This document shows positions 1-64,000 of a stretch of DNA of 64,000 nt, piece after piece. The stretch is from an uncultured Porphyromonadaceae bacterium (GTDB lineage: Bacteria > Bacteroidota > Bacteroidia > Bacteroidales > Muribaculaceae), in contig CANRVB010000002.1 in the NCBI GenBank assembly GCA_947643165.1, positions 62,001-126,000 of the forward strand, in the 5' to 3' direction. The position numbers were made by a program, and so were the translations under genes. Every line of letters begins with the position of its first letter. Positions within the stretch are counted from its first letter, which is position 1. The notes beneath the pieces were generated by a model, which saw only the letters and a program-made list of their open reading frames with translations, had not been told where the DNA came from and did not search any database.

Positions 1-58
1 GGAGAGTTGGTGACGTCTCTATTCCGGTTTCGGATAGTTTCGTTGAGGGTTTTAACAC

Positions 59-117
59 AAAGAACAAACATCAGCGTCCTTTTGCGGTGGTGCACCATTG
101 CGCCGTGTTTGTTCTTT
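59..117. repeat. 12-bp perfect inverted repeat in a probable leader
   Basis: AAAGAACAAACA at 59-70 is the exact reverse complement of TGTTTGTTCTTT at 106-117, with a 35-nt spacer. It sits downstream of the mS38-like gene (minus strand), where the next gene, probably RNase G, should begin. It could form a long-range hairpin in a transcript. There is no T-run, so it does not look like a simple terminator. Confidence 0.5.
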
Positions 118-196
118 ATGTCCTTGGCGTTGACCTGTCGCAGCTTGATTGCCGGATGGCTCAACCGCCGTGAGAATGTTACTGTCGTTGCGAAGA

Positions 197-286
197 TTAC
201 TTCTTCTTATGACGGTTCTTTCTCAGACGCTTTTTGCGCTTGTGCGTTGCCATCTTGTGGCCTTTTCTTTTCTTTCCGCTGGGCAT
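197..286 (-). CDS. 29-residue mS38/bS22-like (AURKAIP1/COX24-domain) ribosomal protein
   Basis: Read directly from the minus strand: ATG at 286, TAA at 199-197, 29 residues, starting MPSGKKRKGHKMATHKRKKR and ending in a Lys/Arg/His run. More than half of the residues are basic and there is no acidic residue. The core pattern (RKxxKMxxHKxxKRxRKxR) resembles the AURKAIP1/COX24 domain of mitochondrial mS38 and the actinobacterial bS22 small-subunit protein. It lies 61 bp downstream of HU in the same direction. In Bacteroidales this HU - tiny basic protein - RNase G order is common, so rng probably starts just left of the window. Too short for routine gene callers. The ribosomal assignment rests on motif memory. 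Confidence 0.75.
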   Translation of the reverse strand: MPSGKKRKGHKMATHKRKKRLRKNRHKKK

Positions 287-347
287 TGTTATGCGAATTA
301 GAGGTTAATATTGGTGATTCCTATATTTGAAGAGATGGGACCGCTGA

Positions 348-635
348 TTAGTTCTCGCTGCTGGCCTTCACCTCATCCATGAATACGCGGGCAGGCTTGA
401 ACGCGGGGATCTTGTGCTCGGGGATGATGATGGTGGTGTTTTGCGATATGTTGCGGGCGGTCTTTTCAGAACGTGTCTTTACGATGAAGCTTCCGAAACC
501 ACGAAGGTATACGTTTTCGCCGTGTGCAAGGGCGTCCTTTACAACGTCCATGAACTTTTCAACAGTCTCAAGAACACTGGCTTTGTCTACGCCGGTGGTT
601 TTGTAGATCTCGTTGACGATGTCTGCTTTTGTCAT
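348..635 (-). CDS. hup: HU family DNA-binding protein
   Basis: 95 residues starting MTKADIVNEIYKTTGVDKAS. This is the full-length HU/IHF fold: the helical N-terminal dimerisation part (about 1-45), then the beta-arm region with LRGFGSFIVKTR (about 44-56), and the intercalating-loop region ending in IPAFKPARVF, as is typical of HU (about 75-84). It has a short acidic tail. It binds and bends DNA as a dimer to compact the nucleoid. It is followed by the mS38-like gene and probably rng. A single ATG start fits the family; a promoter-like element lies about 90 bp upstream. Confidence 0.95.
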   Translation of the reverse strand: MTKADIVNEIYKTTGVDKASVLETVEKFMDVVKDALAHGENVYLRGFGSFIVKTRSEKTARNISQNTTIIIPEHKIPAFKPARVFMDEVKASSEN

Positions 636-721
636 AACTTTCGGTGTTGTTGAATGTATGATAATGATTGTTGATCAATACTTTAGTGCCAAATGCGGCG
701 GAGTATCCGAATTTTGCAGGT

Positions 722-730
722 GCAAATATC
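722..730 (-). promoter_or_regulatory. Candidate promoter -7 element for HU
   Basis: Minus-strand GATATTTGC is one base from the Bacteroidetes TAnnTTTG(C) consensus and lies about 90 bp upstream of the HU start. The rest of the 178-bp gap (636-813) is AT-rich, with nothing else recognised. Confidence 0.45.
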
Positions 731-813
731 GTAACTTTTTTTCAATTGACCGCAATTCAAGCCTACAATTTTTGAATTATCACCATTTTAACTTGATTTT
801 TCACCCCGTGGCT

Positions 814-1551
814 TCAATCTCCAAGCATTTCCGCCACTTCCTCAAGGTTGTCTGCCGACGCAGCTCCTTCCGGCACTTTTTTGCGTGCGCTGCCGGGATG
901 CTGGGGCTGAAGAAGGATGGCGCTCCAACCGGCGTTCAGAGCTCCGGATATGTCGGTCGACGGATTGTCGCCTATCATCAGGTGATGTGTCTCACACATG
1001 TCGCCGCTTCGCTCCATGGCGTGGCGGTAAAGGCGTATGTCGGGTTTCTGAATGCCTATGTCATCCGACAGCACAGTCTCGTCGATGTAGCTGTCTATTC
1101 CGGCGCGCCGTATCTTGCGGTGCTGCACGTCGGCGAAACCATTGCTCAGTATGCCTGTGTGGACGCCCGTCGCCCTGAGCTTTTCCAGGAGCTCGAAGGC
1201 ACCCTTTACGGTAGCTTTCTCATTGGCCAGGCAGTCAAGGTACAGAGGATCGAGCTTCAGCGAGAGCTCGCGTGCGGCGCTATCCTCCATACCTGCCTCG
1301 ACAAGCGGTAGTCTGAACCGTTCCATCCTCAGATATGGAGTCGTTATCTCACCCTTGGCAAGTCTGTCCCAGAGTGGATAGTTGAAATGTTCATATCGTT
1401 CGGTCCATTGTTCAGGCGATTCAAACCATCGTTCAAGTCCGGCAAGATGATATGTGTTGGCGAGTGCCTTCCGGGAGTTGGTGTGAAAATCTATCAGCGT
1501 GTCGTCAAGATCGAGCCACACCCATGTTATGTCATTACCGTTATATCTCAT
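814..1551 (-). CDS. yjjG: YjjG-type HAD family pyrimidine nucleotidase
   Basis: 245 residues. HAD motif I is at 14-18 (WLDLDDTLIDF, with D14 and D16 as nucleophile and acid). Motif II is in ILSNGF (about 134-139), the motif III lysine in GIQKPD, and motif IV in MIGDNPSTDISGA. The helical cap lies between motifs I and II. The length and motif spacing match the YjjG/YfnB subgroup, which dephosphorylates non-canonical pyrimidine nucleotides (house-cleaning). The first 11 bp overlap the end of the upstream transporter gene, so the two are probably translated together. Exact substrate is uncertain within the HAD superfamily. Confidence 0.85.
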   Translation of the reverse strand: MRYNGNDITWVWLDLDDTLIDFHTNSRKALANTYHLAGLERWFESPEQWTERYEHFNYPLWDRLAKGEITTPYLRMERFRLPLVEAGMEDSAARELSLKLDPLYLDCLANEKATVKGAFELLEKLRATGVHTGILSNGFADVQHRKIRRAGIDSYIDETVLSDDIGIQKPDIRLYRHAMERSGDMCETHHLMIGDNPSTDISGALNAGWSAILLQPQHPGSARKKVPEGAASADNLEEVAEMLGD

Positions 1552-2257
1552 TTATTTTCCACCATTTGTAAGAAATTCCTTTGTCAATGTCGGGGTTGGT
1601 GCGTTCAATGGCGCGTAGACGCTTCACTACATTTAGCGTCACCGGGAGCACTATGATCTCATATACGGTCTTGAGTATAGCCTGTGTCACCATCAGCGTC
1701 ATTATCACCTTCCAGGGCAGGGCGCCCGCAAATGCCACTGGAAAAAATATGGCAGAGTCTACGCTCTCGCCAAACAGTGTCGACACTATGGCACGCGCCG
1801 AGAAGCCCCGGTTTCCTGCGAGCGAGCGCATCTTGCTCATCACATACGCGTTGACCATCGAGCCGCACAGAAATGCCGTGAAGCTGGCTACAAGTATGCG
1901 TGGAACAGCTCCGAATATGGTCTGCATAGCCTCCTGATCATGCCATTCCGCCGATCCCGGCAGCAGCAGTCCAAGCTGCAGAAGCAAGGACACCAGCAGA
2001 TTGGCCCCGAAGCCGAGCCATATCACGAATCTGGCTTTTCTGAACCCGTATATCTCTACTATGCAGTCGCTTATGATATAGGATATCGGAAATACTATCA
2101 CTCCGGCTGTTATGGTGAGCGGTCCTAAGTCCACAACCTTTATTTCCATCATGTTGCTGACTATCAGACATACGCAAAACATCACCGTCAGTATCAGAAA
2201 CAGCGGTGTCATTGTTGTCCCCTCATTGGAGACCGGTCTAAGTTGTTCTGTTTTCAT
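1541..2257 (-). CDS. yhhQ: Queuosine precursor transporter (YhhQ/VUT family)
   Basis: 238 residues, about six hydrophobic membrane segments. Family hallmarks are visible: SNMMEIKVVDLG near the N-terminus, FPISYIISDCIVEIYGFRKAR (about 57-77) and the late segment FGESVDSAIFFPVAFAG. Members import queuosine precursors such as preQ0/preQ1 for tRNA modification. The start at 2257 gives a 15-residue hydrophilic lead; an internal Met16 (MTPLFLIL) is an alternative start. It overlaps yjjG by 11 bp. It lies 59 bp downstream of the GT4 gene on the same strand, so it may also receive read-through from the glycan genes. Confidence 0.85.
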   Translation of the reverse strand: MKTEQLRPVSNEGTTMTPLFLILTVMFCVCLIVSNMMEIKVVDLGPLTITAGVIVFPISYIISDCIVEIYGFRKARFVIWLGFGANLLVSLLLQLGLLLPGSAEWHDQEAMQTIFGAVPRILVASFTAFLCGSMVNAYVMSKMRSLAGNRGFSARAIVSTLFGESVDSAIFFPVAFAGALPWKVIMTLMVTQAILKTVYEIIVLPVTLNVVKRLRAIERTNPDIDKGISYKWWKINEI

Positions 2258-2316
2258 TTTCTTGTTTTTTACGAGGTCGCAAGCACTCGGGTTATTGATA
2301 TTTATTTATTATTCTG

Positions 2317-3426
2317 CTATTCAGGCGGTTCGCTTTCCATAATCGATCTATATACCGCTTCTGTGCGCCGGGCAATGTCACTCCAGTCATATCTGCTCAT
2401 GTCATACTGCCGCGGAGTGGCTCTGTTGGCTGTTTTTCGCCTTATCAGCGAGACAAGGCCGTCTGTATCGCCACATTCAAAGTAGTCCTCATCATTCAGC
2501 TCAGGCAACCGGCACGCCGCTATGTCGCTCACCGCCACATCAAGCCCGTAGCTCATCGCTTCGAGCAGAGCTATCGGCAGTCCCTCATGCGATGACGGCA
2601 TCACAAACAGTGCCGCGTGGCTCATGAGCTGGTTCAGGGGTGCCCCCGTTACAAAGCCGGGCATAACAACGCCGAGCGCCTTGGCTCGCTGTCTGAGGCG
2701 GCGTGAGTACTCGTCGTCATGGTCCGCATCGCCGGCTATCACCAGCTGCATACCGGTCTCATTCCCGGCCATTTCCCATGCGTCGAGCAGCGTGTCAAAT
2801 TCCTTTTCCTTTACCAACCGTCCCAGCGCGATCACATACCTGCCACGCTTTAGGCCGAGCGATTCTATGAACTCCGTCTCTTGGCAACGCGACGGCTTGT
2901 CCACACCGTTTTCTATCGTCACCACATCCGTCCGCCCGTAGAGCGATGCCACATTCCTGGATATGTGGCCTGATACAGCTATGATCCTGTCGGCATACCT
3001 GCATCCCATACGTTCGCCAAATCTTAGCACTGCCTTTGCCGTTCTGCCCCATTTGCTGCGCTCGTAGTCATGACCGTGGTGGGTCATCACCACCCTCATG
3101 CCCATCAGCTTGGCCAGAGGTGTCAGAATAGCCGGACCTATGGCGTGTATGTGCAGTATATCCGGACGCTCGCCACGGGCCTTCAATACCGACAGCAGTG
3201 TATGCACTATGGCCTCCATGCTTTTCTTGCGCGGAGCATATATATCCTTCAGCCTTATCTGTCCATACTGCTCCAGTCCGGCCGACTGGGCCGTATAAGG
3301 CTTACGTCTGAATATGGTCACATCATGCCCCATACCCGCTATTTCCCGGTACAGGTTCTGGCAGTGCGTTTCCACTCCGCCCTGTATCCCCGGTATTCCA
3401 CGTGTTCCGGTCACAGCTATTCTCAT
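2317..3426 (-). CDS. Glycosyltransferase family 4 (GT-B)
   Basis: 369 residues from the ATG at 3426, which overlaps the upstream radical SAM stop as ATGA. A longer frame upstream adds residues unlike the family, and MRIAVTGTRGIPGIQGGVE is the standard N-terminus. The donor-binding half carries GRLVKEKEFDTLLDAW and the retaining GT4 E-x7-E motif in HEGLPIALLEAMSYG. It transfers a sugar from an activated donor to a growing glycan on the cytoplasmic face of the membrane. Its partner genes suggest cell-surface polysaccharide synthesis. Sugar and acceptor cannot be read from the sequence. Confidence 0.88.
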   Translation of the reverse strand: MRIAVTGTRGIPGIQGGVETHCQNLYREIAGMGHDVTIFRRKPYTAQSAGLEQYGQIRLKDIYAPRKKSMEAIVHTLLSVLKARGERPDILHIHAIGPAILTPLAKLMGMRVVMTHHGHDYERSKWGRTAKAVLRFGERMGCRYADRIIAVSGHISRNVASLYGRTDVVTIENGVDKPSRCQETEFIESLGLKRGRYVIALGRLVKEKEFDTLLDAWEMAGNETGMQLVIAGDADHDDEYSRRLRQRAKALGVVMPGFVTGAPLNQLMSHAALFVMPSSHEGLPIALLEAMSYGLDVAVSDIAACRLPELNDEDYFECGDTDGLVSLIRRKTANRATPRQYDMSRYDWSDIARRTEAVYRSIMESEPPE

Positions 3427-4439
3427 TTCAGGGGAGTCTTGAGCAGTATTGGTTTCTTGCCGGCCATAGCTCTGAGCTTGTTGCTCACCACCCATCGGGC
3501 TGTCGGCACTATATATTTCTTCATCACAGGCGACACCGTTCCTACCATCCAGCAGTTTTTAGGGCAGGAGCGCACCTTGCGTCTCACCTCCTCGGCACGG
3601 CTGCTGTGCCATATGTCCATGAACGTGTCACTGTGTATATTGCCCATCGACATCTGCCAGTGCTTCGGCTCCATTCCGTTGCACGGATACACCTCGCCCC
3701 ACGGGTCGATGAAGAAATTGGTTGAGCCGGCCTCGCATGGCAGCAACCGCCTTCCACCCTCTATATAGTTTATCAGGCCCATGTTGAAAAACGCCCTGAA
3801 CCATGATTTCGGGTGCCGCTCATCCAGCTGCATGTCAATGAGCTTCTCTATGTCGCCGCACACTCTCGCTTTGTCGGCTATACTGTTGTCATCCTTGTGG
3901 AAGTAGAAGCTGTTGTGTATCGCCGCCGTCGCGAATTCCATTCCCAGTTCCCGGCTTAGTCTGTACAGCGACAGCATGTCCGCCGAATTTGTGTTGCCCA
4001 CCGTACACCCGAAGCCTATATCCTTCAGCCCCATCTCGCGCAGACGCAGCAACACCTTCAGTCCCTTGTCAAATCCGCCATCCCGCCCTCTCAGCTCATC
4101 GTTTTTGCTGCTCAGGCCCTCTATGGAGATTCTTATCCCTATCTTCGGATATCGTTCGGCAAGTGCGGTCACGCGCTCATCATACCAGCCCGAGGTCGAT
4201 ATCACTATGCGGTCCGTATGGCGGTAGCATTCCTCCACTATTTCAGCCAGGTCCTCTCTTATGAACGGTTCCCCGCCGGTCAGGTTGATAAATTTCAGCC
4301 TTGGCAGACTTCTCAGGTCGGAAGCCTTTATTTCTTCCTGCCTGTCGGTCGGATTCTGCCATATATTGCACATCCGGCATCGCATTGGACACCTGTAGGT
4401 CAGTATGATTGATGCGTCGGTCGGAAGTGATTGTGACAT
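3423..4439 (-). CDS. Radical SAM protein with SPASM-like C-terminus
   Basis: 338 residues. The [4Fe-4S]-SAM motif CPMRCRMC is at C17-C21-C24, followed by LTGGEP (SAM-binding GGE region), a partial TIM barrel, and a cysteine-containing C-terminal part (CEAG...DPWGEVYPCNG...CPKNC), which looks like a SPASM/twitch auxiliary cluster domain. Such enzymes modify peptides or, in glycan loci, sugars or lipid-linked intermediates. It is the first gene of a translationally coupled pair (ATGA overlap with GT4). No small peptide substrate gene was seen nearby, so a glycan-related substrate is an inference. Confidence 0.85.
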   Translation of the reverse strand: MSQSLPTDASIILTYRCPMRCRMCNIWQNPTDRQEEIKASDLRSLPRLKFINLTGGEPFIREDLAEIVEECYRHTDRIVISTSGWYDERVTALAERYPKIGIRISIEGLSSKNDELRGRDGGFDKGLKVLLRLREMGLKDIGFGCTVGNTNSADMLSLYRLSRELGMEFATAAIHNSFYFHKDDNSIADKARVCGDIEKLIDMQLDERHPKSWFRAFFNMGLINYIEGGRRLLPCEAGSTNFFIDPWGEVYPCNGMEPKHWQMSMGNIHSDTFMDIWHSSRAEEVRRKVRSCPKNCWMVGTVSPVMKKYIVPTARWVVSNKLRAMAGKKPILLKTPLK

Positions 4440-4484
4440 TCTGGCAATATTGGTTATTTACCGCCTGTGCGGTGCTTCATCCTG

Positions 4485-4492
4485 CAAAATTA
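4485..4492 (-). promoter_or_regulatory. Promoter -7 element for the radical SAM-GT4 genes
   Basis: Minus-strand TAATTTTG followed by CAGG matches TAnnTTTG, about 46 bp upstream of the ATG at 4439. A TTTGG lies about 23 bp further upstream, slightly longer than the usual spacing. On the other strand, TATGTTTG at 4556-4563 also fits the consensus but would read antisense into the next GT4. Confidence 0.6.
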
Positions 4493-4572
4493 CAACAATC
4501 CCGCTTCATTTCTCCCAAAGCTGGCTTAAATATCAATAAAACCGCCTTATTTTTGTATGTTTGCCCTCTGTC

Positions 4573-5778
4573 TCATAGCAGCGGCTTGAGCAATGCCAGG
4601 TGCGACTCTGCCGAAAATCGCGCCCGGGCCTCGGCCGCTATCTGCCCGTGGTCAAACGCTTGACCCTCGAAAAGGCTGGTTATCGCCCCCGCCATCTCCT
4701 CCGCCGAGTCATGTCTGAACAACACCCCGTTTACCCCCGGGCTTATCAGCTCCGGTATCCCCCCTATGGCCGCACCGGCCACCGGAGTCCCCGCGCATAG
4801 CGACTCTATTGCGCTCAGCGGATTGTTCTCATACCATTGCGACGGCACGATGGTAAACCGCAGCCGCGACATGGCGCGTGCAACGCTCGCCGCATCCGTC
4901 TGCCCGTGTAGATGTATGTTCGCCATCCCGCCATATCTCGCCCGTAGCTCATCCTCCATAGGGCCGCTACCATACACATGTAGCTGATATTTGAGCCTCG
5001 ACGCCACTTCAAGCAGACGGCATATACCTTTCTCTTCCGACAGCCGCCCGAAATATCCGTATGCGTCCTCGCGTATGCATCCTTCCGCCACCACTGGCGA
5101 CGACAACACCTTCAGCTTCTCCGGGTCTACGAAATTAGGCACTACGGCCGTCTTCTCCGCCGGAACGCCCGATTTCACGGCCATGTCGCGCATGAACCGG
5201 CTCGGGCAGATAAATGTGTCTGTTGCCCGTGCCAGACGTTCCACACTCCATTTCAGCCCCTCCGCATACCCCGTGAGGCTGGCCGCCACCGACCCCTTCA
5301 TACACCTGTGCCTTATCACAGCCCGTTTGTCCGTCATACACTCCACACACGGCGATCCGCCCCGCATGCACACATACGCCGGGCAGCTCAGCTTATAGTC
5401 ATGCAGCGTCCATATCGTGCGGCACCCATACCTCCGCGCTGTCTCGACTATCGCCGGCGACAGATACGAATGTATATTGTGGAAATGCACCGTATCCGGC
5501 CTGAACCGTCGCAACGCCTCCTCGAACTGACTCACTATCCCCCCGTAGCCCATAGTGCGCAGCGCCGCTCTTATCTTGTCACGCATGCCGCCCCCGAAGT
5601 CCACCCTGTCCGCAAATATATCCGACATCTCCGTGTCCATATTGTCCGGATAGTCCATACCCCACAGCCCCACGCTGTAGCCGTGCTCACGCAGCAGGGC
5701 GGCGGTATTGAGAGCCACTATGCAGTCGCCCCCGCGCGGATACATGAATTTGTTTACGGTCAGAATCCTTCGGCCCAT
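4573..5778 (-). CDS. Glycosyltransferase family 4 with cysteine-rich insert
   Basis: 401 residues. N-terminus RILTVNKFMYPRGGDCIVAL fits the acceptor domain of GT4 enzymes. Around 130-165 a run of cysteines follows LHDYKLSCP, a feature of one GT4 subgroup in exopolysaccharide loci. The donor domain has YFGRLSEEKGICRLLEV and an E-x7-E motif in YENNPLSAIESLCAG. Likely a sugar transferase in surface glycan assembly. It ends 133 bp before the radical SAM gene start region and is transcribed in the same direction. It starts 148 bp from the divergent LicC-like fusion gene. Confidence 0.88.
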   Translation of the reverse strand: MGRRILTVNKFMYPRGGDCIVALNTAALLREHGYSVGLWGMDYPDNMDTEMSDIFADRVDFGGGMRDKIRAALRTMGYGGIVSQFEEALRRFRPDTVHFHNIHSYLSPAIVETARRYGCRTIWTLHDYKLSCPAYVCMRGGSPCVECMTDKRAVIRHRCMKGSVAASLTGYAEGLKWSVERLARATDTFICPSRFMRDMAVKSGVPAEKTAVVPNFVDPEKLKVLSSPVVAEGCIREDAYGYFGRLSEEKGICRLLEVASRLKYQLHVYGSGPMEDELRARYGGMANIHLHGQTDAASVARAMSRLRFTIVPSQWYENNPLSAIESLCAGTPVAGAAIGGIPELISPGVNGVLFRHDSAEEMAGAITSLFEGQAFDHGQIAAEARARFSAESHLALLKPLL

Positions 5779-5882
5779 GTAGCTCCTCTCTGTTTTTTAC
5801 CGGTTCATGAATCTTAACGCGGCTCTGTCCCTATTATTGTGCTCCGCGGCCCCGCGAAATTGATTGGCGCACAAAAAAACAT

Positions 5883-5890
5883 TATCTTTG
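5883..5890 (+). promoter_or_regulatory. Promoter -7 element for the LicC-like fusion/licD pair
   Basis: TATCTTTG followed by CCGG is an exact TAnnTTTG match, 36 bp upstream of the ATG at 5927. A TTGA lies 19 bp further upstream. It sits in the divergent gap between two glycan operons. Confidence 0.7.
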
Positions 5891-5926
5891 CCGGACAAAA
5901 CGCTACATCCGTTCATCACTCCCTTT

Positions 5927-7762
5927 ATGCAAGCTATCATTCTTGCGGCCGGAATGGGCCGTCGCCTCGGATCTCTCACAAGCACCAACACCAAGTGCAT
6001 GGTCAAGGTCAACGGGCAGTGTATCATCGACAGGCTCATCCGGCAGCTGCGTAGTGTACCCCTTCAGCGCATTGTGGTGGTGACTGGCTACTGCGGACAG
6101 CAGCTCCGGGATTATCTCACCGCCGGCTATCCCGACATGCGCATTGAGTTTGTCGACAATCCCGTCTACGACCGCACCAACAACATATATTCCCTCTGGC
6201 TCGCTCGCGATTACCTTATGGCCGACGACACCATCCTCCTCGAAAGCGACATGGTCTTCGACGACGGTGTGGTGCAGTTGGCCGTCGAAAGCCCCTTCCT
6301 TAACGTTGCGCTTGTGGGCAGATACCGGCCCTGGATGGACGGCACCATGGTGATGCTCGATGGCGACAAGATCGCGAGCTTCGTGCCACCCAAGCTCTTC
6401 GACTACGCCGAGACCAACCGCTACTACAAGACCGTCAACGTCTACAAGTTCGCACAGCGGTTCTCTATCAACACCTACATCCCCTTCCTTGAGGCCTACA
6501 TCAAGGTCATGGGACATAACGAATACTACGAACAGGTCCTCCGGGTGCTCACCCTCATCGACAATACCGACCTCCATGCCGTCGATGTTGCCGGATCCCG
6601 CTGGTATGAGATCGACGACGTTCAGGATCTGCGTATTGCCGAGACCATCTTTGCCTCGCCCGACCGGCGCTACGACGCCCTCACGAAAGCCTATGGAGGC
6701 TACTGGCGTTACCCCCGGCTCATCGACTTCTGCTACCTGGTCAACCCCTGTTTCCCTCCGCGCCGCATGCTCTCCGAGCTCAGGGCCAGTTTCGACACAC
6801 TCATTGCCGCCTATCCCTCCGGCATGGCCAACAACACCCTCCTCGCATCCCGTTATTTTGGCGTCAGCCGGGACTACATCGTCCCCGGCAACGGTGCCGC
6901 CGAGCTCATACGCAGCCTCATGTCGCTCATCGATGGCCCCCTTGGTGTGGTAGTCCCCACGTTCGAGGAATACATCAACCGCGCCTCCTGCCCGCTGCAT
7001 ATATTCCGCCCCGGCCGGCCCGGATTCCGCTACACCGCCGACGATCTCATCTCCTTCTTTGCCGACAAGCCTCTTGGCGCGTTGCTCATAGTCAACCCTG
7101 ACAACCCGTCAGGCAATTTCATCCCCGTCACCCACCTCCTCCGCCTCCTTTCCGTCATGGCCGCCCGCGGAGTCACAGTCATCGTCGACGAGTCGTTTGT
7201 CGACTTTGCCGACAGCGACGGCCTCCCGCCAACGCTGCTCCACGACCAGATCCTTGAGCGCTATCCCAACCTCGTGGTCATCAAAAGCATCTCGAAGAGC
7301 TACGGCGTCCCCGGCCTGCGTCTCGGCGTCCTGGCCTCATCATCCACACATATCATTGATACCGTCCGGCGCGATGTCCCTATCTGGAGCATAAACTCAT
7401 TTGCCGAATTCTACATGCAGATCTTCGGCAAATACGCCACCGACTACCTTGACGCCTGCCGCCGGTTCACCCATCTGCGGGCCTCCATGTACGACAGCCT
7501 CTCCCTTATCCCTCAGATCCGGGTCTACCCCTCCCAAGCCAACTATTTCCTCTGCCGCCTCACAAATGGCATGTCCGCCCGCACCCTCGCCGTCTCTCTG
7601 CTCAACAAATATGATATCCTCATCAAAGACTGCACAGGCAAGCGCGGTTTCCTCGGCCATGACAACTGGTTCCGTGTCGCCGTCCGCTCCGAAGCCGACA
7701 ACCGCACCCTCATCAACGCTCTCCGCAGTCTGCTCACGCCTTCACACAATGATCCCACCTGA
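5927..7762 (+). CDS. LicC/PntC-like cytidylyltransferase fused to class I/II PLP enzyme
   Basis: 611 residues from the ATG at 5927; upstream in-frame codons are rejected because MQAIILAAGMGRR is the usual NTase start. Residues 1-240 form a nucleotidyltransferase with LAAGMGRRLG (6-15), K27, LLESDMVF (metal-binding D108) and the LicC-type WYEIDD (226-231). Residues about 255-611 form a PLP fold-type I enzyme of the HisC/CobD type, with NPDNPSG (390-396), DESFVDF (421-427) and the Schiff-base lysine K457 in SISKSYG. Inference: it makes an amino-phosphate or amino-phosphonate and activates it with CMP. Overlaps licD by 14 bp. Strongly GC-rich with C-ending codons. Confidence 0.85.
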   Translation: MQAIILAAGMGRRLGSLTSTNTKCMVKVNGQCIIDRLIRQLRSVPLQRIVVVTGYCGQQLRDYLTAGYPDMRIEFVDNPVYDRTNNIYSLWLARDYLMADDTILLESDMVFDDGVVQLAVESPFLNVALVGRYRPWMDGTMVMLDGDKIASFVPPKLFDYAETNRYYKTVNVYKFAQRFSINTYIPFLEAYIKVMGHNEYYEQVLRVLTLIDNTDLHAVDVAGSRWYEIDDVQDLRIAETIFASPDRRYDALTKAYGGYWRYPRLIDFCYLVNPCFPPRRMLSELRASFDTLIAAYPSGMANNTLLASRYFGVSRDYIVPGNGAAELIRSLMSLIDGPLGVVVPTFEEYINRASCPLHIFRPGRPGFRYTADDLISFFADKPLGALLIVNPDNPSGNFIPVTHLLRLLSVMAARGVTVIVDESFVDFADSDGLPPTLLHDQILERYPNLVVIKSISKSYGVPGLRLGVLASSSTHIIDTVRRDVPIWSINSFAEFYMQIFGKYATDYLDACRRFTHLRASMYDSLSLIPQIRVYPSQANYFLCRLTNGMSARTLAVSLLNKYDILIKDCTGKRGFLGHDNWFRVAVRSEADNRTLINALRSLLTPSHNDPT

Positions 7763-8543
7763 CCTTCAGCAACGTCTGCGTCAGCGCTACAACCCCGACG
7801 GATCCCCGCTCCGACGCTCACAGCTCGCCATGCTCGATATCCTTAGGCATATCGATGCTGTCTGCCGTCGCCACTCCATCGACTACTGGCTCAGCTCCGG
7901 CACTCTCCTCGGCGCCGTCCGACACGGCGGATTCATCCCCTGGGACGACGATATCGACATCGAGATGGACCTCGACAGCTACCGCCGCTTTCTTGCCGTG
8001 GCACCCGCCGAGCTCCCGCCGCATCTCCGCATCCACAACTCTTCCACCGACCCCATGTTCCTCCTCTCCTTCACCAAAGTCCGCGATATCCGCACCGTCA
8101 CAAAAGAAGCCGGCACATCTATCGACGCCCACTACCGCTATTCCGGATACTTCGTCGACATATTCCCCATCGCCCCATCCTCGTCGCGCATCCTCCACTA
8201 CCTCCACGGCAAGCTCGCCTACTACGGCATCCTCCTCGTCAACAAAGCCTGCTCCACACCCGCCGGTCCACTCGCCGGAGCCATCTACCGGCTCTGCCAT
8301 GCAATCATGTCACCCATTTCCGCTCTGGTCCGCACGATCCATCCCGGCCAACGCATGCGCCATCTCTCACCAAGCACATTCACAGCCCCACGCTTCCGCA
8401 GCGACATATTCCCTACCCGCCTCATCTACTTCGAAGGCTACCCCTTCCGCGCCCCCGCCGACTGCCACAGCTATCTCACCCGCCTCTACGGCGACTATAC
8501 CGCTCTTCCGTCCCATCCCCATACCTCCACACACTTCTCTTGA
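7749..8543 (+). CDS. LicD-family phosphotransferase
   Basis: 264 residues, ATG at 7749 inside the end of the fusion gene (14-bp overlap). The LicD signature is clear at about 48-72: WLSSGTLLGAVRHGG followed by FIPWDDDIDIEM, the metal-binding Asp cluster of this nucleotidyltransferase-fold family. Later it has YSGYFVDIFPI (about 135-145). Known LicD proteins move phosphocholine from CDP-choline onto glycans. Here the likely donor is the CMP-activated product of the overlapping gene, and the acceptor a surface polysaccharide or glycolipid made by nearby glycosyltransferases. No choline kinase or choline importer gene is in the window, so choline need not be the group transferred. Confidence 0.88.
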   Translation: MIPPDLQQRLRQRYNPDGSPLRRSQLAMLDILRHIDAVCRRHSIDYWLSSGTLLGAVRHGGFIPWDDDIDIEMDLDSYRRFLAVAPAELPPHLRIHNSSTDPMFLLSFTKVRDIRTVTKEAGTSIDAHYRYSGYFVDIFPIAPSSSRILHYLHGKLAYYGILLVNKACSTPAGPLAGAIYRLCHAIMSPISALVRTIHPGQRMRHLSPSTFTAPRFRSDIFPTRLIYFEGYPFRAPADCHSYLTRLYGDYTALPSHPHTSTHFS

Positions 8544-8552
8544 CCCCACCCG

Positions 8553-8591
8553 CCTCCGCTCTCCACTTTTCACCCTCCGCTCTCCACTTTT
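8553..8591 (+). repeat. Tandem 18-bp direct repeat downstream of licD
   Basis: CCTCCGCTCTCCACTTTT occurs at 8553-8570 and again at 8574-8591 (21-bp period). Its inner part TTCACCCTCCGCT recurs at 9872-9884, just after the first propeller gene. Function is unknown; it looks like a small intergenic repeat family. Confidence 0.8.
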
Positions 8592-8605
8592 TTAAATAAT
8601 ATTTG

Positions 8606-8613
8606 TATATTTG
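8606..8613 (+). promoter_or_regulatory. Promoter -7 element for first propeller lipoprotein
   Basis: TATATTTG followed by CCCC matches TAnnTTTG, 60 bp upstream of the ATG at 8673. The -33 region is not a clear TTTG. Confidence 0.6.
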
Positions 8614-8672
8614 CCCCGTCAACGCCTCTCTCTGCGTTACTGTCCGATCATTATCTACCCCACCCGCATACC

Positions 8673-9854
8673 ATGAATCCCATAAAGCTACACATAGCCG
8701 CTATATGTACCTCGGCGCTCCTGTTCGCCGCCTGCGGGAGTACCCGGAATGACATCCCCACGCCTGGTGTAAACAAAGAAGCTCTGACCGAAATATCATC
8801 AAATGATCAGTTCAGCCATCTTATCCGGCAGATGCAATTCATCCCATTGGAAACATCAGACGACTGCCTCCTGGGCACTATTCGTAAAGTCGTCGAAAAA
8901 GACTCTCTCCTCTATGTCCTTGCCGACGTCCACGACGGTGCCGGCAAGGAATTGCATTGCTTCACCCCCGATGGAAAGCATCTCCGCAAGATTGGCAACC
9001 GGGGAGATGGCCCCGGCGAGTACAAACGGCTTGTCGCATTCGACATCACTGGCGACACCGTCCTTATTTTCGACGATGCGACGTCGCGGATCATGTGTTT
9101 CGACCTGCTTGGAAACTATCTTGACATAACCGGTGGCTTTATTGATCCCACAGGCGTAAAAGAGATCTGTGCCGTCAATGGAACTCGACAGGTTCTCCTG
9201 CGTTCCGACATCGCCAACTATAGCCCCGCCATCTATTCTACTATCGACGTACCCTCCGGCGAAGGCATTGATACAATTGTCAGCCACCCATTCAACCGTG
9301 ACGAGTCTATGGCCGAATTGACCGCTTCCGGCCCGATCGGCAATTGGGACGACACCACAAAGCTCATAATCATACCCTACGAGAACGCCCTCTTCGGATA
9401 CTCTCCCTCAGGCAACACCCGACGGGTCCTTGATCTTGACCTTGCCGAATCCTACACAGCCCCCGTCCCTGGTGAGCACATCAAGGATTTCCATGACCGC
9501 CTCGGTAAGAATGCACTGTCGCTTCACACCCCCGTTTCTGCCTACAGAGTCAACGACTGGGTAGTGATCGACTTCTACTTCGGAAGCATGCTGTGGAACC
9601 TCAGGACCCGACACGGATATCACACCCTCAACGGCATGGACAGCCGGCAGCTTGCCGACTTTCCGATACCCACAGGGTGGATGATAGGAACCTCCGGCCA
9701 ATCCTTTGTAGCCTATATCGAAGCTGAAGAGTTTCTCAGAGAGTGCGCACTCATCCCCGACAATGCTAAGTTCAAGCCATCCTCGGAGCTAATCGCCTCT
9801 GTCAACCCCGAAGACAATCCTCTCATCATCCGGTTCAGCTTGATCGAAGAATAG
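8673..9854 (+). CDS. 6-bladed beta-propeller lipoprotein (paralogue 1)
   Basis: 393 residues. Signal peptide with lipobox: LLFAACGS, lipidated Cys about residue 23. The mature part has propeller-blade repeats with GDGPGEYKRLVAFDITGDTVLIFDD (about 108-132), the typical G-x-GPGEY pattern of the Bacteroidetes 6-bladed beta-propeller (BF3164/DUF5128-like) family. These are outer-membrane or periplasmic lipoproteins of unknown role. It is first of three tandem paralogues. Codon choice is GC-rich like the licD gene before it, whereas the next two paralogues look less so. Confidence 0.82.
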   Translation: MNPIKLHIAAICTSALLFAACGSTRNDIPTPGVNKEALTEISSNDQFSHLIRQMQFIPLETSDDCLLGTIRKVVEKDSLLYVLADVHDGAGKELHCFTPDGKHLRKIGNRGDGPGEYKRLVAFDITGDTVLIFDDATSRIMCFDLLGNYLDITGGFIDPTGVKEICAVNGTRQVLLRSDIANYSPAIYSTIDVPSGEGIDTIVSHPFNRDESMAELTASGPIGNWDDTTKLIIIPYENALFGYSPSGNTRRVLDLDLAESYTAPVPGEHIKDFHDRLGKNALSLHTPVSAYRVNDWVVIDFYFGSMLWNLRTRHGYHTLNGMDSRQLADFPIPTGWMIGTSGQSFVAYIEAEEFLRECALIPDNAKFKPSSELIASVNPEDNPLIIRFSLIEE

Positions 9855-9940
9855 ACCCCCACTCTTCACCCTTCACCCTCCGCTTGCACCGGCCGTTATA
9901 GTTTTATTCCCGATCCTGTATACAAACTTCTGACAATGTT

Positions 9941-11077
9941 ATGATGCAATCAAAAATATCACCACTGTTCAATATGGCTATTGCAGCCATCTTCGGCTTT
10001 ACTGTATTGTGTGCATGTGCTCGTACAGCAGATGACAGCACCCCTGACGTGACTGCAATTGTCATGAATACCTCCTCTCCCGATTCTCGGTTCATCCATT
10101 CTGTGCTCGACACTGTCACATACGTCGGCATCGATGCCGACGAGCATCCGATACATATGGTCGACAAGATATGTAAGGTTGGTACGGACCTGCTTTTACT
10201 TGATAGCAAAGTTCAGCAGATCGTGTCTGTGGATACCCGGTCGGGTAAATGTAGATATGTCATCGACTCCTATGGCCAGGGCCCGGATGAATTCCTTGAA
10301 ATAAGTGCCTTTTGCGCCGACGACAGCATGATATATGTTTTAGACAATATGAAATCAGAATTGATGCTGTTCTCTCGCGATAATGGAACATACGTCAGAT
10401 CTCTTGATATGCCTATGGTGGCCGACGACATGGAGGTGTTACCAGATGGTGGTTTCATATTCGCTTCCATACCATTGCGCGACAATGTCAGGAAACTCTC
10501 CGCATCCAATCACCGATTGTTTATCACCGATAGCGGTCTGAACGTCACAAAGCGTTTGTTTCCGTATTCCGACAATGAGTATGACCCGATTGGTCAACGT
10601 CTGTATCTCACAAGAAATGGCGGCGATATAGTGTTTGGATCTCTTATGAACAGCGGATTCACCATTCTGTCCGGGCATGACATGTCTGAGATAACTCATG
10701 TGAATATTGCATTCGACAAGCCCGTCGACAAAGATACCGAGCTTCAGGATATATCTGACTGCCAGTATATGGCTTTTACCCCTTTCACTGCCGATGGTTA
10801 TTACTATATCTGTTATTCAGATGGCGCTGGCAAGCTTAAATATGGTGTTTGGGATAAGGAAGCCAATCAATTGCTTGTAAACGAGATGAAACCGATGACC
10901 CGTATAATGGGTCCTGTGATCGGTTCGTATGACAATAAGATGATAGGTATGATCACATCATCCGATCAATATAGGCAGCTTGTCGAGCATGGATTCCCTG
11001 AAGCCGATCAACAGGTTGTGGATATTCTCGACAACGACGGATACGCATTGATAGAGTATCATCTTCAGCAATCCTGA
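9941..11077 (+). CDS. 6-bladed beta-propeller lipoprotein (paralogue 2)
   Basis: 378 residues, ATG at 9941 (a second ATG follows at once). Hydrophobic signal ending VLCACAR gives a lipobox-like Cys near residue 25-27. The propeller signature is YGQGPDEFLEISAFCADDSMIYVLDN (about 110-135), parallel to the GPGEY region of the other two copies. 86 bp separate it from paralogue 1 and 63 bp from paralogue 3, so one transcript is likely. No function is established; a sensor or ligand-binding role at the envelope is only a guess. Confidence 0.8.
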   Translation: MMQSKISPLFNMAIAAIFGFTVLCACARTADDSTPDVTAIVMNTSSPDSRFIHSVLDTVTYVGIDADEHPIHMVDKICKVGTDLLLLDSKVQQIVSVDTRSGKCRYVIDSYGQGPDEFLEISAFCADDSMIYVLDNMKSELMLFSRDNGTYVRSLDMPMVADDMEVLPDGGFIFASIPLRDNVRKLSASNHRLFITDSGLNVTKRLFPYSDNEYDPIGQRLYLTRNGGDIVFGSLMNSGFTILSGHDMSEITHVNIAFDKPVDKDTELQDISDCQYMAFTPFTADGYYYICYSDGAGKLKYGVWDKEANQLLVNEMKPMTRIMGPVIGSYDNKMIGMITSSDQYRQLVEHGFPEADQQVVDILDNDGYALIEYHLQQS

Positions 11078-11140
11078 TCGACACACTCTCTCTATTTTTT
11101 GTAGTATCAAAGGTTTAGCTATCACAAATATAACAATACC

Positions 11141-12304
11141 ATGAATAAAACTATGCTGAAAATGACTCTTTGTCGTGTCGGCTTACCCTGTGCAGTGCTT
11201 CTGGCTGTCTCCGCTTGCACCGACAATTCCTCCGGCTTACCTAAAGAAGCGGCTATGGTGAGTGTGCAGACAGAATCTTTTGCTCATGCAGAGGATTTTT
11301 TCTCCGGATCCAAGTATGTGATTCTGGAGACGTCCGATAGCTGTCTGCTGCATGGGCAAACTAAATTTCACACATCCGATAAGTATATAGTGGCCTACTC
11401 ACCCGAGACTGGCTTCTGTACATTTACTATGGATGGAAAGCTTGCGGGCCGATTCTCCCACTTCGGGCAGGGCCCTGGTGAATATCTCAACGTGTCCGAC
11501 TTCTATGTGAAAGGCGAGGAAATATGGTGTATGCTGCTATCTCAGAAAAAGATAGTCACCTACAATATATCCACTGGCAATTTAGGTCGTGAGATCGCTC
11601 TCCCCGATATCTTCTGCTATATGGCCCCGCTTGGTTCATCGCTCATGGTGATGAGCCCCGCCTATAGCAACCGGATGATGTACAACTTCTCGGTCCTCAA
11701 TCTTGATGGTGGCAATATAGTCGACAACTATATGGAGTATGATGTTTGCAGTTCACGTCTTTTTGATGACTTCAACGCATTTGTGGGCGAAGATGAGGAG
11801 TGTGTGTATGCAACTCTACCGTTCGACCACACTCTCTATCGCATTGACCCGAATGGCTGTGCCCCATTTGTGAGTTACAGCTTTGATACACCTGACCGGT
11901 TGCCCGAGGACGACCAGCAGACTCGCGATCTCGGCAAGATCGCCGATGACTACAGATTGAAGCGGGTGGTGAAGTGGCTCGGGCCTTATGCCAAGGTGTT
12001 CGATGATGTATGTTTTCAGAGCTTCTCGCTTATGTGCGATTACGGCATATTGCCGTTTTTGTGCAGATACTCTCCCGATGGTGGGGAAGTGAAAACCCTT
12101 CGTATAGGAGCCGAACGATTTGCCGGCTATCCATATCTCACAGTCCCTCCGTTCGAATTCTCCAGCGGCTATTACGTATGTTCTATGACAGCCGACCGTG
12201 TGCTGATCGCGGAAAATATATTGGGCGACACCACGTTCTCCGATGCCGGTTTGACCGAGGAATCCAATCCGGTCATATTCTTCTATAAACTCCGCGACTC
12301 ATAA
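11141..12304 (+). CDS. 6-bladed beta-propeller lipoprotein (paralogue 3)
   Basis: 387 residues. Signal peptide ends with the lipobox AVSACTD (Cys about 26). The propeller motif FGQGPGEYLNVSDFYVKGEEIW lies about 107-128. Its last 15 codons plus 3' flank (12260-12307) are repeated exactly at 13296-13343, on the other side of the toxin-antitoxin-like cassette. The gene itself looks intact and ends NPVIFFYKLRDS. Upstream 11107-11118 has only a weak TAnnTTTG-like stretch, so it is probably co-transcribed with paralogue 2. Confidence 0.82.
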   Translation: MNKTMLKMTLCRVGLPCAVLLAVSACTDNSSGLPKEAAMVSVQTESFAHAEDFFSGSKYVILETSDSCLLHGQTKFHTSDKYIVAYSPETGFCTFTMDGKLAGRFSHFGQGPGEYLNVSDFYVKGEEIWCMLLSQKKIVTYNISTGNLGREIALPDIFCYMAPLGSSLMVMSPAYSNRMMYNFSVLNLDGGNIVDNYMEYDVCSSRLFDDFNAFVGEDEECVYATLPFDHTLYRIDPNGCAPFVSYSFDTPDRLPEDDQQTRDLGKIADDYRLKRVVKWLGPYAKVFDDVCFQSFSLMCDYGILPFLCRYSPDGGEVKTLRIGAERFAGYPYLTVPPFEFSSGYYVCSMTADRVLIAENILGDTTFSDAGLTEESNPVIFFYKLRDS

Positions 12305-12307
12305 TTT
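12260..12307 (+). repeat. 48-bp direct repeat, left copy
   Basis: Exact copy of 13296-13343. It encodes the last 15 codons and stop of the third propeller gene plus three bases. Similarity continues a few bases further with a one-base indel (CCCCATTT versus TCCATTT). The two copies are 1036 bp apart and bracket the antitoxin/GNAT pair. Confidence 0.95.
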
Positions 12308-12346
12308 CCCCATTTGGAATATTAGAATAATCGATACCGTTAAATC

Positions 12347-12391
12347 GCAAGCCTCATGTTTCCACTCTTGAAGAGTGAGCCTGAGGCTTGC
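12347..12391. terminator. Hairpin, probable terminator after propeller operon
   Basis: GCAAGCCTCA at 12347-12356 pairs with TGAGGCTTGC at 12382-12391. The loop holds a second hairpin (CACTCTT with AAGAGTG). A short AT-rich tract follows. It lies 42 bp after the third propeller stop and just inside the left repeat, upstream of the cassette promoter. Confidence 0.6.
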
Positions 12392-12493
12392 ATTTAAGTA
12401 TCCTCATTTGTTATAGAGGGTGACGGTTGAGTCGCAGCCCCCTGTTTGCAGTTCAACATGCTTAACCTTGTCCAGTAACGATGGAAAATGGTT

Positions 12494-12513
12494 GATATAA
12501 AAATCTTTATATC
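12494..12513. promoter_or_regulatory. Palindromic operator candidate of the TA-like operon
   Basis: GATATAAA and TTTATATC form a perfect 8-bp inverted repeat with a 4-nt centre. It overlaps the expected -33 region of the promoter whose -7 element TATCTTTG is at 12528-12535. This is the usual place for an autoregulatory antitoxin operator. Confidence 0.55.
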
Positions 12514-12527
12514 TCGAAAATTTGTTG

Positions 12528-12535
12528 TATCTTTG
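12528..12535 (+). promoter_or_regulatory. Promoter -7 element for antitoxin/GNAT pair
   Basis: TATCTTTG matches TAnnTTTG exactly, 29 bp upstream of the antitoxin ATG. A purine-rich AAGGAG at 12551-12556 lies 8 bp before the start, a Shine-Dalgarno-like site that is uncommon in this phylum. Confidence 0.65.
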
Positions 12536-12564
12536 TATTCAATTAAATAAAAGGAGACACAATC

Positions 12565-12723
12565 ATGGCAAGACCTATCAAAGAAACACCCGTACTTCGA
12601 GGAAAAGATGCGGTAAGATTTGCCGAAAGAATTGCAAATCCCGCCCCGGTCAGCCAATCCGAAAAAGATGCGGCTCGTAAAGCTTATGAAGCATTCAAAG
12701 CCATAAGCACATTCCCTATGTAA
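12565..12723 (+). CDS. Small antitoxin-like protein paired with GNAT toxin-like gene
   Basis: 52 residues read directly: begins MARPIKETPVLRGKDAVRFA and ends in AFKAISTFPM. The MARPIKETPxLxGKDAxRF start is common among small Bacteroidales proteins encoded just before GNAT acetyltransferases. It has its own promoter and an AAGGAG site. It ends 6 bp before the next gene's start. The remainder is predicted helical and rich in Ala, Lys and Glu. An antitoxin role is inferred from pairing with a GNAT, an operator-like palindrome and size; no classical ribbon-helix-helix pattern is obvious. Confidence 0.72.
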   Translation: MARPIKETPVLRGKDAVRFAERIANPAPVSQSEKDAARKAYEAFKAISTFPM

Positions 12724-12729
12724 TATATA

Positions 12730-13263
12730 TTGGATTTTAGCAATTTCACATTCCGGCAAATTGAAGCCGAAACTGAGATAAAGTCGTTCGATTGCGGCGA
12801 TACTGATTTGAACGACTTCCTAATTAGTGACGCGAAGAATTATCTTCGGGCCATGATGGCATTGACATATATCCTTGAGGACAATTCGACAGATAAGACA
12901 GTGGCATATTACAGCCTTTTAAATGATAAAATTGTCTTTGATCCGGAGAATAAGCATTTTTGGAACAAACTTAACCGCAAAATCGCCAATAATAAACGCC
13001 GAAAAGAATATCCGGCAGTGAAAATCGGTCGCCTTGCAGTATCGAAAGACTATAGCGGTAATCATATAGGAGAAGCCATTTTGTTGCAGATAAAACACAT
13101 GTTTGCAACTATGCGTCGCAGTGCGTGCCGTTTCATTACTGTGGATGCCTATACCGCTGCTGTGCCATTCTATGAAAAATGTGGATTTTTATTCCTTTCA
13201 GAAAAAGACAAGACCTCAAAAACACGTGCAATGTATTTTGATTTAATCAATTTCATAAATTAA
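12730..13263 (+). CDS. GNAT acetyltransferase, TacT/AtaT-toxin-like
   Basis: 177 residues with a TTG start at 12730; the family-typical opening (FDCGDTDLNDFL at about 20-31) lies before the first internal Met, so the TTG start is preferred. The acetyl-CoA-binding region is IGRLAVSKDYSGNHIGEAIL (about 98-117). The C-terminal VDAYTAAVPFYEKCGF (about 137-152) is typical of GNAT toxins that acetylate charged tRNA. Base composition is clearly more AT-rich than flanking genes. It is flanked by 48-bp direct repeats together with its partner, indicating acquisition as a unit. Toxin activity is inferred, not shown. Confidence 0.8.
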   Translation: MDFSNFTFRQIEAETEIKSFDCGDTDLNDFLISDAKNYLRAMMALTYILEDNSTDKTVAYYSLLNDKIVFDPENKHFWNKLNRKIANNKRRKEYPAVKIGRLAVSKDYSGNHIGEAILLQIKHMFATMRRSACRFITVDAYTAAVPFYEKCGFLFLSEKDKTSKTRAMYFDLINFIN

Positions 13264-13295
13264 GTACCTACGTATAGTGTGAAGAACAGATAAAA

Positions 13296-13343
13296 GAATC
13301 CAATCCGGTCATATTCTTCTATAAACTCCGCGACTCATAATTT
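13296..13343 (+). repeat. 48-bp direct repeat, right copy (propeller 3' remnant)
   Basis: Exact repeat of 12260-12307. It contains the codons for ESNPVIFFYKLRDS and a stop but is not attached to any reading frame. It is either the far end of an inserted cassette or the leftover 3' end of a fourth propeller gene. Confidence 0.95.
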
Positions 13344-13362
13344 TCCATTTTAACCCTATTGT

Positions 13363-13398
13363 CATGAGGAGGAAAGCCATACTGCTTCCCTCCTCATG
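13363..13398. terminator. Bidirectional terminator hairpin
   Basis: CATGAGGAGG-AAAGC at 13363-13377 pairs with GCTTCCCTCCTCATG at 13384-13398 (one mismatch inside). It sits between the plus-strand propeller/cassette region and the minus-strand Wzz gene, whose stop begins 3 bp further on. Confidence 0.7.
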
Positions 13399-13401
13399 CT
13401 G

Positions 13402-15447
13402 TCAGCTACGACGGCTTATCGCTACAAACGTGTGCTTGCGTCCGAAATCCTTCACTATATTTTCCATGCTCTTGCGCTTGGTAGCCCCCGGCATCGTAGC
13501 TATCACAACCGATTGTAGCAATCCCGGCTTTTCCGCTATCAATGGCTTGATCAGTTGTAGATTATCCGGATCAGCCACCGGAAGCACTACAGCCGCGTTG
13601 CTCGACAACAGCTCCGATAGCATGGTTCTGTATCCCTGACGCCTCATCGAGTCGTTGGTCTCCGGTAGTCCGGCCATCGACGGTGTCAGTATGGCGGCAG
13701 TCATGTCAACCGACTCGAATGAGTCGCGTAGCCATTCGGCAGTCTGCATCGCCGTTGGGCCCGAAACAAAAACCATACTTCTCTTGCCCTCTTCCGACAC
13801 CCGGTCGCGCAAAGTCGCTATCGCTGTGTCATGCCCATCCGTCACATATGTGTTGTTCTCCAGCCCGTATGCCGCGACATCTATAGCCTCGCTCACCGTT
13901 TTGCGCCGCAGGGTCACGAATATGGCCGCGGCTGTCGGACAGACTATCGCCAGCATCATACACACCGCCACAATCAGTATTGGCTTCTTCCGGCTCGGCT
14001 TCAGTTGGCAGTACGCTTCATCCACTATAAATCCCAACGTGTTCTCGCTGTATAGTTGGAGCAAAGCGCTCTCACGCTTGTCCACCAGATACATGTATAG
14101 CGAATTCTTCAGCTGCCTGTCCCGCTCGAGCTCCACATAGTCACGCTCTATCTCCGGAAGCTCGCTTATACGCGCGTCAGCGCTCACGGCAAGCGCCGAT
14201 TGCGTCTTTAGCAGCGCCGTCGATGCCTCCAGCATCCCCTCCACATTTTTTATCACCGACGAGCGCATCTGGCGCAGATTCTCATCGGCCGCATCGAGTG
14301 CCGGATGATCCTGCAATGCCGACTTCTCCAGCTGACGTTTCTCCAGCACCATATTGTTGTAGTCCCTTATCATCGGATACGCCTCGTTGTCAAACACCGG
14401 AAGCAGCTCATCGCTGCGGCTGCCGTCGCGCAGCGACTCCAACACCTCTTTCAGATACACGCTCTCAGCCTTGGCCTTCACCATCTCTGTGCGCGTGTTC
14501 AGCGCATTCTCTACTATCAGAGGCGCCTCCGCCTTGATGTCGGCGGCCTTGTGTCTGGTCTTGAAATCACGTATATTGTTTTCCGCTTCCGACAGCTCGT
14601 CGAATATTGCCGCTATCCTTCCATCCAGAAACCTCAGCTCCGTGTCCGCATTGCTGTGCTTGCGGTTCAGACGTTTGGCATTATACTCGTTCATCAGCAC
14701 ATTGAGTATCGCCATCCCGCGCTCACGGTTCGGATAGAGCATCTCAAACGATATCGCGTCCGACAGCTTGTCCGCCTTGTCCACAGCTATATCCTTCTCC
14801 AGAAACTCTGCCGCACCCGGATAGCTCCCTATCGCTACATCTATCGTCTGGCTTTTCCCGCTGTACGCATCCGTGGCCGACACCAGCAGCGTCCCGTATG
14901 GCGTCTTGACCGGAGCCGGAAGCGTCACACCCTTCAGCTCCGCCACCTTACGCCCGGTCAGGCCAGTCTTTACAGTTATGTCTGCCGACTCCCCGTTGAG
15001 ACTCACCCTCATCTTCATCGACCGCGTCAGCGTATCGAACATGCTCTCCTGGCCATCCACTCTGATCGGCGAGTCCTCAAATAGCATCCGCTTCCTCATG
15101 CCGTCCCTCTCATAATACGTCCGGTTCAGCGAGAGAGCCTTGGCCGTACGCATCAGCACATCATGGCTGTTCACAAGCTGCAGCTCATTGTCCACCGACG
15201 AAGCCCCGAAGCCACCTATCGAAAATGTCTTCATCATAGCCGCCATGCCACCCGCTCCCGAGGGCGCGTCATCCGGACCATCCTCTATCATTATCGTCGC
15301 GCGCACATCATATTGTGGCTGCCGCACTATGCAGTATATCGCGGCTATCGCCGCAAACACAACCACCGACGCTACATACGCCGCTTTCATGCGCCCGATC
15401 GTAGCTGTCAGACGGCGCAGATCTATATCATTGTTCTTGTCAACCAT
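13402..15447 (-). CDS. Wzz/GumC-like chain-length protein with degenerate BY-kinase domain
   Basis: 681 residues. TM1 is about 22-42 and TM2 about 489-511, with a long periplasmic part rich in coiled coil between them. The Wzz-type start includes YDVRATIMIEDG. After TM2, residues about 517-681 have the layout of a bacterial tyrosine kinase domain, but the P-loop position reads SGPTAMQTAEW: no GK[ST], and no tyrosine cluster at the C-terminus. It probably sets glycan chain length or forms part of the export complex without kinase activity. Its start overlaps the end of the upstream polymerase-like gene by 8 bp. Confidence 0.85.
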   Translation of the reverse strand: MVDKNNDIDLRRLTATIGRMKAAYVASVVVFAAIAAIYCIVRQPQYDVRATIMIEDGPDDAPSGAGGMAAMMKTFSIGGFGASSVDNELQLVNSHDVLMRTAKALSLNRTYYERDGMRKRMLFEDSPIRVDGQESMFDTLTRSMKMRVSLNGESADITVKTGLTGRKVAELKGVTLPAPVKTPYGTLLVSATDAYSGKSQTIDVAIGSYPGAAEFLEKDIAVDKADKLSDAISFEMLYPNRERGMAILNVLMNEYNAKRLNRKHSNADTELRFLDGRIAAIFDELSEAENNIRDFKTRHKAADIKAEAPLIVENALNTRTEMVKAKAESVYLKEVLESLRDGSRSDELLPVFDNEAYPMIRDYNNMVLEKRQLEKSALQDHPALDAADENLRQMRSSVIKNVEGMLEASTALLKTQSALAVSADARISELPEIERDYVELERDRQLKNSLYMYLVDKRESALLQLYSENTLGFIVDEAYCQLKPSRKKPILIVAVCMMLAIVCPTAAAIFVTLRRKTVSEAIDVAAYGLENNTYVTDGHDTAIATLRDRVSEEGKRSMVFVSGPTAMQTAEWLRDSFESVDMTAAILTPSMAGLPETNDSMRRQGYRTMLSELLSSNAAVVLPVADPDNLQLIKPLIAEKPGLLQSVVIATMPGATKRKSMENIVKDFGRKHTFVAISRRS

Positions 15448-16693
15448 ATATTACCTCTGGTTTGGTATTCTTTCCCGGCGACGGCTCCACCTCCGGAGCA
15501 TCACCGCATATAAGTCCTAAAAGCATCATCGCTATCTGTCCGCCCGGCTGCACAAGCATAGTGCTGCCCGTACTCTCTATCAGCACGAAGCCTATGCAGA
15601 GCATGCCTGTCGCGAAGCTCATCCGGCCCCGCACACCGCGTATGCGCGTGTATCGCGCCACCCGCCGGTATATGTACACGAAAAATGCCACGAACAGCAC
15701 AACCCCCGCTATCCCGAACTGGGCTAAAAGAGGGTAGTACGCGTCACAGATGAAATCACTGTTCGCCTCCGACAGCCCGTACACCTTGTCGATACCATAC
15801 TCATGGTACAGACTCGAATAAGGCTTCGACGACGCATAGCTCGCAAACGAGGCAAGCCCCGACCCGAACGGTATATGGTCAGCCATTACCTGCGCCCCCG
15901 TTATATAAAGCACCGGACGCGCGAACGATTCTATCACCTCCGGATCAAAACGCTCCGATCCCCCCGTAAGAAAATAATACGAGAATTTGTTCCACCCCAC
16001 AGCCACCGTCGATACCGCAAAAATCAGCAGCACGCACACATGACGGAGAGATAACGACCGCATCATCCCCGGCCGGTAGAAAAACATGAAGAAAACGAAC
16101 AGAACCGCGTAACCGTAAAACTTGCTCCGGCCGCATAACAGCCCCATTATCAGCATGATAACCGAAAACACCAGTATGACCCCTCTCAACCGCACTGTCG
16201 ATCTCGAGCGTAAGTAGCAGAGCACCAGTATACTTACGTATATAAAAGCACCCGCATACGCCGGATGATTCACCACCGGACGCACCGCCGGCATACCCCC
16301 GCACAGCGCTCCAGCACATATCACGCAGTTAGCTACCGCTATGAACATCAGCACTTTACGCTCTGCCGCCGTAAACTCCGGACGTATCACCATGAACGCT
16401 ATGAACGGTACGAACGGCTTGCTCTCGATCACCGCATCCACCATGATCGACCCCACCGTATTGTAGTGCGTAACGGCTATCGAATACACTGTGTATAAGG
16501 TGATTATGCCCATCAGTAGCCACAGCATCCGGTACCTTTTCCACCCCCCGTTGACAATGCAGCCAACCACGATCATACCCGCTAAAACACCCGCCGCAAG
16601 CTCATCTATCACCTTGATATAGAGCACAGAAGGTATCAGTGTGGCGAAACATACGATGAAGCACCACGCGGATATACGTTTCAAACTTATCAT
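15440..16693 (-). CDS. O-antigen polymerase/ligase-like membrane protein
   Basis: 417 residues from the ATG at 16693; a TTG three codons upstream is less likely. About 10-12 hydrophobic segments and a larger periplasmic loop late in the protein (about 260-320, containing FGSGLASFASYASSKPYS and YHEYGIDKVYG), which is the pattern of Wzy/WaaL proteins. They join repeat units or ligate glycans at the periplasmic face. It is first in a two-gene unit with Wzz (8-bp overlap), as expected for a Wzy-dependent system. No Wzx flippase or initiating phosphoglycosyltransferase is in the window. Confidence 0.8.
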   Translation of the reverse strand: MISLKRISAWCFIVCFATLIPSVLYIKVIDELAAGVLAGMIVVGCIVNGGWKRYRMLWLLMGIITLYTVYSIAVTHYNTVGSIMVDAVIESKPFVPFIAFMVIRPEFTAAERKVLMFIAVANCVICAGALCGGMPAVRPVVNHPAYAGAFIYVSILVLCYLRSRSTVRLRGVILVFSVIMLIMGLLCGRSKFYGYAVLFVFFMFFYRPGMMRSLSLRHVCVLLIFAVSTVAVGWNKFSYYFLTGGSERFDPEVIESFARPVLYITGAQVMADHIPFGSGLASFASYASSKPYSSLYHEYGIDKVYGLSEANSDFICDAYYPLLAQFGIAGVVLFVAFFVYIYRRVARYTRIRGVRGRMSFATGMLCIGFVLIESTGSTMLVQPGGQIAMMLLGLICGDAPEVEPSPGKNTKPEVIYG

Positions 16694-16735
16694 AACTGGC
16701 AATGTATCAGCTGGTCACACTCATGATCAGCGTCA

Positions 16736-16743
16736 CAAAGATA
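16736..16743 (-). promoter_or_regulatory. Promoter -7 element for wzy/wzz
   Basis: Minus-strand TATCTTTG, 43 bp upstream of the ATG at 16693. It is arranged back-to-back with the plus-strand TAACTTTG at 16786-16793. Confidence 0.65.
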
Positions 16744-16785
16744 CGAATATTTATCCTAATGAGCATAAATATGACAGAAAGTAAG

Positions 16786-16793
16786 TAACTTTG
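16786..16793 (+). promoter_or_regulatory. Promoter -7 element for the membrane GT2
   Basis: TAACTTTG followed by CGG matches the consensus, 54 bp upstream of the ATG at 16847. The divergent spacing of 42 bp from the wzy promoter means the two polymerase sites would overlap. Confidence 0.65.
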
Positions 16794-16846
16794 CGGATAA
16801 ACGACACCCTTGGTTGTTTTATAGACAGTTATAATACAAAATATAG

Positions 16847-18037
16847 ATGTGGAGCCTTGATTTTTCCCTCATTACATACATCGCAGCAGGAGTCGCACTG
16901 ATTTCTGCACTGATACTGCTGTTTTTTTTCATGCCGATGCTTCGCCGGGTTACCTCACTCGCCCGGCGTCAGACTGATAGTGAACTTTCTGACAATGAGG
17001 TGTTTCCACCTGTCACTGTGATGGTGTATGCACACAACGACGCATGGAATTTGCCAACTTTGATCTCGGATATATATGCGCAGGACTATCCCGGCGAGAT
17101 AGAAGTGGTGGTAGTCAACGATATAGCTGTCGACAACACCGAGGATGTGGTAAGGGAGCTGCAACTTGAGCATCCGTCGCTGTATCTCACGTTCATGCCT
17201 GAACGCTCCCGCAACCTGAGCCGCAAGAAGTTAGCTGTGACATTAGGGCTGAAGGCGGCGCGGCACGATGTGGTTGTGCTGACATGTGGCAACTGCCGTA
17301 TCGACTCGTCCGACTGGCTGCGCCGTATGATGCGGCATATCGTTGAGGGTAAGGATGTTGTGATAGGGTATGCGACTCTGCGCGACAGCGACGGTGAGTA
17401 TGGCGACGGCATTTCAAGCGGTATGCGGAGCTTCGACTCCGTATGGGATGCCATACGATATCTCTCGTCGGCCGTGTCGGGTCATCCTCAACGTGGCAAC
17501 GGAAACAATCTGGTATATCGTAAGCATCTGTTTTTCAGCAACAATGGTTTTGCCAAGTCGCTCAATCTGAATTATGGAGACGATGATATACTTGTGAGCG
17601 AGATAGCCAACGGAAGTAACTGTGCGGTAGAGATTTCGCGTCAGTCGATAGTGGAGGCGCGTGAGACGCGTCCCGGGGTGGTGTATGAGCTTGAAAAGCT
17701 CCGCCATGATTTCACAGCGAGGTATCTGCCTTACCGTCAGCGACTTGCAATGGGCCTTTACTGCACATCGAGCTGGCTCTGGATCGCTGCGCTAATCGTC
17801 ATGGTATCAACGGGTTGGCCCTCGCTGATACCGTTGTGTTTTGCCATAGTGCTGGCAGCAGGGCTGTGGATTCCGCTTATGTTTTCGTGGCGCGGTGTAT
17901 CGCGGGCGCTCATGTCGCCGCATGCCGCTTTTCTTACGCTGCCTTTCCTGATACTCTGGCATCCGTTCTACAATCTGCGTTACCGCATAGCCGGTTACCG
18001 TAACAAGCGTGAGAACTACACCTGGTCGAAGGTGTGA
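16847..18037 (+). CDS. Membrane-anchored GT2-like glycosyltransferase with altered DXD
   Basis: 396 residues. One N-terminal TM (about 9-31), a GT-A domain starting PPVTVMVYAHNDAWNLP (about 53-70), and three C-terminal hydrophobic segments (about 305-375). The first nucleotide-binding Asp is present in VVVNDIAVDNT. The usual TDADC metal-binding motif reads TCGNC at the matching place (VVLTCGNCRIDSSDWL), so both DXD aspartates are missing. A GDDDILVSE stretch stands where the ED base motif is expected. It could be an inactive or altered enzyme of glycan synthesis. Divergent from wzy/wzz. Confidence 0.78.
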   Translation: MWSLDFSLITYIAAGVALISALILLFFFMPMLRRVTSLARRQTDSELSDNEVFPPVTVMVYAHNDAWNLPTLISDIYAQDYPGEIEVVVVNDIAVDNTEDVVRELQLEHPSLYLTFMPERSRNLSRKKLAVTLGLKAARHDVVVLTCGNCRIDSSDWLRRMMRHIVEGKDVVIGYATLRDSDGEYGDGISSGMRSFDSVWDAIRYLSSAVSGHPQRGNGNNLVYRKHLFFSNNGFAKSLNLNYGDDDILVSEIANGSNCAVEISRQSIVEARETRPGVVYELEKLRHDFTARYLPYRQRLAMGLYCTSSWLWIAALIVMVSTGWPSLIPLCFAIVLAAGLWIPLMFSWRGVSRALMSPHAAFLTLPFLILWHPFYNLRYRIAGYRNKRENYTWSKV

Positions 18038-18088
18038 GTCAAGAGTCGGGGAGGAGAGAAAGAGAGGAGGAGAGAGCCGTGACTGTGA

Positions 18089-19330
18089 TCAGTCTTTCTT
18101 GTCCCATACATACAGCCGGTCGGCCGGACGTATTTTCTGTCCTGTCTTGAAGCTTATGCTGTCGCCTTTGAAGGCTTTTGCCACGGGAAGTCCATCCACG
18201 CGTAGCTCGTTGATTGTCATGATTATAGCACCGGTGGTGGGTCCTGTTATGACAATCTCGTCGCCAACAGAGAGCTCGCCGGCCTCCATCAGAAATTCGC
18301 CGACACCGATCTTTGAAAAGTAGCGTATTCCTTTGGCTGCATAACGCTTGGTGCGTGTAGCTGACGATCCGTATTTCTCCGACCATTGGCCGAGGCGTTC
18401 ACCGAGGTAATAACCGTTCCAGAATCCGCGGTTGAATACTTTCTCAAGGCGGCTGTCGAATGATGACAGCAGCTGGGGAGTCGCGGTTCCGTCGCAGACG
18501 GCTTTGAGAGCCTCATCGTAAGCGCGGACTACTGTGTCGACGTATTCGGCGCCACGTGCGCGTCCCTCTATCTTGAAAACACGTACGCCGGCATTGACCA
18601 TTTTATCGATGAACCCGATGGTTTTCAGGTCTTTGGGCGACATGATATATTTGTTTTGGATCTGGAGTTCGTCACCTGTCTCAAGGTCGGTCACTTTGTA
18701 TCCGCGGCGGCAGATCTGGCCGCATGTACCGCGGTTTGCGCTACGGTTCATCTCATGGAGGCTGAGATAGCACTTTCCGCTTACGGCCATGCACAGAGCT
18801 CCATGACAGAACATTTCGATGCGTACGAGTTCGCCTTTAGGGCCACGTATGTCACGGTCTATGATACCTTTGTGGATTTGTGCGACTTTGTCCATGTCAA
18901 GTTCGCGCGCGAGGACTACGACGTCTGCAAAGCGGGCGTAAAAGTCAACAGCCTCTATGTTGCTGAGATTGAGCTGTGTGGAAATATGCACTTCCACGCC
19001 GATGCTACGTGCGTAGGCTATGGCGGCCATGTCGCTGGCGATGATAGCCGAAATTCCTGCGGCTTTGGCCGCATCGATCACCGATCTCATGAGCGGGAGC
19101 TCGGAGTCGTAGACTATAGTGTTGACTGTCAGATATGATTTGGCACCGGCCTCGGAACAGGTCTCAGCTATCTGATAAAGATCGTCGATGGTGAAGTTTG
19201 CGGCCGATCCGGCACGCATATTCAGGCCTTCAACTCCGAAATACACGGCATCGGCACCGGCGTTGATGGCGGCATGGAGCGATTCGTAGCTCCCTACAGG
19301 AGCCATAATCTCAAAATCGGAACGTTTCAT
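18089..19330 (-). CDS. Peptidase U32 family protein (TrhP/YegQ-like)
   Basis: 413 residues. Starts FEIMAPVGSYESLHAAINAGADAVYFG, the standard U32 TIM-barrel opening. The conserved cysteines lie in CHGALCMAVSGKCYLS (about 174-189) and NRGTCGQICRRGY (about 196-208), followed by KIEGRARGAEYV. U32 proteins of this layout act in tRNA U34 5-hydroxylation (TrhP) with a [4Fe-4S] cluster, rather than as proteases. A TAATTTTG element at 19335-19342 is only 5-12 bp from the ATG, so the transcript would be leaderless or nearly so. Confidence 0.85.
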   Translation of the reverse strand: MKRSDFEIMAPVGSYESLHAAINAGADAVYFGVEGLNMRAGSAANFTIDDLYQIAETCSEAGAKSYLTVNTIVYDSELPLMRSVIDAAKAAGISAIIASDMAAIAYARSIGVEVHISTQLNLSNIEAVDFYARFADVVVLARELDMDKVAQIHKGIIDRDIRGPKGELVRIEMFCHGALCMAVSGKCYLSLHEMNRSANRGTCGQICRRGYKVTDLETGDELQIQNKYIMSPKDLKTIGFIDKMVNAGVRVFKIEGRARGAEYVDTVVRAYDEALKAVCDGTATPQLLSSFDSRLEKVFNRGFWNGYYLGERLGQWSEKYGSSATRTKRYAAKGIRYFSKIGVGEFLMEAGELSVGDEIVITGPTTGAIIMTINELRVDGLPVAKAFKGDSISFKTGQKIRPADRLYVWDKKD

Positions 19331-19334
19331 GTGG

Positions 19335-19342
19335 CAAAATTA
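19335..19342 (-). promoter_or_regulatory. Promoter -7 element almost abutting the U32 start
   Basis: Minus-strand TAATTTTG ends 4 bp before the ATG at 19330. With the usual 4-7 nt from element to transcription start, the mRNA would begin at or next to the start codon. Confidence 0.5.
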
Positions 19343-19473
19343 CAAAAAAATAGTGATAAGACAGTTGTTGATCAAGATAAGGGTGGTGATGTCGGATTTT
19401 CAGATTGCGGAGACGGTTAAGTTAATATTTTTTATGTTTTGCAGCATATTGTCAGGAAAAATGGCTTAAATCA

Positions 19474-19505
19474 TTTGGAAACGGTGATAAAAAGATGTAT
19501 ATTCG
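19474..19505 (+). promoter_or_regulatory. Promoter of the glycogen operon
   Basis: TTTGG at 19474-19478 and TATATTCG at 19498-19505 (one change from TAnnTTTG) are 19 bp apart, the expected spacing. It lies 135 bp upstream of the debranching gene. The remainder of the 309-bp gap 19331-19639 is AT-rich with no other recognised feature. Confidence 0.5.
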
Positions 19506-19639
19506 CAGCATAGATATCTTACCATATCGTAACAGGTCATCGACCGCCGTTTTTTCAGACTGATCCAAGCGGCGTCCTTGTCCGTTTATTTTGCATAGAA
19601 TATAGAATAAGGAAAACAATAACAATATATCGTCCACGC

Positions 19640-21583
19640 ATGAGTTACCTTAAATTTGATAAAAATCTCATGATTAACCTGGAGCAATCGTTGTCAAAGG
19701 AAATGCTCCGCACCAATCAGTCCGGTGCCTATCACTGTACGACGGTGGTAGACTGCAATACCCGCAAGCAGCACGGACTTCTGGTGATTCCAATCCCTGA
19801 ATTTGACAATGCGCCACATGTCCTGCTGTCGGCAATGGATGTCACAGTAGTTCAGCACGATGCTCCGTTCAATCTGGGCCTTCACCGCTATCAGGGCGGT
19901 GTGTATAGCCCCAACGGTCATAAATATATCCGTGAGTTTGACTGTGAGAGTGTGCCGAGGACAACATATCGAGTTGGTGGTGTCATATTGACGAAGGAGA
20001 AGATGTTTATCTCTCATGAGAACCGTCTGTTGATACGCTATACTCTTGTTGACGCCCATTCGGCCACGACATTGCGTTTCAAGCCTATGCTTGCCTTCAG
20101 AGAGGCCAATGCGCTATGTCTTGCAAATGATCAGCTCAATGCCGAATGCCCTGATACGGCTAATGGCGTGAGCTGTTGTCTGTATCCGGGCTATCCTACT
20201 CTGTTCATGCAGTTCAGCCGCAAACCGGATTGGAAATATGATCCGAACTGGTACAAGGGCTTTGAATATGTGAAGGATATGGAGCGCGGTGTCCCATACG
20301 TGGAGGATCTGTGGGTTCCGGGAACTTTTGAGATACCTATCAAGAAGGGTGAATCGATCATCTTCTCCGCCGGTCTGAGCGAGGTTTCGCCCCGTTCGCT
20401 GGCCAAGATGTGGGAGAATGAGATAGCGTCGCGCACATGTCGCACGAGTTTTTTCAACTGTCTGAAGAATGCGGCCAAGCAGTGCTATCTGAAGGAGCCT
20501 TCGGGCGAATATATAATATCGAGCTATCCCTGGGGTAAGGTGCGTGCCCGCGATACATTCATGGCATTGCCCGGCAGTACTATCTCAATAGGCCACCGCA
20601 AGGACTTTGAGGATATAATGGGCTCAGCCGAGACGGCTCTGCGCAATTATATGGACAAGGGTGAGCTTGACAAGCGCATCCATGGCATAGACTTGCCTGA
20701 TGTCGGACTATGGGCCGTGTGGGCACTGCAGCAGTATGCCAAGTCGTATGGCCAAGAAGATGCCCGCAAGAATTACCTGCCTCTGATATCAGAAATAATC
20801 GATTATTATCTTGACAACCGTCATCCAAACATACGTGTAGAGGATAACGGATTGGTATATACTGTCGGAACAAGTACTCCGGCATCGTGGATGAACGCGA
20901 CGCTCAACGGACATCCGGTAGTACCGCGCACGGGCTATCTGGTAGAGTTCAACGCGATGTGGTATAACGCTCTGATGTTTGCTTCGGCTCTGGCCGAGGA
21001 TGTTCCTGAATATGGGTCAGCATCGCAGCGTTGGAAATCGACAGCCGAGAAGCTGAAGCCGGTGTTTGTGGATACGTTCCTCAATGACTACGGTTATCTG
21101 TATGATTATGTCAACGGTACGTATGCAGATCCGTCGGTAAGGCCCAATATGGCTATAGCTATAGGTCTTGACTATTCACCGCTTGATCGCCGTCAGCGCA
21201 AGTCAGTGCTTGACGTTGTGACGAGAGAGCTTCTGACTCCGAAGGGACTGAGAACGCTGTCGCCAAAGAGCTTCGGTTACCGTCCTTTCTATCTCGGTTC
21301 GCCGGAAGATCGTGAGATGGCACTTCACAACGGTCCGTCGCGTCCATGGCTGTTCGGTTTCTATGCGGACGCATACCTGAGAGTGTTCGGCCATAGTGGC
21401 GTTGGCTATATAGACAGGATGCTCATAGGCTACGAGGATGAGATGACCCAGGGCTGTGTAGGATCACTGTCGCAGCTATATGACGGTAATCCGCCTTTCA
21501 CCGGGCGCGGAGCCATAAGCCATGCGGTTAATGTAGCAGAAATACTGCGGACATTGACGACGCTCAAGAAATTCAATATGTAA
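19640..21583 (+). CDS. Glycogen debranching enzyme (amylo-alpha-1,6-glucosidase type)
   Basis: 647 residues. The N-terminal beta-rich part (about 1-270) is of the archaeal/bacterial GDE_N type (GAYHCTTVVDCNTRKQHGLLV, HRYQGGVYSPNGHKYI). It is followed by an (alpha/alpha)6-barrel with SYPWGKVRARDTFMALPG (about 293-310) and the late NGPSRPWLFGFYADAYL. It hydrolyses alpha-1,6 branches in glycogen. It forms an operon with the glycosyltransferase 20 bp downstream and the GH57 gene after that, an arrangement known in Bacteroides for cytosolic glycogen turnover. Confidence 0.9.
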   Translation: MSYLKFDKNLMINLEQSLSKEMLRTNQSGAYHCTTVVDCNTRKQHGLLVIPIPEFDNAPHVLLSAMDVTVVQHDAPFNLGLHRYQGGVYSPNGHKYIREFDCESVPRTTYRVGGVILTKEKMFISHENRLLIRYTLVDAHSATTLRFKPMLAFREANALCLANDQLNAECPDTANGVSCCLYPGYPTLFMQFSRKPDWKYDPNWYKGFEYVKDMERGVPYVEDLWVPGTFEIPIKKGESIIFSAGLSEVSPRSLAKMWENEIASRTCRTSFFNCLKNAAKQCYLKEPSGEYIISSYPWGKVRARDTFMALPGSTISIGHRKDFEDIMGSAETALRNYMDKGELDKRIHGIDLPDVGLWAVWALQQYAKSYGQEDARKNYLPLISEIIDYYLDNRHPNIRVEDNGLVYTVGTSTPASWMNATLNGHPVVPRTGYLVEFNAMWYNALMFASALAEDVPEYGSASQRWKSTAEKLKPVFVDTFLNDYGYLYDYVNGTYADPSVRPNMAIAIGLDYSPLDRRQRKSVLDVVTRELLTPKGLRTLSPKSFGYRPFYLGSPEDREMALHNGPSRPWLFGFYADAYLRVFGHSGVGYIDRMLIGYEDEMTQGCVGSLSQLYDGNPPFTGRGAISHAVNVAEILRTLTTLKKFNM

Positions 21584-21603
21584 ACGAATCCCTCGCTCAT
21601 ATC

Positions 21604-22866
21604 ATGAAAGCATTAATGTTCGGGTGGGAATTTCCACCTCATATCCTCGGCGGTCTTGGAACAGCCAGCTATGGCCTGACTAAGGGCATGTGGGAGTGTG
21701 GCGATATGGATATAACCTTCGTCATACCCAAGCCTTTCGGCGACGAGGATCGCTCGTTCGCACATATCATAGGTGCCTCACAGGTGCCTGTAGTGTGGCG
21801 GGATCCCTCGCGTGAGTATGTAGAGAAGCGGATCGGCAATGTCATGAATCCAGACCTTTACTTCAAGCTCAGAGATCATATATATGCCGATTTCAACTAC
21901 ATGCATACCAACGATCTGGGATGTATAGAATTCAGCGGTCGTTATCCTGACAACCTGCTTGAAGAGATCAACAACTACAGTATCTGTGCGGGTGTGATAG
22001 CCAGAACCGTAGATTTTGACATAATCCACAGTCATGACTGGCTGACTTATCCAGCCGGTATCCATGCCAAGCAGGTGACAGGCAAGCCTCTGGTGATACA
22101 TGTGCATGCTACGGATTTCGACCGTTCGCGCGGTAATGTGAATCCGACCGTGTTCGGTATAGAGAAGGACGGTATGGATCATGCCGACCATATAATGACG
22201 GTGAGCGATCTTACACGCCGCACGGTCATCGAGAAGTATGGTCAGGATCCGGCGAAGGTCACTACGGTGCATAATGCCGTGACACCTCTGAGTCCGGAGC
22301 TTCTGGCTGTGAATCCCCCGAAGCCAAAGGAGAAGGTAGTGACTTTCCTTGGCCGTATAACGATGCAGAAAGGTCCGGAATACTTTGTGGAGGCGGCAGC
22401 CAAGGTTCTGAAGAACAATCACAATATACGTTTCGTGATGGCCGGCAGCGGTGACATGATGGACAAGATGATCAATCTGGCAGCGGAGCGCGGTATTGCA
22501 GACCGATTCCACTTCCCCGGCTTCCAAAAGGGCAAGCAGGTGTATGAGATGCTCAAGGCAAGCGATGTGTATGTGATGCCGAGTGTCAGCGAGCCTTTCG
22601 GTATCTCGCCTCTCGAGGCCATGCAGATGGGAGTTCCGTCGATCATATCAAAGCAGAGCGGTTGTGCCGAGATTCTCAACAATGTGATCAAGACCGACTA
22701 TTGGGATATCGACGCCATGGCTGATGCCATCAACTCGATAGTGACTTATCCGGCTATGTACAATCAACTGCGTGAGGATGGTCTGGATGAAGTGAATCAG
22801 ATCACATGGGACAAGGCAGGCCGGAAGGTGATCAATATATATAATAAGGTTCTTGGCCGCGAATAA
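21604..22866 (+). CDS. GT4 glycogen/starch-synthase-like glycosyltransferase
   Basis: 420 residues. Starts MKALMFGWEFPPHILGGLG, the glycogen-synthase-like loop (GGLG) that binds the nucleotide sugar. It has HSHDWLTYPAG (about 143-153), FLGRITMQKGPEYFVEAA (about 248-265) and the E-x7-E in EPFGISPLEAMQMG. Likely extends alpha-glucan from ADP- or UDP-glucose. It sits between debranching enzyme and GH57, which supports a glycogen role rather than cell-surface glycan synthesis. Gap to the next gene is 38 bp. Confidence 0.88.
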   Translation: MKALMFGWEFPPHILGGLGTASYGLTKGMWECGDMDITFVIPKPFGDEDRSFAHIIGASQVPVVWRDPSREYVEKRIGNVMNPDLYFKLRDHIYADFNYMHTNDLGCIEFSGRYPDNLLEEINNYSICAGVIARTVDFDIIHSHDWLTYPAGIHAKQVTGKPLVIHVHATDFDRSRGNVNPTVFGIEKDGMDHADHIMTVSDLTRRTVIEKYGQDPAKVTTVHNAVTPLSPELLAVNPPKPKEKVVTFLGRITMQKGPEYFVEAAAKVLKNNHNIRFVMAGSGDMMDKMINLAAERGIADRFHFPGFQKGKQVYEMLKASDVYVMPSVSEPFGISPLEAMQMGVPSIISKQSGCAEILNNVIKTDYWDIDAMADAINSIVTYPAMYNQLREDGLDEVNQITWDKAGRKVINIYNKVLGRE

Positions 22867-22904
22867 GTATTAACCAAAAGATAAATCAATATCCCCGACA
22901 ATAT

Positions 22905-24338
22905 ATGAAGGCAATCTGTTTTTATTTCCAGATTCATCAGCCGTTCCGCCTGAAGCGCTACCGTTTCTTTGACATAGGCAACGACCATTACTACTATGAT
23001 GATTTCGCCAACGATGACATAGTAACCCGAATAGCTCACAACAGCTATATTCCGGCAGCTGAGAGTCTGCTGCGTATGATAGAGCAGAGCGAGGGCCAGT
23101 TCCGTTGCGCTCTGTCGATCACAGGCATCGCTCTTGAGCAGTGCGAGCAGTATGTTCCGGAGTTCATAGATCTTCTGAAGAAACTCGCAGCCACGGGCAA
23201 GGTTGAATTCCTGGCCGAGACATACGCGCACTCTCTGGCATCGCTTACGGATCCGGAGGAGTTCGCTATGCAGGTGAAGGCACACGACGAGAAGATATAT
23301 CAGCTGTTCGGCCAGCATCCGAAGGTGTTGCGTAACACTGAGCTGATATACTGCGACGAGCTCGCTCCTCAGATTCTCGGTATGGGCTACAAGGGCGTTA
23401 TAACCGAGGGTGCAAAGCATATACTCGGCTGGAAGTCGCCGAACTATGTCTATAGTGCAGCCGGAGCTCCCAAGCTCAAGCTTCTTCTTAAGAACTCAAA
23501 ACTGAGTGATGATATATCTTTCCGTTTCAGCAATCCTGATTGGGACGCATATCCTCTGACAGCCGACAAGTATATAGACTGGATCGCATCGACACCAGCG
23601 GAGGAGCAGATTGTGAATCTGTTCATGAATCTGGAAACATTCGGCGAACTACAGCACCGCGATACCGGCATATTCCAGTTCCTGGAGGCTCTTCCCCGAT
23701 TCGCACGTGAGCGTGGCATAGAGTTTATCACTCCTACGGAGGCTGTGTCAAAACTCAAGCCTGTGGGTGAGCTTACAGTTGTGCATCCCATATCGTGGGC
23801 TGATGAGGCACGCGATACGTCGGCATGGCTGGGCAACAAGCTTCAGCGCGAGGCTTTCGACAAGCTATACAGTGTGTCGGAGCGTGTGCGTCTTTGCGAT
23901 GACCGTCGTCTGAAACAGGACTGGAACTATCTGCAGGCGAGTGACCATCTGTTCTATATGTCGACAAAGCATATGGCCGATGGGGATGTGCATTCACACT
24001 TCTCGCCGTATGAAACGCCGTTCCAGGCTTTTACAAATTACATGAATGTTTTGTCCGACTTCATAGTACGTGTCGAAGAACAGTATCCTCTCTCCATCGA
24101 GAACGAGGAACTCAATTCTCTGCTCACTACAATCCGAAATCAGGCTACCGAGATCGAGACTCTCAATAAGGAGGTGGCTTCAATGCGTCAGAACATAGAG
24201 CACTATAACGAGGAGCACCGTCTGCGCGAAAAGAAAGCTCAGGAGGCCAAGGCCGAGGCTGAACCCAAGAAGGCAAAAGCTCCGAGAAAGTGCGCTACCC
24301 GTAAGGCAGCCAAAAAGGAGGAACCCAAGGCTGAGTGA
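22905..24338 (+). CDS. GH57 alpha-amylase/glucanotransferase with coiled-coil and basic tail
   Basis: 477 residues. GH57 motifs visible: YFQIHQPFRLKRYRFFD at the N-terminus (HQP), the nucleophile region EFLAETYAHSLASL (about 105-118), and NLETFGELQHRDTGIFQFLEAL (about 243-264). Residues about 405-445 form a coiled coil. The last ~35 residues are a Lys/Ala/Glu-rich low-complexity tail (KAKAPRKCATRKAAKKEEPK). Acts on alpha-glucans, closing the three-gene glycogen operon. A hairpin terminator follows at 24410. Confidence 0.9.
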   Translation: MKAICFYFQIHQPFRLKRYRFFDIGNDHYYYDDFANDDIVTRIAHNSYIPAAESLLRMIEQSEGQFRCALSITGIALEQCEQYVPEFIDLLKKLAATGKVEFLAETYAHSLASLTDPEEFAMQVKAHDEKIYQLFGQHPKVLRNTELIYCDELAPQILGMGYKGVITEGAKHILGWKSPNYVYSAAGAPKLKLLLKNSKLSDDISFRFSNPDWDAYPLTADKYIDWIASTPAEEQIVNLFMNLETFGELQHRDTGIFQFLEALPRFARERGIEFITPTEAVSKLKPVGELTVVHPISWADEARDTSAWLGNKLQREAFDKLYSVSERVRLCDDRRLKQDWNYLQASDHLFYMSTKHMADGDVHSHFSPYETPFQAFTNYMNVLSDFIVRVEEQYPLSIENEELNSLLTTIRNQATEIETLNKEVASMRQNIEHYNEEHRLREKKAQEAKAEAEPKKAKAPRKCATRKAAKKEEPKAE

Positions 24339-24409
24339 GAATGACGCTCACGATTATCTGGCAATAAGGATAATCCAGTAAAAAACATAAAATACAGTTC
24401 AAGAGAAGA

Positions 24410-24434
24410 TGCACGGTCCAAGCGGGCCGTGCAT
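24410..24434. terminator. Hairpin terminator between glycogen operon and MATE gene
   Basis: ATGCACGG (24410-24417) pairs with CCGTGCAT (24427-24434) and is followed by CTTTGCATT. It lies between convergent genes and can serve both. Confidence 0.6.
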
Positions 24435-24487
24435 CTTTGCATTATACCGGATTATGAAATGGCGCCTAATTTGCGAGTGCAAGTGGT

Positions 24488-25873
24488 TTATGCGGCGATG
24501 GATGAGGGCATGTTGCGCCGGAGCACGCGGAACTGGTAGATGATCAGAACTGCCGTTGCTATTGTAGCGAGTGTATCGCTGACGGGATAGGCGGTCCAGA
24601 TGCCATCGAGCCCCATAAATTCGGGCAGTATCCACAAGAGTGGGATGAGGAATATGACCTGGCGGCAAAGACTCAGAATGATGGATTTGAAAGCCATTCC
24701 GAGCGACTGGAAGAAGGTTGTGGATATGATCTGGAAACCTACAGCCCAGAAGGCCCACAAGGCGTGACGGAATGCCCGTTCGGTCATGTCGATAAGGGCG
24801 ATATCGGTAGTGAACGCACGAGCGATGAGGCGTGGGCAGAACATGCCGAACAGGCATCCGGCTATGACGATGGCCGATGACCACGCGACAGCGAGGCCGT
24901 AAGCGCTCGACAGGCGGTGTAGCTTGTGGGCTCCGTAGTTGTATCCTACTATCGGCTGCATGCCCTGGCAGATGCCTATTATTATCATGACAAGGAGGGA
25001 GGTGTAGGTTGTCATGATGCCGACGGCTGCTATGGCAATGTCGCTACCGTATTGGACGAGCGACCGGTTGACTATGATGTTGATCGCGCTTGCGGCGAGA
25101 TTGACCAGTGCCGGGGCCGCACCTATCGTGATTATTGACCAGATGATGCGCCACTGGGGGCGATATATTCCGCTCTTGAACCGCAGGGTGGTGCGTCGGT
25201 CGATGAAGTGGGCCATGACGAATATGGCAGAGCAAGCCATGGCGATGTCGGTCGCTATGGCGGCGCCTGTTATTCCCCATTTGAAGACAAATATGAATAT
25301 GGGGTCGAGAACGACGTTTATGCCTGCGCCTATGAAGTTGGTGATCATTGCTCTGACAGGATAGCCAGAAGCGCGCATGATGTTGTTGAAGTTGAAGGCT
25401 ATGTTAGTAAGAAGCAGGCCCGGGAGCAGGTTGACAATGAGGTCGTGTGCGTAGGGTAGTGTAGCGTCGCTTGCTCCGAAGGCGCGCAGCAGCGGGTCGA
25501 TGAAGATGGCAAAGAGGGTGATGTAGGTTATGCCTATGGCTATGGACAGGAACAGGGAGTTTCCGAGTACCTGTTCGGCGTTTTTGGTGTCGTTGGCGCC
25601 GAGCAGAATGCTTATCCGGGCTGAAGCACCGGCTCCGACAAGCACTCCGAGGGCTGTGGCTACATTGATGACAGGGAATGTTATGGCAAGTCCGGCTATC
25701 GCATCTGTGCCGACGCCTTGTCCGATAAAGATGCGGTCGACTACGTTGTAGGCCGACATGACTACAACGCCTACAACAGCGGGGATGCTGTATTCCCAAA
25801 GCAGGCGTCCTATCTTGCCTGTGGCGAGAGCCTTGACTTTGTCGGCTGCGCTGATCTGTGTTGTCTTGTTCAT
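24488..25873 (-). CDS. MATE family efflux transporter
   Basis: 461 residues from the ATG at 25873 (MNKTTQISAADKVKALATGK); an upstream in-frame extension overlaps the next gene and is not family-like. Twelve hydrophobic segments in two repeats; N-terminal repeat has LWEYSIPAVVGVVVMSAYNVVDRIFIGQGVG, typical of the NorM/DinF group with a Na+ or H+ antiport mechanism. The C-terminal repeat includes GICQGMQPIVGYNYGA (about 280-295). It lies 13 bp downstream of a three-gene exported-protein operon and is probably co-transcribed. A weak element TATTTTCG at 25907-25914 (minus) could add an internal promoter. Confidence 0.9.
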   Translation of the reverse strand: MNKTTQISAADKVKALATGKIGRLLWEYSIPAVVGVVVMSAYNVVDRIFIGQGVGTDAIAGLAITFPVINVATALGVLVGAGASARISILLGANDTKNAEQVLGNSLFLSIAIGITYITLFAIFIDPLLRAFGASDATLPYAHDLIVNLLPGLLLTNIAFNFNNIMRASGYPVRAMITNFIGAGINVVLDPIFIFVFKWGITGAAIATDIAMACSAIFVMAHFIDRRTTLRFKSGIYRPQWRIIWSIITIGAAPALVNLAASAINIIVNRSLVQYGSDIAIAAVGIMTTYTSLLVMIIIGICQGMQPIVGYNYGAHKLHRLSSAYGLAVAWSSAIVIAGCLFGMFCPRLIARAFTTDIALIDMTERAFRHALWAFWAVGFQIISTTFFQSLGMAFKSIILSLCRQVIFLIPLLWILPEFMGLDGIWTAYPVSDTLATIATAVLIIYQFRVLRRNMPSSIAA

Positions 25874-25886
25874 CAGTTTTCTAAAT

Positions 25887-26360
25887 CTATTGTTTGTCTG
25901 ATGTTGCGAAAATAATCTTGATCCGGACCCGGTAGGGCGTAGCCTGATCAACGCGCTTGGGTTGTGGCGACCGGTAATAGTAGAATGCCAACTGGGGGTC
26001 CCAAGAGTCGAATTTGACCAGTCTGGTCTGTCCGGGCAGTGAGTTGGCGGGTAGTGTCCTGATGACGTGGTGGAGCATTCTACCCGCAGAGTCGTAGTAG
26101 GTTATATCAAGTCCGATATGCCTGATTGCGATATCGGTATGGTTGATTACAAAAAGTGATTCATAACGGGATCTTAAAGGTTTGTCGTATCCGGCCACAC
26201 TGAGGGAGTCGAGATGGTGGCCGGTGATGGTGTCGTAGATGGCCGGCTGTGTATCGGCCGAAGTGGCCGCACGCAGCTTGCCCCGGTTGGTCCGTGTGAC
26301 GTCGGGGTAGGCCGACAACGACAAGAGCAAGAGAGTGAGTATAAGGAGAGCTGATTTCAT
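25887..26360 (-). CDS. Small exported protein of unknown function
   Basis: 157 residues from the ATG at 26360, which overlaps the upstream stop as ATGA. Signal peptide about 1-18 (MKSALLILTLLLLSLSAYP). The mature part has no family I recognise; it is predicted to be beta-rich (SLFVINHTDIAIRHIGLDITYYDSAGRMLHH; FDSWDPQLAFYYYRSPQP), like small immunoglobulin-type domains that decorate or assist surface proteins. Third gene of a coupled unit. A longer reading frame upstream in this frame is not protein-like (Arg/His-rich) and overlaps the preceding gene. Confidence 0.75.
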   Translation of the reverse strand: MKSALLILTLLLLSLSAYPDVTRTNRGKLRAATSADTQPAIYDTITGHHLDSLSVAGYDKPLRSRYESLFVINHTDIAIRHIGLDITYYDSAGRMLHHVIRTLPANSLPGQTRLVKFDSWDPQLAFYYYRSPQPKRVDQATPYRVRIKIIFATSDKQ

Positions 26361-26956
26361 AGGTAAACCGGTACGGTGGGTCGGGATGGTCGAGGAAATA
26401 TCCTGATGGCTCCTTGATCGGGTGATTTGCTCTGTGTTCCTGTTCGGGAAGTGATGCTCGGGCGGATGAACATGAATGGCATTGCAGCATATAGGTTGAT
26501 GCGGAATTTGCCGGAGCGCGGAGTCAATCTGAAGCGATCGCCGGAGTTGAAGAGAGTAAGGGTGTAGTGTTTGTGGCGCGATGGTATTCCGGAGCTTATG
26601 TCGGAGGCTATCGAAACGTCGAATATGTCGGGATCGGCTGAAGCGGTGGCCGAACCGATTACTGTGCCGGGCACCACTGCGCGGTCTTCGGCCTCGACAA
26701 CTACGATGATGTATGAGCCGGAGTCGAAATGATCGGTGTCGGCACGTTCGACCGCAACGATAGCTTTGGCCGATCCGGGGCCGGTGAGGAGCCATAGTCC
26801 TTCGACCGGTCGTGGCCCGAGACGGCGCAACCGCTGCTCTACGACATCACGCCGGTAGAGTTCGGGCGACAGCTGTATGGCATCGGCTGTCAGGCTGCAG
26901 CAGGAGGAGAGCAGGACTGCCATGAGCAGACGCTGCAGAGCCTTTGTGGGGGTCAT
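26357..26956 (-). CDS. Exported protein of unknown function
   Basis: 199 residues. Signal peptide about 1-27 with a cysteine pair (LLSSCCSLTADA), so it may be a lipoprotein. Mature part contains VEGLWLLTGPGSAKAIVAVERAD and SYIIVVVEAEDRAVVPGTVIGSA, beta-strand rich; no family recognised. Both ends share ATGA overlaps: its start with the barrel gene upstream and its stop with the 157-residue gene downstream. This tight coupling suggests a shared envelope complex or assembly role. Confidence 0.75.
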   Translation of the reverse strand: MTPTKALQRLLMAVLLSSCCSLTADAIQLSPELYRRDVVEQRLRRLGPRPVEGLWLLTGPGSAKAIVAVERADTDHFDSGSYIIVVVEAEDRAVVPGTVIGSATASADPDIFDVSIASDISSGIPSRHKHYTLTLFNSGDRFRLTPRSGKFRINLYAAMPFMFIRPSITSRTGTQSKSPDQGAIRIFPRPSRPTVPVYL

Positions 26957-28545
26957 GAATTCTTGAACTTGTAGGAGAATCCGAGTGAGAATATTTCCTT
27001 AAACTGGAATCTGTGCCAGTCGGAGTCGGGCAGACGGCCTGTGGTAGTGTCGTAGCGCAGATGCCAGTAAACCTGAGTGGAGAGGAACTGGTTGATGTCG
27101 AAGCTGATGGTATTCTCCCAGTCGCCCTGGGCGTACTCGTAGTTGGTAAACAGGAATAGACGTGAAGAGTAGTTGATGTTGTAAGCCCATTTCCATTTGA
27201 ATGTAAGCTCAGTGCTCGAACCATACTGGTGGGCGGTCTTCCGGCCTTCGTCGATACCAAATGATGCGGGATTTAGCTTGTCGGAAAGGCATGTCTTCAT
27301 GTTGTAGCTCAAGGGCGCTATGGAGGCGTTGAACTGGGTGAGCTTAGTAGACTTGCTGTATGTCATACCGATACCGATGTTAAGTTCGCCCGGCGACATG
27401 AATGCGGAGCGCAGGTTGTGGGAGTTGGTGGGGTATGAGTTGGTAAGCTGAGTCTTGAAGACTGCGTTTATGGTGTAGTACCAGTTGTGTGAAGCTTTCA
27501 GACCGAATTTGGTATAAACCTGAAAGAGGTCTTCGGTTATGTTGTAGTTGTGGATGGAGTCATCGGGGGCGGAGTTGACGCCGAGTTTGTACTGGAATGT
27601 GGTGTCGAAAAGCAGATTGGGGTGAAACTTTTCGTTGAGCTTTATATTGTAGTAAAGCTGGAGTATGGCGTTGATGTTGTTTGATCCACCTTGATACCAG
27701 TTAGGGGAGATGTAGGCCTGAGAGAATTGTAGTGAAGACTGGAATGTTGCGAGCCAATGCTGAGGCTTGAACCCGACACCAGGTATCACTTCGGTGTTTG
27801 CCGGAGTGAGGTCGATTTCCTCGAGGGTGATGTTAGTAGTGCCCGGCTCGACAACGGCTCTGAAATGGCGTGGAGGTTCGGGCATGTATGCGAGGTTGTA
27901 TTTGATGTTCTGAGGGTTTCTTACCATGTAGTTCTGACGTGCGCGTGCAAGCAGATTACGGCTGAATCCTATGTCGGCAAGACGAGTCTTGCTGTCATCG
28001 GGAGCCATAGAGGCCAGGAATTCGGTATAGGGGTCCTCGAAGTCGACAAAGTATTGCTCGATGATATCGGGGGCCGCTATGGATTCGGGCTGAAAATATG
28101 TGTAGGTGTCAAATATGAGTGGCGAATAGTATGCCGGAGTGTATGTGGCATAATATCGGTCGGTGATAAGGTTGAGGGTGTCGGCGGGGTGTATAGCGAG
28201 GCCACCGGCAATGCGAATGGAGTCGCCCGGCATACGATGTGTGTTGACGGTTTGTGAAAGAGCGTCGATTTGATCGCTCTGGGCAGCTTCGGTCTTGACC
28301 CGGGCGTTGCGGATTACTGAATAAGCAGATTTCCTGATGGCGTGGTCAAGTTTGTCAAGGCGCAATCCGACAGGTTTCACCAGCTGAGGTATAGGCGAAC
28401 GGTACTCATATTTACCGTCATTATCACCATCGGCTGCCTGCATAGGCAATCCGGCGGCCAAAGCTCCGGTAGAAATCATGGAGACTGCAGCGAGCAGTAA
28501 TGACTGTCTGAACTTTAAAATAGATTGCAAGATCATGATTGACAT
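26953..28545 (-). CDS. DUF3078-type outer-membrane barrel protein
   Basis: 530 residues. Signal peptide about 1-31. A disordered stretch follows; the C-terminal ~270 residues are aromatic-rich alternating strands (WYQGGSNNINAILQLYYNIKLNEKFHPNLLFDTTFQYKLG), typical of DUF3078 family outer-membrane proteins in Bacteroidetes, and end with the terminal strand FSLGFSYKFKNS. First gene of a coupled three- or four-gene unit with the two exported proteins and MATE. Specific function unknown. The minus-strand element TAACTTTG at 28566-28573 gives a short leader of about 15 nt. Confidence 0.8.
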   Translation of the reverse strand: MSIMILQSILKFRQSLLLAAVSMISTGALAAGLPMQAADGDNDGKYEYRSPIPQLVKPVGLRLDKLDHAIRKSAYSVIRNARVKTEAAQSDQIDALSQTVNTHRMPGDSIRIAGGLAIHPADTLNLITDRYYATYTPAYYSPLIFDTYTYFQPESIAAPDIIEQYFVDFEDPYTEFLASMAPDDSKTRLADIGFSRNLLARARQNYMVRNPQNIKYNLAYMPEPPRHFRAVVEPGTTNITLEEIDLTPANTEVIPGVGFKPQHWLATFQSSLQFSQAYISPNWYQGGSNNINAILQLYYNIKLNEKFHPNLLFDTTFQYKLGVNSAPDDSIHNYNITEDLFQVYTKFGLKASHNWYYTINAVFKTQLTNSYPTNSHNLRSAFMSPGELNIGIGMTYSKSTKLTQFNASIAPLSYNMKTCLSDKLNPASFGIDEGRKTAHQYGSSTELTFKWKWAYNINYSSRLFLFTNYEYAQGDWENTISFDINQFLSTQVYWHLRYDTTTGRLPDSDWHRFQFKEIFSLGFSYKFKNS

Positions 28546-28565
28546 AATAGAGTAAACGTGAAATG

Positions 28566-28573
28566 CAAAGTTA
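28566..28573 (-). promoter_or_regulatory. Promoter -7 element for the DUF3078 operon
   Basis: Minus-strand TAACTTTG followed by C, 21 bp upstream of the ATG at 28545. Confidence 0.65.
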
Positions 28574-28708
28574 CGTACAATATTGCATTAATCATTGCCA
28601 ATATGATAAAATTGCTGAAATTGTAGATAAAAACATTCTATATGGACAGTATGGGGCAAGTAATGACGGGGCAGGGGATGAAAAATTGTCTGTTTGCTCA
28701 GAAATGGT

Positions 28709-28716
28709 TAAATTTG
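28709..28716 (+). promoter_or_regulatory. Promoter -7 element for mtaB operon
   Basis: TAAATTTG followed by C, 20 bp upstream of the ATG at 28737; a TTG lies about 20 bp further upstream. Confidence 0.6.
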
Positions 28717-28736
28717 CAATGAAATAACAAGTTCAG

Positions 28737-30086
28737 ATGATTGATCACTCTACATTCGGAGGTCTGTCGGCCTATTTTCATACATTCGGATGCAAACTCA
28801 ACTTTGCGGAGACCTCGACAGTGGCGCGTATGCTCGGCGAACGCGGCATAGTGAGGGTGCAGCGTGGCGATAGACCAGATCTGGTGGTAGTAAACACGTG
28901 CAGTGTGACGGAGCTTGCCGACAAGAAGTGCCGTCAGACCATCAGGAGCCTTTCGCGCCGCTGGCCGGGGGTGCCCATCATAGTGACGGGATGCTATGCA
29001 CAGCTGAAAAGCGATGAGGTGGCTTCGCTGCCGGGTGTGGCCGTAGTTGCCGGAAGCGACCGCAAAGGTGCTCTTGCGGATTATATAGACCGTTTTCTGA
29101 GCGAACGCGAGAAAATAGTGGAGGTGAGCGGACGAGCCGATATGCGTGAGTTCACCCCGAGTTGTTCGCGCGGCGACCGCACGCGGTGGCTGCTGAAAGT
29201 GCAGGATGGCTGCGACTACTACTGCACATATTGCACTATACCGTTGGCCCGTGGCCGCAGCCGGTCGCCGTTGGTAGACGATCTGGTGGCTCAGGCAGAA
29301 TGGGCAGCCTCGGAGGGTGCTAAAGAGATAGTGCTGACGGGAGTCAACATCGGCGATTTCGGAAAGGGGAATGGCCAGACTTTCCTGCAGCTCATAGAAG
29401 CACTTGACAGAGTGGAGGGTGTGGAACGTTATCGTATATCGTCGATAGAGCCGAATCTGCTGAGCAATGAGATAATCGACTTTGTGGCCTCATCGCGTCG
29501 TTTCATGCCTCATTTTCATGTGCCGCTCCAGTCGGGCAGTGATGATGTGCTCCGGCTGATGCACCGACACTATGACACGTCACTTTTCCGCGACAAGATG
29601 GAGCGTATACGCTGTGCCATGCCTGATGCTTTCATTGGGGTTGACCTGATAGTAGGCGCCCGAGGCGAGACTGACGAGCGATACAGCGACAGCCGTAGTT
29701 TTGTAGAGAGTCTTGATATAAGCCGTCTGCATGTGTTCCCCTACAGCGAGCGTCCCAACACCCGTGCATTGTCGCTCGAGGGTGTGGTGGATATGGCCGA
29801 GCGTCATCGCCGCGCTACCGATATGATCGGTATCTCGGAGCGGAAACTGGAAGCTTTTGCACGCAGGTTTGACGGTACGGTACGGCCTGTGCTTGTGGAG
29901 CATACGCATAAGCGTGAGAATGGTGTGGATGTGATGTATGGTCATACCGACAACTATCTGTATGTGGCGGTGCCATACGATCGTTCGTTGGCCAACAAGA
30001 TAGTGGATTGTCGTATCTCACTGGACGGTATGCCGCAGAGTGGTGGCGATGGTGTGATAGGCGGTGTTGTTAATCTTAATGTGTGA
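28737..30086 (+). CDS. mtaB: tRNA t6A37 methylthiotransferase MtaB
   Basis: 449 residues. UPF0004 domain with C19 (FHTFGCKLNFAE), C55 (NTCSVTELADKKC) and C86 (VTGCYAQ) binds the auxiliary cluster. The radical SAM motif CDYYCTYC is at C159-C163-C166. A TRAM-like C-terminal part follows (RPVLVEHTHKRENGVDVMYGHTDNYLYVAV). Methylthiolates N6-threonylcarbamoyladenosine 37 in tRNA, using SAM twice. The NTCSVTE and GCYAQ patterns favour MtaB over MiaB/RimO. The stop overlaps the next gene's GTG start by 4 bp. Confidence 0.92.
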   Translation: MIDHSTFGGLSAYFHTFGCKLNFAETSTVARMLGERGIVRVQRGDRPDLVVVNTCSVTELADKKCRQTIRSLSRRWPGVPIIVTGCYAQLKSDEVASLPGVAVVAGSDRKGALADYIDRFLSEREKIVEVSGRADMREFTPSCSRGDRTRWLLKVQDGCDYYCTYCTIPLARGRSRSPLVDDLVAQAEWAASEGAKEIVLTGVNIGDFGKGNGQTFLQLIEALDRVEGVERYRISSIEPNLLSNEIIDFVASSRRFMPHFHVPLQSGSDDVLRLMHRHYDTSLFRDKMERIRCAMPDAFIGVDLIVGARGETDERYSDSRSFVESLDISRLHVFPYSERPNTRALSLEGVVDMAERHRRATDMIGISERKLEAFARRFDGTVRPVLVEHTHKRENGVDVMYGHTDNYLYVAVPYDRSLANKIVDCRISLDGMPQSGGDGVIGGVVNLNV

Positions 30087-31027
30087 ATGCGCCTGACATG
30101 TCGGGAAAACAGAAGATACTGTATGCACCTCTGTTGTGGAGCCTGAAGTGTTTGGCGTGGCTTCCGCTACCGTTGCTATATGTCATATCGGATATGCTGT
30201 ATGCTCTGTGCTACCACGTAGTGGGCTACCGTAAATCCACAGTTAGAAAAAATCTGCGCGACAGCTTTCCGGAGAAGTCAGACCGTGAATTGCTTGTAAT
30301 AGAGCGTCAGTTCTACAGGCAGTTATCGGATTATGTCGTTGAAACGGTCAAATTGTTGCATATAAGCGATGATGAGATGCGTAGGCGCATGAAGTTTGAA
30401 GGCGTGGAGCACGTTGACCGATTGCTTGAGCAAGGTAGGTCGATAACGGCTTATTTCTCCCACACCGGCAATTGGGAGTGGGTTCCGTCTATAACGCTAT
30501 GGAGCAAATTCACGCCTCACGATGGCTGTGAGTTCTGCCAAGTGTATCGTCCGCTTAAGAACAAGGTGTTCGATAAGATGTTTCTTACGCTCAGATCCCG
30601 GTTCGGATCGCTGAGTTTCGCAAAGCAGACTGTTTTCAGAGATCTTCTTTGTCTCCGGCGCGACGGCAAACCGAGCATTACCGGATTTATGAGCGATCAG
30701 AAGCCGAGTCATGGTGATCCGACTTATGTAGTGAGGTTTCTGAATCACCCGACTGCCATGATAACCGGAACTGAGACATTGTCGCGCAGACTCGATATGG
30801 CGGCTGTTTATTTTGATCTTGAGAAGGAGAGCCGAGGTCACTATAAGGTGACGGTTAGGCCTATGGCCGATAGAGTGTCGGAACTGCCGCCGATGGCGCT
30901 CACGGCCAGATATGTAGAATTGCTTGAAACAACCATAAGGCGTAATCCGTCTATATGGTTATGGAGTCACAAGCGCTGGAAGCATCCGGTGGATATGCCC
31001 GGAGAACGTAAGGAAAATAATGACTGA
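30083..31027 (+). CDS. LpxL/HtrB-type lipid A acyltransferase
   Basis: 314 residues with a GTG start overlapping the mtaB stop (GTGA); the ATG at 30098 is the alternative. N-terminal hydrophobic segment about 15-45. The acyltransferase motif H-x4-E is at H127-E132 (YFSHTGNWEW), with GFMSDQKPSHGDPTYVVRFLNHP later (about 205-227), as in lysophospholipid/late lipid A acyltransferases. Probably adds a secondary acyl chain to lipid A at the inner membrane. It overlaps the following GT2 by 8 bp. Confidence 0.88.
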   Translation: MNAPDMSGKQKILYAPLLWSLKCLAWLPLPLLYVISDMLYALCYHVVGYRKSTVRKNLRDSFPEKSDRELLVIERQFYRQLSDYVVETVKLLHISDDEMRRRMKFEGVEHVDRLLEQGRSITAYFSHTGNWEWVPSITLWSKFTPHDGCEFCQVYRPLKNKVFDKMFLTLRSRFGSLSFAKQTVFRDLLCLRRDGKPSITGFMSDQKPSHGDPTYVVRFLNHPTAMITGTETLSRRLDMAAVYFDLEKESRGHYKVTVRPMADRVSELPPMALTARYVELLETTIRRNPSIWLWSHKRWKHPVDMPGERKENND

Positions 31028-32078
31028 AACAGAATATGCGAGTCTGCCTCAGCGCCCGGAGGGTGCTGAAGTGGCAGTTGTGATATTGAATTGGAACGGC
31101 CGTAAACTGCTTGAAGAGTTTCTTCCGTCTGTAGTGGCTACGACAGGTAGTCCAGGATGTATAGGTGTTGCGGATAATGGATCTACCGATGGCTCTTTGG
31201 ACTGGCTGGATGAGAACTATCCTGAGGTCTATAAACTGAGATTCTCGCAAAACTATGGTTTTGCCGGTGGCTACAATAAGGTAGTCAAGATCTCCAAAGT
31301 AGCTGGATTCAAGTATGTGGTGTTGCTCAACAGTGATGTTGAAACAACACCCGGGTGGCTTGACAGGATGTACGATTACATGGAGAGTCATCCTGATGTA
31401 GCCGCATGTCAGCCAAAGATAAGGAGCTACAGGCAGAAAGATATGTTTGAATATGCTGGTGCGTCGGGTGGATTCATCGACCGCAACGGCTATCCGTATT
31501 GTCGGGGACGTATCTTCGACACTTGCGAGCGTGACAATGGCCAATATGATGATGTGGCGTATGTCGACTGGGCATCTGGTGCGGCACTTATGGTGAGAAG
31601 CGATGTCTATATGGCCGCGGGTGGCCTTGATGCTTCTTTTTTCGCGCATATGGAAGAGATCGATTTGTGCTGGCGGATAAGGCTGATGGGCTATAAGATA
31701 GCAGTAGTGCCGTCGTCGGTGGTTTATCATCTTGGAGGTGGTAGTCTGCCCCCGTCAGATCCCCGCAAGACTTATCTGAATTTCCGCAATAATCTGTTGA
31801 TGCTCCATAAGAATCTTCCATGCAATAGCCGTGGCCGCAAGCTGATATGGCGGCGGTTGCTTGATGCCGTAGCCTGGGCCAGATATGTGGTGACGGGTAA
31901 TTGGCAGAGCGCTAAGGCGATACTGAAAGCGCACGGTGATTACCGTAGAATGGCCAAGGATATCGCAGGCCGTGGGGCGGAGATATGTGATGCCGACAAG
32001 ACAATGCGTCCGAATATTTTGGTAGAGTATTATCTGAAAGGGCATAAGCGCTATGCAGATGTTGCCCCATCGCGTTGA
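31020..32078 (+). CDS. Family 2 glycosyltransferase (rhamnosyltransferase-like)
   Basis: 352 residues. GT-A fold: VAVVILNWNGRKLLEEFLPSV (about 20-40), nucleotide-binding VADNGSTDGSLDWL (about 53-66), metal-binding LLNSDVETTPGWLD (about 98-111, N-S-D in place of D-x-D), WASGAALMVRSDVY and FFAHMEEIDLCWRIRLMGY (about 206-224, catalytic ED-like EEID). This is the pattern of dTDP-rhamnosyltransferase-like GT2 enzymes that act on lipid-linked glycans. Third gene in the mtaB-acyltransferase unit, so an LPS-core or O-glycan role fits. A strong terminator follows. Confidence 0.88.
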   Translation: MTETEYASLPQRPEGAEVAVVILNWNGRKLLEEFLPSVVATTGSPGCIGVADNGSTDGSLDWLDENYPEVYKLRFSQNYGFAGGYNKVVKISKVAGFKYVVLLNSDVETTPGWLDRMYDYMESHPDVAACQPKIRSYRQKDMFEYAGASGGFIDRNGYPYCRGRIFDTCERDNGQYDDVAYVDWASGAALMVRSDVYMAAGGLDASFFAHMEEIDLCWRIRLMGYKIAVVPSSVVYHLGGGSLPPSDPRKTYLNFRNNLLMLHKNLPCNSRGRKLIWRRLLDAVAWARYVVTGNWQSAKAILKAHGDYRRMAKDIAGRGAEICDADKTMRPNILVEYYLKGHKRYADVAPSR

Positions 32079-32092
32079 GTGTGGGAATAAAT

Positions 32093-32137
32093 AATAACAA
32101 GGCCGGCAATTTCGCAAGAAATGCCGGCCTTGTTATT
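32093..32137. terminator. Strong bidirectional terminator
   Basis: AATAACAAGGCCGGCA (32093-32108) pairs with TGCCGGCCTTGTTATT (32122-32137), a 16-bp stem with a T-run after it on the plus strand and an A/T-rich flank on the minus strand. It serves the GT2 and the convergent nucleotidyltransferase gene. Confidence 0.9.
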
Positions 32138-32159
32138 TTTATTTGGATCTGATTGAAAA

Positions 32160-33062
32160 TCAGAACAGCTTGTCGGGATATTCGCCCTGAGCGTGGAGCT
32201 CGGCAAACTTCTCAACCACGCCTGGACGGTCGGCTGCATAAGTTACACCGAACCACTTGGAGTCAGTATCAAGCACCTTTACGGTAGCTTCGCCAGAGTG
32301 GATCAGGGTATCTATAGCCAGAGGAATGAAGAATTCGCTCTTGGGGGTGTTGAGATCCTTGTCGAGGAACTTCTTGAACTCACGCTCGCTATAGTCGAAA
32401 TAGTCGGGAGTGAAGCCCCATAGATTCATTGATACGGGAGTGTTGGGCTCGAGTGTCTGGAGCTTGCCATTCTCGTCGGTGAATGTGATGTTTCCGTTTT
32501 CGTCATAGCTGATAGCTGTGCGCTCAACTACTCCAGTCAGTTTGCCATCGCTTGTAGAGCATACGCCGCGTGCAACAGAACCGTTTTCGGTCATAGTATT
32601 GCCAACACGGAATCCTACCATGCAGTAGTCACCTTTCTTGTCGTGGGGCTTGGAAAGTTCGCGGGCTATAACCTCAAAAGCGTTACGACCGTAGAAGTCG
32701 TCGGCATTGATTACAGCAAACGGCTCTTTGATGACGTCCTTGCCCATGAGAACAGCGTGGTTGGTTCCCCAGGGCTTCGTGCGGTCTGCGGGACAGGTGT
32801 AGCCTTCGGGCAGTGCGTCGATCGACTGGAAAACAACTTCGGTCGGGATGTGACCTTCATACTTGGAGAGTACTATCTTGCGGAAGTCATCTTCAAAGTC
32901 TTTGCGTATCACGAATACAACTTTGCCGAAGCCGGCCTGCATTGCATCATAGATCGAGTAGTCCATGATTGTCTCACCGTGGGGACCGAGTGTGTCAAGC
33001 TGCTTGAGACCACCGTAGCGGCTTCCCATACCGGCAGCGAGGACAAATAGAGTTGGTTTCAT
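32160..33062 (-). CDS. Nucleotidyltransferase family protein (sugar-nucleotide type)
   Basis: 300 residues. N-terminus LFVLAAGMGSRYGGLKQLDTLGPHGE has the pyrophosphorylase G-x-G-x-R loop. It continues with VINADDFYGRNAFEVI (about 118-133, metal-binding DD) and ends DTDSKWFGVTYAADRPGVVEKFAEL. It is close to UTP/dTTP-sugar-1-phosphate nucleotidyltransferases but the loop GMGSRYGG and the overall shape match a Bacteroidetes subgroup not assigned to one substrate. Lies 43 bp downstream of galM, so probably in one transcript and linked to galactose or glucose-1-phosphate use. Confidence 0.85.
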   Translation of the reverse strand: MKPTLFVLAAGMGSRYGGLKQLDTLGPHGETIMDYSIYDAMQAGFGKVVFVIRKDFEDDFRKIVLSKYEGHIPTEVVFQSIDALPEGYTCPADRTKPWGTNHAVLMGKDVIKEPFAVINADDFYGRNAFEVIARELSKPHDKKGDYCMVGFRVGNTMTENGSVARGVCSTSDGKLTGVVERTAISYDENGNITFTDENGKLQTLEPNTPVSMNLWGFTPDYFDYSEREFKKFLDKDLNTPKSEFFIPLAIDTLIHSGEATVKVLDTDSKWFGVTYAADRPGVVEKFAELHAQGEYPDKLF

Positions 33063-33105
33063 CTTGTTAGGGGTTGGTATATAAGATTTATTATTGTTCT
33101 GTTTA

Positions 33106-34161
33106 TTATACAGTGGGAGCCACGGCGCTGAATCCGAACACTATGGTCTCGTCGAGCGATTCGCCCGGATTGAGACGTGTCGACGGGAATTGCTCGCGGT
33201 TGGGTGCGTCTGGAGTATGCTGGCACTCAATTGCTATACCATCATAGTCGTTCATCGAACGGCCACTCTTGTTGAGCGGAGATCCGGCGAGCCAGTTGCC
33301 GCCATACACCTGGGCTGCAGGCTGTGTGGTCTCAACAGTGAGCACACGTCCCGATGCCGGACTCGAAAGAACGGCTACGGTCTGCAGCTTTCCCTTTTCG
33401 TAGTCATCTACCATCCAGCAGTTGTCGTATCCCTTGCCGTATTTAAGAGCGGGGAAGTCTTCCTGCATATCGCGACCGAATTGTTTTGGACTGGTGAAGT
33501 CCATCGGGGTTCCTGCTACCGGAGCGATCTCGCCTGTCGGTATGAGGGTGTCATCGGTAGGCAGGTAGTGCGACGCCTTTATCTGGAGTATGTGGTTGAG
33601 TGCCGAGCCGGCATTCTGGCCATCGAGATTCCAATATGCATGGTTGGTGAGGTTTACTACAGTCGGCTTGTCATCAACAGTAGCGTGGAGCTTCAATGTG
33701 AGCTTGTTGTCATCGCTCCACGAGTAGGTTGCACTTGCATGAAGCACTCCGGGATAACCTTCTTCACCATCGGCCGATGTGTATTCCATCACTACTTCAT
33801 TGTCTTCCACATGGCTGTCCCATATGCGGTTCTGGAAGCCTTCCGGTCCACCATGCAGCGCGTTGGGGCCGTTGTTGATGGCCAATGTATATTCGGTTCC
33901 GTCGAGTGTGAAGTGTCCTTTGGCTATGCGGTTGGCATAACGGCCGGGTACCTTTCCTGCGCATGGACCGTCATAGAAATAGTCGCGGGGATCGGCATAT
34001 CCAAGCACTACATCCTCCATATTGCCGGCAGCGTCAGGAACGATAACCTTCACTATACCGGCACCGAGTGTCGACAATGTTACGCTTGCTCCCGATGCGT
34101 TGGTCAGTGTATAGAGTGTGATCTCGCCTTTAGGTGAGTCTATGGTCTGTTTTTCTATCAT
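33106..34161 (-). CDS. galM: Galactose mutarotase (aldose 1-epimerase)
   Basis: 351 residues from the ATG at 34161 (MIEKQTIDSPKGEITLYTL); a longer frame upstream is outside the family. Motifs: NRIAKGHFTLDGTEYTLAINNGPNALHGGPEGF (substrate Arg and catalytic His region, about 77-110), TNHAYWNLDG (catalytic His, about 175-184) and the late YDGIAIECQHTPDAPN with the catalytic Glu in ECQ. Interconverts alpha and beta anomers of galactose/glucose. No signal peptide, so cytoplasmic. Two TATATTTG elements lie upstream. Confidence 0.93.
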   Translation of the reverse strand: MIEKQTIDSPKGEITLYTLTNASGASVTLSTLGAGIVKVIVPDAAGNMEDVVLGYADPRDYFYDGPCAGKVPGRYANRIAKGHFTLDGTEYTLAINNGPNALHGGPEGFQNRIWDSHVEDNEVVMEYTSADGEEGYPGVLHASATYSWSDDNKLTLKLHATVDDKPTVVNLTNHAYWNLDGQNAGSALNHILQIKASHYLPTDDTLIPTGEIAPVAGTPMDFTSPKQFGRDMQEDFPALKYGKGYDNCWMVDDYEKGKLQTVAVLSSPASGRVLTVETTQPAAQVYGGNWLAGSPLNKSGRSMNDYDGIAIECQHTPDAPNREQFPSTRLNPGESLDETIVFGFSAVAPTV

Positions 34162-34187
34162 GATTATGGTATTGAGGTAAGTTATGA

Positions 34188-34223
34188 CAAATATACAAAG
34201 TATATTGTATTCCTGCAAATATA
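34188..34223 (-). promoter_or_regulatory. Two candidate promoter -7 elements for galM
   Basis: Minus-strand TATATTTG occurs at 34188-34195 and 34216-34223, 28 bp apart, both upstream of the ATG at 34161. Either or both could start the galM-nucleotidyltransferase transcript. Confidence 0.6.
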
Positions 34224-34352
34224 CAAATATTCGTCGAAACGTTTGGCTGATTTCAGTTAAAAACGTTGTAATGTCTGCTGATATTCATTCTTTTCCACGT
34301 TTTTATAGAGAAATGCAGCTATCACCTCTCGCATGTGTATTACACGCCTTTG

Positions 34353-35459
34353 TCATTGGGCCTGAGACTGCTGTGCAGCCTGGGCGTTGGCCATAGCTGT
34401 GGCTACAGCTTGCTCAAGATCGGCTCCAGTGAGATCGCGTGCCACTATCGTACCTTCTGGATCGAACAATATGATGCAGGGGATAGATGATATGCCGTAG
34501 ACATCGGTAGCTATACGCTGGGTGCCTATTATCTGATTCCATGGAAGTGAGTGGGCTTCTATAGCCTTGCGGGTCGCATCGGGCTCATCCCATACAGCCA
34601 CGCCGAGTATCTCAAGCCCCTTATCGTTATATGCGGAATATATGCGCTTGAGTGTCTCAGTCTCGCGTATGCACGGACCGCACCAGCTTGCCCAGAAGTC
34701 AACAAGTGTATAGTGGCCCTTGCCGACATGATTGCTGAGCTTGTAGCGCACGGTGTCGACCACTACCTCGAAATCTTTGAATTTCTTGCCGGGCATGGTC
34801 TGGGCTTTGAGTTGCATAGCCTCTTTGAGGCGACTCAGACGTACACCGGGCTTTATGGCCGGATAAGCGTTGATGAGTGAATCGAGGCCGGCAGGCGTCA
34901 TCTCATAGCCTTCCTGAAGCAGGAGGTATTCGCCTACCGGATTGTTCTGGTTGGCTTCAATCGCGTCAGATGTGAGTTTGCGGTAGGCTGCCATAGCTTC
35001 GCTACGCTGCTTGCGGGCTACGCTGTCGGGAGTGTTTTCGGATGCAACCGACTTGCTGTACACGTTGATAAGTGAATCTTGATTTGCAGCTACTGAGACG
35101 AGTACATCGTTGAGATGAGTACCGCTACCCATGCGCGATGCGGAGTCTATCGCTATGTCGCCGCTCTCAAGTATGGCCATGCCTCGGCGTTTTCCGTCTA
35201 TCAGCACACGCACAACGCGGGCAGAGTCGACAGTTCCGCTGAACGTAGCCTTGCCTTCGGCTATGATCACAGAGTCAAGCTTTGCGTCGGTATCAAAATC
35301 CACCAGATATGCCAGCATACCGTTGTCGGCGGCTGTAGTCGGAAGGGTGAGGGTGTAGGCGCCGGAATTGCCGGCAGAATCGGATCCGTTGTTTCCGGAG
35401 CATGCACTGGCAGCTACGGTGAGTGCCGCGGCACATGCGGCGATGATCGATTTGTTCAT
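34353..35459 (-). CDS. TlpA-like thioredoxin-fold lipoprotein with DUF4369-type N-domain
   Basis: 368 residues. Lipobox AASACSG (Cys about 20). Residues about 34-140 form the beta-rich DUF4369-like domain; the middle is helical; the C-terminal ~140 residues are a TlpA/ResA thioredoxin fold with the active site WASWCGPCIRETE. Acts as a periplasmic disulfide reductant, probably bound to a membrane by lipid. The C-terminus ends in an Ala/Gln-rich tail (ANAQAAQQSQAQ). It may be read from the pth-S4 transcript 48 bp upstream. Confidence 0.88.
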   Translation of the reverse strand: MNKSIIAACAAALTVAASACSGNNGSDSAGNSGAYTLTLPTTAADNGMLAYLVDFDTDAKLDSVIIAEGKATFSGTVDSARVVRVLIDGKRRGMAILESGDIAIDSASRMGSGTHLNDVLVSVAANQDSLINVYSKSVASENTPDSVARKQRSEAMAAYRKLTSDAIEANQNNPVGEYLLLQEGYEMTPAGLDSLINAYPAIKPGVRLSRLKEAMQLKAQTMPGKKFKDFEVVVDTVRYKLSNHVGKGHYTLVDFWASWCGPCIRETETLKRIYSAYNDKGLEILGVAVWDEPDATRKAIEAHSLPWNQIIGTQRIATDVYGISSIPCIILFDPEGTIVARDLTGADLEQAVATAMANAQAAQQSQAQ

Positions 35460-35507
35460 GGTTGTGGAGATTGGTTGTTATTAGGAGATTGGATTGGTTG
35501 TTATTGT

Positions 35508-35954
35508 TTACAATTCATCGTCAATGTCGTCGTCTGAATCATCGAAATCGAAATCCCAGCCGTCGCTGTTGCCGAAATAAGCTTCTTCCGTAAACTTATT
35601 CAGCTCACGGCCTTCTCGTTTGGTCGGTCGTCCGAGACCCTTGCGGCGGTCTATGAATCCCGAGATCTTGACAACTTCAAGCAGGTCGAGCTCGGAGCGC
35701 GGAGTTACGTTTTCCATATATTCCGGCACAAGCTTGGCTCCAAGCCGGTTTTCGGTCACGGCTTTCACAAGAAAAGAATAGGTGACGGGCGACTTTCTTA
35801 CCTGTATTGTATCGCCGGGTTTTATTGTACGCGATGGTTTGACCGGAGTTCCCCCGATCATCACACGGCCCTTCTTGCAGGCTTCTGTTGATATTGAGCG
35901 GGTTTTGAACACTCTCACGGCCCAGAGCCACTTATCAATTCTTACTTCGTTCAT
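35508..35954 (-). CDS. S4-domain RNA-binding protein (Hsp15-like)
   Basis: 148 residues. S4 domain at the N-terminus: VRIDKWLWAVRVFKTRSISTEACKKGRVMIGG (about 4-35), followed by SRTIKPGDTIQVRK. The middle has a basic GFIDRRKGLGRPTKREGR stretch and the end is strongly acidic (DGWDFDFDDSDDDIDDEL). The family (HslR/Hsp15) binds stalled 50S-tRNA complexes and helps ribosome recycling. It lies 20 bp after pth, a peptidyl-tRNA hydrolase, so the two fit a common job in rescue of stalled translation. Confidence 0.88.
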   Translation of the reverse strand: MNEVRIDKWLWAVRVFKTRSISTEACKKGRVMIGGTPVKPSRTIKPGDTIQVRKSPVTYSFLVKAVTENRLGAKLVPEYMENVTPRSELDLLEVVKISGFIDRRKGLGRPTKREGRELNKFTEEAYFGNSDGWDFDFDDSDDDIDDEL

Positions 35955-35974
35955 TGTCAGAGGGGAGGTCTCGG

Positions 35975-36538
35975 TTACTTATTGTTATATTGGCACATGG
36001 CTCTGCCTATTCCTTCAAGGCAGAACATTCGTATGGCATCACACGCTATGTCGATACGTTCGGCCATGTGGGCGCGTTCATCCGGCGTGAACTTGCCCAG
36101 CACATAGTCTACCTGACATCCGCGGGGAAAGTCGTTGCCTATTCCGAACCTTAGCCGGGCGTATGCCTGGGTATTTAGCATTGCGGCTATATTCTTCAGT
36201 CCGTTGTGTCCGGCGTCGCTGCCGCTGCCTTTTATACGTATGGCTCCGAATGGCAACGCACAGTCATCAACGCACACCAATATATGGTCCAGGTCTATTT
36301 GTTCCTGTTCCTTCCAGTAGCGTACGGCGTTGCCCGACAGATTCATGTAGGTAGATGGCTTGAGGGCCACTATCTGCTGGTTTTTTATGCGGAAACGTGC
36401 TGTGTCGCCATATCGTCCGGTTGTCCAGGTCGCACCTGCGGCAGCCGCGAGAGCATCGACTATCTCGAAGCCTATGTTATGGCGTGTTGACCGGTATTCA
36501 TCGCCTATGTTTCCGAGTCCTACGATAAGAAATTTCAT
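35975..36538 (-). CDS. pth: Peptidyl-tRNA hydrolase
   Basis: 187 residues. Catalytic His is H20 in STRHNIGFE. The substrate Asn sits in PSTYMNLSG (about 61-69); the catalytic Asp is in VDDCALPFG (D91/D92); Asn in GHNGLKNI (about 110-117). Length matches the family. It releases peptidyl-tRNA drop-off products. A terminator lies upstream, separating it from rplY, yet it starts only 32 bp after that hairpin, so a close promoter or read-through is needed. Confidence 0.95.
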
Positions 36539-36577
36539 GTGGCCTGTCTGTTATGGTTGTCTGTTTTGACAAAAAAT

Positions 36578-36609
36578 CGGAGGGACACCCGGCTTGCGGG
36601 GTCCCTCCG
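36578..36609 (-). terminator. Intrinsic terminator after rplY
   Basis: CGGAGGGAC (36578-36586) pairs with GTCCCTCCG (36601-36609) plus CCC/GGG inside. On the minus strand it is followed by GATTTTTTG, a good T-run. It lies between the L25 gene and pth. Confidence 0.85.
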
Positions 36610-36642
36610 GGATATAAGATTTCGGCTGAATGCGGAAAACAA

Positions 36643-37299
36643 TTACTTTCCGGCAGCAGCGTTAGCCTGAGCACCGCGTGCGGCACGTGTGAGCTGCACG
36701 GCGCAAACAACAGCGTTCTTGGCGTTCATCAGTTCAAGACCTTCGAAGTGGAGATCGCCTATCTGGAGGGTCTTGCCCAGACCGAGGTGGTCAACGTTGA
36801 TGACGAGACGCTCGGGTATTGCAGTGTAAGGAGCTTTAACCTTGAGCTTCTTCATCGACAGTGTGAGCTTACCACCGGCCTTAACACCTTCGGCGTGACC
36901 TTCGAGCTGAACGGGAACGAGGATGGTTACGGGCTTATCTTCGCTAACCTCGAGCAGGTCGATGTGGAGGATATTGTCCTTTACGGGGTGGAACTGGATA
37001 TCCTTGAGGACTGCCATACGCTTTTCGCCATGGATATTGAGCTCGATAGCGAAGATGTCGGGGGTATAGATGAGCTTGCGCACTGACTCGTTGGTTACAA
37101 CGAGGTCAGTTGTGATCAGGCCCTTGCCATTGCCGATCTCTACTACCTTCTCACCCTCGCGGAGTGTGCCGGTGTAGGGCAGGTCGATTATTGCACCGCC
37201 GTTCAGTACAACGGGGATCTTGTTCTCTTCACGGAGTGCCTTTGCGGCTTTCTTTCCGAGCACTGTACGGGGCTCGGCTGTGAGCTGGAATGTCTTCAT
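36643..37299 (-). CDS. rplY: 50S ribosomal protein L25/TL5 (Ctc type)
   Basis: 218 residues, the long TL5/Ctc form. The N-terminal 5S rRNA-binding domain (about 1-95) starts FQLTAEPRTVLGKKAAKALREENKIPVVL; the C-terminal beta-domain follows (VPVQLEGHAEGVKAGGKLTLSMKKLKVKA). It ends with an Ala-rich stretch. Binds 5S rRNA in the large subunit. It has a structured leader of about 110 nt (see separate entry) and its own terminator. Located next to pth, a frequent neighbour in bacteria. Confidence 0.95.
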   Translation of the reverse strand: MKTFQLTAEPRTVLGKKAAKALREENKIPVVLNGGAIIDLPYTGTLREGEKVVEIGNGKGLITTDLVVTNESVRKLIYTPDIFAIELNIHGEKRMAVLKDIQFHPVKDNILHIDLLEVSEDKPVTILVPVQLEGHAEGVKAGGKLTLSMKKLKVKAPYTAIPERLVINVDHLGLGKTLQIGDLHFEGLELMNAKNAVVCAVQLTRAARGAQANAAAGK

Positions 37300-37328
37300 T
37301 TTGGATTGTTAATTGGTTGTGTTACTAA

Positions 37329-37416
37329 AAATTAAGGAGTTTCGCTTCTTAATTTCCCATCACACTGCGCTACCGTCATCGACGGCTTCAATGGTGGTGT
37401 CGCTTAAAAAGCAGTG
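37329..37416 (-). promoter_or_regulatory. Structured 5' leader of rplY
   Basis: Downstream of the promoter, the minus-strand leader can form GCACTGC...GCAGTG pairing (37411-37416 with 37363-37368), enclosing CCGTC-ATC-GACGG (37373-37385). Next comes an AT stem AAATTAAG/CTTAATTT (37348-37355 with 37329-37336) that ends in TTTTT, like a weak attenuator. A ribosomal-protein type autoregulatory leader is possible. Confidence 0.45.
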
Positions 37417-37424
37417 CAAAGGTA
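37417..37424 (-). promoter_or_regulatory. Promoter -7 element for rplY
   Basis: Minus-strand TACCTTTG with TTGTG about 18 bp upstream, 118 bp before the ATG at 37299. Confidence 0.65.
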
Positions 37425-37455
37425 GTGCTTTTTTACCAATTACACAAGTTTTCTA

Positions 37456-38856
37456 TCAGTCTTCGCTGCTGAACATAGGATCCCACGCCGGCAGAAGTAC
37501 AGGTTTCTTGCCAAGTACCTTACGGGCCTTGTCAGTGAGATACTTGCGGTCTACAACAAGACGGAACATATATTCGTCAAACCACGGGTCGGTCATGATC
37601 AGATGGCCATCGTTGGCGCCGGGACCCCAGCTGTTTTCAACGAGCCACTTGTCGGGCTGTCCGTTTTTGCCTATGTTTACGCCTACAAGTGTCATGGCAT
37701 GGCTCGATGCGCTTGCTCCGGTCTGTATGCGCTCAGCCTTGTTCATGCCGAAGGTTGTGCCGAAGAGCGATCCGTAGTCAAATGCTTCCGGGTCGAGCAC
37801 ACCGCGCTCACGGTCAAGAAATTTGCCTACGTCACAGCTGAAATACATCGCTGTCGAGTCCTTGAGCGATGCTATGGCCATTTCTTTTATCTCCTCTATG
37901 GGCAGGTTGATGTAGGTCCAGTTCTGTCCGTCATAAGTATGGCGGTCCTGATCTATCTCATAGAGATCATAGTAAGGTCTCGATGGATCGTTCATCAGCA
38001 TCACATATCCACCCTCAAGATCATTGCCTGCATATGTGCGGTAAAACTCCTGAGGTGTATAGGTGCGAGTATCTATGGCATTACCCTTACTGTCGCGGCG
38101 TGTCCACTCAAACTCTGTGGGAGGCACTCCCAGATTCAGCGCCAGCATGCGGTAGATTTCCCCGAGCATCTCTATCTTGCGGGCTTCCACATCATCTTTG
38201 CTCTTCTTTTCGGCTACCATCTTGCGCAGAGCCAGTGCATCTTCCTTAAGCTTGAGCGCTATCAGGCGGCTCATCGTCGACGTGCTGTTGCTGCTGTTGG
38301 TCTCCGGCATAACCTCGGCCGGCACCACACCATATTTGGTTATGAGGTTCGATACACCGGTAAATGTACCGCCGTCGCTCAGTGTATTGCGCATGAGCCA
38401 CTCATTCTTGCGCGAGTCAAGGGGTTCGCCGGCATTATCGATTATCGACTGCAGGAACAGGTTCGACTTCTCCAGCTGATCGTAGAAGAAGTTATAGTTT
38501 TGCGACAGCTCGAGTTTGGCGAGATCATTATTGGCCATCATTTGCGCACGAAGCACGTTGAGACCCGTAAACAGCCAGCAGCGGCCCGATGAGCGCTGAT
38601 TGGTGATACCCTTCTGGGGCACACGGTAGGTGAAGTGCATATCCGGAGTCGACCGGCGTGCACGCGTGTTTATGGCCAGCTTGTCAATGTTGTTGTTTGT
38701 TATGGCATTCTGGATAGCGCGGTCGTTGGAGTCATCGGCATAAGCGGCCGAGATTGTCGACAGATCTTTGGCCGACAGTCCCCCGTTCGCTGCTGTCTGA
38801 CCCTGGGCCGTAGCTATGCCCAATGCCAGCATCAATAATAGGCTCTTGGTTTTCAT
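37456..38856 (-). CDS. Exported C1B cysteine peptidase (aminopeptidase C/bleomycin hydrolase-like)
   Basis: 466 residues. Signal peptide about 1-20 (ends AQGQT). Catalytic Cys93 in SSGRCWLFTGLN, His in SSHAMTLVGV (about 392) and Asn in VENSWGPGANDGH (about 413), in the order and spacing of PepC/bleomycin hydrolase. Cytosolic members form hexamers; the Bacteroidales version carries an export signal and is probably periplasmic or surface lipid-free. 30 bp downstream of the acyl-CoA ligase gene, so may share a transcript. Confidence 0.9.
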   Translation of the reverse strand: MKTKSLLLMLALGIATAQGQTAANGGLSAKDLSTISAAYADDSNDRAIQNAITNNNIDKLAINTRARRSTPDMHFTYRVPQKGITNQRSSGRCWLFTGLNVLRAQMMANNDLAKLELSQNYNFFYDQLEKSNLFLQSIIDNAGEPLDSRKNEWLMRNTLSDGGTFTGVSNLITKYGVVPAEVMPETNSSNSTSTMSRLIALKLKEDALALRKMVAEKKSKDDVEARKIEMLGEIYRMLALNLGVPPTEFEWTRRDSKGNAIDTRTYTPQEFYRTYAGNDLEGGYVMLMNDPSRPYYDLYEIDQDRHTYDGQNWTYINLPIEEIKEMAIASLKDSTAMYFSCDVGKFLDRERGVLDPEAFDYGSLFGTTFGMNKAERIQTGASASSHAMTLVGVNIGKNGQPDKWLVENSWGPGANDGHLIMTDPWFDEYMFRLVVDRKYLTDKARKVLGKKPVLLPAWDPMFSSED

Positions 38857-38886
38857 TGTGATGTAATGATTGGTTATGCTGATTGG

Positions 38887-40584
38887 TTATTTATATAGAT
38901 ATCGTTTTATCGATTTCTTGGGAGTCTTTTCAAATTCGTTGGCCATAAGCTGTATATTGCTTATTTGCTCAAACGGAGCCAGACGCTTGTTCAGGTCTTT
39001 TGCTACCTGTTCCATTATTTTGGGCAACATCTCATAGGTCACCTTCTCGCGGTCCATGGCGTCATAATCGGGATATACCAGTGCCACGAGCTTCGGCCCG
39101 CGCTCCACAATCAGGCTCTCGTTTACAAACGGCATATTGTTGAGCTTCGACTCTATGGCTTCCGGATATATGTTCTGGCCCGACGGTCCGAGTATCATGG
39201 TCTTATACCTTCCCCTTATGAATATGGTACCGTCCTCAGCTATGCAGCCCATGTCGCCCGTATGCAGCCAACCCTCGCTGTCTATTGCAGCAGCGGTAGC
39301 CTCCGGATTCTTGTAATAGCCGAGCATCACATTCTCGCCCTTGACGCATATCTCCCCCATGGGCATTGTCCGGCCGTTTATCACTGCCGTACCCGCATCC
39401 ATACCGTCCGCTGTCTTCAGACACGACTGCATGATGCCCGGAAGTGTGCGCCCGCACGATTCCGCTATGAAGTTTTCCCAATAGGTATAGCTGATCAGCG
39501 GACCGCATTCCGTCATACCGTAGCCAACGGTAAATCTGAAGTTGATCTTCTTCAGAAATGCCTCTACCTCATGATTGAGAGCTGCCCCGCCTACTATCAC
39601 CTGGCAGAAATCACCACCGAGCGCCGCATCGAGTTGAGCCCTGATCCGGGCATAGATCCGTTTATTGATTATCGGTATCGAAAGCATCCGTTTCACCGCC
39701 GGCTTGCTGATCGCCGGCAGAATCTGCTTGCGGTATATCTTTTCAAGTATCAGAGGCACGCATATTATCAGGTTCGGCCTCACCGATGCGAGTGCCTTGA
39801 GCAGCAGCTTCGGAGTCGGAAGCTTGCTGAATACGGTGATATGCGTTCCCGACACCAGAGGAACAAGCATATCAAAGGCACATCCATAGGCATGTGCGAG
39901 CGGCAGAAATGCCAGATTGCGCGATCCTCGGTAGTGTAGGCGCGCCTTTATGCCGAACACCACATTTCCGCATAGGTTGTTGTGGGTCAGCATGACGCCC
40001 TTCGAAAAACCGGTTGTCCCCGACGTATAGTTTATCTCCGCCAACGTTTCCGGCGGTAGTAGTGGATACTCTATGTCCGATGCCTTGAACCCGTGGGGAT
40101 AAGCCTTGGCCGCTAATTCGGGTATCCGGTTTATTACCCGCGACACCAGATTGTTTCCCTTGCCGCGTTCGTCCAGCAGACGTCCCGTGCCCAGCGCTAT
40201 CACTGCCTTCACTTTCGGCATGCAGTCCAGGTCAAAGTTCTCCCACGTCGATTCATCTATGAACAGCATCGACGAATCCGAGTGGTTTATTATGTGCTGC
40301 GCGTCTGTGGCGTTGAATTCCTGTAGCACCGGAACTATCACTGCGCCATAGCATATTGTCGCCATGTAGATCGTTATCCACGATACCGACGACTTGCCCA
40401 TCACCGCTACCTTGTCGCCACGCTTTATGCCGGCTTCTCTGAAAAATATGTGGATGTGCGCGATCTTTTGGGCGAGTTCACCGTAGGTCATCGTCCGTCC
40501 TCCGAAATAATCGCTCAGTGCTGGCAGTTCCCAGTTGTCGCGGAAACTTGACGCATATAGTTGCAGGAGATTTTCGTTGAGCAT
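38887..40584 (-). CDS. AMP-binding acyl-CoA synthetase-like protein
   Basis: 565 residues. P-loop-like motif YTSGTTGFSKGVMLTH (about 187-202). Other ANL motifs: FTVGYGMTECGPLISY (about 350-365), EGWLHTGDMG (about 437-446) and the C-terminal lysine in FEKTPKKSIKRYLY. Overall nearest long-chain fatty-acid-CoA ligases (FadD/AAS). Activates a fatty acid by adenylation, then loads CoA or ACP; the exact acceptor is not readable. A promoter with a long leader (about 170 nt) lies upstream. Confidence 0.85.
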   Translation of the reverse strand: MLNENLLQLYASSFRDNWELPALSDYFGGRTMTYGELAQKIAHIHIFFREAGIKRGDKVAVMGKSSVSWITIYMATICYGAVIVPVLQEFNATDAQHIINHSDSSMLFIDESTWENFDLDCMPKVKAVIALGTGRLLDERGKGNNLVSRVINRIPELAAKAYPHGFKASDIEYPLLPPETLAEINYTSGTTGFSKGVMLTHNNLCGNVVFGIKARLHYRGSRNLAFLPLAHAYGCAFDMLVPLVSGTHITVFSKLPTPKLLLKALASVRPNLIICVPLILEKIYRKQILPAISKPAVKRMLSIPIINKRIYARIRAQLDAALGGDFCQVIVGGAALNHEVEAFLKKINFRFTVGYGMTECGPLISYTYWENFIAESCGRTLPGIMQSCLKTADGMDAGTAVINGRTMPMGEICVKGENVMLGYYKNPEATAAAIDSEGWLHTGDMGCIAEDGTIFIRGRYKTMILGPSGQNIYPEAIESKLNNMPFVNESLIVERGPKLVALVYPDYDAMDREKVTYEMLPKIMEQVAKDLNKRLAPFEQISNIQLMANEFEKTPKKSIKRYLYK

Positions 40585-40763
40585 AGTAGGTTGCTTTTTC
40601 AGCTTTGAGTGTTCTCTACTTAGAGATAGCGGTCTGGCGATTTGCGGCTCTCCGACGGCATCCTCTTCGTATCTACAATGATTACGCCCCGGCAGTGTGT
40701 TTTGTTTTCCTGCGGCCTTATTTATTTGGCCTCACGGCAACTGAACCAATATCGGAGTCTATG

Positions 40764-40771
40764 CAAAGATA
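40764..40771 (-). promoter_or_regulatory. Promoter -7 element for acyl-CoA synthetase gene
   Basis: Minus-strand TATCTTTG followed by C, 179 bp upstream of the ATG at 40584. The 332-bp gap 40585-40916 also contains the metY hairpin at 40858-40888. A small GGCC/GGCC hairpin can form in the long leader. No further gene seen. Confidence 0.6.
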
Positions 40772-40857
40772 GTCATTTCATACCGGTATCACAACCTTAC
40801 CCCCTCCAAATCATCCCTTACACCCACTCCTCACTGTACTTTTTATCACAAAATTAA

Positions 40858-40888
40858 CATCACCGGCAGCTATATGCCACCGGTGATG
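40858..40888 (-). terminator. Hairpin after metY
   Basis: CATCACCGG (40858-40866) pairs with CCGGTGATG (40880-40888), with further pairing of GGCA/TGCC inside. On the minus strand it is followed by TTAATTTTGTG, a weak T-rich tract. It lies 28 bp after the metY stop. Confidence 0.6.
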
Positions 40889-40916
40889 CATACTAAGACG
40901 TAGACTTTTTGTGATA

Positions 40917-42188
40917 TTATGCCTTTTCAAATGCTTGCGCCAGATCCTCTATCAGATCATCTGCATGCTCTATACCTATCGACAGACGTATGGTGCCCGG
41001 ATAGATGTGCTGTTCCATTTTCTCCTCATCAGTCAGCTGGCTGTGGGTGGTCGATCCCGGATGGATCACGAGCGACTTCACGTCCGCCACATTGGCCAGA
41101 AGCGAGAATATCTTCAGACTGTCTATGAACCGGTGGGCGGCCGCTTCACCACCCTCTATCTCAAACGTGAATATCGAACCTGCCCCCTTCGGATAGAGCT
41201 TCGTATACAGTTCATGGTGTGGATGTGAGGGGAGCGACGGATGGTTCACCACCTTTACTTTGGGCTGCTCCGACAGCCATTTGGCTATCTTTACAGCGTT
41301 TTCTACATGGCGCTCCACGCGTAGCGATAGTGTCTCTACCCCCTGGAGTATCAGCCATGCGTTCATCGGGCTGATCGCCGCACCTGTGTCGCGGAGTATC
41401 ACCGCACGTATACGGGTCACGAATGCCGACTCACCGGCCACGTCGGCAAACACCGCCCCGTGATAGCTCGGATCCGGCTGCGATAGTGTCGGGAACTTAT
41501 CATTCGCCTTCCAGTCAAACTTGCCGCTGTCCACTATGATGCCTCCCAGCGAACTGCCGTGGCCGCCTAAAAATTTTGTGGCCGAATGTACCACTATGTC
41601 AGCCCCATGTTCTATCGGACGTATCAGACACGGTGTGCCGAAAGTGTTGTCTATTATCAGCGGCAGGCCGTGCCTGTGCGCTATATCCGCTACCGCCCTT
41701 ATATCGCTCACCTGACTGTTGGGATTGCCGAGCGTCTCTATGTAGAGTGCCTTCGTGTTTGGCCGTATCGCCTCCTCGAAGTTCTCGAGTCGTTCCGGAT
41801 CTACAAATGTTGTCTCTACTCCGAATGCCGGCAGAGTATTGGCCAGAAGATTGTATGTACCCCCATATATATTGTTGGCGGCTACTATATGATCCCCCTT
41901 TGTTGCTATGTTGATGATGCTGTAGGTCACTGCCGCAGCTCCCGAAGCTACAGCTAAGGCGGCCACGCCACCCTCAAGGGCAGCCACACGCTTCTCCAGT
42001 ACGTCCTGCGTCGGATTGGTCAGACGCCCGTATATATTGCCTGGTTCGCGTAGGGCGAAGCGGTCGGCGGCATTCGCCGAGTTGTGGAATACATACGATG
42101 TTGTCTGATATATGGGTACTGCACGTGCGTCTGTGGCTGGATCGGCCTGTTCCTGACCTACATGCAGTTGTAGTGTTTCGAGTCTCAT
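40917..42188 (-). CDS. metY: O-acetylhomoserine sulfhydrylase (MetY-type)
   Basis: 423 residues, Cys/Met-metabolism PLP family. The Schiff-base lysine is K205 in [15 protein letters not shown]. Other motifs: [22 protein letters not shown] (about 53-74) and the C-terminal [20 protein letters not shown]. The extra loop and length of about 420 fit the MetY/O-acetylhomoserine (thiol)-lyase branch rather than MetB/MetC. Makes homocysteine from O-acetylhomoserine and sulfide. Divergent from an Lrp-type regulator, which is a likely controller. Confidence 0.9.
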
Positions 42189-42217
42189 TGTTCGTTGGTT
42201 TTATTGGTTGTATGCTG

Positions 42218-42225
42218 CAAAATTA
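42218..42225 (-). promoter_or_regulatory. Promoter -7 element for metY
   Basis: Minus-strand TAATTTTG followed by C, 30 bp upstream of the ATG at 42188; TTGG lies 19 bp further upstream. No SAM-riboswitch-like sequence is seen in this short leader. Confidence 0.6.
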
Positions 42226-42277
42226 CAATCCCCCGTCAAACTATCCAATACTTCTTGCTTATTATGGAATAAATTTC

Positions 42278-42285
42278 TATTTTTG
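42278..42285 (+). promoter_or_regulatory. Promoter -7 element for the Lrp-type regulator
   Basis: TATTTTTG followed by CC, 77 bp upstream of the ATG at 42362 and 53 bp from the divergent metY element. Confidence 0.55.
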
Positions 42286-42361
42286 CCGTGTGTGGCAGAT
42301 TTTATTGCTTTTGCACCCCTGCCTTGTATCCCTTTTGCAGATAATTATTCTTTTCGCGTCA

Positions 42362-42850
42362 ATGACTGGCCAACACGTTTTCTCCGAGTCCCTCGACTCT
42401 ATTGATATTGCGCTTCTCAGAGCGCTTCAGCACAATGCCCGTCTCACCACCAAGGAGCTTGCCGCTGTAGTCCATCTTAGTCCCACTCCTGTCTACGAAC
42501 GAGTCCGTCGCCTGGAGAGGCAAGGATTCATCCGGCGTTATGTCGCCGAACTCGATTCCGACAAGCTTGGGCTTGGTTTCGAGGTATTCTGTATGGTCAA
42601 GCTCGCGTTGATCAACACCAGTATGGACCGGCAGTTCATCTCAAGGATCATGTCGATCCCTCAGGTCACCGAATGCTACAATGTGAGCGGATCATTCGAC
42701 TATATACTCAAGATCTACGCCTCCGATATGCGCTACTACCGTGAGTTCCTCCTTAATGAATTAGGTGCCCTCGACAACATATCTGCTATCGAGAGCACCT
42801 TTGTTATGGCACGTGTCAAGTATGACCGCGCTATTCCTCTGCCGGATTGA
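42362..42850 (+). CDS. Lrp/AsnC family transcriptional regulator
   Basis: 162 residues from the ATG at 42362 (MTGQHVFSESLDSIDIALL); upstream in-frame sequence is hydrophobic and not family-like. Winged helix-turn-helix: LDSIDIALLRALQHNARLTTKELA followed by LSPTPVYERVRRLERQGFI (about 10-55). The RAM/AsnC ligand domain follows (MSIPQVTECYNVSGSFDYILKIYASDM, about 97-123). Expected to bind amino acids and control the divergent metY. It overlaps the end of the GH20 gene tail-to-tail by 20 bp. Confidence 0.9.
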   Translation: MTGQHVFSESLDSIDIALLRALQHNARLTTKELAAVVHLSPTPVYERVRRLERQGFIRRYVAELDSDKLGLGFEVFCMVKLALINTSMDRQFISRIMSIPQVTECYNVSGSFDYILKIYASDMRYYREFLLNELGALDNISAIESTFVMARVKYDRAIPLPD

Positions 42851-44900
42851 TCACTATCTCATCCGTAAACACTACACCCTTCTCTGCGAACGCCTGATAG
42901 CGCACATACCGGCCTTTGGCTTTGCCGGTCCAGCCGTAATTGCGGAATAGCACACCCTTTTCAGCCTCATGCGGAGTCTCTATGGTGCGTAGCGTGGTGT
43001 AATCCTTCCCGTCGTCCGATACCGAGATCACAACCTTCGATGGAAACCATACGTCCGGTCCTATTATCTGCATGAAGTCGGCGCCTATCGAGTCCAGATT
43101 CTCCACCTTTTCCAGATCTATCACTACATCTATGCGCTGGTCGTTTCCGCTCACAAAGCCCTGCCAGCGCTGGTCATTGTAGTTCCATCCGCCCCTTATG
43201 CCATCGGTCAGGGTAGTCTCTCCGGCGGCAGTGTAGTTGCTCCACCATTTGCGCAGATAGTCCACCTTCTTGCCCCGGCCAAGATGATTTATCGTAGTCA
43301 TGGCCTCCTTGCGGTTGCCTATCTCTTTCGACAGATCGAATGCGTGGTAACCCTCCTTGCGCATACGCTCGTTCAGCTTCAGCGCACGCTCGTGAAATTC
43401 GCCGTAGTCACCTCGCAGTTCCTGTGGCGTCCATGCCACCTCCGCCAGCGCGCTCATGCGCGGATAGAGCATATATTCGGCATGTTCCGGAGTCGGGACA
43501 TACTCGGTGAACAGCGTGGCCTGCACGCCCGCTATATTGCGTGTTATATCCGTTCCTATCGAGTCCGGTGCCGGATCAAAGCTGTACACAAGCTCCAGCG
43601 GAAGATATCCGCCTATGGCCTCAGGCTGCGAATACGGCGCGTCCTGGTAGCCGTCAAAATAGCAGTATCGGCCCGGAGCCATTATCGCTTTATGCCCCGA
43701 TTCGGCAGCCTTTATGCCACCCTCTATGCCGCGCCACGACATTACCGCCGCATTCGGTGCCAGACCACCCTCCATTATCTCGTCCCAGCCTATCAGATCG
43801 CGGCCTTTCGAGTTGAGGTATTTCTCTACACGGTGTATCAGGTAGCTTTGAAGTTGCTCCACATTTTCCAGACCTTCGGCCTTCATGCGGGCCGCGCATA
43901 GCTCGCATGTGCGCCACGCTGTCTTGGGAGCCTCGTCACCGCCTATATGGATATATTGCGACGGAAACAGCTCTATCACCTCGTCGAGCACATTCTCTAT
44001 GAACTCGAATGTCTTCTCGTTTCCGGGACAGAAGTCCGAAGTACCCTTTGGATCATGCGTGCACGATAGTTCCGGATATGCTGCCGTGACCTCCTCCGAG
44101 TGCGATGGCATCTCTATCTCGGGTATGACCGTGATATGTCTGTCTGCCGCATACTCAAGTATGTCGCGTATATCATCCTTTGTATAGAAACCGCCGCGTG
44201 CTTCCGGATCGGTATATTCTGCATATTGGTTGCCGTTGATGTTCCATTCGCTCCATGTATTACCCTTGCGCCAGGCCGCATACTCCGTCAGGCGCGGATA
44301 CTTGTCTATTTGCAGGCGCCAGCCGGCTCCGTCTGTCAGGTGGAAGTGAAGCGTGTTGAGCTTCATACGCGCCATGGCGTCGATCTGTTTCTTTATGAAC
44401 TCCTTGTCAAAGAAATGACGGCTCACGTCTATCATCATTCCTCTGTAGGCAAATCTCGGCGAATCGCTGATCTCTACGGCTGGCACACCGGTTCCTCCGT
44501 TGGCCTCTATGAGTTGGAGCAGCGTCTGTAGCCCGTAGAACAGGCCCTCTTCGCCCTCCGCCTTTATGGTTATCCCGTTTTTATCAGCCTTCAGCGTGTA
44601 GCCTTCGGTCGATGTCAGTCCGGGCAGATCATTCTCCAGCGACATCACTATTTGCGCTTGTCCGTTGCTCGCCGCTGTCTGCCATTGCGGTTTCACCTGG
44701 CCGATATATTCCTTCAGGCGACCGGAGGCTTCTGCAGGCGCTTTTATGCTTATCCTGGTATTAGGTCCGAGTTCTATTAGTGCATCATCCGAAACGGTCA
44801 TCTCGACAGGTTTTGGGATGATCCCGGTTGATACTTCAGCCGATATCGGCGTGGTCATTGCTATAGCTGCGATAGCGGGAAAGAGTAGTTTTTTTATCAT
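42831..44900 (-). CDS. GH20 beta-N-acetylhexosaminidase, exported
   Basis: 689 residues from the ATG at 44900 (MIKKLLFPAIAAIAMTTPISAE signal peptide); a longer frame upstream is rejected. GH20b-like N-domain (about 25-130), then the TIM barrel with YRGMMIDVSRHFF, LHFHLTDGAGWRLQID and the catalytic Asp-Glu pair in YIHIGGDEAPKTAW. The C-terminal ~130 residues (QRIDVVIDLEKVENLDSIGADFMQIIGPDVWFPSKV) are a discoidin-like carbohydrate-binding part. Releases terminal GlcNAc/GalNAc, fitting mucin or host glycan use. Tail overlaps the Lrp gene. Confidence 0.93.
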   Translation of the reverse strand: MIKKLLFPAIAAIAMTTPISAEVSTGIIPKPVEMTVSDDALIELGPNTRISIKAPAEASGRLKEYIGQVKPQWQTAASNGQAQIVMSLENDLPGLTSTEGYTLKADKNGITIKAEGEEGLFYGLQTLLQLIEANGGTGVPAVEISDSPRFAYRGMMIDVSRHFFDKEFIKKQIDAMARMKLNTLHFHLTDGAGWRLQIDKYPRLTEYAAWRKGNTWSEWNINGNQYAEYTDPEARGGFYTKDDIRDILEYAADRHITVIPEIEMPSHSEEVTAAYPELSCTHDPKGTSDFCPGNEKTFEFIENVLDEVIELFPSQYIHIGGDEAPKTAWRTCELCAARMKAEGLENVEQLQSYLIHRVEKYLNSKGRDLIGWDEIMEGGLAPNAAVMSWRGIEGGIKAAESGHKAIMAPGRYCYFDGYQDAPYSQPEAIGGYLPLELVYSFDPAPDSIGTDITRNIAGVQATLFTEYVPTPEHAEYMLYPRMSALAEVAWTPQELRGDYGEFHERALKLNERMRKEGYHAFDLSKEIGNRKEAMTTINHLGRGKKVDYLRKWWSNYTAAGETTLTDGIRGGWNYNDQRWQGFVSGNDQRIDVVIDLEKVENLDSIGADFMQIIGPDVWFPSKVVISVSDDGKDYTTLRTIETPHEAEKGVLFRNYGWTGKAKGRYVRYQAFAEKGVVFTDEIVINPAEE

Positions 44901-44983
44901 GATATAAAGTCGGTTTCGCGTTACGCAGTGTAAATATACGAATTCTTTTCTGTATATCTGCAATTTATACCGAAAAAAGAATA

Positions 44984-45022
44984 CGGGCCGTAGCTGTTGA
45001 CTCTCGTCATGGCTACGGCCCG
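44984..45022 (-). terminator. Terminator after the TonB-type barrel gene
   Basis: CGGGCCGTAGC (44984-44994) pairs with GCTACGGCCCG (45012-45022). On the minus strand a T-rich stretch TTCTTTTTT follows. Gap 44901-45120 holds nothing else recognised. Confidence 0.8.
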
Positions 45023-45120
45023 ATTTTGAACGACTAATACAGGATTGATTGCTTAGATAAAGGCTATGGGGTGTATTGGAAACTGTTTAAACTTAGTTTC
45101 AACTGAATTTAAACGGTTTT

Positions 45121-47964
45121 TTAGCGTCGGGGACCGCCGCCGGGACCGCCGGGACCGCCAGGACCACGACGTCCGCCGGGTCCGCCTGGGCCCATGTCGT
45201 CAAACGAGCTGGAGGGACGTTTGCCTCCGAAGGTGTTGAAACGCCAGGCTACGGTGGCCATGAAATATCTTGTCAATGTATTGAAGCGGCTGTCATCAAT
45301 GTAGTTGGCTGTTACGCTGCGGCTTATGTTCGACTGCTGATGCAGAAGGTCGTAAGCCTTGATCGAGAAAGTCAGCGACTTGTCGGCGAGCGTTTGGTAG
45401 CTCAGCGATGCGTTCCATAGCCATTCATTGCGGTTGTAACCCTGAGCGTAGCCGCTTGTCGCGGTATACGTCACGTCGCTTGCCAGCACGAAGCCGTAGG
45501 GCAGATAGCTTGTGAAATTGAATGAGCCTCCATACGATTGTATATTGGTTGTCGAAACGGTGTTGAGCGAATTGCTCGTGGTCGAGAAGCGGTAATATGG
45601 ACGAAGCTCAAGCTCCAGATTGTCGGGGCGGAAAGCGATTCCGAACGACTCATTGAAACTCATCTGGCCGCTACGGTTGCGAAGGCCGTTGTTGAAGCCT
45701 ACTCGCTGATCGTAGCTCACGAACATGTTGTTTGTCAGACTCCAGTTGCGGTTGCGCAGTGGTTGGGTGATCATGTTCATTATTCGGCCCGACCATACAC
45801 CGTTTACATTGGTGTAGGAGGTTGTCTGTCCACCCGTCACCTGATCGTAGGTCGTACGCGATACTATACTGTTCTGCGTCACGTTGATAAAGGCCATTGC
45901 CATGATCGAGCGTTGCGCTTGGGTATTGAAGTTTTGGTAGCGCACCATTATGTTATGGGTGAACGACGGGTCCAGTTCAGGATTACCGACAGTTATGTGC
46001 AGCGGGTCGCTTGTATCCGGTACAGGTTGCAACTGCGATATCGAGGGTTGAGATGACCGGCCGTGATAGTTGGCATTCAGCGATGCTGTCTTGCTGAACT
46101 TGTGACGGTAGCGCAGGTAGGGGGCTACGTTCCATACCCAGCGGGCTGGTATGTTGCGTTCCGATATGATGAGGTCTTCCGATTTCGACATCTGCGGGGT
46201 CACACCCACTCCGGCGTCCAGAGTGTAGGCCGAACGTACCTGTTTGAAACCTACCTGAAGTTCCTGATTGAAATAATCGTTGCGGAAGCGGTTCGACAGT
46301 GTGTCGTTGAGTATCAGCTGGCTGTAATCAATCACAGGCTCTCCGCCGAATCCGTCTGGCCACGTCACCGGATGATCGTATGTCAGTTTGTCCGCATTGT
46401 TCCATCTGTATTGTATACGGTAGGCTATGTTTATGAACCGTCCGTTCTTCACGTTGCCGATAGGCTCGGTCCATGTCAGACGTGCTGACACCATGTCGCT
46501 CCATGTCTTGTTCTTCAGTATCTGGTCATCGAGATCTATCGAGTCATTGAGCAGATAGGGGAGGCGGCGCCAGAAATAGGCGTAGTTGTAGCTCTCCTCA
46601 TGCTCCCTGACGTTGCTGTGCTGATAGCGCAGGTTCACCGAGAAGCTACGGCCTCTGTGGCGCTTGAAGTTGTGGCTGTATATCAGCGACGCACCTGCCT
46701 CAAACGAATGGCCGTCACTTGTCGATCTTTCCAGACTGCGGTTCACATTGGCCAGATGCATGTCGCGTGTCAGCGAGCTGTCCATGCTCTCCGAATCATT
46801 ATAGTTGAGCGATATATTCGGACGGAACTCAAGTACATTGAACGAGTCCGGTTTCCACTGCAGGCGCAGATCGGTACGGAAGTTATGACCCATATCGCGC
46901 GATTCGCTGTGACGTGTCAGATACGACGATGAGTCGTTGGGCAGCAGATACTGGCGCTCCAGTTCGGTTATGCTCTTGCGGTCGGTATGGCTGTATAGAA
47001 CGTTACCTCCCACGCGGAATATCTCTCCGTTGCCTACATTGAAGTTCAGGCCGAGTGCTTGGTTGGTGTTGATACCGTTGGTTCCTCCGAAGCGGCGGAA
47101 ACGCTGGCCGTTGCTGTCCGTGAAGCCCTCTTCATTCACATTGTTGAGGTTACCTAAAAGGGTGAACTGGTTCTCGCCCGTCATGCGGTTTACGTTGAAG
47201 TTCACCTTGTAGCGGTCATCTGTTCCGTAGCCGGCTTCGGCGCTGCCAAACCATCCGTTTTTCATATTCTTCTTCACCGTCAGGTTGATGACTGTCTCAT
47301 CCTCGCCGTCATCAACTCCGGTCAGACGCGCCAGATCGCTCTTGCGGTCAACCACCTGGAGTTTCTCGATCATCTCAACCGGCAGATTCTTTGATGCCAC
47401 CTTGGGATCATCCGAGAAAAATTCCTTGCCGTCAAGCAGTATCTTGCTTACAGTCTTGCCGTTGGCGGTGATGCTTCCGTCTGTTCCGATCTCGACGCCG
47501 GGCAGACGCTTCAGCAGATCCTCTACCACGGCGTTCGGCTGAGTCTTGTAGGCTCCGGCGTTATACTCTATCGTGTCCTCCATCACCTTCACTGCGGTTC
47601 TCACACCTCTTACAGTCACCTCGTTGAGTCGCAGGGATGATTCGCCCATGGTGATGGTGTCGGCCGATACGTTCTTTCCGGCTACCTCTACGTTTTTATG
47701 GGTAGGTGTGAAACCGATATATGTCGACTCGATTATATATTTGCCATTGTTTACGCCGGTCAGGCGGAATTTACCGTCAAGATCGGTGGTCACACCGCTT
47801 ACAAAAGTTGAGTCTGATTTCAGTAATCTGATAGTAGCTTGCGGTAGCAATTCTCCATCGGGATCTTTTACCCATCCCGTGATATTGTATGCGAAGCCTG
47901 CTATTGTCGTAAGCAGGGCGGTCATCACGGGCATGAAGCGTCGCAGATTGGTTCGAAGGGCCAT
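45121..47964 (-). CDS. TonB-dependent-receptor-like outer-membrane barrel (OMP_b-brl_3 type)
   Basis: 947 residues. Signal peptide about 1-25, a carboxypeptidase-regulatory-like domain (about 27-112, ITGWVKDPDGELLPQATIRLL ... LDGKFRLTGV), a plug-like region (VVEDLLKRLPGVEIGTDGSITANGKTVSKILLDGKEFF, about 146-183) and a 22-strand type barrel. The C-terminus after the last strand is a Gly/Pro/Arg tail built from GPGG units over about 27 residues. Substrate unknown. No SusD partner adjacent. Divergent from a Pro-rich lipoprotein. Confidence 0.88.
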   Translation of the reverse strand: MALRTNLRRFMPVMTALLTTIAGFAYNITGWVKDPDGELLPQATIRLLKSDSTFVSGVTTDLDGKFRLTGVNNGKYIIESTYIGFTPTHKNVEVAGKNVSADTITMGESSLRLNEVTVRGVRTAVKVMEDTIEYNAGAYKTQPNAVVEDLLKRLPGVEIGTDGSITANGKTVSKILLDGKEFFSDDPKVASKNLPVEMIEKLQVVDRKSDLARLTGVDDGEDETVINLTVKKNMKNGWFGSAEAGYGTDDRYKVNFNVNRMTGENQFTLLGNLNNVNEEGFTDSNGQRFRRFGGTNGINTNQALGLNFNVGNGEIFRVGGNVLYSHTDRKSITELERQYLLPNDSSSYLTRHSESRDMGHNFRTDLRLQWKPDSFNVLEFRPNISLNYNDSESMDSSLTRDMHLANVNRSLERSTSDGHSFEAGASLIYSHNFKRHRGRSFSVNLRYQHSNVREHEESYNYAYFWRRLPYLLNDSIDLDDQILKNKTWSDMVSARLTWTEPIGNVKNGRFINIAYRIQYRWNNADKLTYDHPVTWPDGFGGEPVIDYSQLILNDTLSNRFRNDYFNQELQVGFKQVRSAYTLDAGVGVTPQMSKSEDLIISERNIPARWVWNVAPYLRYRHKFSKTASLNANYHGRSSQPSISQLQPVPDTSDPLHITVGNPELDPSFTHNIMVRYQNFNTQAQRSIMAMAFINVTQNSIVSRTTYDQVTGGQTTSYTNVNGVWSGRIMNMITQPLRNRNWSLTNNMFVSYDQRVGFNNGLRNRSGQMSFNESFGIAFRPDNLELELRPYYRFSTTSNSLNTVSTTNIQSYGGSFNFTSYLPYGFVLASDVTYTATSGYAQGYNRNEWLWNASLSYQTLADKSLTFSIKAYDLLHQQSNISRSVTANYIDDSRFNTLTRYFMATVAWRFNTFGGKRPSSSFDDMGPGGPGGRRGPGGPGGPGGGPRR

Positions 47965-48168
47965 TTTTTCGGGTGGGTTACTGTTGGTTGTTAGTTAATT
48001 GTGTTTCACCAAAGATCTGTTAACGATCATCACACAGTGTTATTGACTCTCGTAATCGCCGATGGTTTAATCCGGCATCCTATTTTTTTTACAGACCGAA
48101 CCTTTTTTGGGCCCGGTTTTTATAATTATATACTTCGTCAGGTTGGCGGATGTTATAACTGTAATACT

Positions 48169-48675
48169 ATGGCACAGCACATTACAAAACATAATAGGGC
48201 ATCTCGCGGATTTATGGCCGCGGTTGCGGCTGCAGTGATATTTTTTTCAGTCTCACTGATGTCCGGATGCGACCCGTTGATGTGGGGCACATCTATCGAT
48301 GCTGATTCAAACGGAGGTGTGGGCATAGGGGTCAACCTCACTGGTCCCTACGGTGGGGGTGCCCTCTCATGGCCCGTATATTCGCCGGGACTTTCTTATC
48401 CGCCATACTACGGAAACCCGTTTTTCGGAAACGTACCGCCTATAAGGCCCGTCCCGCCGTTGCGTCCTGCTCCGGTAGTGCCTCCTCAAAGGCCAAACCG
48501 TCCGTTGCTTCCTGGTTTTGATCAGGGCGGCATTGGTTTGCGCCCGTCGCCCCTCCCCGGTGGTGGCAATGGTGGAGCTGTACGCCCGCCCGTAAACAAC
48601 AATCGCCCCGCAAACGGCCAGACTCCGGCTGTCGCGCCGGGTCAGTTCCGTCCTGGAGCAAATGTTAAGAAGTAG
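48169..48675 (+). CDS. Small proline/glycine-rich lipoprotein
   Basis: 168 residues from the ATG at 48169. Lipobox LMSGCDP with Cys34 after a hydrophobic stretch (AAVAAAVIFFSVSL). The mature part is low complexity: Gly-rich, then Pro-rich (PPIRPVPPLRPAPVVPPQRP), ending PGANVKK. Likely an extended lipid-anchored spacer in the periplasm or at the surface. No family recognised. Its 3' end lies 9 bp from the convergent small gene at 48685, with no terminator visible. Confidence 0.7.
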   Translation: MAQHITKHNRASRGFMAAVAAAVIFFSVSLMSGCDPLMWGTSIDADSNGGVGIGVNLTGPYGGGALSWPVYSPGLSYPPYYGNPFFGNVPPIRPVPPLRPAPVVPPQRPNRPLLPGFDQGGIGLRPSPLPGGGNGGAVRPPVNNNRPANGQTPAVAPGQFRPGANVKK

Positions 48676-48684
48676 ACTGGAAAT

Positions 48685-48921
48685 TCAGATACTTGGCTCG
48701 ATCACGCGCTCTGTCAGCCTGTACAGACACGTCTCCGCTTCATACTCTGTAGATACCTCCACCCATCCGTTGCGGAAAACGGTGGAGTGTATCTCCTGGG
48801 TGAACGGAACGATCGTTACCCTTCCCGATTCTCGGTCAAGTTCAACCACATGGTTATGGTAGTCTTGCCCCTTGTAGCGGATACAATGGGCAAGAATGCG
48901 TTGCACATGGAGATCTGTCAT
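48685..48921 (-). CDS. Small conserved-looking protein of unknown function
   Basis: 78 residues (MTDLHVQRILAHCIRYKGQD ...). Its ATG overlaps the DUF4296 stop as ATGA, which supports a real gene in the lspA unit. Composition is mixed with several aromatic residues; no signal peptide or membrane segment. Pattern HNHVVELDRESGRVTIVPFTQEIHSTVFRNG suggests a small beta-rich fold. No family recognised. Confidence 0.7.
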   Translation of the reverse strand: MTDLHVQRILAHCIRYKGQDYHNHVVELDRESGRVTIVPFTQEIHSTVFRNGWVEVSTEYEAETCLYRLTERVIEPSI

Positions 48922-49793
48922 GGACGTGTGCGCTTTATCGACTTCACATTGATTTTCTGCCCGGCATTGTATGGTGCCATACGCACGCGGTACAGCGATA
49001 TCGAGTCAACATACACCTTGTTGCCCGGCTGAGGCTGTAGAATTATGTTGCCGAATACATAGTGTGCATTCTTTGTCGAATCAAGCGGTAGCTTGAGGCT
49101 GCGTACACCGTCACCCACATACATGCTCGACGCATAGTCGACCGATCCGTCAAAATATTCAACAGCTATATTCACATTCAGCGGCCCGTTTAGACCATGC
49201 GTGGTCATGGATAGCACATACCTGTCGCCTCGTTCCCAGTTCTGGTCCGAGACAAGATGGAACGGTATCACCGTCGACGGACTGTGTTCCGACAGTATCG
49301 CCGATCGTTGGCTGGTCCATACATCCACCGAATCTCCGTCAAACTCTATACCCGACAGCATATTGCTGCCGTCATCGTTGGCATTGTATGCACCATCCTT
49401 CTCAAGCTCGGCTATACGGTCCTCAAGTATTTCTATCACGCGGTCATATACCTTCGTGTACGTATCGATATGTTGACCGTACCACATCAGCGATGAGTCA
49501 AACTCCTCCGTGGTGAGTCCGTGCTTCATGAGTATCGACTGCTTCAGCAGACGCTTCATCGAGTCATTGCTGAATGTGCGCCGCTCTGTGCTGCTCACAC
49601 TCTCGCCCGTATGTATGTCGGCAAGAAGCTGGGCCATCTCCTCCGGCGACAGCACTCCCTCCGGTGCGGGATTACAGCCACCCGTTATCATGCTCGCGGC
49701 CATGACAAGCCCGCAGGCAACTGCTGCGGCCGGACGCAGTTTGCGCCCGCTGCAGTCTGTCTTTTTGCTATGTTGATCGGAGATTCTGATCAT
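48918..49793 (-). CDS. DUF4296-type lipoprotein
   Basis: 291 residues. Signal with lipobox ITGGCNP (Cys about 40) after a long basic lead. Residues about 45-135 (LSPEEMAQLLADIHTGESV ... MWYGQHIDTYTKVYDRVIEILEDRI) match the DUF4296 helical domain found in Bacteroidetes lipoproteins encoded near lspA. A C-terminal beta-rich domain of about 130 residues is added. Its start overlaps the lspA stop (ATGA), so the lipoprotein and the signal peptidase that would process it are coupled. Role unknown. Confidence 0.8.
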   Translation of the reverse strand: MIRISDQHSKKTDCSGRKLRPAAAVACGLVMAASMITGGCNPAPEGVLSPEEMAQLLADIHTGESVSSTERRTFSNDSMKRLLKQSILMKHGLTTEEFDSSLMWYGQHIDTYTKVYDRVIEILEDRIAELEKDGAYNANDDGSNMLSGIEFDGDSVDVWTSQRSAILSEHSPSTVIPFHLVSDQNWERGDRYVLSMTTHGLNGPLNVNIAVEYFDGSVDYASSMYVGDGVRSLKLPLDSTKNAHYVFGNIILQPQPGNKVYVDSISLYRVRMAPYNAGQKINVKSIKRTRP

Positions 49794-50488
49794 TCCTTTC
49801 GGTCACGTTGTTCAAGTAGGTCGCTCTCGGGCGTGGTTGCAGGTTTGTTCCAGCCGTGAAGATCCGACATATAGTGGGAGTAGAACAATATCAGCGCTAT
49901 CACCCCTACCGATATGGCCGCGTCCGCAAGATTGAACACCGGCTGGAAAAACAGAAACTCATTCCCTCCCACAAATGGAATCCACTCCGGCCACACGAAA
50001 CTGAACAGCGGGAAGTAGAGCATATCGACCACACGCCCGAAAAACAACGGCGCATATCCTCCGCCCGGCGGAAAAAGTTGAGCTACCTCCGGCGGCATCG
50101 GATTATTGAAAATTTGTCCGTAAAATACGCAGTCGATTATGTTGCCCGCGGCTCCTGCGGTGATAAGGGAGATACACACCAGATACCCCGGTCTTACCCC
50201 CTTTTTTCGCCGACATAATGAGGTAATATACCAGATCAGCGCAATCACCGCTACGATGCGGAACAGCGTGAGTATCAGCTTACTACCTATCTCCATACCG
50301 AAGGCCATGCCGTTGTTCTCTATGAATAGTAGTCGGAACCACGACGTAATCTCCTGTTCCTCACCGAGATAGAAGCTGGTTTTTACCCAAATCTTTAGGA
50401 TTTGGTCCAGTAAAATCACTGCTATGACGATAAGAAAGGCGCCTATGCCTCTGCGTATTGCCCTACGGCTAATCTCTTGATCTGTCAC
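49790..50488 (-). CDS. lspA: Lipoprotein signal peptidase (signal peptidase II)
   Basis: 232 residues with four or more membrane segments. Family motifs: DQILKIWVKT (about 29-38), NNGMAFG (about 58-64), GAAGNIIDCVFYGQI (catalytic Asp, about 129-143) and FNLADAAISVG (second catalytic Asp). It cleaves lipoprotein signal peptides at the inner membrane. The loop containing NPMPPEVAQLFPPGGGYAPLFF is longer than in E. coli LspA, a common Bacteroidetes feature. It overlaps dksA-like gene stop and DUF4296 start by 4 bp each. Confidence 0.95.
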   Translation of the reverse strand: MTDQEISRRAIRRGIGAFLIVIAVILLDQILKIWVKTSFYLGEEQEITSWFRLLFIENNGMAFGMEIGSKLILTLFRIVAVIALIWYITSLCRRKKGVRPGYLVCISLITAGAAGNIIDCVFYGQIFNNPMPPEVAQLFPPGGGYAPLFFGRVVDMLYFPLFSFVWPEWIPFVGGNEFLFFQPVFNLADAAISVGVIALILFYSHYMSDLHGWNKPATTPESDLLEQRDRKE

Positions 50489-50859
50489 GATTTACGCTTT
50501 GCATCTACCGAAAGTGTGGCATGCGGAACCGCTTTCAGCCGCTCCTTCGGAATTAGTTTTCCTGTCTCACGACAAATGCCGTAAGTCTTGTTTTCTATCC
50601 TAACTAACGCTGCCTGAAGGTGTTGGATGAACTTCATCTGGCGCTCGGCAAGCCGTCCGGTCTCCTCTTTGCCAAGAGTTCCAGCCCCTTCTTCAAGTAT
50701 TTTGAAGGTAGGACTTGTATCGTTTATATCATTGCCCTCACTGTTGGTTATGTCGGCGCGAAGCAGGTCGTAGTCGCGTTTTGCCTTCTCCAACTTTGTG
50801 AGTATCAATTCTTTAAATTCCTGCAACTCTTCGTCGGAGTAGCGTGTCTTTTCGTTCAT
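50485..50859 (-). CDS. TraR/DksA-family protein with incomplete zinc finger
   Basis: 124 residues. N-terminal coiled coil (about 8-90), with DITNSEGNDINDTSPTFKILEEG at the tip. The C-terminal part has YGICRETGKLIPKERLKAVPHATL, where DksA zinc fingers carry four cysteines; only C96 remains. Secondary-channel binding to RNA polymerase is inferred from the coiled-coil layout. Sits 24 bp after ileS in the ileS-dksA-lspA cluster usual for Bacteroidetes. Confidence 0.85.
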   Translation of the reverse strand: MNEKTRYSDEELQEFKELILTKLEKAKRDYDLLRADITNSEGNDINDTSPTFKILEEGAGTLGKEETGRLAERQMKFIQHLQAALVRIENKTYGICRETGKLIPKERLKAVPHATLSVDAKRKS

Positions 50860-50883
50860 TTTAAAGTGTTTGATGATGAGAGA

Positions 50884-53800
50884 TTATTTGACGAGACATA
50901 CTGCTGCCGGCAGGTTGGTCTCATCGAGCTCAAGCATTTCAAAGCCTTCTGTATCAGCGCTTAAGGTCGACGTTGTCTCTACAGCGTTTGCAAGTACCTG
51001 AGTGGCTATATAGTCTTTCCAAGTGTCTATGGCATTGGATATTACCTCATCTGAAGGTGCGAACTTCAAGGTTATGCGGTCGGTTATGTCAAAGCCGCGC
51101 GATTTGCGTATATTCTGTATACGGTTCACTATATCGCGTGCTATACCTTCCGCACGAAGCTCCGGAGTGACATCAATATCAAGAGCCACCGTAAGATTGC
51201 CTTCGTTCGCAACCAGCCATCCGGGGATATCTTCGCTGATAACTTCCACATCCACAAGGTCTACCAATGCCTGAGTGCCATTTACATCTATGCTTACGTG
51301 ACCGTCACGTTCCATAGTTGCAATTTCCTGCTGCGACATATTCTTGATGGCTTCCGCAACAGCTTTCATGGCTTTTCCATGCTTCGGTCCGAGTTTCTTG
51401 AAGTCGGGCTTCACGCGTTTCACAAGTATACCTGCGTTAGGATCAACACATTCCATCTCCTTTACGTTGACTTCAGCGAGCACAAGTGCCGAGATTGCGG
51501 CCAGATCATCCATACGCGACTGACTGTCAGACGGAATCATGATGCGGCGAAGCGGCTGACGTACTTTCAGATTGGCTTTCCTGCGCAGGGCAAGGATCAT
51601 CGATGTGATATCCTGTGCAAGTTGCATACGACGTTCCAGAGTTTTGTCGATGGCTGTTGTATCAGCTACAGGGAACAGAGCCAGGTGGATAGACGTGCTG
51701 TCGCCTGCTGTGGCCGAGCGTAGATCTGTGTACAGACGGTCGGCGAAGAACGGAGCTACCGGAGCCATGAGCAACGCTATGGTTTCCAGGCACGTATAGA
51801 GTGTCTGGTATGCTGAAAGTTTGTCGGTCGACATCTCGCCACCCCAGAAGCGTTTACGGTTCAGACGCACATACCAGTTCGACAGGTTGTCGGTGACAAA
51901 ATCAGATATGGCACGGGCTGCACGTGTCGGCTCATAGTCGTCAAGATCATTTTCCACTTCGAGTATAAGTGAATTGAGCAGCGACAGAATCCAGCGGTCT
52001 ATCTCCGGACGTTCGTTGACCGGTACCTGCGGCAGGCTGTTGTCGAAACCGTCGACATTGGCATACAGTGCGAAGAAACTGTATGTATTATAGAGTGTTG
52101 AGAAAAGTTTGCGTGATATTTCCTGCACACCTGCCGGATCAAACTTCAGGTTGTCCCATGGCGATGAGTTGGCAATCATGTACCAACGCAGCGGATCCGA
52201 GCCATATTTCTCTATGGCCTCAAACGGATTGACGGCATTTCCGAGGCGCTTTGACATCTTGTTGCCATCCTTGTCGAGCACAAGTCCGTTGGAAACCACA
52301 GCTTTGTATGCCTTTTTGTCGAATACCATAGTGGCTATGGCATGAAGGGTGAAGAACCAACCGCGGGTCTGGTCTACACCTTCGGCTATGAAGTCGGCGG
52401 GGAAAAGTTCGCCGGCATCAAATGCCTCCTTGTTTTCAAAAGGATAGTGTATCTGTGCGTAGGGCATTGAACCCGAGTCAAACCATACGTCTATCAGGTC
52501 GGTCTCGCGGTGCATCGGCTTGCCGCTTGCCGAAACGAGCACTATATCATCTACGTAAGGACGGTGAAGGTCAATACGTTCGTAGTTTTCCTTTGAGTAG
52601 TCGCCCGGAACGAAACCTGCGTCGCGATAGGGGTTGCTCTTCATGATTCCTGCCTCTACAGCGCGGTCGATCTCAGCGTATAGGGCAGCGACACTGTCTA
52701 TGCATATTTCTTCCGATGCGTCATCAGTACGCCATATCGGCAGCGGTGTGCCCCAGTAGCGTGAGCGCGACAGGTTCCAGTCCTGAAGATTTTCGAGCCA
52801 TTTGCCGAATCGTCCTGTTCCGGTGGATTGCGGTTTCCAGTTTATAGTGTTGTTCAGCTCGATCATTCGGTCGCGGGCTGCTGTAGAGCGGATAAACCAG
52901 CTGTCGAGAGGGTAGTAGAGCACCGGTTTGTCTGTACGCCAGCAGTGTGGATAGCTGTGTACATGCTTTTCGATCTTGAACACCTGATCCATGCGCTTGA
53001 GCTCCATGCATATCTCCACATCGAGTGTTTCGGTCTCAGGTGTGGCCTCGGCGTTGAACGCGTTCTTGACATATTTTCCCTGCCAGCGGCTGTAGGCTTC
53101 AGTATCAACGTTGTCCTTGACAAAGTCATTATCAAGATCCTCAAGCATATAGAAGCGGCCGGTCGGATCGACCATCGGGCGGATGTTGCCATCCTTGTCT
53201 GTGAGATGGAGCGGCGGTATGCCGTTCTGCTTTGACACACGAAGGTCATCGGCACCGAAGGTTCCGGCTATATGGACTATACCCGTACCATCTGCTGTGG
53301 TAACATAGTCGCCAGGTATCACGCGGAAAGCTCCTTCACCCGGGTTGACCCATGCGAACAGTTGCTCATAGCGCATACCTGTCAGTTCGCTACCTTTTAT
53401 ATTGGCAACGACCTGATATGGTACGACCTTGTCGCCCTTTTTGTATTCGTCGAGAGGTATATTCGCGCCTTTGGCGTTGAACACCGATCCAAGCAGGTCT
53501 GTAGCCACAACAACGGTGATCTTGCTGCCGGAGTATGGGTTGTATGTACGTACTATCGAGTAGTCGATCTGCGGGCCTACTGCCAGGGCAGTGTTGCTCG
53601 GGAGTGTCCACGGAGTAGTTGTCCACGCCAGGAACATGGGCGTACCCCAGCCCTTCATCGGCTCGATCGGGTCGATAGCCTTGAACTCGGCTATGCAGGT
53701 TGTGTCCTTCACATCGCGGTAGCATCCGGGCTGGTTGAGCTCATGCGAGCTCAGGCCTGTTCCGGCGGCCGGCGAATAGGGCTGTATGGTGTAGCCTTTA

Positions 53801-54324
53801 TATAGATAGCCTTTCTTGTAGAGCTGGGCAAGAAGCCACCATACGCTTTCAATATATCTGTTGTCGTAGGTTATGTATGGATCGGTCAGGTCTACCCAGT
53901 AGCCCATGCTCTCGGTAAGGGTTTCCCACTCACGGGTATATTTCATCACCTCGTGCCGGCAGGCTGCATTGTAGTCGTCAACCGATATCTTCTTGCCGAT
54001 ATCCTCCTTGGTTATTCCCAGGCTCTTTTCAACGCCGAGTTCAACTGGCAGGCCGTGTGTGTCCCATCCGGCCTTGCGCTTCACGTGAAAGCCTTTCATG
54101 GTCTTGTAACGGCAGAAAATATCCTTGATGGTGCGTGCCATGACATGGTGTATGCCGGGCATACCGTTTGCCGATGGAGGTCCTTCGTAGAACACGAACG
54201 AGGGCTGACCCTCGCGGACTTTCATGCTTTGCTCAAAGAGATTGTGCTCGCGCCACTGCTCGAGCATCTGCTTGTTGATCTCTGACAGATCAAACCCGTT
54301 ATATTCGTTGAAGCGCTTCTTCAT
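50884..54324 (-). CDS. ileS: Isoleucyl-tRNA synthetase
   Basis: 1146 residues. Class I motifs: HIGH-like PPSANGMPGIHHVMARTIKD (about 49-68), the KMSK loop as GNKMSKRLGNAVNPFE, and the tRNA-binding/CP1 editing domain between. Length and C-terminal extension (DIDVTPELRAEGIARDIVNRIQNIRKSRGFDITD) match the eukaryote-like IleRS type that many Bacteroidetes carry, a type often less sensitive to mupirocin. First gene of the unit; -7 element TATCTTTG at 54347-54354. Confidence 0.97.
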   Translation of the reverse strand: MKKRFNEYNGFDLSEINKQMLEQWREHNLFEQSMKVREGQPSFVFYEGPPSANGMPGIHHVMARTIKDIFCRYKTMKGFHVKRKAGWDTHGLPVELGVEKSLGITKEDIGKKISVDDYNAACRHEVMKYTREWETLTESMGYWVDLTDPYITYDNRYIESVWWLLAQLYKKGYLYKGYTIQPYSPAAGTGLSSHELNQPGCYRDVKDTTCIAEFKAIDPIEPMKGWGTPMFLAWTTTPWTLPSNTALAVGPQIDYSIVRTYNPYSGSKITVVVATDLLGSVFNAKGANIPLDEYKKGDKVVPYQVVANIKGSELTGMRYEQLFAWVNPGEGAFRVIPGDYVTTADGTGIVHIAGTFGADDLRVSKQNGIPPLHLTDKDGNIRPMVDPTGRFYMLEDLDNDFVKDNVDTEAYSRWQGKYVKNAFNAEATPETETLDVEICMELKRMDQVFKIEKHVHSYPHCWRTDKPVLYYPLDSWFIRSTAARDRMIELNNTINWKPQSTGTGRFGKWLENLQDWNLSRSRYWGTPLPIWRTDDASEEICIDSVAALYAEIDRAVEAGIMKSNPYRDAGFVPGDYSKENYERIDLHRPYVDDIVLVSASGKPMHRETDLIDVWFDSGSMPYAQIHYPFENKEAFDAGELFPADFIAEGVDQTRGWFFTLHAIATMVFDKKAYKAVVSNGLVLDKDGNKMSKRLGNAVNPFEAIEKYGSDPLRWYMIANSSPWDNLKFDPAGVQEISRKLFSTLYNTYSFFALYANVDGFDNSLPQVPVNERPEIDRWILSLLNSLILEVENDLDDYEPTRAARAISDFVTDNLSNWYVRLNRKRFWGGEMSTDKLSAYQTLYTCLETIALLMAPVAPFFADRLYTDLRSATAGDSTSIHLALFPVADTTAIDKTLERRMQLAQDITSMILALRRKANLKVRQPLRRIMIPSDSQSRMDDLAAISALVLAEVNVKEMECVDPNAGILVKRVKPDFKKLGPKHGKAMKAVAEAIKNMSQQEIATMERDGHVSIDVNGTQALVDLVDVEVISEDIPGWLVANEGNLTVALDIDVTPELRAEGIARDIVNRIQNIRKSRGFDITDRITLKFAPSDEVISNAIDTWKDYIATQVLANAVETTSTLSADTEGFEMLELDETNLPAAVCLVK

Positions 54325-54346
54325 TTCTTTATGGAAAAAATTTTTG

Positions 54347-54354
54347 CAAAGATA
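54347..54354 (-). promoter_or_regulatory. Promoter -7 element for ileS
   Basis: Minus-strand TATCTTTG followed by C, 23 bp upstream of the ileS ATG. Short leader, so no room for a T-box. Confidence 0.7.
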
Positions 54355-54531
54355 CTATTTTTTGACTGAAATTGCTATAGTTCGGGGTGTATCTCTGCGC
54401 TTTAGCGCTTTTTGAACCGACTATGTTGAAAAGTTGAAATGTTAAATCGGCATTTTGCTGAACACTTATTGTTGAACTAATGTTATAATTTCAAAAATCA
54501 CTTAAATTCAACTATACAACACACCACCAAA

Positions 54532-55734
54532 ATGAAAAAGACCCTAACAATGGCTGCCGCAGCAGCCGGCATTATGCTGATCCCGACCGGTTATGCCAAC
54601 GCCCAAGAGGTAGTTGAGGTCGACGAAACTATCGTTACCGAACAGGTAGAATGCAAGGATACATATTCGTCGTCATGGCGCGACAACTGGTATATCCAAT
54701 TGGGTGCAGGTATGCAGGTGCCCTTTGTTGACCGCAGCGAGAGCGGCAAAGACTACCAGCACCATATCACAGCGACCTACAATCTTGGCTTCGGCCACTG
54801 GTTCTCCCCCTATCTCGGTCTCCGGTTCAGCGGATACTATGGTAAGTTCCATTACGACTACAACCGGTTCTCATCGGCTCAGATGGCTAACCTGAACTTT
54901 GATATCCAGTGGGATATGCTCAACAGTATATGCGGCGTGAATTCCGACCGTGTGTTCAGCATCATACCTTATTTCGGAGTTGGTGGTATGTACACCTGGA
55001 ACAATCCCGGTCATGAAGCGAATGTTCACGATGGTGACGGTCACCGCAAGACCCGCGAGTGGATGCTCCCCGTATCGGCAGGTATCCAGCTGCGTTTCCG
55101 TCTCTCGGAGTATGTTGACTTCTTCGCTGAGGCACGTGCCGCTTTCGTGGCCGACAATTTCAACAGTGTAGTTGTAGGCGATCCTATCGAGGCTGATGTA
55201 AGCGTGATCGGTGGTCTCAGCTTCAATATCGGAGGCCGCAACTTCAGCCGCACAAATCCTTGCGACTATCTGTCGTATATCAACAATCTCAACGGCAAGG
55301 TGAACGATCTCCGCGGCGAGCTCGCTACAACAGCGGCAGCCCTTGCAGAGGCAGAAGCACAGCTCCCGTGCCCGGAGGTTGTGGAATCGACCACAGTGAT
55401 CGAGCAGGCTCCGCTTATGTCGACAGTACGCTTCACCATCAATTCGGCCAAGATCCGCAAGGAGGAAGAGGTGAATGTCTACAACATCGCCGAGTGGATG
55501 AAGGCTAACCCCGGTACGACCGTAGTAGTACAAGGCTTCGCTGACAAGGACACCGGTTCGTCTGCCTACAATATGCAGCTGTCGCAGCGTCGCTGCCAGG
55601 CCGTTGTCGATGCTCTCACTGGCAAGTACGGCATCAGCCCCGACCGTCTGGTAATGCAGGCCAACGGCTCAGACGTACAGCCTTACGGCGAGAACAACTG
55701 GAACCGTATCGTGATTTTCACTCAGCCGCAGTAA
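54532..55734 (+). CDS. OmpA-like outer-membrane porin/peptidoglycan-binding protein
   Basis: 400 residues. Signal peptide about 1-24 (ends ANAQE). N-terminal 8-strand-type barrel (about 45-245, with aromatic-rich strands), a short coiled-coil linker (NNLNGKVNDLRGELATTAAALAEAEAQL, about 258-285), then the OmpA C-domain (FTINSAKIRKEEEVNVYNIAEWMKANP ... LSQRRCQAVVDAL), which binds peptidoglycan. Promoter not clear. A very strong terminator follows. Confidence 0.92.
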   Translation: MKKTLTMAAAAAGIMLIPTGYANAQEVVEVDETIVTEQVECKDTYSSSWRDNWYIQLGAGMQVPFVDRSESGKDYQHHITATYNLGFGHWFSPYLGLRFSGYYGKFHYDYNRFSSAQMANLNFDIQWDMLNSICGVNSDRVFSIIPYFGVGGMYTWNNPGHEANVHDGDGHRKTREWMLPVSAGIQLRFRLSEYVDFFAEARAAFVADNFNSVVVGDPIEADVSVIGGLSFNIGGRNFSRTNPCDYLSYINNLNGKVNDLRGELATTAAALAEAEAQLPCPEVVESTTVIEQAPLMSTVRFTINSAKIRKEEEVNVYNIAEWMKANPGTTVVVQGFADKDTGSSAYNMQLSQRRCQAVVDALTGKYGISPDRLVMQANGSDVQPYGENNWNRIVIFTQPQ

Positions 55735-55763
55735 TAATCCGGCATTGAATAATACATAAAACT

Positions 55764-55803
55764 CCTGCGGGAGCGCACATCGACAGATGTCCGCTCCCGC
55801 AGG
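55764..55803 (+). terminator. Strong terminator after ompA-like gene
   Basis: CCTGCGGGAGCG (55764-55775) and ACATC pair with GATGT and CGCTCCCGCAGG (55792-55803). A TTGTGTTT tract follows. It also stands just after the convergent sdaA stop. Confidence 0.9.
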
Positions 55804-55824
55804 TTGTGTTTAGCCGGTATATGT

Positions 55825-57033
55825 TCAACCTTCCTGTCCCCACGTCCTGGCAAGGCCACCTTCGCCGGTTTCCTTGTAAATGGACGGCAGATCGTGGCCG
55901 GTCTCCTTCATCACCTCTACCACGCGGTCGAATGACACGCGATGCGTACCATCGGTGAATGCCGAGTAGATGTTGGAGTCGAGCGCACGGGCGGCAGCAT
56001 AGGCGTTACGCTCGATGCACGGTATCTGTACAAGGCCGCATACGGGGTCGCAGGTCATGCCAAGATGATGTTCCAGGCCCATTTCGGCGGCATATTCGAT
56101 CTGTGCGGGCGATCCGCCGAACAGCTGGTTGGCTGCCGCCGCGGCCATGGCGCACGCCACTCCTACCTCGCCTTGACAGCCTACCTCGGCTCCGGCTATC
56201 GAGGCGTTGTGCTTCACCACGTTGCCGATGATTCCGGCAGTGGCAAGCGCCCTGGTTATGCGCGACTCGCTGAATTCGCGGCTTTTCCAGAGGTGGTAGA
56301 GCACTGCAGGAACCACACCGCACGATCCGCAGGTGGGCGCTGTGACAATCTCGCCGCCCGAGGCATTCTCTTCGCTCACGGCAAGCGCGTAGCTGAACAC
56401 AAGGCCGCGGCTCTGAAGATTGGTCTTGTAGCCCGATGCACGCACATTGTAGCTGGCCGCGCGCCGGGTCAGTCCGAGCGGTCCCGGCAGAACTCCCTCG
56501 CTGTCGAGTCCGCGCTCTACGGCCGCACGCATCACTCGCCACACTTCGCTCAGATAGTCCCATATTTCCGGACCTTCACACATCTCCACGTATTCCCAAT
56601 ACGACCGGCCGGTCTTTTTGCACCAGTTGAGTATGTCGGTCAGCTTGTTCATGTCATACACATCGGGCGTGTCGACAGCCGAGGCACCTTCCTCGGCCAG
56701 TTGTCCGCCGCCTACACTGTAGATAGTCTGTGTGGCTGTGACATTGCCCTCATTGTCGAGTGCCTCATATTTCATTCCGTTAGGATGGAAGGGCAGGAAA
56801 ACTGTCGGTTGCCAGATTATCTCGGCAGGAGCGACAGGAGTCATGCTCTCGAGTATGGCTACGTCGGTCATGTGGCCCTTGCCGGTAGCTGCGAGCGAGC
56901 CATAGAGGGTGACTCTGTATTTGGCTGCATCGGGATGGGCTGCCGCGAAGTTGGCGGCGGCGCTGCGCGGCCCCATGGTGTGACTCGATGACGGCCCTGT
57001 GCCTATGCGGTATAATTCTCTGATTGATTTCAT
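55825..57033 (-). CDS. sdaA: L-serine ammonia-lyase (iron-sulfur, single chain)
   Basis: 402 residues with alpha and beta domains in one chain. N-terminus SIRELYRIGTGPSSSHTMGPRSAA is the conserved beta-domain start. The alpha domain holds [4Fe-4S] cysteines in TAPTCGSCGVVPAVLYHL (about 234-251), GCQGEVGVACAMAAAA and DPVCGLVQIPCIERNAYAA. Converts L-serine to pyruvate and ammonia. Located 79 bp downstream of the PpiD gene with a hairpin terminator between them. Confidence 0.95.
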   Translation of the reverse strand: MKSIRELYRIGTGPSSSHTMGPRSAAANFAAAHPDAAKYRVTLYGSLAATGKGHMTDVAILESMTPVAPAEIIWQPTVFLPFHPNGMKYEALDNEGNVTATQTIYSVGGGQLAEEGASAVDTPDVYDMNKLTDILNWCKKTGRSYWEYVEMCEGPEIWDYLSEVWRVMRAAVERGLDSEGVLPGPLGLTRRAASYNVRASGYKTNLQSRGLVFSYALAVSEENASGGEIVTAPTCGSCGVVPAVLYHLWKSREFSESRITRALATAGIIGNVVKHNASIAGAEVGCQGEVGVACAMAAAAANQLFGGSPAQIEYAAEMGLEHHLGMTCDPVCGLVQIPCIERNAYAAARALDSNIYSAFTDGTHRVSFDRVVEVMKETGHDLPSIYKETGEGGLARTWGQEG

Positions 57034-57060
57034 GGTGATTGATAGGAGTTTGAAACAAGT

Positions 57061-57093
57061 CCGGCCGGCAACGCCCGAGAGCGTGCCGGCCGG
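57061..57093 (-). terminator. Hairpin between PpiD-like gene and sdaA
   Basis: CCGGCCGGCA (57061-57070) pairs perfectly with TGCCGGCCGG (57084-57093), a GC-rich 10-bp stem, 19 bp after the PpiD stop. On the minus strand ACTTGTTTC follows. Confidence 0.7.
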
Positions 57094-57112
57094 GCCACTG
57101 TCATGTTATGTA

Positions 57113-59179
57113 TTAATCGCGGAAGAATTTCATCAGGCGATTATCAATTTTCTTGTTACCTTGTATGATCTGGGGCATTGCGTTGCCGAGCATTGCATTG
57201 CCGCGGGTACGGTTGAAGTTGGAAGCGCTTTCGGTGAAGATGTAAGGACGGCCTTCGCTGTCTTCGTTGATCACTTGGAGCACTACAACCGCGCTGTTGC
57301 CTTTGAGCGGGCCTACGGTCTGACCCTTCTGGGCTACGGCCACTGTGCCGAGGATGTCGCTCTCGTTATAACCGAGGTGTGCGATGAGGGGCTGACCGAA
57401 TGTCACGTTGGTTGAGTCGATCGACGAACCCATCAGCTGAGCATAGCCTGCCACGTCGTTTGCCTTGCCGGCATATTCGCTTATGAGGCTTTCTGCCTTT
57501 TTGTCGTTCATAGCTTCCTGAGAGAGAGTCTTGCGCAGCTGCGGATCGGTAGCGGGCAGATAGTCCTTGTAGATATCGTCGAGGGCTACGGCTATGAGCT
57601 GACCTGTCTGCTGGTCGCCGAACACGGGGCTAACTTCGCCTTTCTTGGCTTCGAGGGCCCAACGGATTGCCGAGCGGGTATCCTCGATACGTCCGATCTG
57701 GGGTGTCGATACGCTGACATAGGCCGGAACGGCTGTGTAACCTGCCTTTGCTGCGTTCTCGCTGAAGAGGGCTGCGGTATTGTTCTCGCGGATGAAGTCG
57801 CGGAGGTCTGCCTCAAGCTTGTTGACTGTGGCGTTCGACGGCTCGGCGCTGAATGTCACTACAGCTATGTCTACGATGTTGACTGGCTGCTTGCGGCTGC
57901 GTACGCGCATTACACGTGCGCCCTGGGCCACAACTGCTGTGTCGGGAGTGAACCATGTGCCGGCCTGTGCGTCAAGTATTGTTGAGCGCATCTCGCCCAT
58001 CTGCGGATTGCTGAGCTGAACCCAGATCGAGTCCTGGGCCTGGCCTTCGGCGGCTTCGGCAAGGGTAGTGGTGCCATTGTTGAGAGCGGCGATTATCGAG
58101 TCGGTGTGAGCCTTTGTGCCGGAGATCATGGCGAAGTCTATGCAGGCCGAGTCAACCTCTACGCTGCGGTCGAGCAGCTTGGCAAGCATATACTCGTTTC
58201 CGATGTGGCTTATCACCTCAGCCGATCCTGTCTTGGCTGAGTCGGCGAAAGCCTTGAGGCTCTTGTCGGTGATGGCGCTGTTGGCAACGCGGTTGCGGTT
58301 GACCACAAAGTCGTTCATATCGGCCAGACCGTCGGTCGAGGGCTGGGTGAGCAGGGCTACCTTGGCATCGCCTACACGGCTTTCGGCAGCTATCAGATCC
58401 TCCTTCGAGGGGGCGATGCTTACGGCTATGTAGTTGATGGCGCGCTGCTGTTCGGGCAGACGGTAGAGTTCCTTCTGCTTGTTCCATACCTTTTCTATCT
58501 CGGCGTCGGTGGGCTCGAACTGATCATCGGCCAGCGATGAGTAGTCCTTCTTGGCGAATGTCACCTGGCGTGTCACGGCGTTCTCTTCGTAGATCGCCTT
58601 GGCGTCAAGGTCGTTGGCGGTGATGGCGCCGTTAAAGAGGGTAGCGTATTTCTGAGCTAAGAGCGACTGTTCCATCTGGTTCTCGAGGCTGCTCCAGAGC
58701 TGACGGAACTGAGCCGAGGTGGCGGCGTCGAGGTTGTATTTGGTAGGATTGGTGGCGATGTCGCAGAGCTGACGTGCGCTCTCCATGCCATACTGCTGCT
58801 GAACGAATGCGTCCATATACTGCGATCCGGGTCCTACGAGCGCGTTGGTAAGCTCCTCGTCGGTCACGGTCAGGCCGAGTTTGTTGTATTCCTCGGTCAT
58901 CAGGGCCTCGTTGATCATCTGCGAGAGCACCTGCTGTTGCAGCACGGCGCCGTCCACTTTCTGACCGCTGGCCTGAAGCTGCTGGTTGGCCATCTCGAGG
59001 CGGCTCTGGAATTCCTGTACGTCAATGCTTTGGCCGTCGACTTTGGCTACGGTGGTGCCGCCGCCAAACAGGGTGTGGCCTGAGTTGAAGAAGTCACCGA
59101 TAACAAAGGCCAGCAGGGCCAGACCGATGATCACGAGCAGAAGCACTGAGTGGCTTCTGATTTTCTCTAATGTTGCCAT
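57113..59179 (-). CDS. PpiD/SurA-type peptidylprolyl isomerase, membrane-anchored
   Basis: 688 residues. N-terminal membrane anchor about 12-32 (VLLLVIIGLALLAFVIGDFF). SurA-like N-domain: VAKVDGQSIDVQEFQSRLEM (about 43-62). The central region (about 210-480) is repeated chaperone-like sequence in place of a clear parvulin domain, and a second periplasmic part follows. Acts as periplasmic folding helper for outer-membrane proteins. In Bacteroidetes the parvulin signature is often weak; I could not identify catalytic residues. Downstream of metK on the same strand; promoter TATCTTTG at 59280-59287. Confidence 0.85.
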   Translation of the reverse strand: MATLEKIRSHSVLLLVIIGLALLAFVIGDFFNSGHTLFGGGTTVAKVDGQSIDVQEFQSRLEMANQQLQASGQKVDGAVLQQQVLSQMINEALMTEEYNKLGLTVTDEELTNALVGPGSQYMDAFVQQQYGMESARQLCDIATNPTKYNLDAATSAQFRQLWSSLENQMEQSLLAQKYATLFNGAITANDLDAKAIYEENAVTRQVTFAKKDYSSLADDQFEPTDAEIEKVWNKQKELYRLPEQQRAINYIAVSIAPSKEDLIAAESRVGDAKVALLTQPSTDGLADMNDFVVNRNRVANSAITDKSLKAFADSAKTGSAEVISHIGNEYMLAKLLDRSVEVDSACIDFAMISGTKAHTDSIIAALNNGTTTLAEAAEGQAQDSIWVQLSNPQMGEMRSTILDAQAGTWFTPDTAVVAQGARVMRVRSRKQPVNIVDIAVVTFSAEPSNATVNKLEADLRDFIRENNTAALFSENAAKAGYTAVPAYVSVSTPQIGRIEDTRSAIRWALEAKKGEVSPVFGDQQTGQLIAVALDDIYKDYLPATDPQLRKTLSQEAMNDKKAESLISEYAGKANDVAGYAQLMGSSIDSTNVTFGQPLIAHLGYNESDILGTVAVAQKGQTVGPLKGNSAVVVLQVINEDSEGRPYIFTESASNFNRTRGNAMLGNAMPQIIQGNKKIDNRLMKFFRD

Positions 59180-59279
59180 TGGTTTATTAAGGTTGCGATA
59201 TTTTTTGTTGCGCTATGATTGGGTATGTTTTTAAGGCCGCGTGCCGCCTGCATCCTGCCTGCGGCGCGCGTTTAGCGCA

Positions 59280-59287
59280 CAAAGATA
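59280..59287 (-). promoter_or_regulatory. Promoter -7 element for PpiD-like gene
   Basis: Minus-strand TATCTTTG, 100 bp upstream of the ATG at 59179. The leader in between has a GC-rich stretch that can fold (GCCGC...GCGGC). Confidence 0.6.
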
Positions 59288-59341
59288 GTTATTTTAGCGC
59301 TATAACCCAAATTTTCGTTACATTACGCTTGTTGCGGCGGC

Positions 59342-60661
59342 TCACGATATGCCGAAAGCGGCCTTCACCGAATCCACCATGTCGAGCTTTTCCCATGGGA
59401 ACAGACACACGTCGATATCCTTCGCTCCCTCGTAGCGCGATGTGAAGTGCTTCGTTATCTCGCGCGGTTCGCGACCCATGTGGCCGTAGGCGGCTGTCTC
59501 CTCATAAATGGGAGTGCGCAGTCTGAAGCGTTCCACTATCTGCGCCGGTTTCATCGGAAACAGCTCCGCAACCTTGCGCGAGATCTCGCCGTCGCTCATG
59601 CCTACGTGCGCCGTGCCGCGTGTGTCAACCGTCAGGCTCACAGGCTCAGCCTTGCCTATGGCGTAGGCCACCTGCACCAGTGCCTCCTCCGACACCCCCG
59701 CAGCCACAAGATTCTTGGCTATGTGACGGGCGGCATAGGCAGCCGAGCGGTCCACCTTGCTCGGATCCTTGCCCGAGAATGCGCCACCGCCGTGGGCGCC
59801 GCGTCCGCCGTAAGTGTCCACTATTATCTTGCGGCCTGTAAGACCGGTGTCGCCGTGCGGGCCGCCTATCACAAACTTGCCCGTCGGATTCACCAGCAGC
59901 TCCACGTCGTCGCCTATCATGGCGGCTGTCGCCGGGTCGAGCTGGGCCTTCACGCGGGGCAGCAGCACGGTGCGCACATCATGCTCTATGGTGGTGCGCA
60001 TAGCCTCGTCGGCCGTAGCCTGGTCTATCTCGCCGGTGCTGGCGATAAACTCATCGTGCTGTGTCGACACCACTATTGTCCTCACGGCCACAGGACGGCC
60101 CTCCTGGGTGTATTCAACGGTCACTTGGCTCTTCGAGTCGGGGCGCAGATAGGTGCGCACGTGTCCGTGCTCGTCGGTGTAGACCATTTCCTTACCCTCG
60201 CGGCGTATATCGGCCAGCACGCGCATTATCAGATGGCTCAGATGCAGCGGAAGAGGCATATAGCTCTCCGTCTCACGGCACGCATACCCGAACATCATGC
60301 CCTGGTCGCCCGCGCCCTGCTCCTCGCCCTCGCCGTTGCGCTCCACGCCGCGGTTTATATCCGGACTCTGCTCATGGATAGCCGACAGGATGCCGCACGA
60401 CGACGCGTCAAACTGAAGCTCGCTCCGGTCATAGCCTATGCGGTTTATCACCCCGCGTACAACCTTGGGTATGTCTATATATGCCTTGCTCTTTACCTCG
60501 CCGGCAACCACCACCTGGCCCGTTGTGACCAGTGTCTCGCATGCCACCTTCGAGTCGGGATCATGGGCCAGGAATGCGTCGAGTATGGCATCGCTTATCG
60601 CGTCGGCCACTTTGTCGGGGTGACCTTCGCCCACCGATTCCGATGTGAATAGATAGTTCAT
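59342..60661 (-). CDS. metK: S-adenosylmethionine synthetase
   Basis: 439 residues. N-terminus YLFTSESVGEGHPDKVADAISDA (ATP-binding HPDK), GAGDQGMMFGYACRET (about 116-131) and GAHGGGAFSGKDPSKVDRSAAY (P-loop-like, about 280-301). Makes SAM from methionine and ATP. Slightly longer than the E. coli enzyme, as is usual in Bacteroidetes. The leader carries a SAM-II-like RNA candidate, suggesting feedback by SAM. Confidence 0.97.
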   Translation of the reverse strand: MNYLFTSESVGEGHPDKVADAISDAILDAFLAHDPDSKVACETLVTTGQVVVAGEVKSKAYIDIPKVVRGVINRIGYDRSELQFDASSCGILSAIHEQSPDINRGVERNGEGEEQGAGDQGMMFGYACRETESYMPLPLHLSHLIMRVLADIRREGKEMVYTDEHGHVRTYLRPDSKSQVTVEYTQEGRPVAVRTIVVSTQHDEFIASTGEIDQATADEAMRTTIEHDVRTVLLPRVKAQLDPATAAMIGDDVELLVNPTGKFVIGGPHGDTGLTGRKIIVDTYGGRGAHGGGAFSGKDPSKVDRSAAYAARHIAKNLVAAGVSEEALVQVAYAIGKAEPVSLTVDTRGTAHVGMSDGEISRKVAELFPMKPAQIVERFRLRTPIYEETAAYGHMGREPREITKHFTSRYEGAKDIDVCLFPWEKLDMVDSVKAAFGIS

Positions 60662-60794
60662 TGATATGTATATGATTGATATTAGTAAAAAATAAACGAA
60701 CGGACACGGCTGCCGCCGATCCGCTCTTCCTGCAAAAATGCTTCCGCAATTACCCCCATCCGGCCGTCGATCTCATTATCTTAGCCGTGAGGTA

Positions 60795-60848
60795 GCAGTT
60801 TTAGCATTTTTTAGAGTGGTTGCAAGCAGCCAAATTTTTCCACTGCCG
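60795..60848 (-). promoter_or_regulatory. SAM-II-like riboswitch candidate in metK leader
   Basis: Minus strand. P1: AGTGG (60844-60840) pairs with CCACT (60819-60815). The 20-nt loop reads AAAAATTTGGCTGCTTGCAA and is followed by CTAAAAAATGCTAAAAC. The segments ATTTGGC, TTGCA and GCTAAAA in this order match the SAM-II core as I recall it. A pseudoknot of TTTGGC (60834-60829) with GCTAAA (60805-60800) gives six pairs including one G-T wobble. The predicted transcript would start at about P1. Search for RF00521 not run. Confidence 0.6.
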
Positions 60849-60880
60849 CAAAGTTAGCGCTTTTTCACGACTCTGCCAAA
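60849..60880 (-). promoter_or_regulatory. Promoter of metK
   Basis: Minus-strand TTTG (60880-60877) and TAACTTTG (60856-60849) with a 20-bp spacer, a full match to the Bacteroidetes pattern. Transcription start is expected at about 60842-60845, within or next to P1 of the riboswitch candidate. Confidence 0.75.
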
Positions 60881-61043
60881 TCTTTCTGGACATGCCATCG
60901 CATACTCTAATTAACTTATAATTTGCAATATTAAATTTCTGTAACTTTAAATTATTAAGGTGAAGCTCTCGCTATAGATGTGTTTGTCAACAGTTTTTCT
61001 TATTTTTTTTGTTAAAATGTTGTACTAAATGATATAAAGTCCG

Positions 61044-61051
61044 TATATTTG
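61044..61051 (+). promoter_or_regulatory. Promoter -7 element for the SusC-like gene
   Basis: TATATTTG followed by CC; TTG lies about 21 bp upstream. The start codon is 83 bp downstream. A small hairpin GATGTG/CACATC (61065-61081) lies in the leader. The AT-rich rest of 60881-61043 has nothing further recognised. Confidence 0.65.
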
Positions 61052-61133
61052 CCAGCATATCCGTGATGTGACTTGCACATCTCGGTGTACGTGTGTAATA
61101 TTAGTAATTATTCTTTTAGTTCTACCAAATCTT

Positions 61134-64000
61134 ATGCCAAAGCATTTAATTACGGGCATAATGAGCGCTGCTCTTCTTGCAGGGGGGGGTATGTAGCTCA
61201 CGCTCAGAATGTTAGCGCGACACAGCAGGCCGCTATTTGTACAGGCCAGGTGCTGTCGAACACCGGAGAGGAAGTGATTGGAGCTACCATCAAGGTCAAA
61301 GGTACCGACAAGGCTACCAGCACAAACATCGATGGTAAGTTCTCACTTACAGGTATCAAAAAGGGAGCCGTGCTCGAAATCTCCTGCATCGGCTACAACA
61401 ACGTTGAGGTCACCTGGAATGGCGAACCTCTTAACATCACAATGAACGAATCTACCAACGAGCTCGACGAGGTCGTTGTCGTTGGTTATGGCGTTCAGAA
61501 AAAAGCAAACGTAACCGGTGCCGTATCAACTATGAGCGCCAAGGCCATTGAAAATCGTTCCGTCGCTTCTATTTCGGCAGCAATGGCCGGTGAGATGCCT
61601 GGCGTTGTTGTTGTGCAGTCTTCAGGTGCTCCCGGTGGTCAGACCGGTTCTATCACTATCCGTGGTAACAACACTATCAACTCTGCTTCGCCGCTCGTTA
61701 TTGTAGATGGCGTTCCCGGTTCGATGAATAACATCGACCCTCAGGATGTTGAGTCAATATCTGTCCTCAAGGATGCCGCTTCTGCTGCCATCTACGGTGT
61801 GCAGGCCGCTAACGGCGTTATTCTTATAACGACCAAGAAGGGTAAGCTCAATGCCGCACCCAAGATTTCTTACTCAGGCATGGTGAGCAGCACAAGCCCC
61901 ACTACTAAGCTTGATCCCGTTAATGCCTACGAGTACACTTTCCTCATGCGTGAGGCGTTGCTCAATGGTAATCCCAATGCCAATGTAGCTTCCTACGACG
62001 CCGCTATCAAGAAGTATGAGAGCGGTGAACTCGATAAGGAGGGTACCAACTGGTGGGATGAGACCTTCAAGAGCCACGGCACTGAGACCTCTCATACAGT
62101 TCAGATCAACGGTGGTTCTGCCAATACTACCTACATGGCTTCTCTCGGCTATCTCTATCAGGGTGGTATGCTGTCGCAGACCGACTACAACCGCTATAAC
62201 GTCCGCTCCAACCTCGACTCCAAGATCAGACCCTGGCTCTCTGCTGGTCTTCAGATCGCTTTCGACCGTGGTATCTCAAAGGACGGTAATACCGGTTATG
62301 CAAGCATCGTTCAGCATGTCAACCGTCTGAACGCCACTCTGCCGGTATATACCGAGGATGGTGGTTTCGCTTCTCCCGGTTCTATGCAGAACCCTGTTGC
62401 CGAGGCTCAGAAATATGCTACCGGTATTTCGCGTCGCACTACCGACAATATGAATACCAACATCTACCTCAATATCACCCCTATTGAGGGCTTGAGCATC
62501 CGTCCGCTTTTCTCTTGGCGCTATAATTCTCAGGATTACTTCGCATTCAAGAAGACTCTTTACTACGACAATACCTGGAATGCGGGTGATAACAGTACCC
62601 GTAGCGGTAGTCACAACTACTACAACTACAACTGGATGACCTATCAGGCTGTAGCAAGCTACATGAAGACGCTTGCCGAGAATCACAATATCAACCTGAT
62701 GGCTGGTTACGAAGCTCAGCACTACACCTACCGTTACACTATCTCGACCCGCGAGGGTGGTGGTGACAACGCTCTTGATCAGGTACTTGATGCTTTGGCA
62801 ACTTCTTCTATGAAAAATAATGACAACGGTGATGAGCTCAACCGTCGTTCATGGTTCGGCCGTGTGCAGTATGACTACGCAACACGCTATCTCTTTGAGG
62901 CCAACTTCCGTGCCGATGCTTCCAGCCGCTTCCCCAAGGACAACCGTTGGGGTTACTTCCCCGCTTTCTCTGCCGGTTGGCGTATCAGTCAGGAAAGCTT
63001 CATGGAAGGTACCCGCGATTGGTTGGATCAGCTGAAGCTTCGTATCGGTTGGGGTAAGACCGGTAACGAGGAGCTTAACGAATACTATCCGGCTGTTGCA
63101 ACATACGCTTACTTTAACTCTTACATCGGTCACAACCAATATGCTTCTCTCTACGAGAGCCGTTACGTGAATCCCAACCTCAAGTGGGCTACCGTGACCA
63201 ACTATGAGTTTGGTATCGAGGCTTCGATGTTCAACAACCGTCTGTCTTTCGAAGGATCTGTTTACCATCGCAATACCTCCGACATGCTTCTTAATCTCCC
63301 GATCCTGACAGTGCTTGGTGTGGGAGCACCTGCCCAGAATGCAGGTTCGGTTATAAACAATGGTGTTGACATTACCATCAGCCACCGCAACCGCATCAAC
63401 AAGGATTGGAGCTACAGCATTACTGTCAATGCCGGTTACAACCATAACAAGATCTCCAACCTCAGAGGTACGGATGGCCAAGTGCCCAATTCGGCTCCCC
63501 TTTGGTATCTTCAGGGTGAGGCAATCGGTTCTTACTATGGATACATTTGCGACGGTATTTTCAAGGACGAGGCTGAAGTTGAGGCCGGACCGCTCCGCAC
63601 TGGTACTGAAAAACCCGGTAACCTCCGTTTCAAGGACATATCCGGTCCTGATGGTGTGCCCGATGGTAAGATCACTGAGGCTGACCGTGCTGTCATGGGT
63701 AAGATCAACCCGTCATGGATGGGTGGCGTGAATATTGGTGTCAACTTCCGCGACTTCGACCTCTCCATGTTGTGGCAGGGCGCTTTCGACTACGAGCGTT
63801 ACATGACCGGTGAGGCTTCTCAGGCTTTCTATAACAACGGCACTATGAACAAGTGGCAGATGAGAGAGCGTTGGACTCCGGAAAATCCCAACGGAACATA
63901 TCCCCGTCTCTACTCCAACTCTTCAGGCTCGCCCGATGTTATTGCCAACTCATTCTGGTGTGAGGACGCAAGCTATGTCCGCCTGAAGAATCTGACTATC
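61134..64000 (+). CDS. SusC/RagA TonB-linked receptor, frameshifted at G8, runs off window
   Basis: ATG at 61134 opens MPKHLITGIMSAALLAGG, an export signal, but the frame ends at TAG 61194-61196 just after a run of eight G (61182-61189). With one added G it continues GGYVAHAQN (signal peptide end) and stays open for 937 codons to the window edge. Downstream domains: CarboxypepD_reg-like (about 35-115, TGQVLSNTGEEVIGATIKV), TonB-box/plug (DELDEVVVVGYG; VIVDGVPGSMNNIDPQDVESISVLKDA) and barrel strands ending VRLKNLTI. Outer-membrane glycan import, with a SusD gene expected to the right. Start codon, signal and frame are unambiguous; only the tract length is in doubt. Confidence 0.88.

What the first reader, a model, noticed from the sequence alone, without database searches (positions are those of the whole stretch)
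61134..61260. SusC-like receptor is OFF by one base at a G8 tract inside its signal peptide
Seen: eight consecutive G at 61182-61189. As written, translation from the ATG at 61134 stops at TAG 61194. Adding one G gives an intact signal peptide joined to 937 open codons of SusC. Removing one G gives another stop after about 30 nt, so only G9 (or G9 plus multiples of 3) is ON. Mononucleotide slippage in a signal peptide is a classic ON/OFF phase-variation design. In Bacteroidales, surface variation is better known from DNA inversions, so a slippage switch on a SusC receptor would be unusual. A one-base assembly error in the tract is the main alternative.
Basis: partly seen in the sequence, partly recalled or inferred. 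Interest (0 to 1): 0.85.

Follow-up and report, generated by a model that had tools for sequence, protein, structure and literature searches.

The report
Poly-G slippage switch on SusC receptors
A nutrient receptor gene in this bacterium carries a run of eight Gs in its signal peptide that puts it out of frame, and related genes in sister species carry runs of eight to ten Gs at the matching spot, mostly in frame, which points to a mutational on/off switch used on many such receptors in this genus.

Summary
A G8 run at 61182-61189 stops translation from ATG 61134 at TAG 61194, and a full SusC frame follows. The run alone is unremarkable: 1.6 are expected per shuffled window. Position and relatives are the evidence. 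Orthologues in five other species of the genus carry exactly G9 there, in frame, at 66-71% protein identity. Of 85 distinct SusC N-termini resolved in the genus, 23 carry a G/C run of 8 or more near the signal peptide; 98,550 nt of SusC body hold none, and GGG is 1.2% of glycine codons there. With two more read by eye, 17 are ON and 8 OFF (OFF at G8, G9 or G10); seven genomes hold both. Other SusC genes have G8-G10 upstream at fixed spacings from TAnnTTTG boxes. Best reading: slipped-strand phase variation of SusC, by signal-peptide frameshift or promoter tract. Ten paper searches showed me no report of it; the two reviews I read in passages describe SusC variation by DNA inversion. Without reads or a second strain, switching itself, and whether this copy is truly G8, remain unshown.

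The parts
61044..61051 (+). TATATTTG, fits the Bacteroidetes -7 box TAnnTTTG (consensus recalled); a TTG at 61020-61022 lies 21 nt upstream. Likely promoter, without a G tract
   Evidence: only TAnnTTTG between 60951 and 61134; the TTG was read by eye, not tested
61134..61196 (+). Open frame from the SusC start codon in the G8 state: 20 residues, then TAG
61182..61189 (+). G8 tract in the signal peptide; five orthologues have G9 here
61193..64000 (+). SusC/RagA TonB-dependent receptor, out of frame with its signal peptide; continues to window-equivalent 64192
61241..61480 (+). CarbopepD_reg_2 domain (PF13715)
   Evidence: residues 17-96 of P0001
61502..61819 (+). TonB plug domain (PF07715)
   Evidence: residues 104-209 of P0001

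Best explanation
The G tract is a slipped-strand contingency switch. Replication slippage adds or removes a G. At G9 the signal peptide is in frame with SusC and the receptor is made (ON); at G8 or G10 translation stops a few codons later (OFF). In this assembly the gene is OFF. Many SusC genes of this genus carry the same device, either in the signal peptide or as a G tract at a fixed distance from the promoter's -7 box, so a population should hold cells with different mixes of outer-membrane nutrient receptors. Shown: the tract, the frames, the conserved runs, ON and OFF lengths between species and between paralogues of one genome, and low dN/dS between ON and OFF copies. Inferred: that length changes occur within a population and reversibly, that OFF abolishes the receptor, and that the upstream tracts change transcription.
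For: Orthologues L032, L034, L035, L036 and L037 have G9 in frame; the window copy has G8. Synonymous sites are near saturation (window against L032, L033, L036: dS 1.45-1.71, dN/dS 0.13-0.16), yet the run persists. Among 85 distinct SusC N-termini 23 have a run of 8 or more in the 120 nt before the motif; 21 more runs lie 120-420 nt upstream in the 75 with enough DNA; 98,550 nt of body have 0. GGG is 42 of 3,481 Gly codons in those bodies, so three in a row by codon use is about 2e-6. With L252 (OFF) and L254 (ON) there are 17 ON and 8 OFF (L251/L302, cut at its 5' end, counted ON). Seven genomes (G000, G002, G003, G011, G023, G025, G028) hold both states. One clade shows G9 ON (L040, L042), G10 OFF (L044) and G8 OFF (L240), with dN/dS 0.04-0.06 for L040 against the two OFF members. 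Runs sit at the same place in dissimilar signal peptides, one of them a C9 run (L077). Of 23 upstream runs 17 have an exact TAnnTTTG at 18-21 or 38-41 nt, against a mean of 0.8 and a maximum of 6 in 2000 random placements (bands chosen).
Against: No reads and no second strain: one genome per species is held, so no length change within a species or population was seen. The genome is a 46-contig draft, 88.5% complete, and homopolymers are where drafts err. Low dN/dS averages over long divergence and does not exclude a recent, permanent OFF; for more distant ON/OFF pairs with short alignments the ratio is higher (L246-L256 0.19, L231-L246 0.23, L246-L054 0.32). Some relatives encode the same glycines without a run (L038, L050, L051, L236) and one orthologue has neither (L033), so the device is not universal. 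In 35 of 75 SusC genes no run was found. One search's query carries the run, which may raise the fraction; related genes are not independent, so P values overstate. Six of 23 upstream runs do not fit the two spacings.
Confidence: 0.85

Rival explanations
1. Assembly or consensus error: the real tract in this genome is G9 and the gene is simply ON.
For: Draft assembly of 46 contigs, 88.5% complete; five orthologues are G9.
Against: Seven other SusC N-terminal tracts read OFF, one in this genome and six in six further genomes, at G8, G9 and G10. An error would not make or keep the runs. This rival concerns the present state of this copy and can be true together with the switch reading of the locus.
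Confidence: 0.2
2. A fixed frameshift: the gene is a fresh pseudogene and the tract was only a mutation-prone spot.
For: The frame is broken as written.
Against: The rest of the gene, about 1,000 codons, has no further break, and the SusD gene is intact; dN/dS to three orthologues is 0.13-0.16; the matching site varies in length in other clades.
Confidence: 0.05
3. Programmed ribosomal frameshifting or RNA-polymerase slippage at the G run gives a steady low level of receptor, without DNA length change.
For: Homopolymers of eight or more can be slip sites (PMC3711429, passages, which names runs of A or T as characteristic).
Against: 17 of 25 genes with the run are already in frame and would need no recoding; genes with the run upstream of the start codon are not translated through it.
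Confidence: 0.05
4. Neutral: three adjacent glycine codons happen to be GGG.
For: A GGG tripeptide recurs at this site, also with mixed codons (L038, L050, L051).
Against: GGG is 1.2% of Gly codons in these genes and no run of 8 occurs in 98,550 nt of body; runs also sit upstream, where no codons apply.
Confidence: 0.01

Closest known systems
Simple-sequence contingency loci with G/C tracts (Campylobacter, Neisseria, Bordetella)
   Same: Homopolymer tracts in or before genes that switch expression by length (PMC8355987, PMC5320596, PMC1891110: listing and abstract openings only; details recalled)
   Different: Here in Bacteroidales, on SusC nutrient receptors, with several paralogues per genome and two tract positions; switching not yet observed
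Invertase-mediated phase variation of SusC/SusD in Bacteroides fragilis (Nakayama-Imaohji 2009)
   Same: The same receptor family is phase variable in the same order (cited in PMC11868660 and PMC12632263, passages; the paper itself is not held)
   Different: That works by DNA inversion. Here the only inverted pair found in 60500-61700 is 15 nt, 87% complementary, 717 nt apart; it brackets the promoter but its arms lie inside the upstream ORF on the other strand and inside SusC, so I take it as chance
[quoted passage not shown]
   Same: A variable G run tunes a gene (PMC8295292, abstract opening only)
   Different: There an mRNA-leader target; here the run is in the signal peptide or upstream of the -7 box

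Membership tests
Slipped-strand (SSR) phase-variable locus | A repeat tract placed so that a unit change breaks the frame | tested here: met
Slipped-strand (SSR) phase-variable locus | Different tract lengths, in and out of frame, at the same site in relatives | tested here: met
   between species and between paralogues of one genome:
Slipped-strand (SSR) phase-variable locus | Tract kept above chance | tested here: met
Slipped-strand (SSR) phase-variable locus | Reversible, frequent length change within one clonal population | not testable with these tools
   no reads, one genome per species
Slipped-strand (SSR) phase-variable locus | Expression follows tract length | not testable with these tools
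   no RNA or protein data
SusC/RagA TonB-dependent receptor | Profile match above cut-off, plug and CarbopepD domains, SusD neighbour | tested here: met
Invertible-promoter SusC (Bacteroides type) | Inverted repeats around the promoter | tested here: not met
   60500-61700 only: one 15-nt, 87% pair with both arms in coding sequence, taken as chance

The most novel reading that the evidence does not exclude
A Bacteroidales genus runs a combinatorial receptor repertoire by replication slippage. Of SusC genes with enough upstream DNA, 40 of 75 carry a G/C tract of 8 or more, mostly either in the signal peptide (translational switch, 19) or upstream (transcriptional switch, 19) and rarely both (2). 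The two classes of promoter spacing, about 20 nt apart, suggest that the promoter tract works through helical placement next to the -33 region. Single cells would thus differ at random in which glycans they can import and which receptors phages or antibodies can see.
Probability: 0.65. Interest if true: 0.85.

Novelty: new variant of a known kind. Interest (0 to 1): 0.78.

Why it matters
In the review passages I saw, surface variation in gut Bacteroidales is described through DNA inversion. Slippage is a different route: no invertase, each locus independent, state readable from ordinary reads by tract length. If it acts on nutrient receptors, work on glycan use, phage receptors and strain engraftment in these bacteria would have to type tract length, and automatic annotation may be splitting or dropping the OFF genes as frameshifted. 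It is directly testable with deep metagenomes.

Tried and rejected
Chance: a G8 in 64 kb is expected, so the run alone was not taken as evidence. DNA inversion at the promoter. An in-frame alternative start: the SusC frame upstream of the tract has a TTG start but no signal peptide, while the G9 orthologues use the frame of the ATG. Spread beyond the genus: among best-scoring loci from other genera of the family, 0 of 10 resolved had a coding run and 2 of 10 an upstream run (3 unresolved); in other families of the order 0 of 23 had any (4 unresolved) (some of these have a long N-terminal domain, so their promoters were not reached). Of 80 named-genome loci (best 80 of a capped list), 2 had a G/C run of 7 or more between -300 and +90 of the match: L109 (G9, in frame, 55% identical) and L119 (C9). 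An exact 22-nt scan of viral contigs found nothing. The rule-based ON/OFF caller marked L044 ON through a stray Met; read by eye its signal-peptide frame is out of frame with SusC, and I count it OFF. Of 139 genus loci given to the census, 25 failed the motif filter and are outside the 85; four of the 25 had runs, read by eye: two coding, two upstream. L040 and L042 look the same over the stretch shown but differ at 128 of 1,500 nt. One search stopped with an error at its last locus (L109). The genome fractions were measured from a motif that lies far from the start in some SusC genes; one search replaces them.

Full report
WHAT IS THERE. The frame that follows is SusC/RagA (TIGR04056 858 bits; plug and CarbopepD domains). 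It stays open past the window end to a stop at window-equivalent 64192, and a SusD gene follows after 14 nt. A TATATTTG box at 61044-61051 is a plausible promoter -7 element; there is no G tract near it. One inverted pair was found in 60500-61700: 15 nt, 87% complementary, 717 nt apart, with arms in two coding sequences; I take it as chance.

IS IT CHANCE. A G8 is expected in a window like this (mean 1.61), so the string alone proves nothing. Position does. The window's genome has 28 runs of 8 or more, leaving out four hits in a poly-C contig end at C1:1-113. Three lie in the N-terminal coding part of SusC genes: the window, C9:79073-79080 and C7:42000-42008. Five lie upstream of SusC genes within about 260 nt of the start codon: the G runs of L076, L083, L086 and L108, and a C9 run 175 nt before the start of the C9-contig gene.

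RELATIVES. Orthologues in five other species of the genus, 66-71% identical in protein over the aligned part, have exactly G9 at the same place and read straight through: L032, L034, L035, L036, L037. One orthologue (L033) has no run; one more distant (L038, 55%) encodes the glycines with mixed codons. Synonymous sites between the window gene and L032, L033 and L036 are close to saturation (dS 1.45-1.71) while dN/dS is 0.13-0.16, so the run is kept while its surroundings have turned over.

GENUS CENSUS. I gave 139 loci, the own genome, the 60 stretches, to a motif-based census; 25 failed the motif and the rest collapse to 85 distinct SusC N-termini. Only part of the matches listed was fetched, mostly best-scoring first, and that list was itself cut. 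Runs of 8 or more: 23 of 85 have one in the 120 nt before the GxVxD-like motif; among the 75 with at least 420 nt upstream, 19 have only an N-terminal run, 19 only an upstream run, 2 both (L054, L212) and 35 neither; 0 runs in 98,550 nt of body. GGG makes 42 of 3,481 glycine codons in these bodies; in five other genes of the window it is 6 of 225. The query came from a gene with the run, so the fraction may be biased upward; loci are related, so P values are not to be taken literally. The tendency of the two tract positions to exclude each other is weak (Fisher P 0.04).

ON AND OFF. Counting the 23 plus two read by eye (L252, L254): 17 ON (14 G9, one C9, two G8, of which L251/L302 is cut at its 5' end) and 8 OFF (window G8, L054 G8, L240 G8, L256/L299 G8, L044 G10, L248 G10, L231 G9, L252 G9). 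At least 13 of 34 genomes have such a gene. Seven contain both states. In one clade the same site is G9 ON (L040, L042), G10 OFF (L044) and G8 OFF (L240); dN/dS of L040 against the OFF copies is 0.06 and 0.04, so these OFF copies show no sign of decay. More distant ON/OFF pairs give 0.19-0.32. L236 matches L233 in this stretch of protein but has the run interrupted (GGGAGGGGG), which should lock it ON.

PROMOTER TRACTS. Upstream runs are placed precisely: 17 of 23 have an exact TAnnTTTG starting 18-21 or 38-41 nt after the run; random placements nearby give a mean of 0.8 and at most 6 in 2000 trials (the bands were set). The six others are L054, L055, L212, L227, L235 and L255; L212 and L235 have a one-mismatch box at 20 and 19 nt. 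The TAnnTTTG consensus is recalled. Many runs also have TTAAC-like repeats just upstream (seen by eye, not counted). This looks like a second, transcriptional form of the same switch; its effect is inferred.

RANGE. Outside the genus the coding run was not seen in 10 resolved best loci of the family nor in 23 of the order; two family loci had an upstream run. One of 80 named-genome loci, JAQXRG010000103.1 (Bacteroidales bacterium isolate SUG1451), has G9 in frame in the signal peptide. These are best-scoring loci only, not a census.

LITERATURE. Ten searches of open-licence PMC text listed no paper that I recognised, from titles and abstract openings, as treating homopolymer variation of SusC or of Bacteroidales receptors. 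Listings were capped (20 of 24, 20 of 816, 20 of 55); subscription papers and preprints are mostly not held; in word-start searches 'SusC' also matches 'susceptibility'. Two reviews, read as passages, describe SusC/SusD variation in Bacteroides by invertase (PMC11868660; PMC12632263). A frame-transition survey covered 22 Bacteroidetes genomes; its main text does not hold the words TonB or SusC (PMC3711429; supplements not seen). Ornithobacterium hominis, recalled to be of the same phylum, is said to have adhesin genes with a putative phase-variation mechanism, not specified in the passages seen (PMC13183296).

VERDICT. The locus is very likely a slipped-strand switch and one of a genus-wide set. 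Whether this one copy is truly G8 in the cells, and how fast it flips, needs reads.

Noticed in passing
G000:C1:273161-273170 (L065): G10 run in frame inside a polysaccharide biosynthesis (flippase-like) gene (PF13440): another likely slippage target.
   Followed up: partly
SusC upstream regions, e.g. L057, L058, L259, L260, L265; own genome L083, L086: G tracts at two fixed distances (18-21 and 38-41 nt) before TAnnTTTG, with TTAAC-like repeats upstream of the tract.
   Followed up: partly
G000:C13:8943-8951 (L087): Run of nine that ends 6 nt before the start codon of an Asp-Al_Ex permease gene, read as C9 on the gene's strand, where length could tune initiation.
   Followed up: no
G000:C6:10155-11680 (L071, L073): Three G9-G10 runs within 1.6 kb, two of them in similar sequence; the two ORFs scanned with Pfam gave no match.
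   Followed up: no
G000:C10:47900-47908 (L085): G9 run 236 nt upstream of a Porin_O_P gene.
   Followed up: no
G000:C9:78806-78814 (L081): C9 run beside a terminator-like hairpin (by eye), 175 nt before the start of the second G8-bearing SusC gene.
   Followed up: no
G000:C1:1-113 (L061): Contig begins with long poly-C blocks, probably an assembly end artefact.
   Followed up: no
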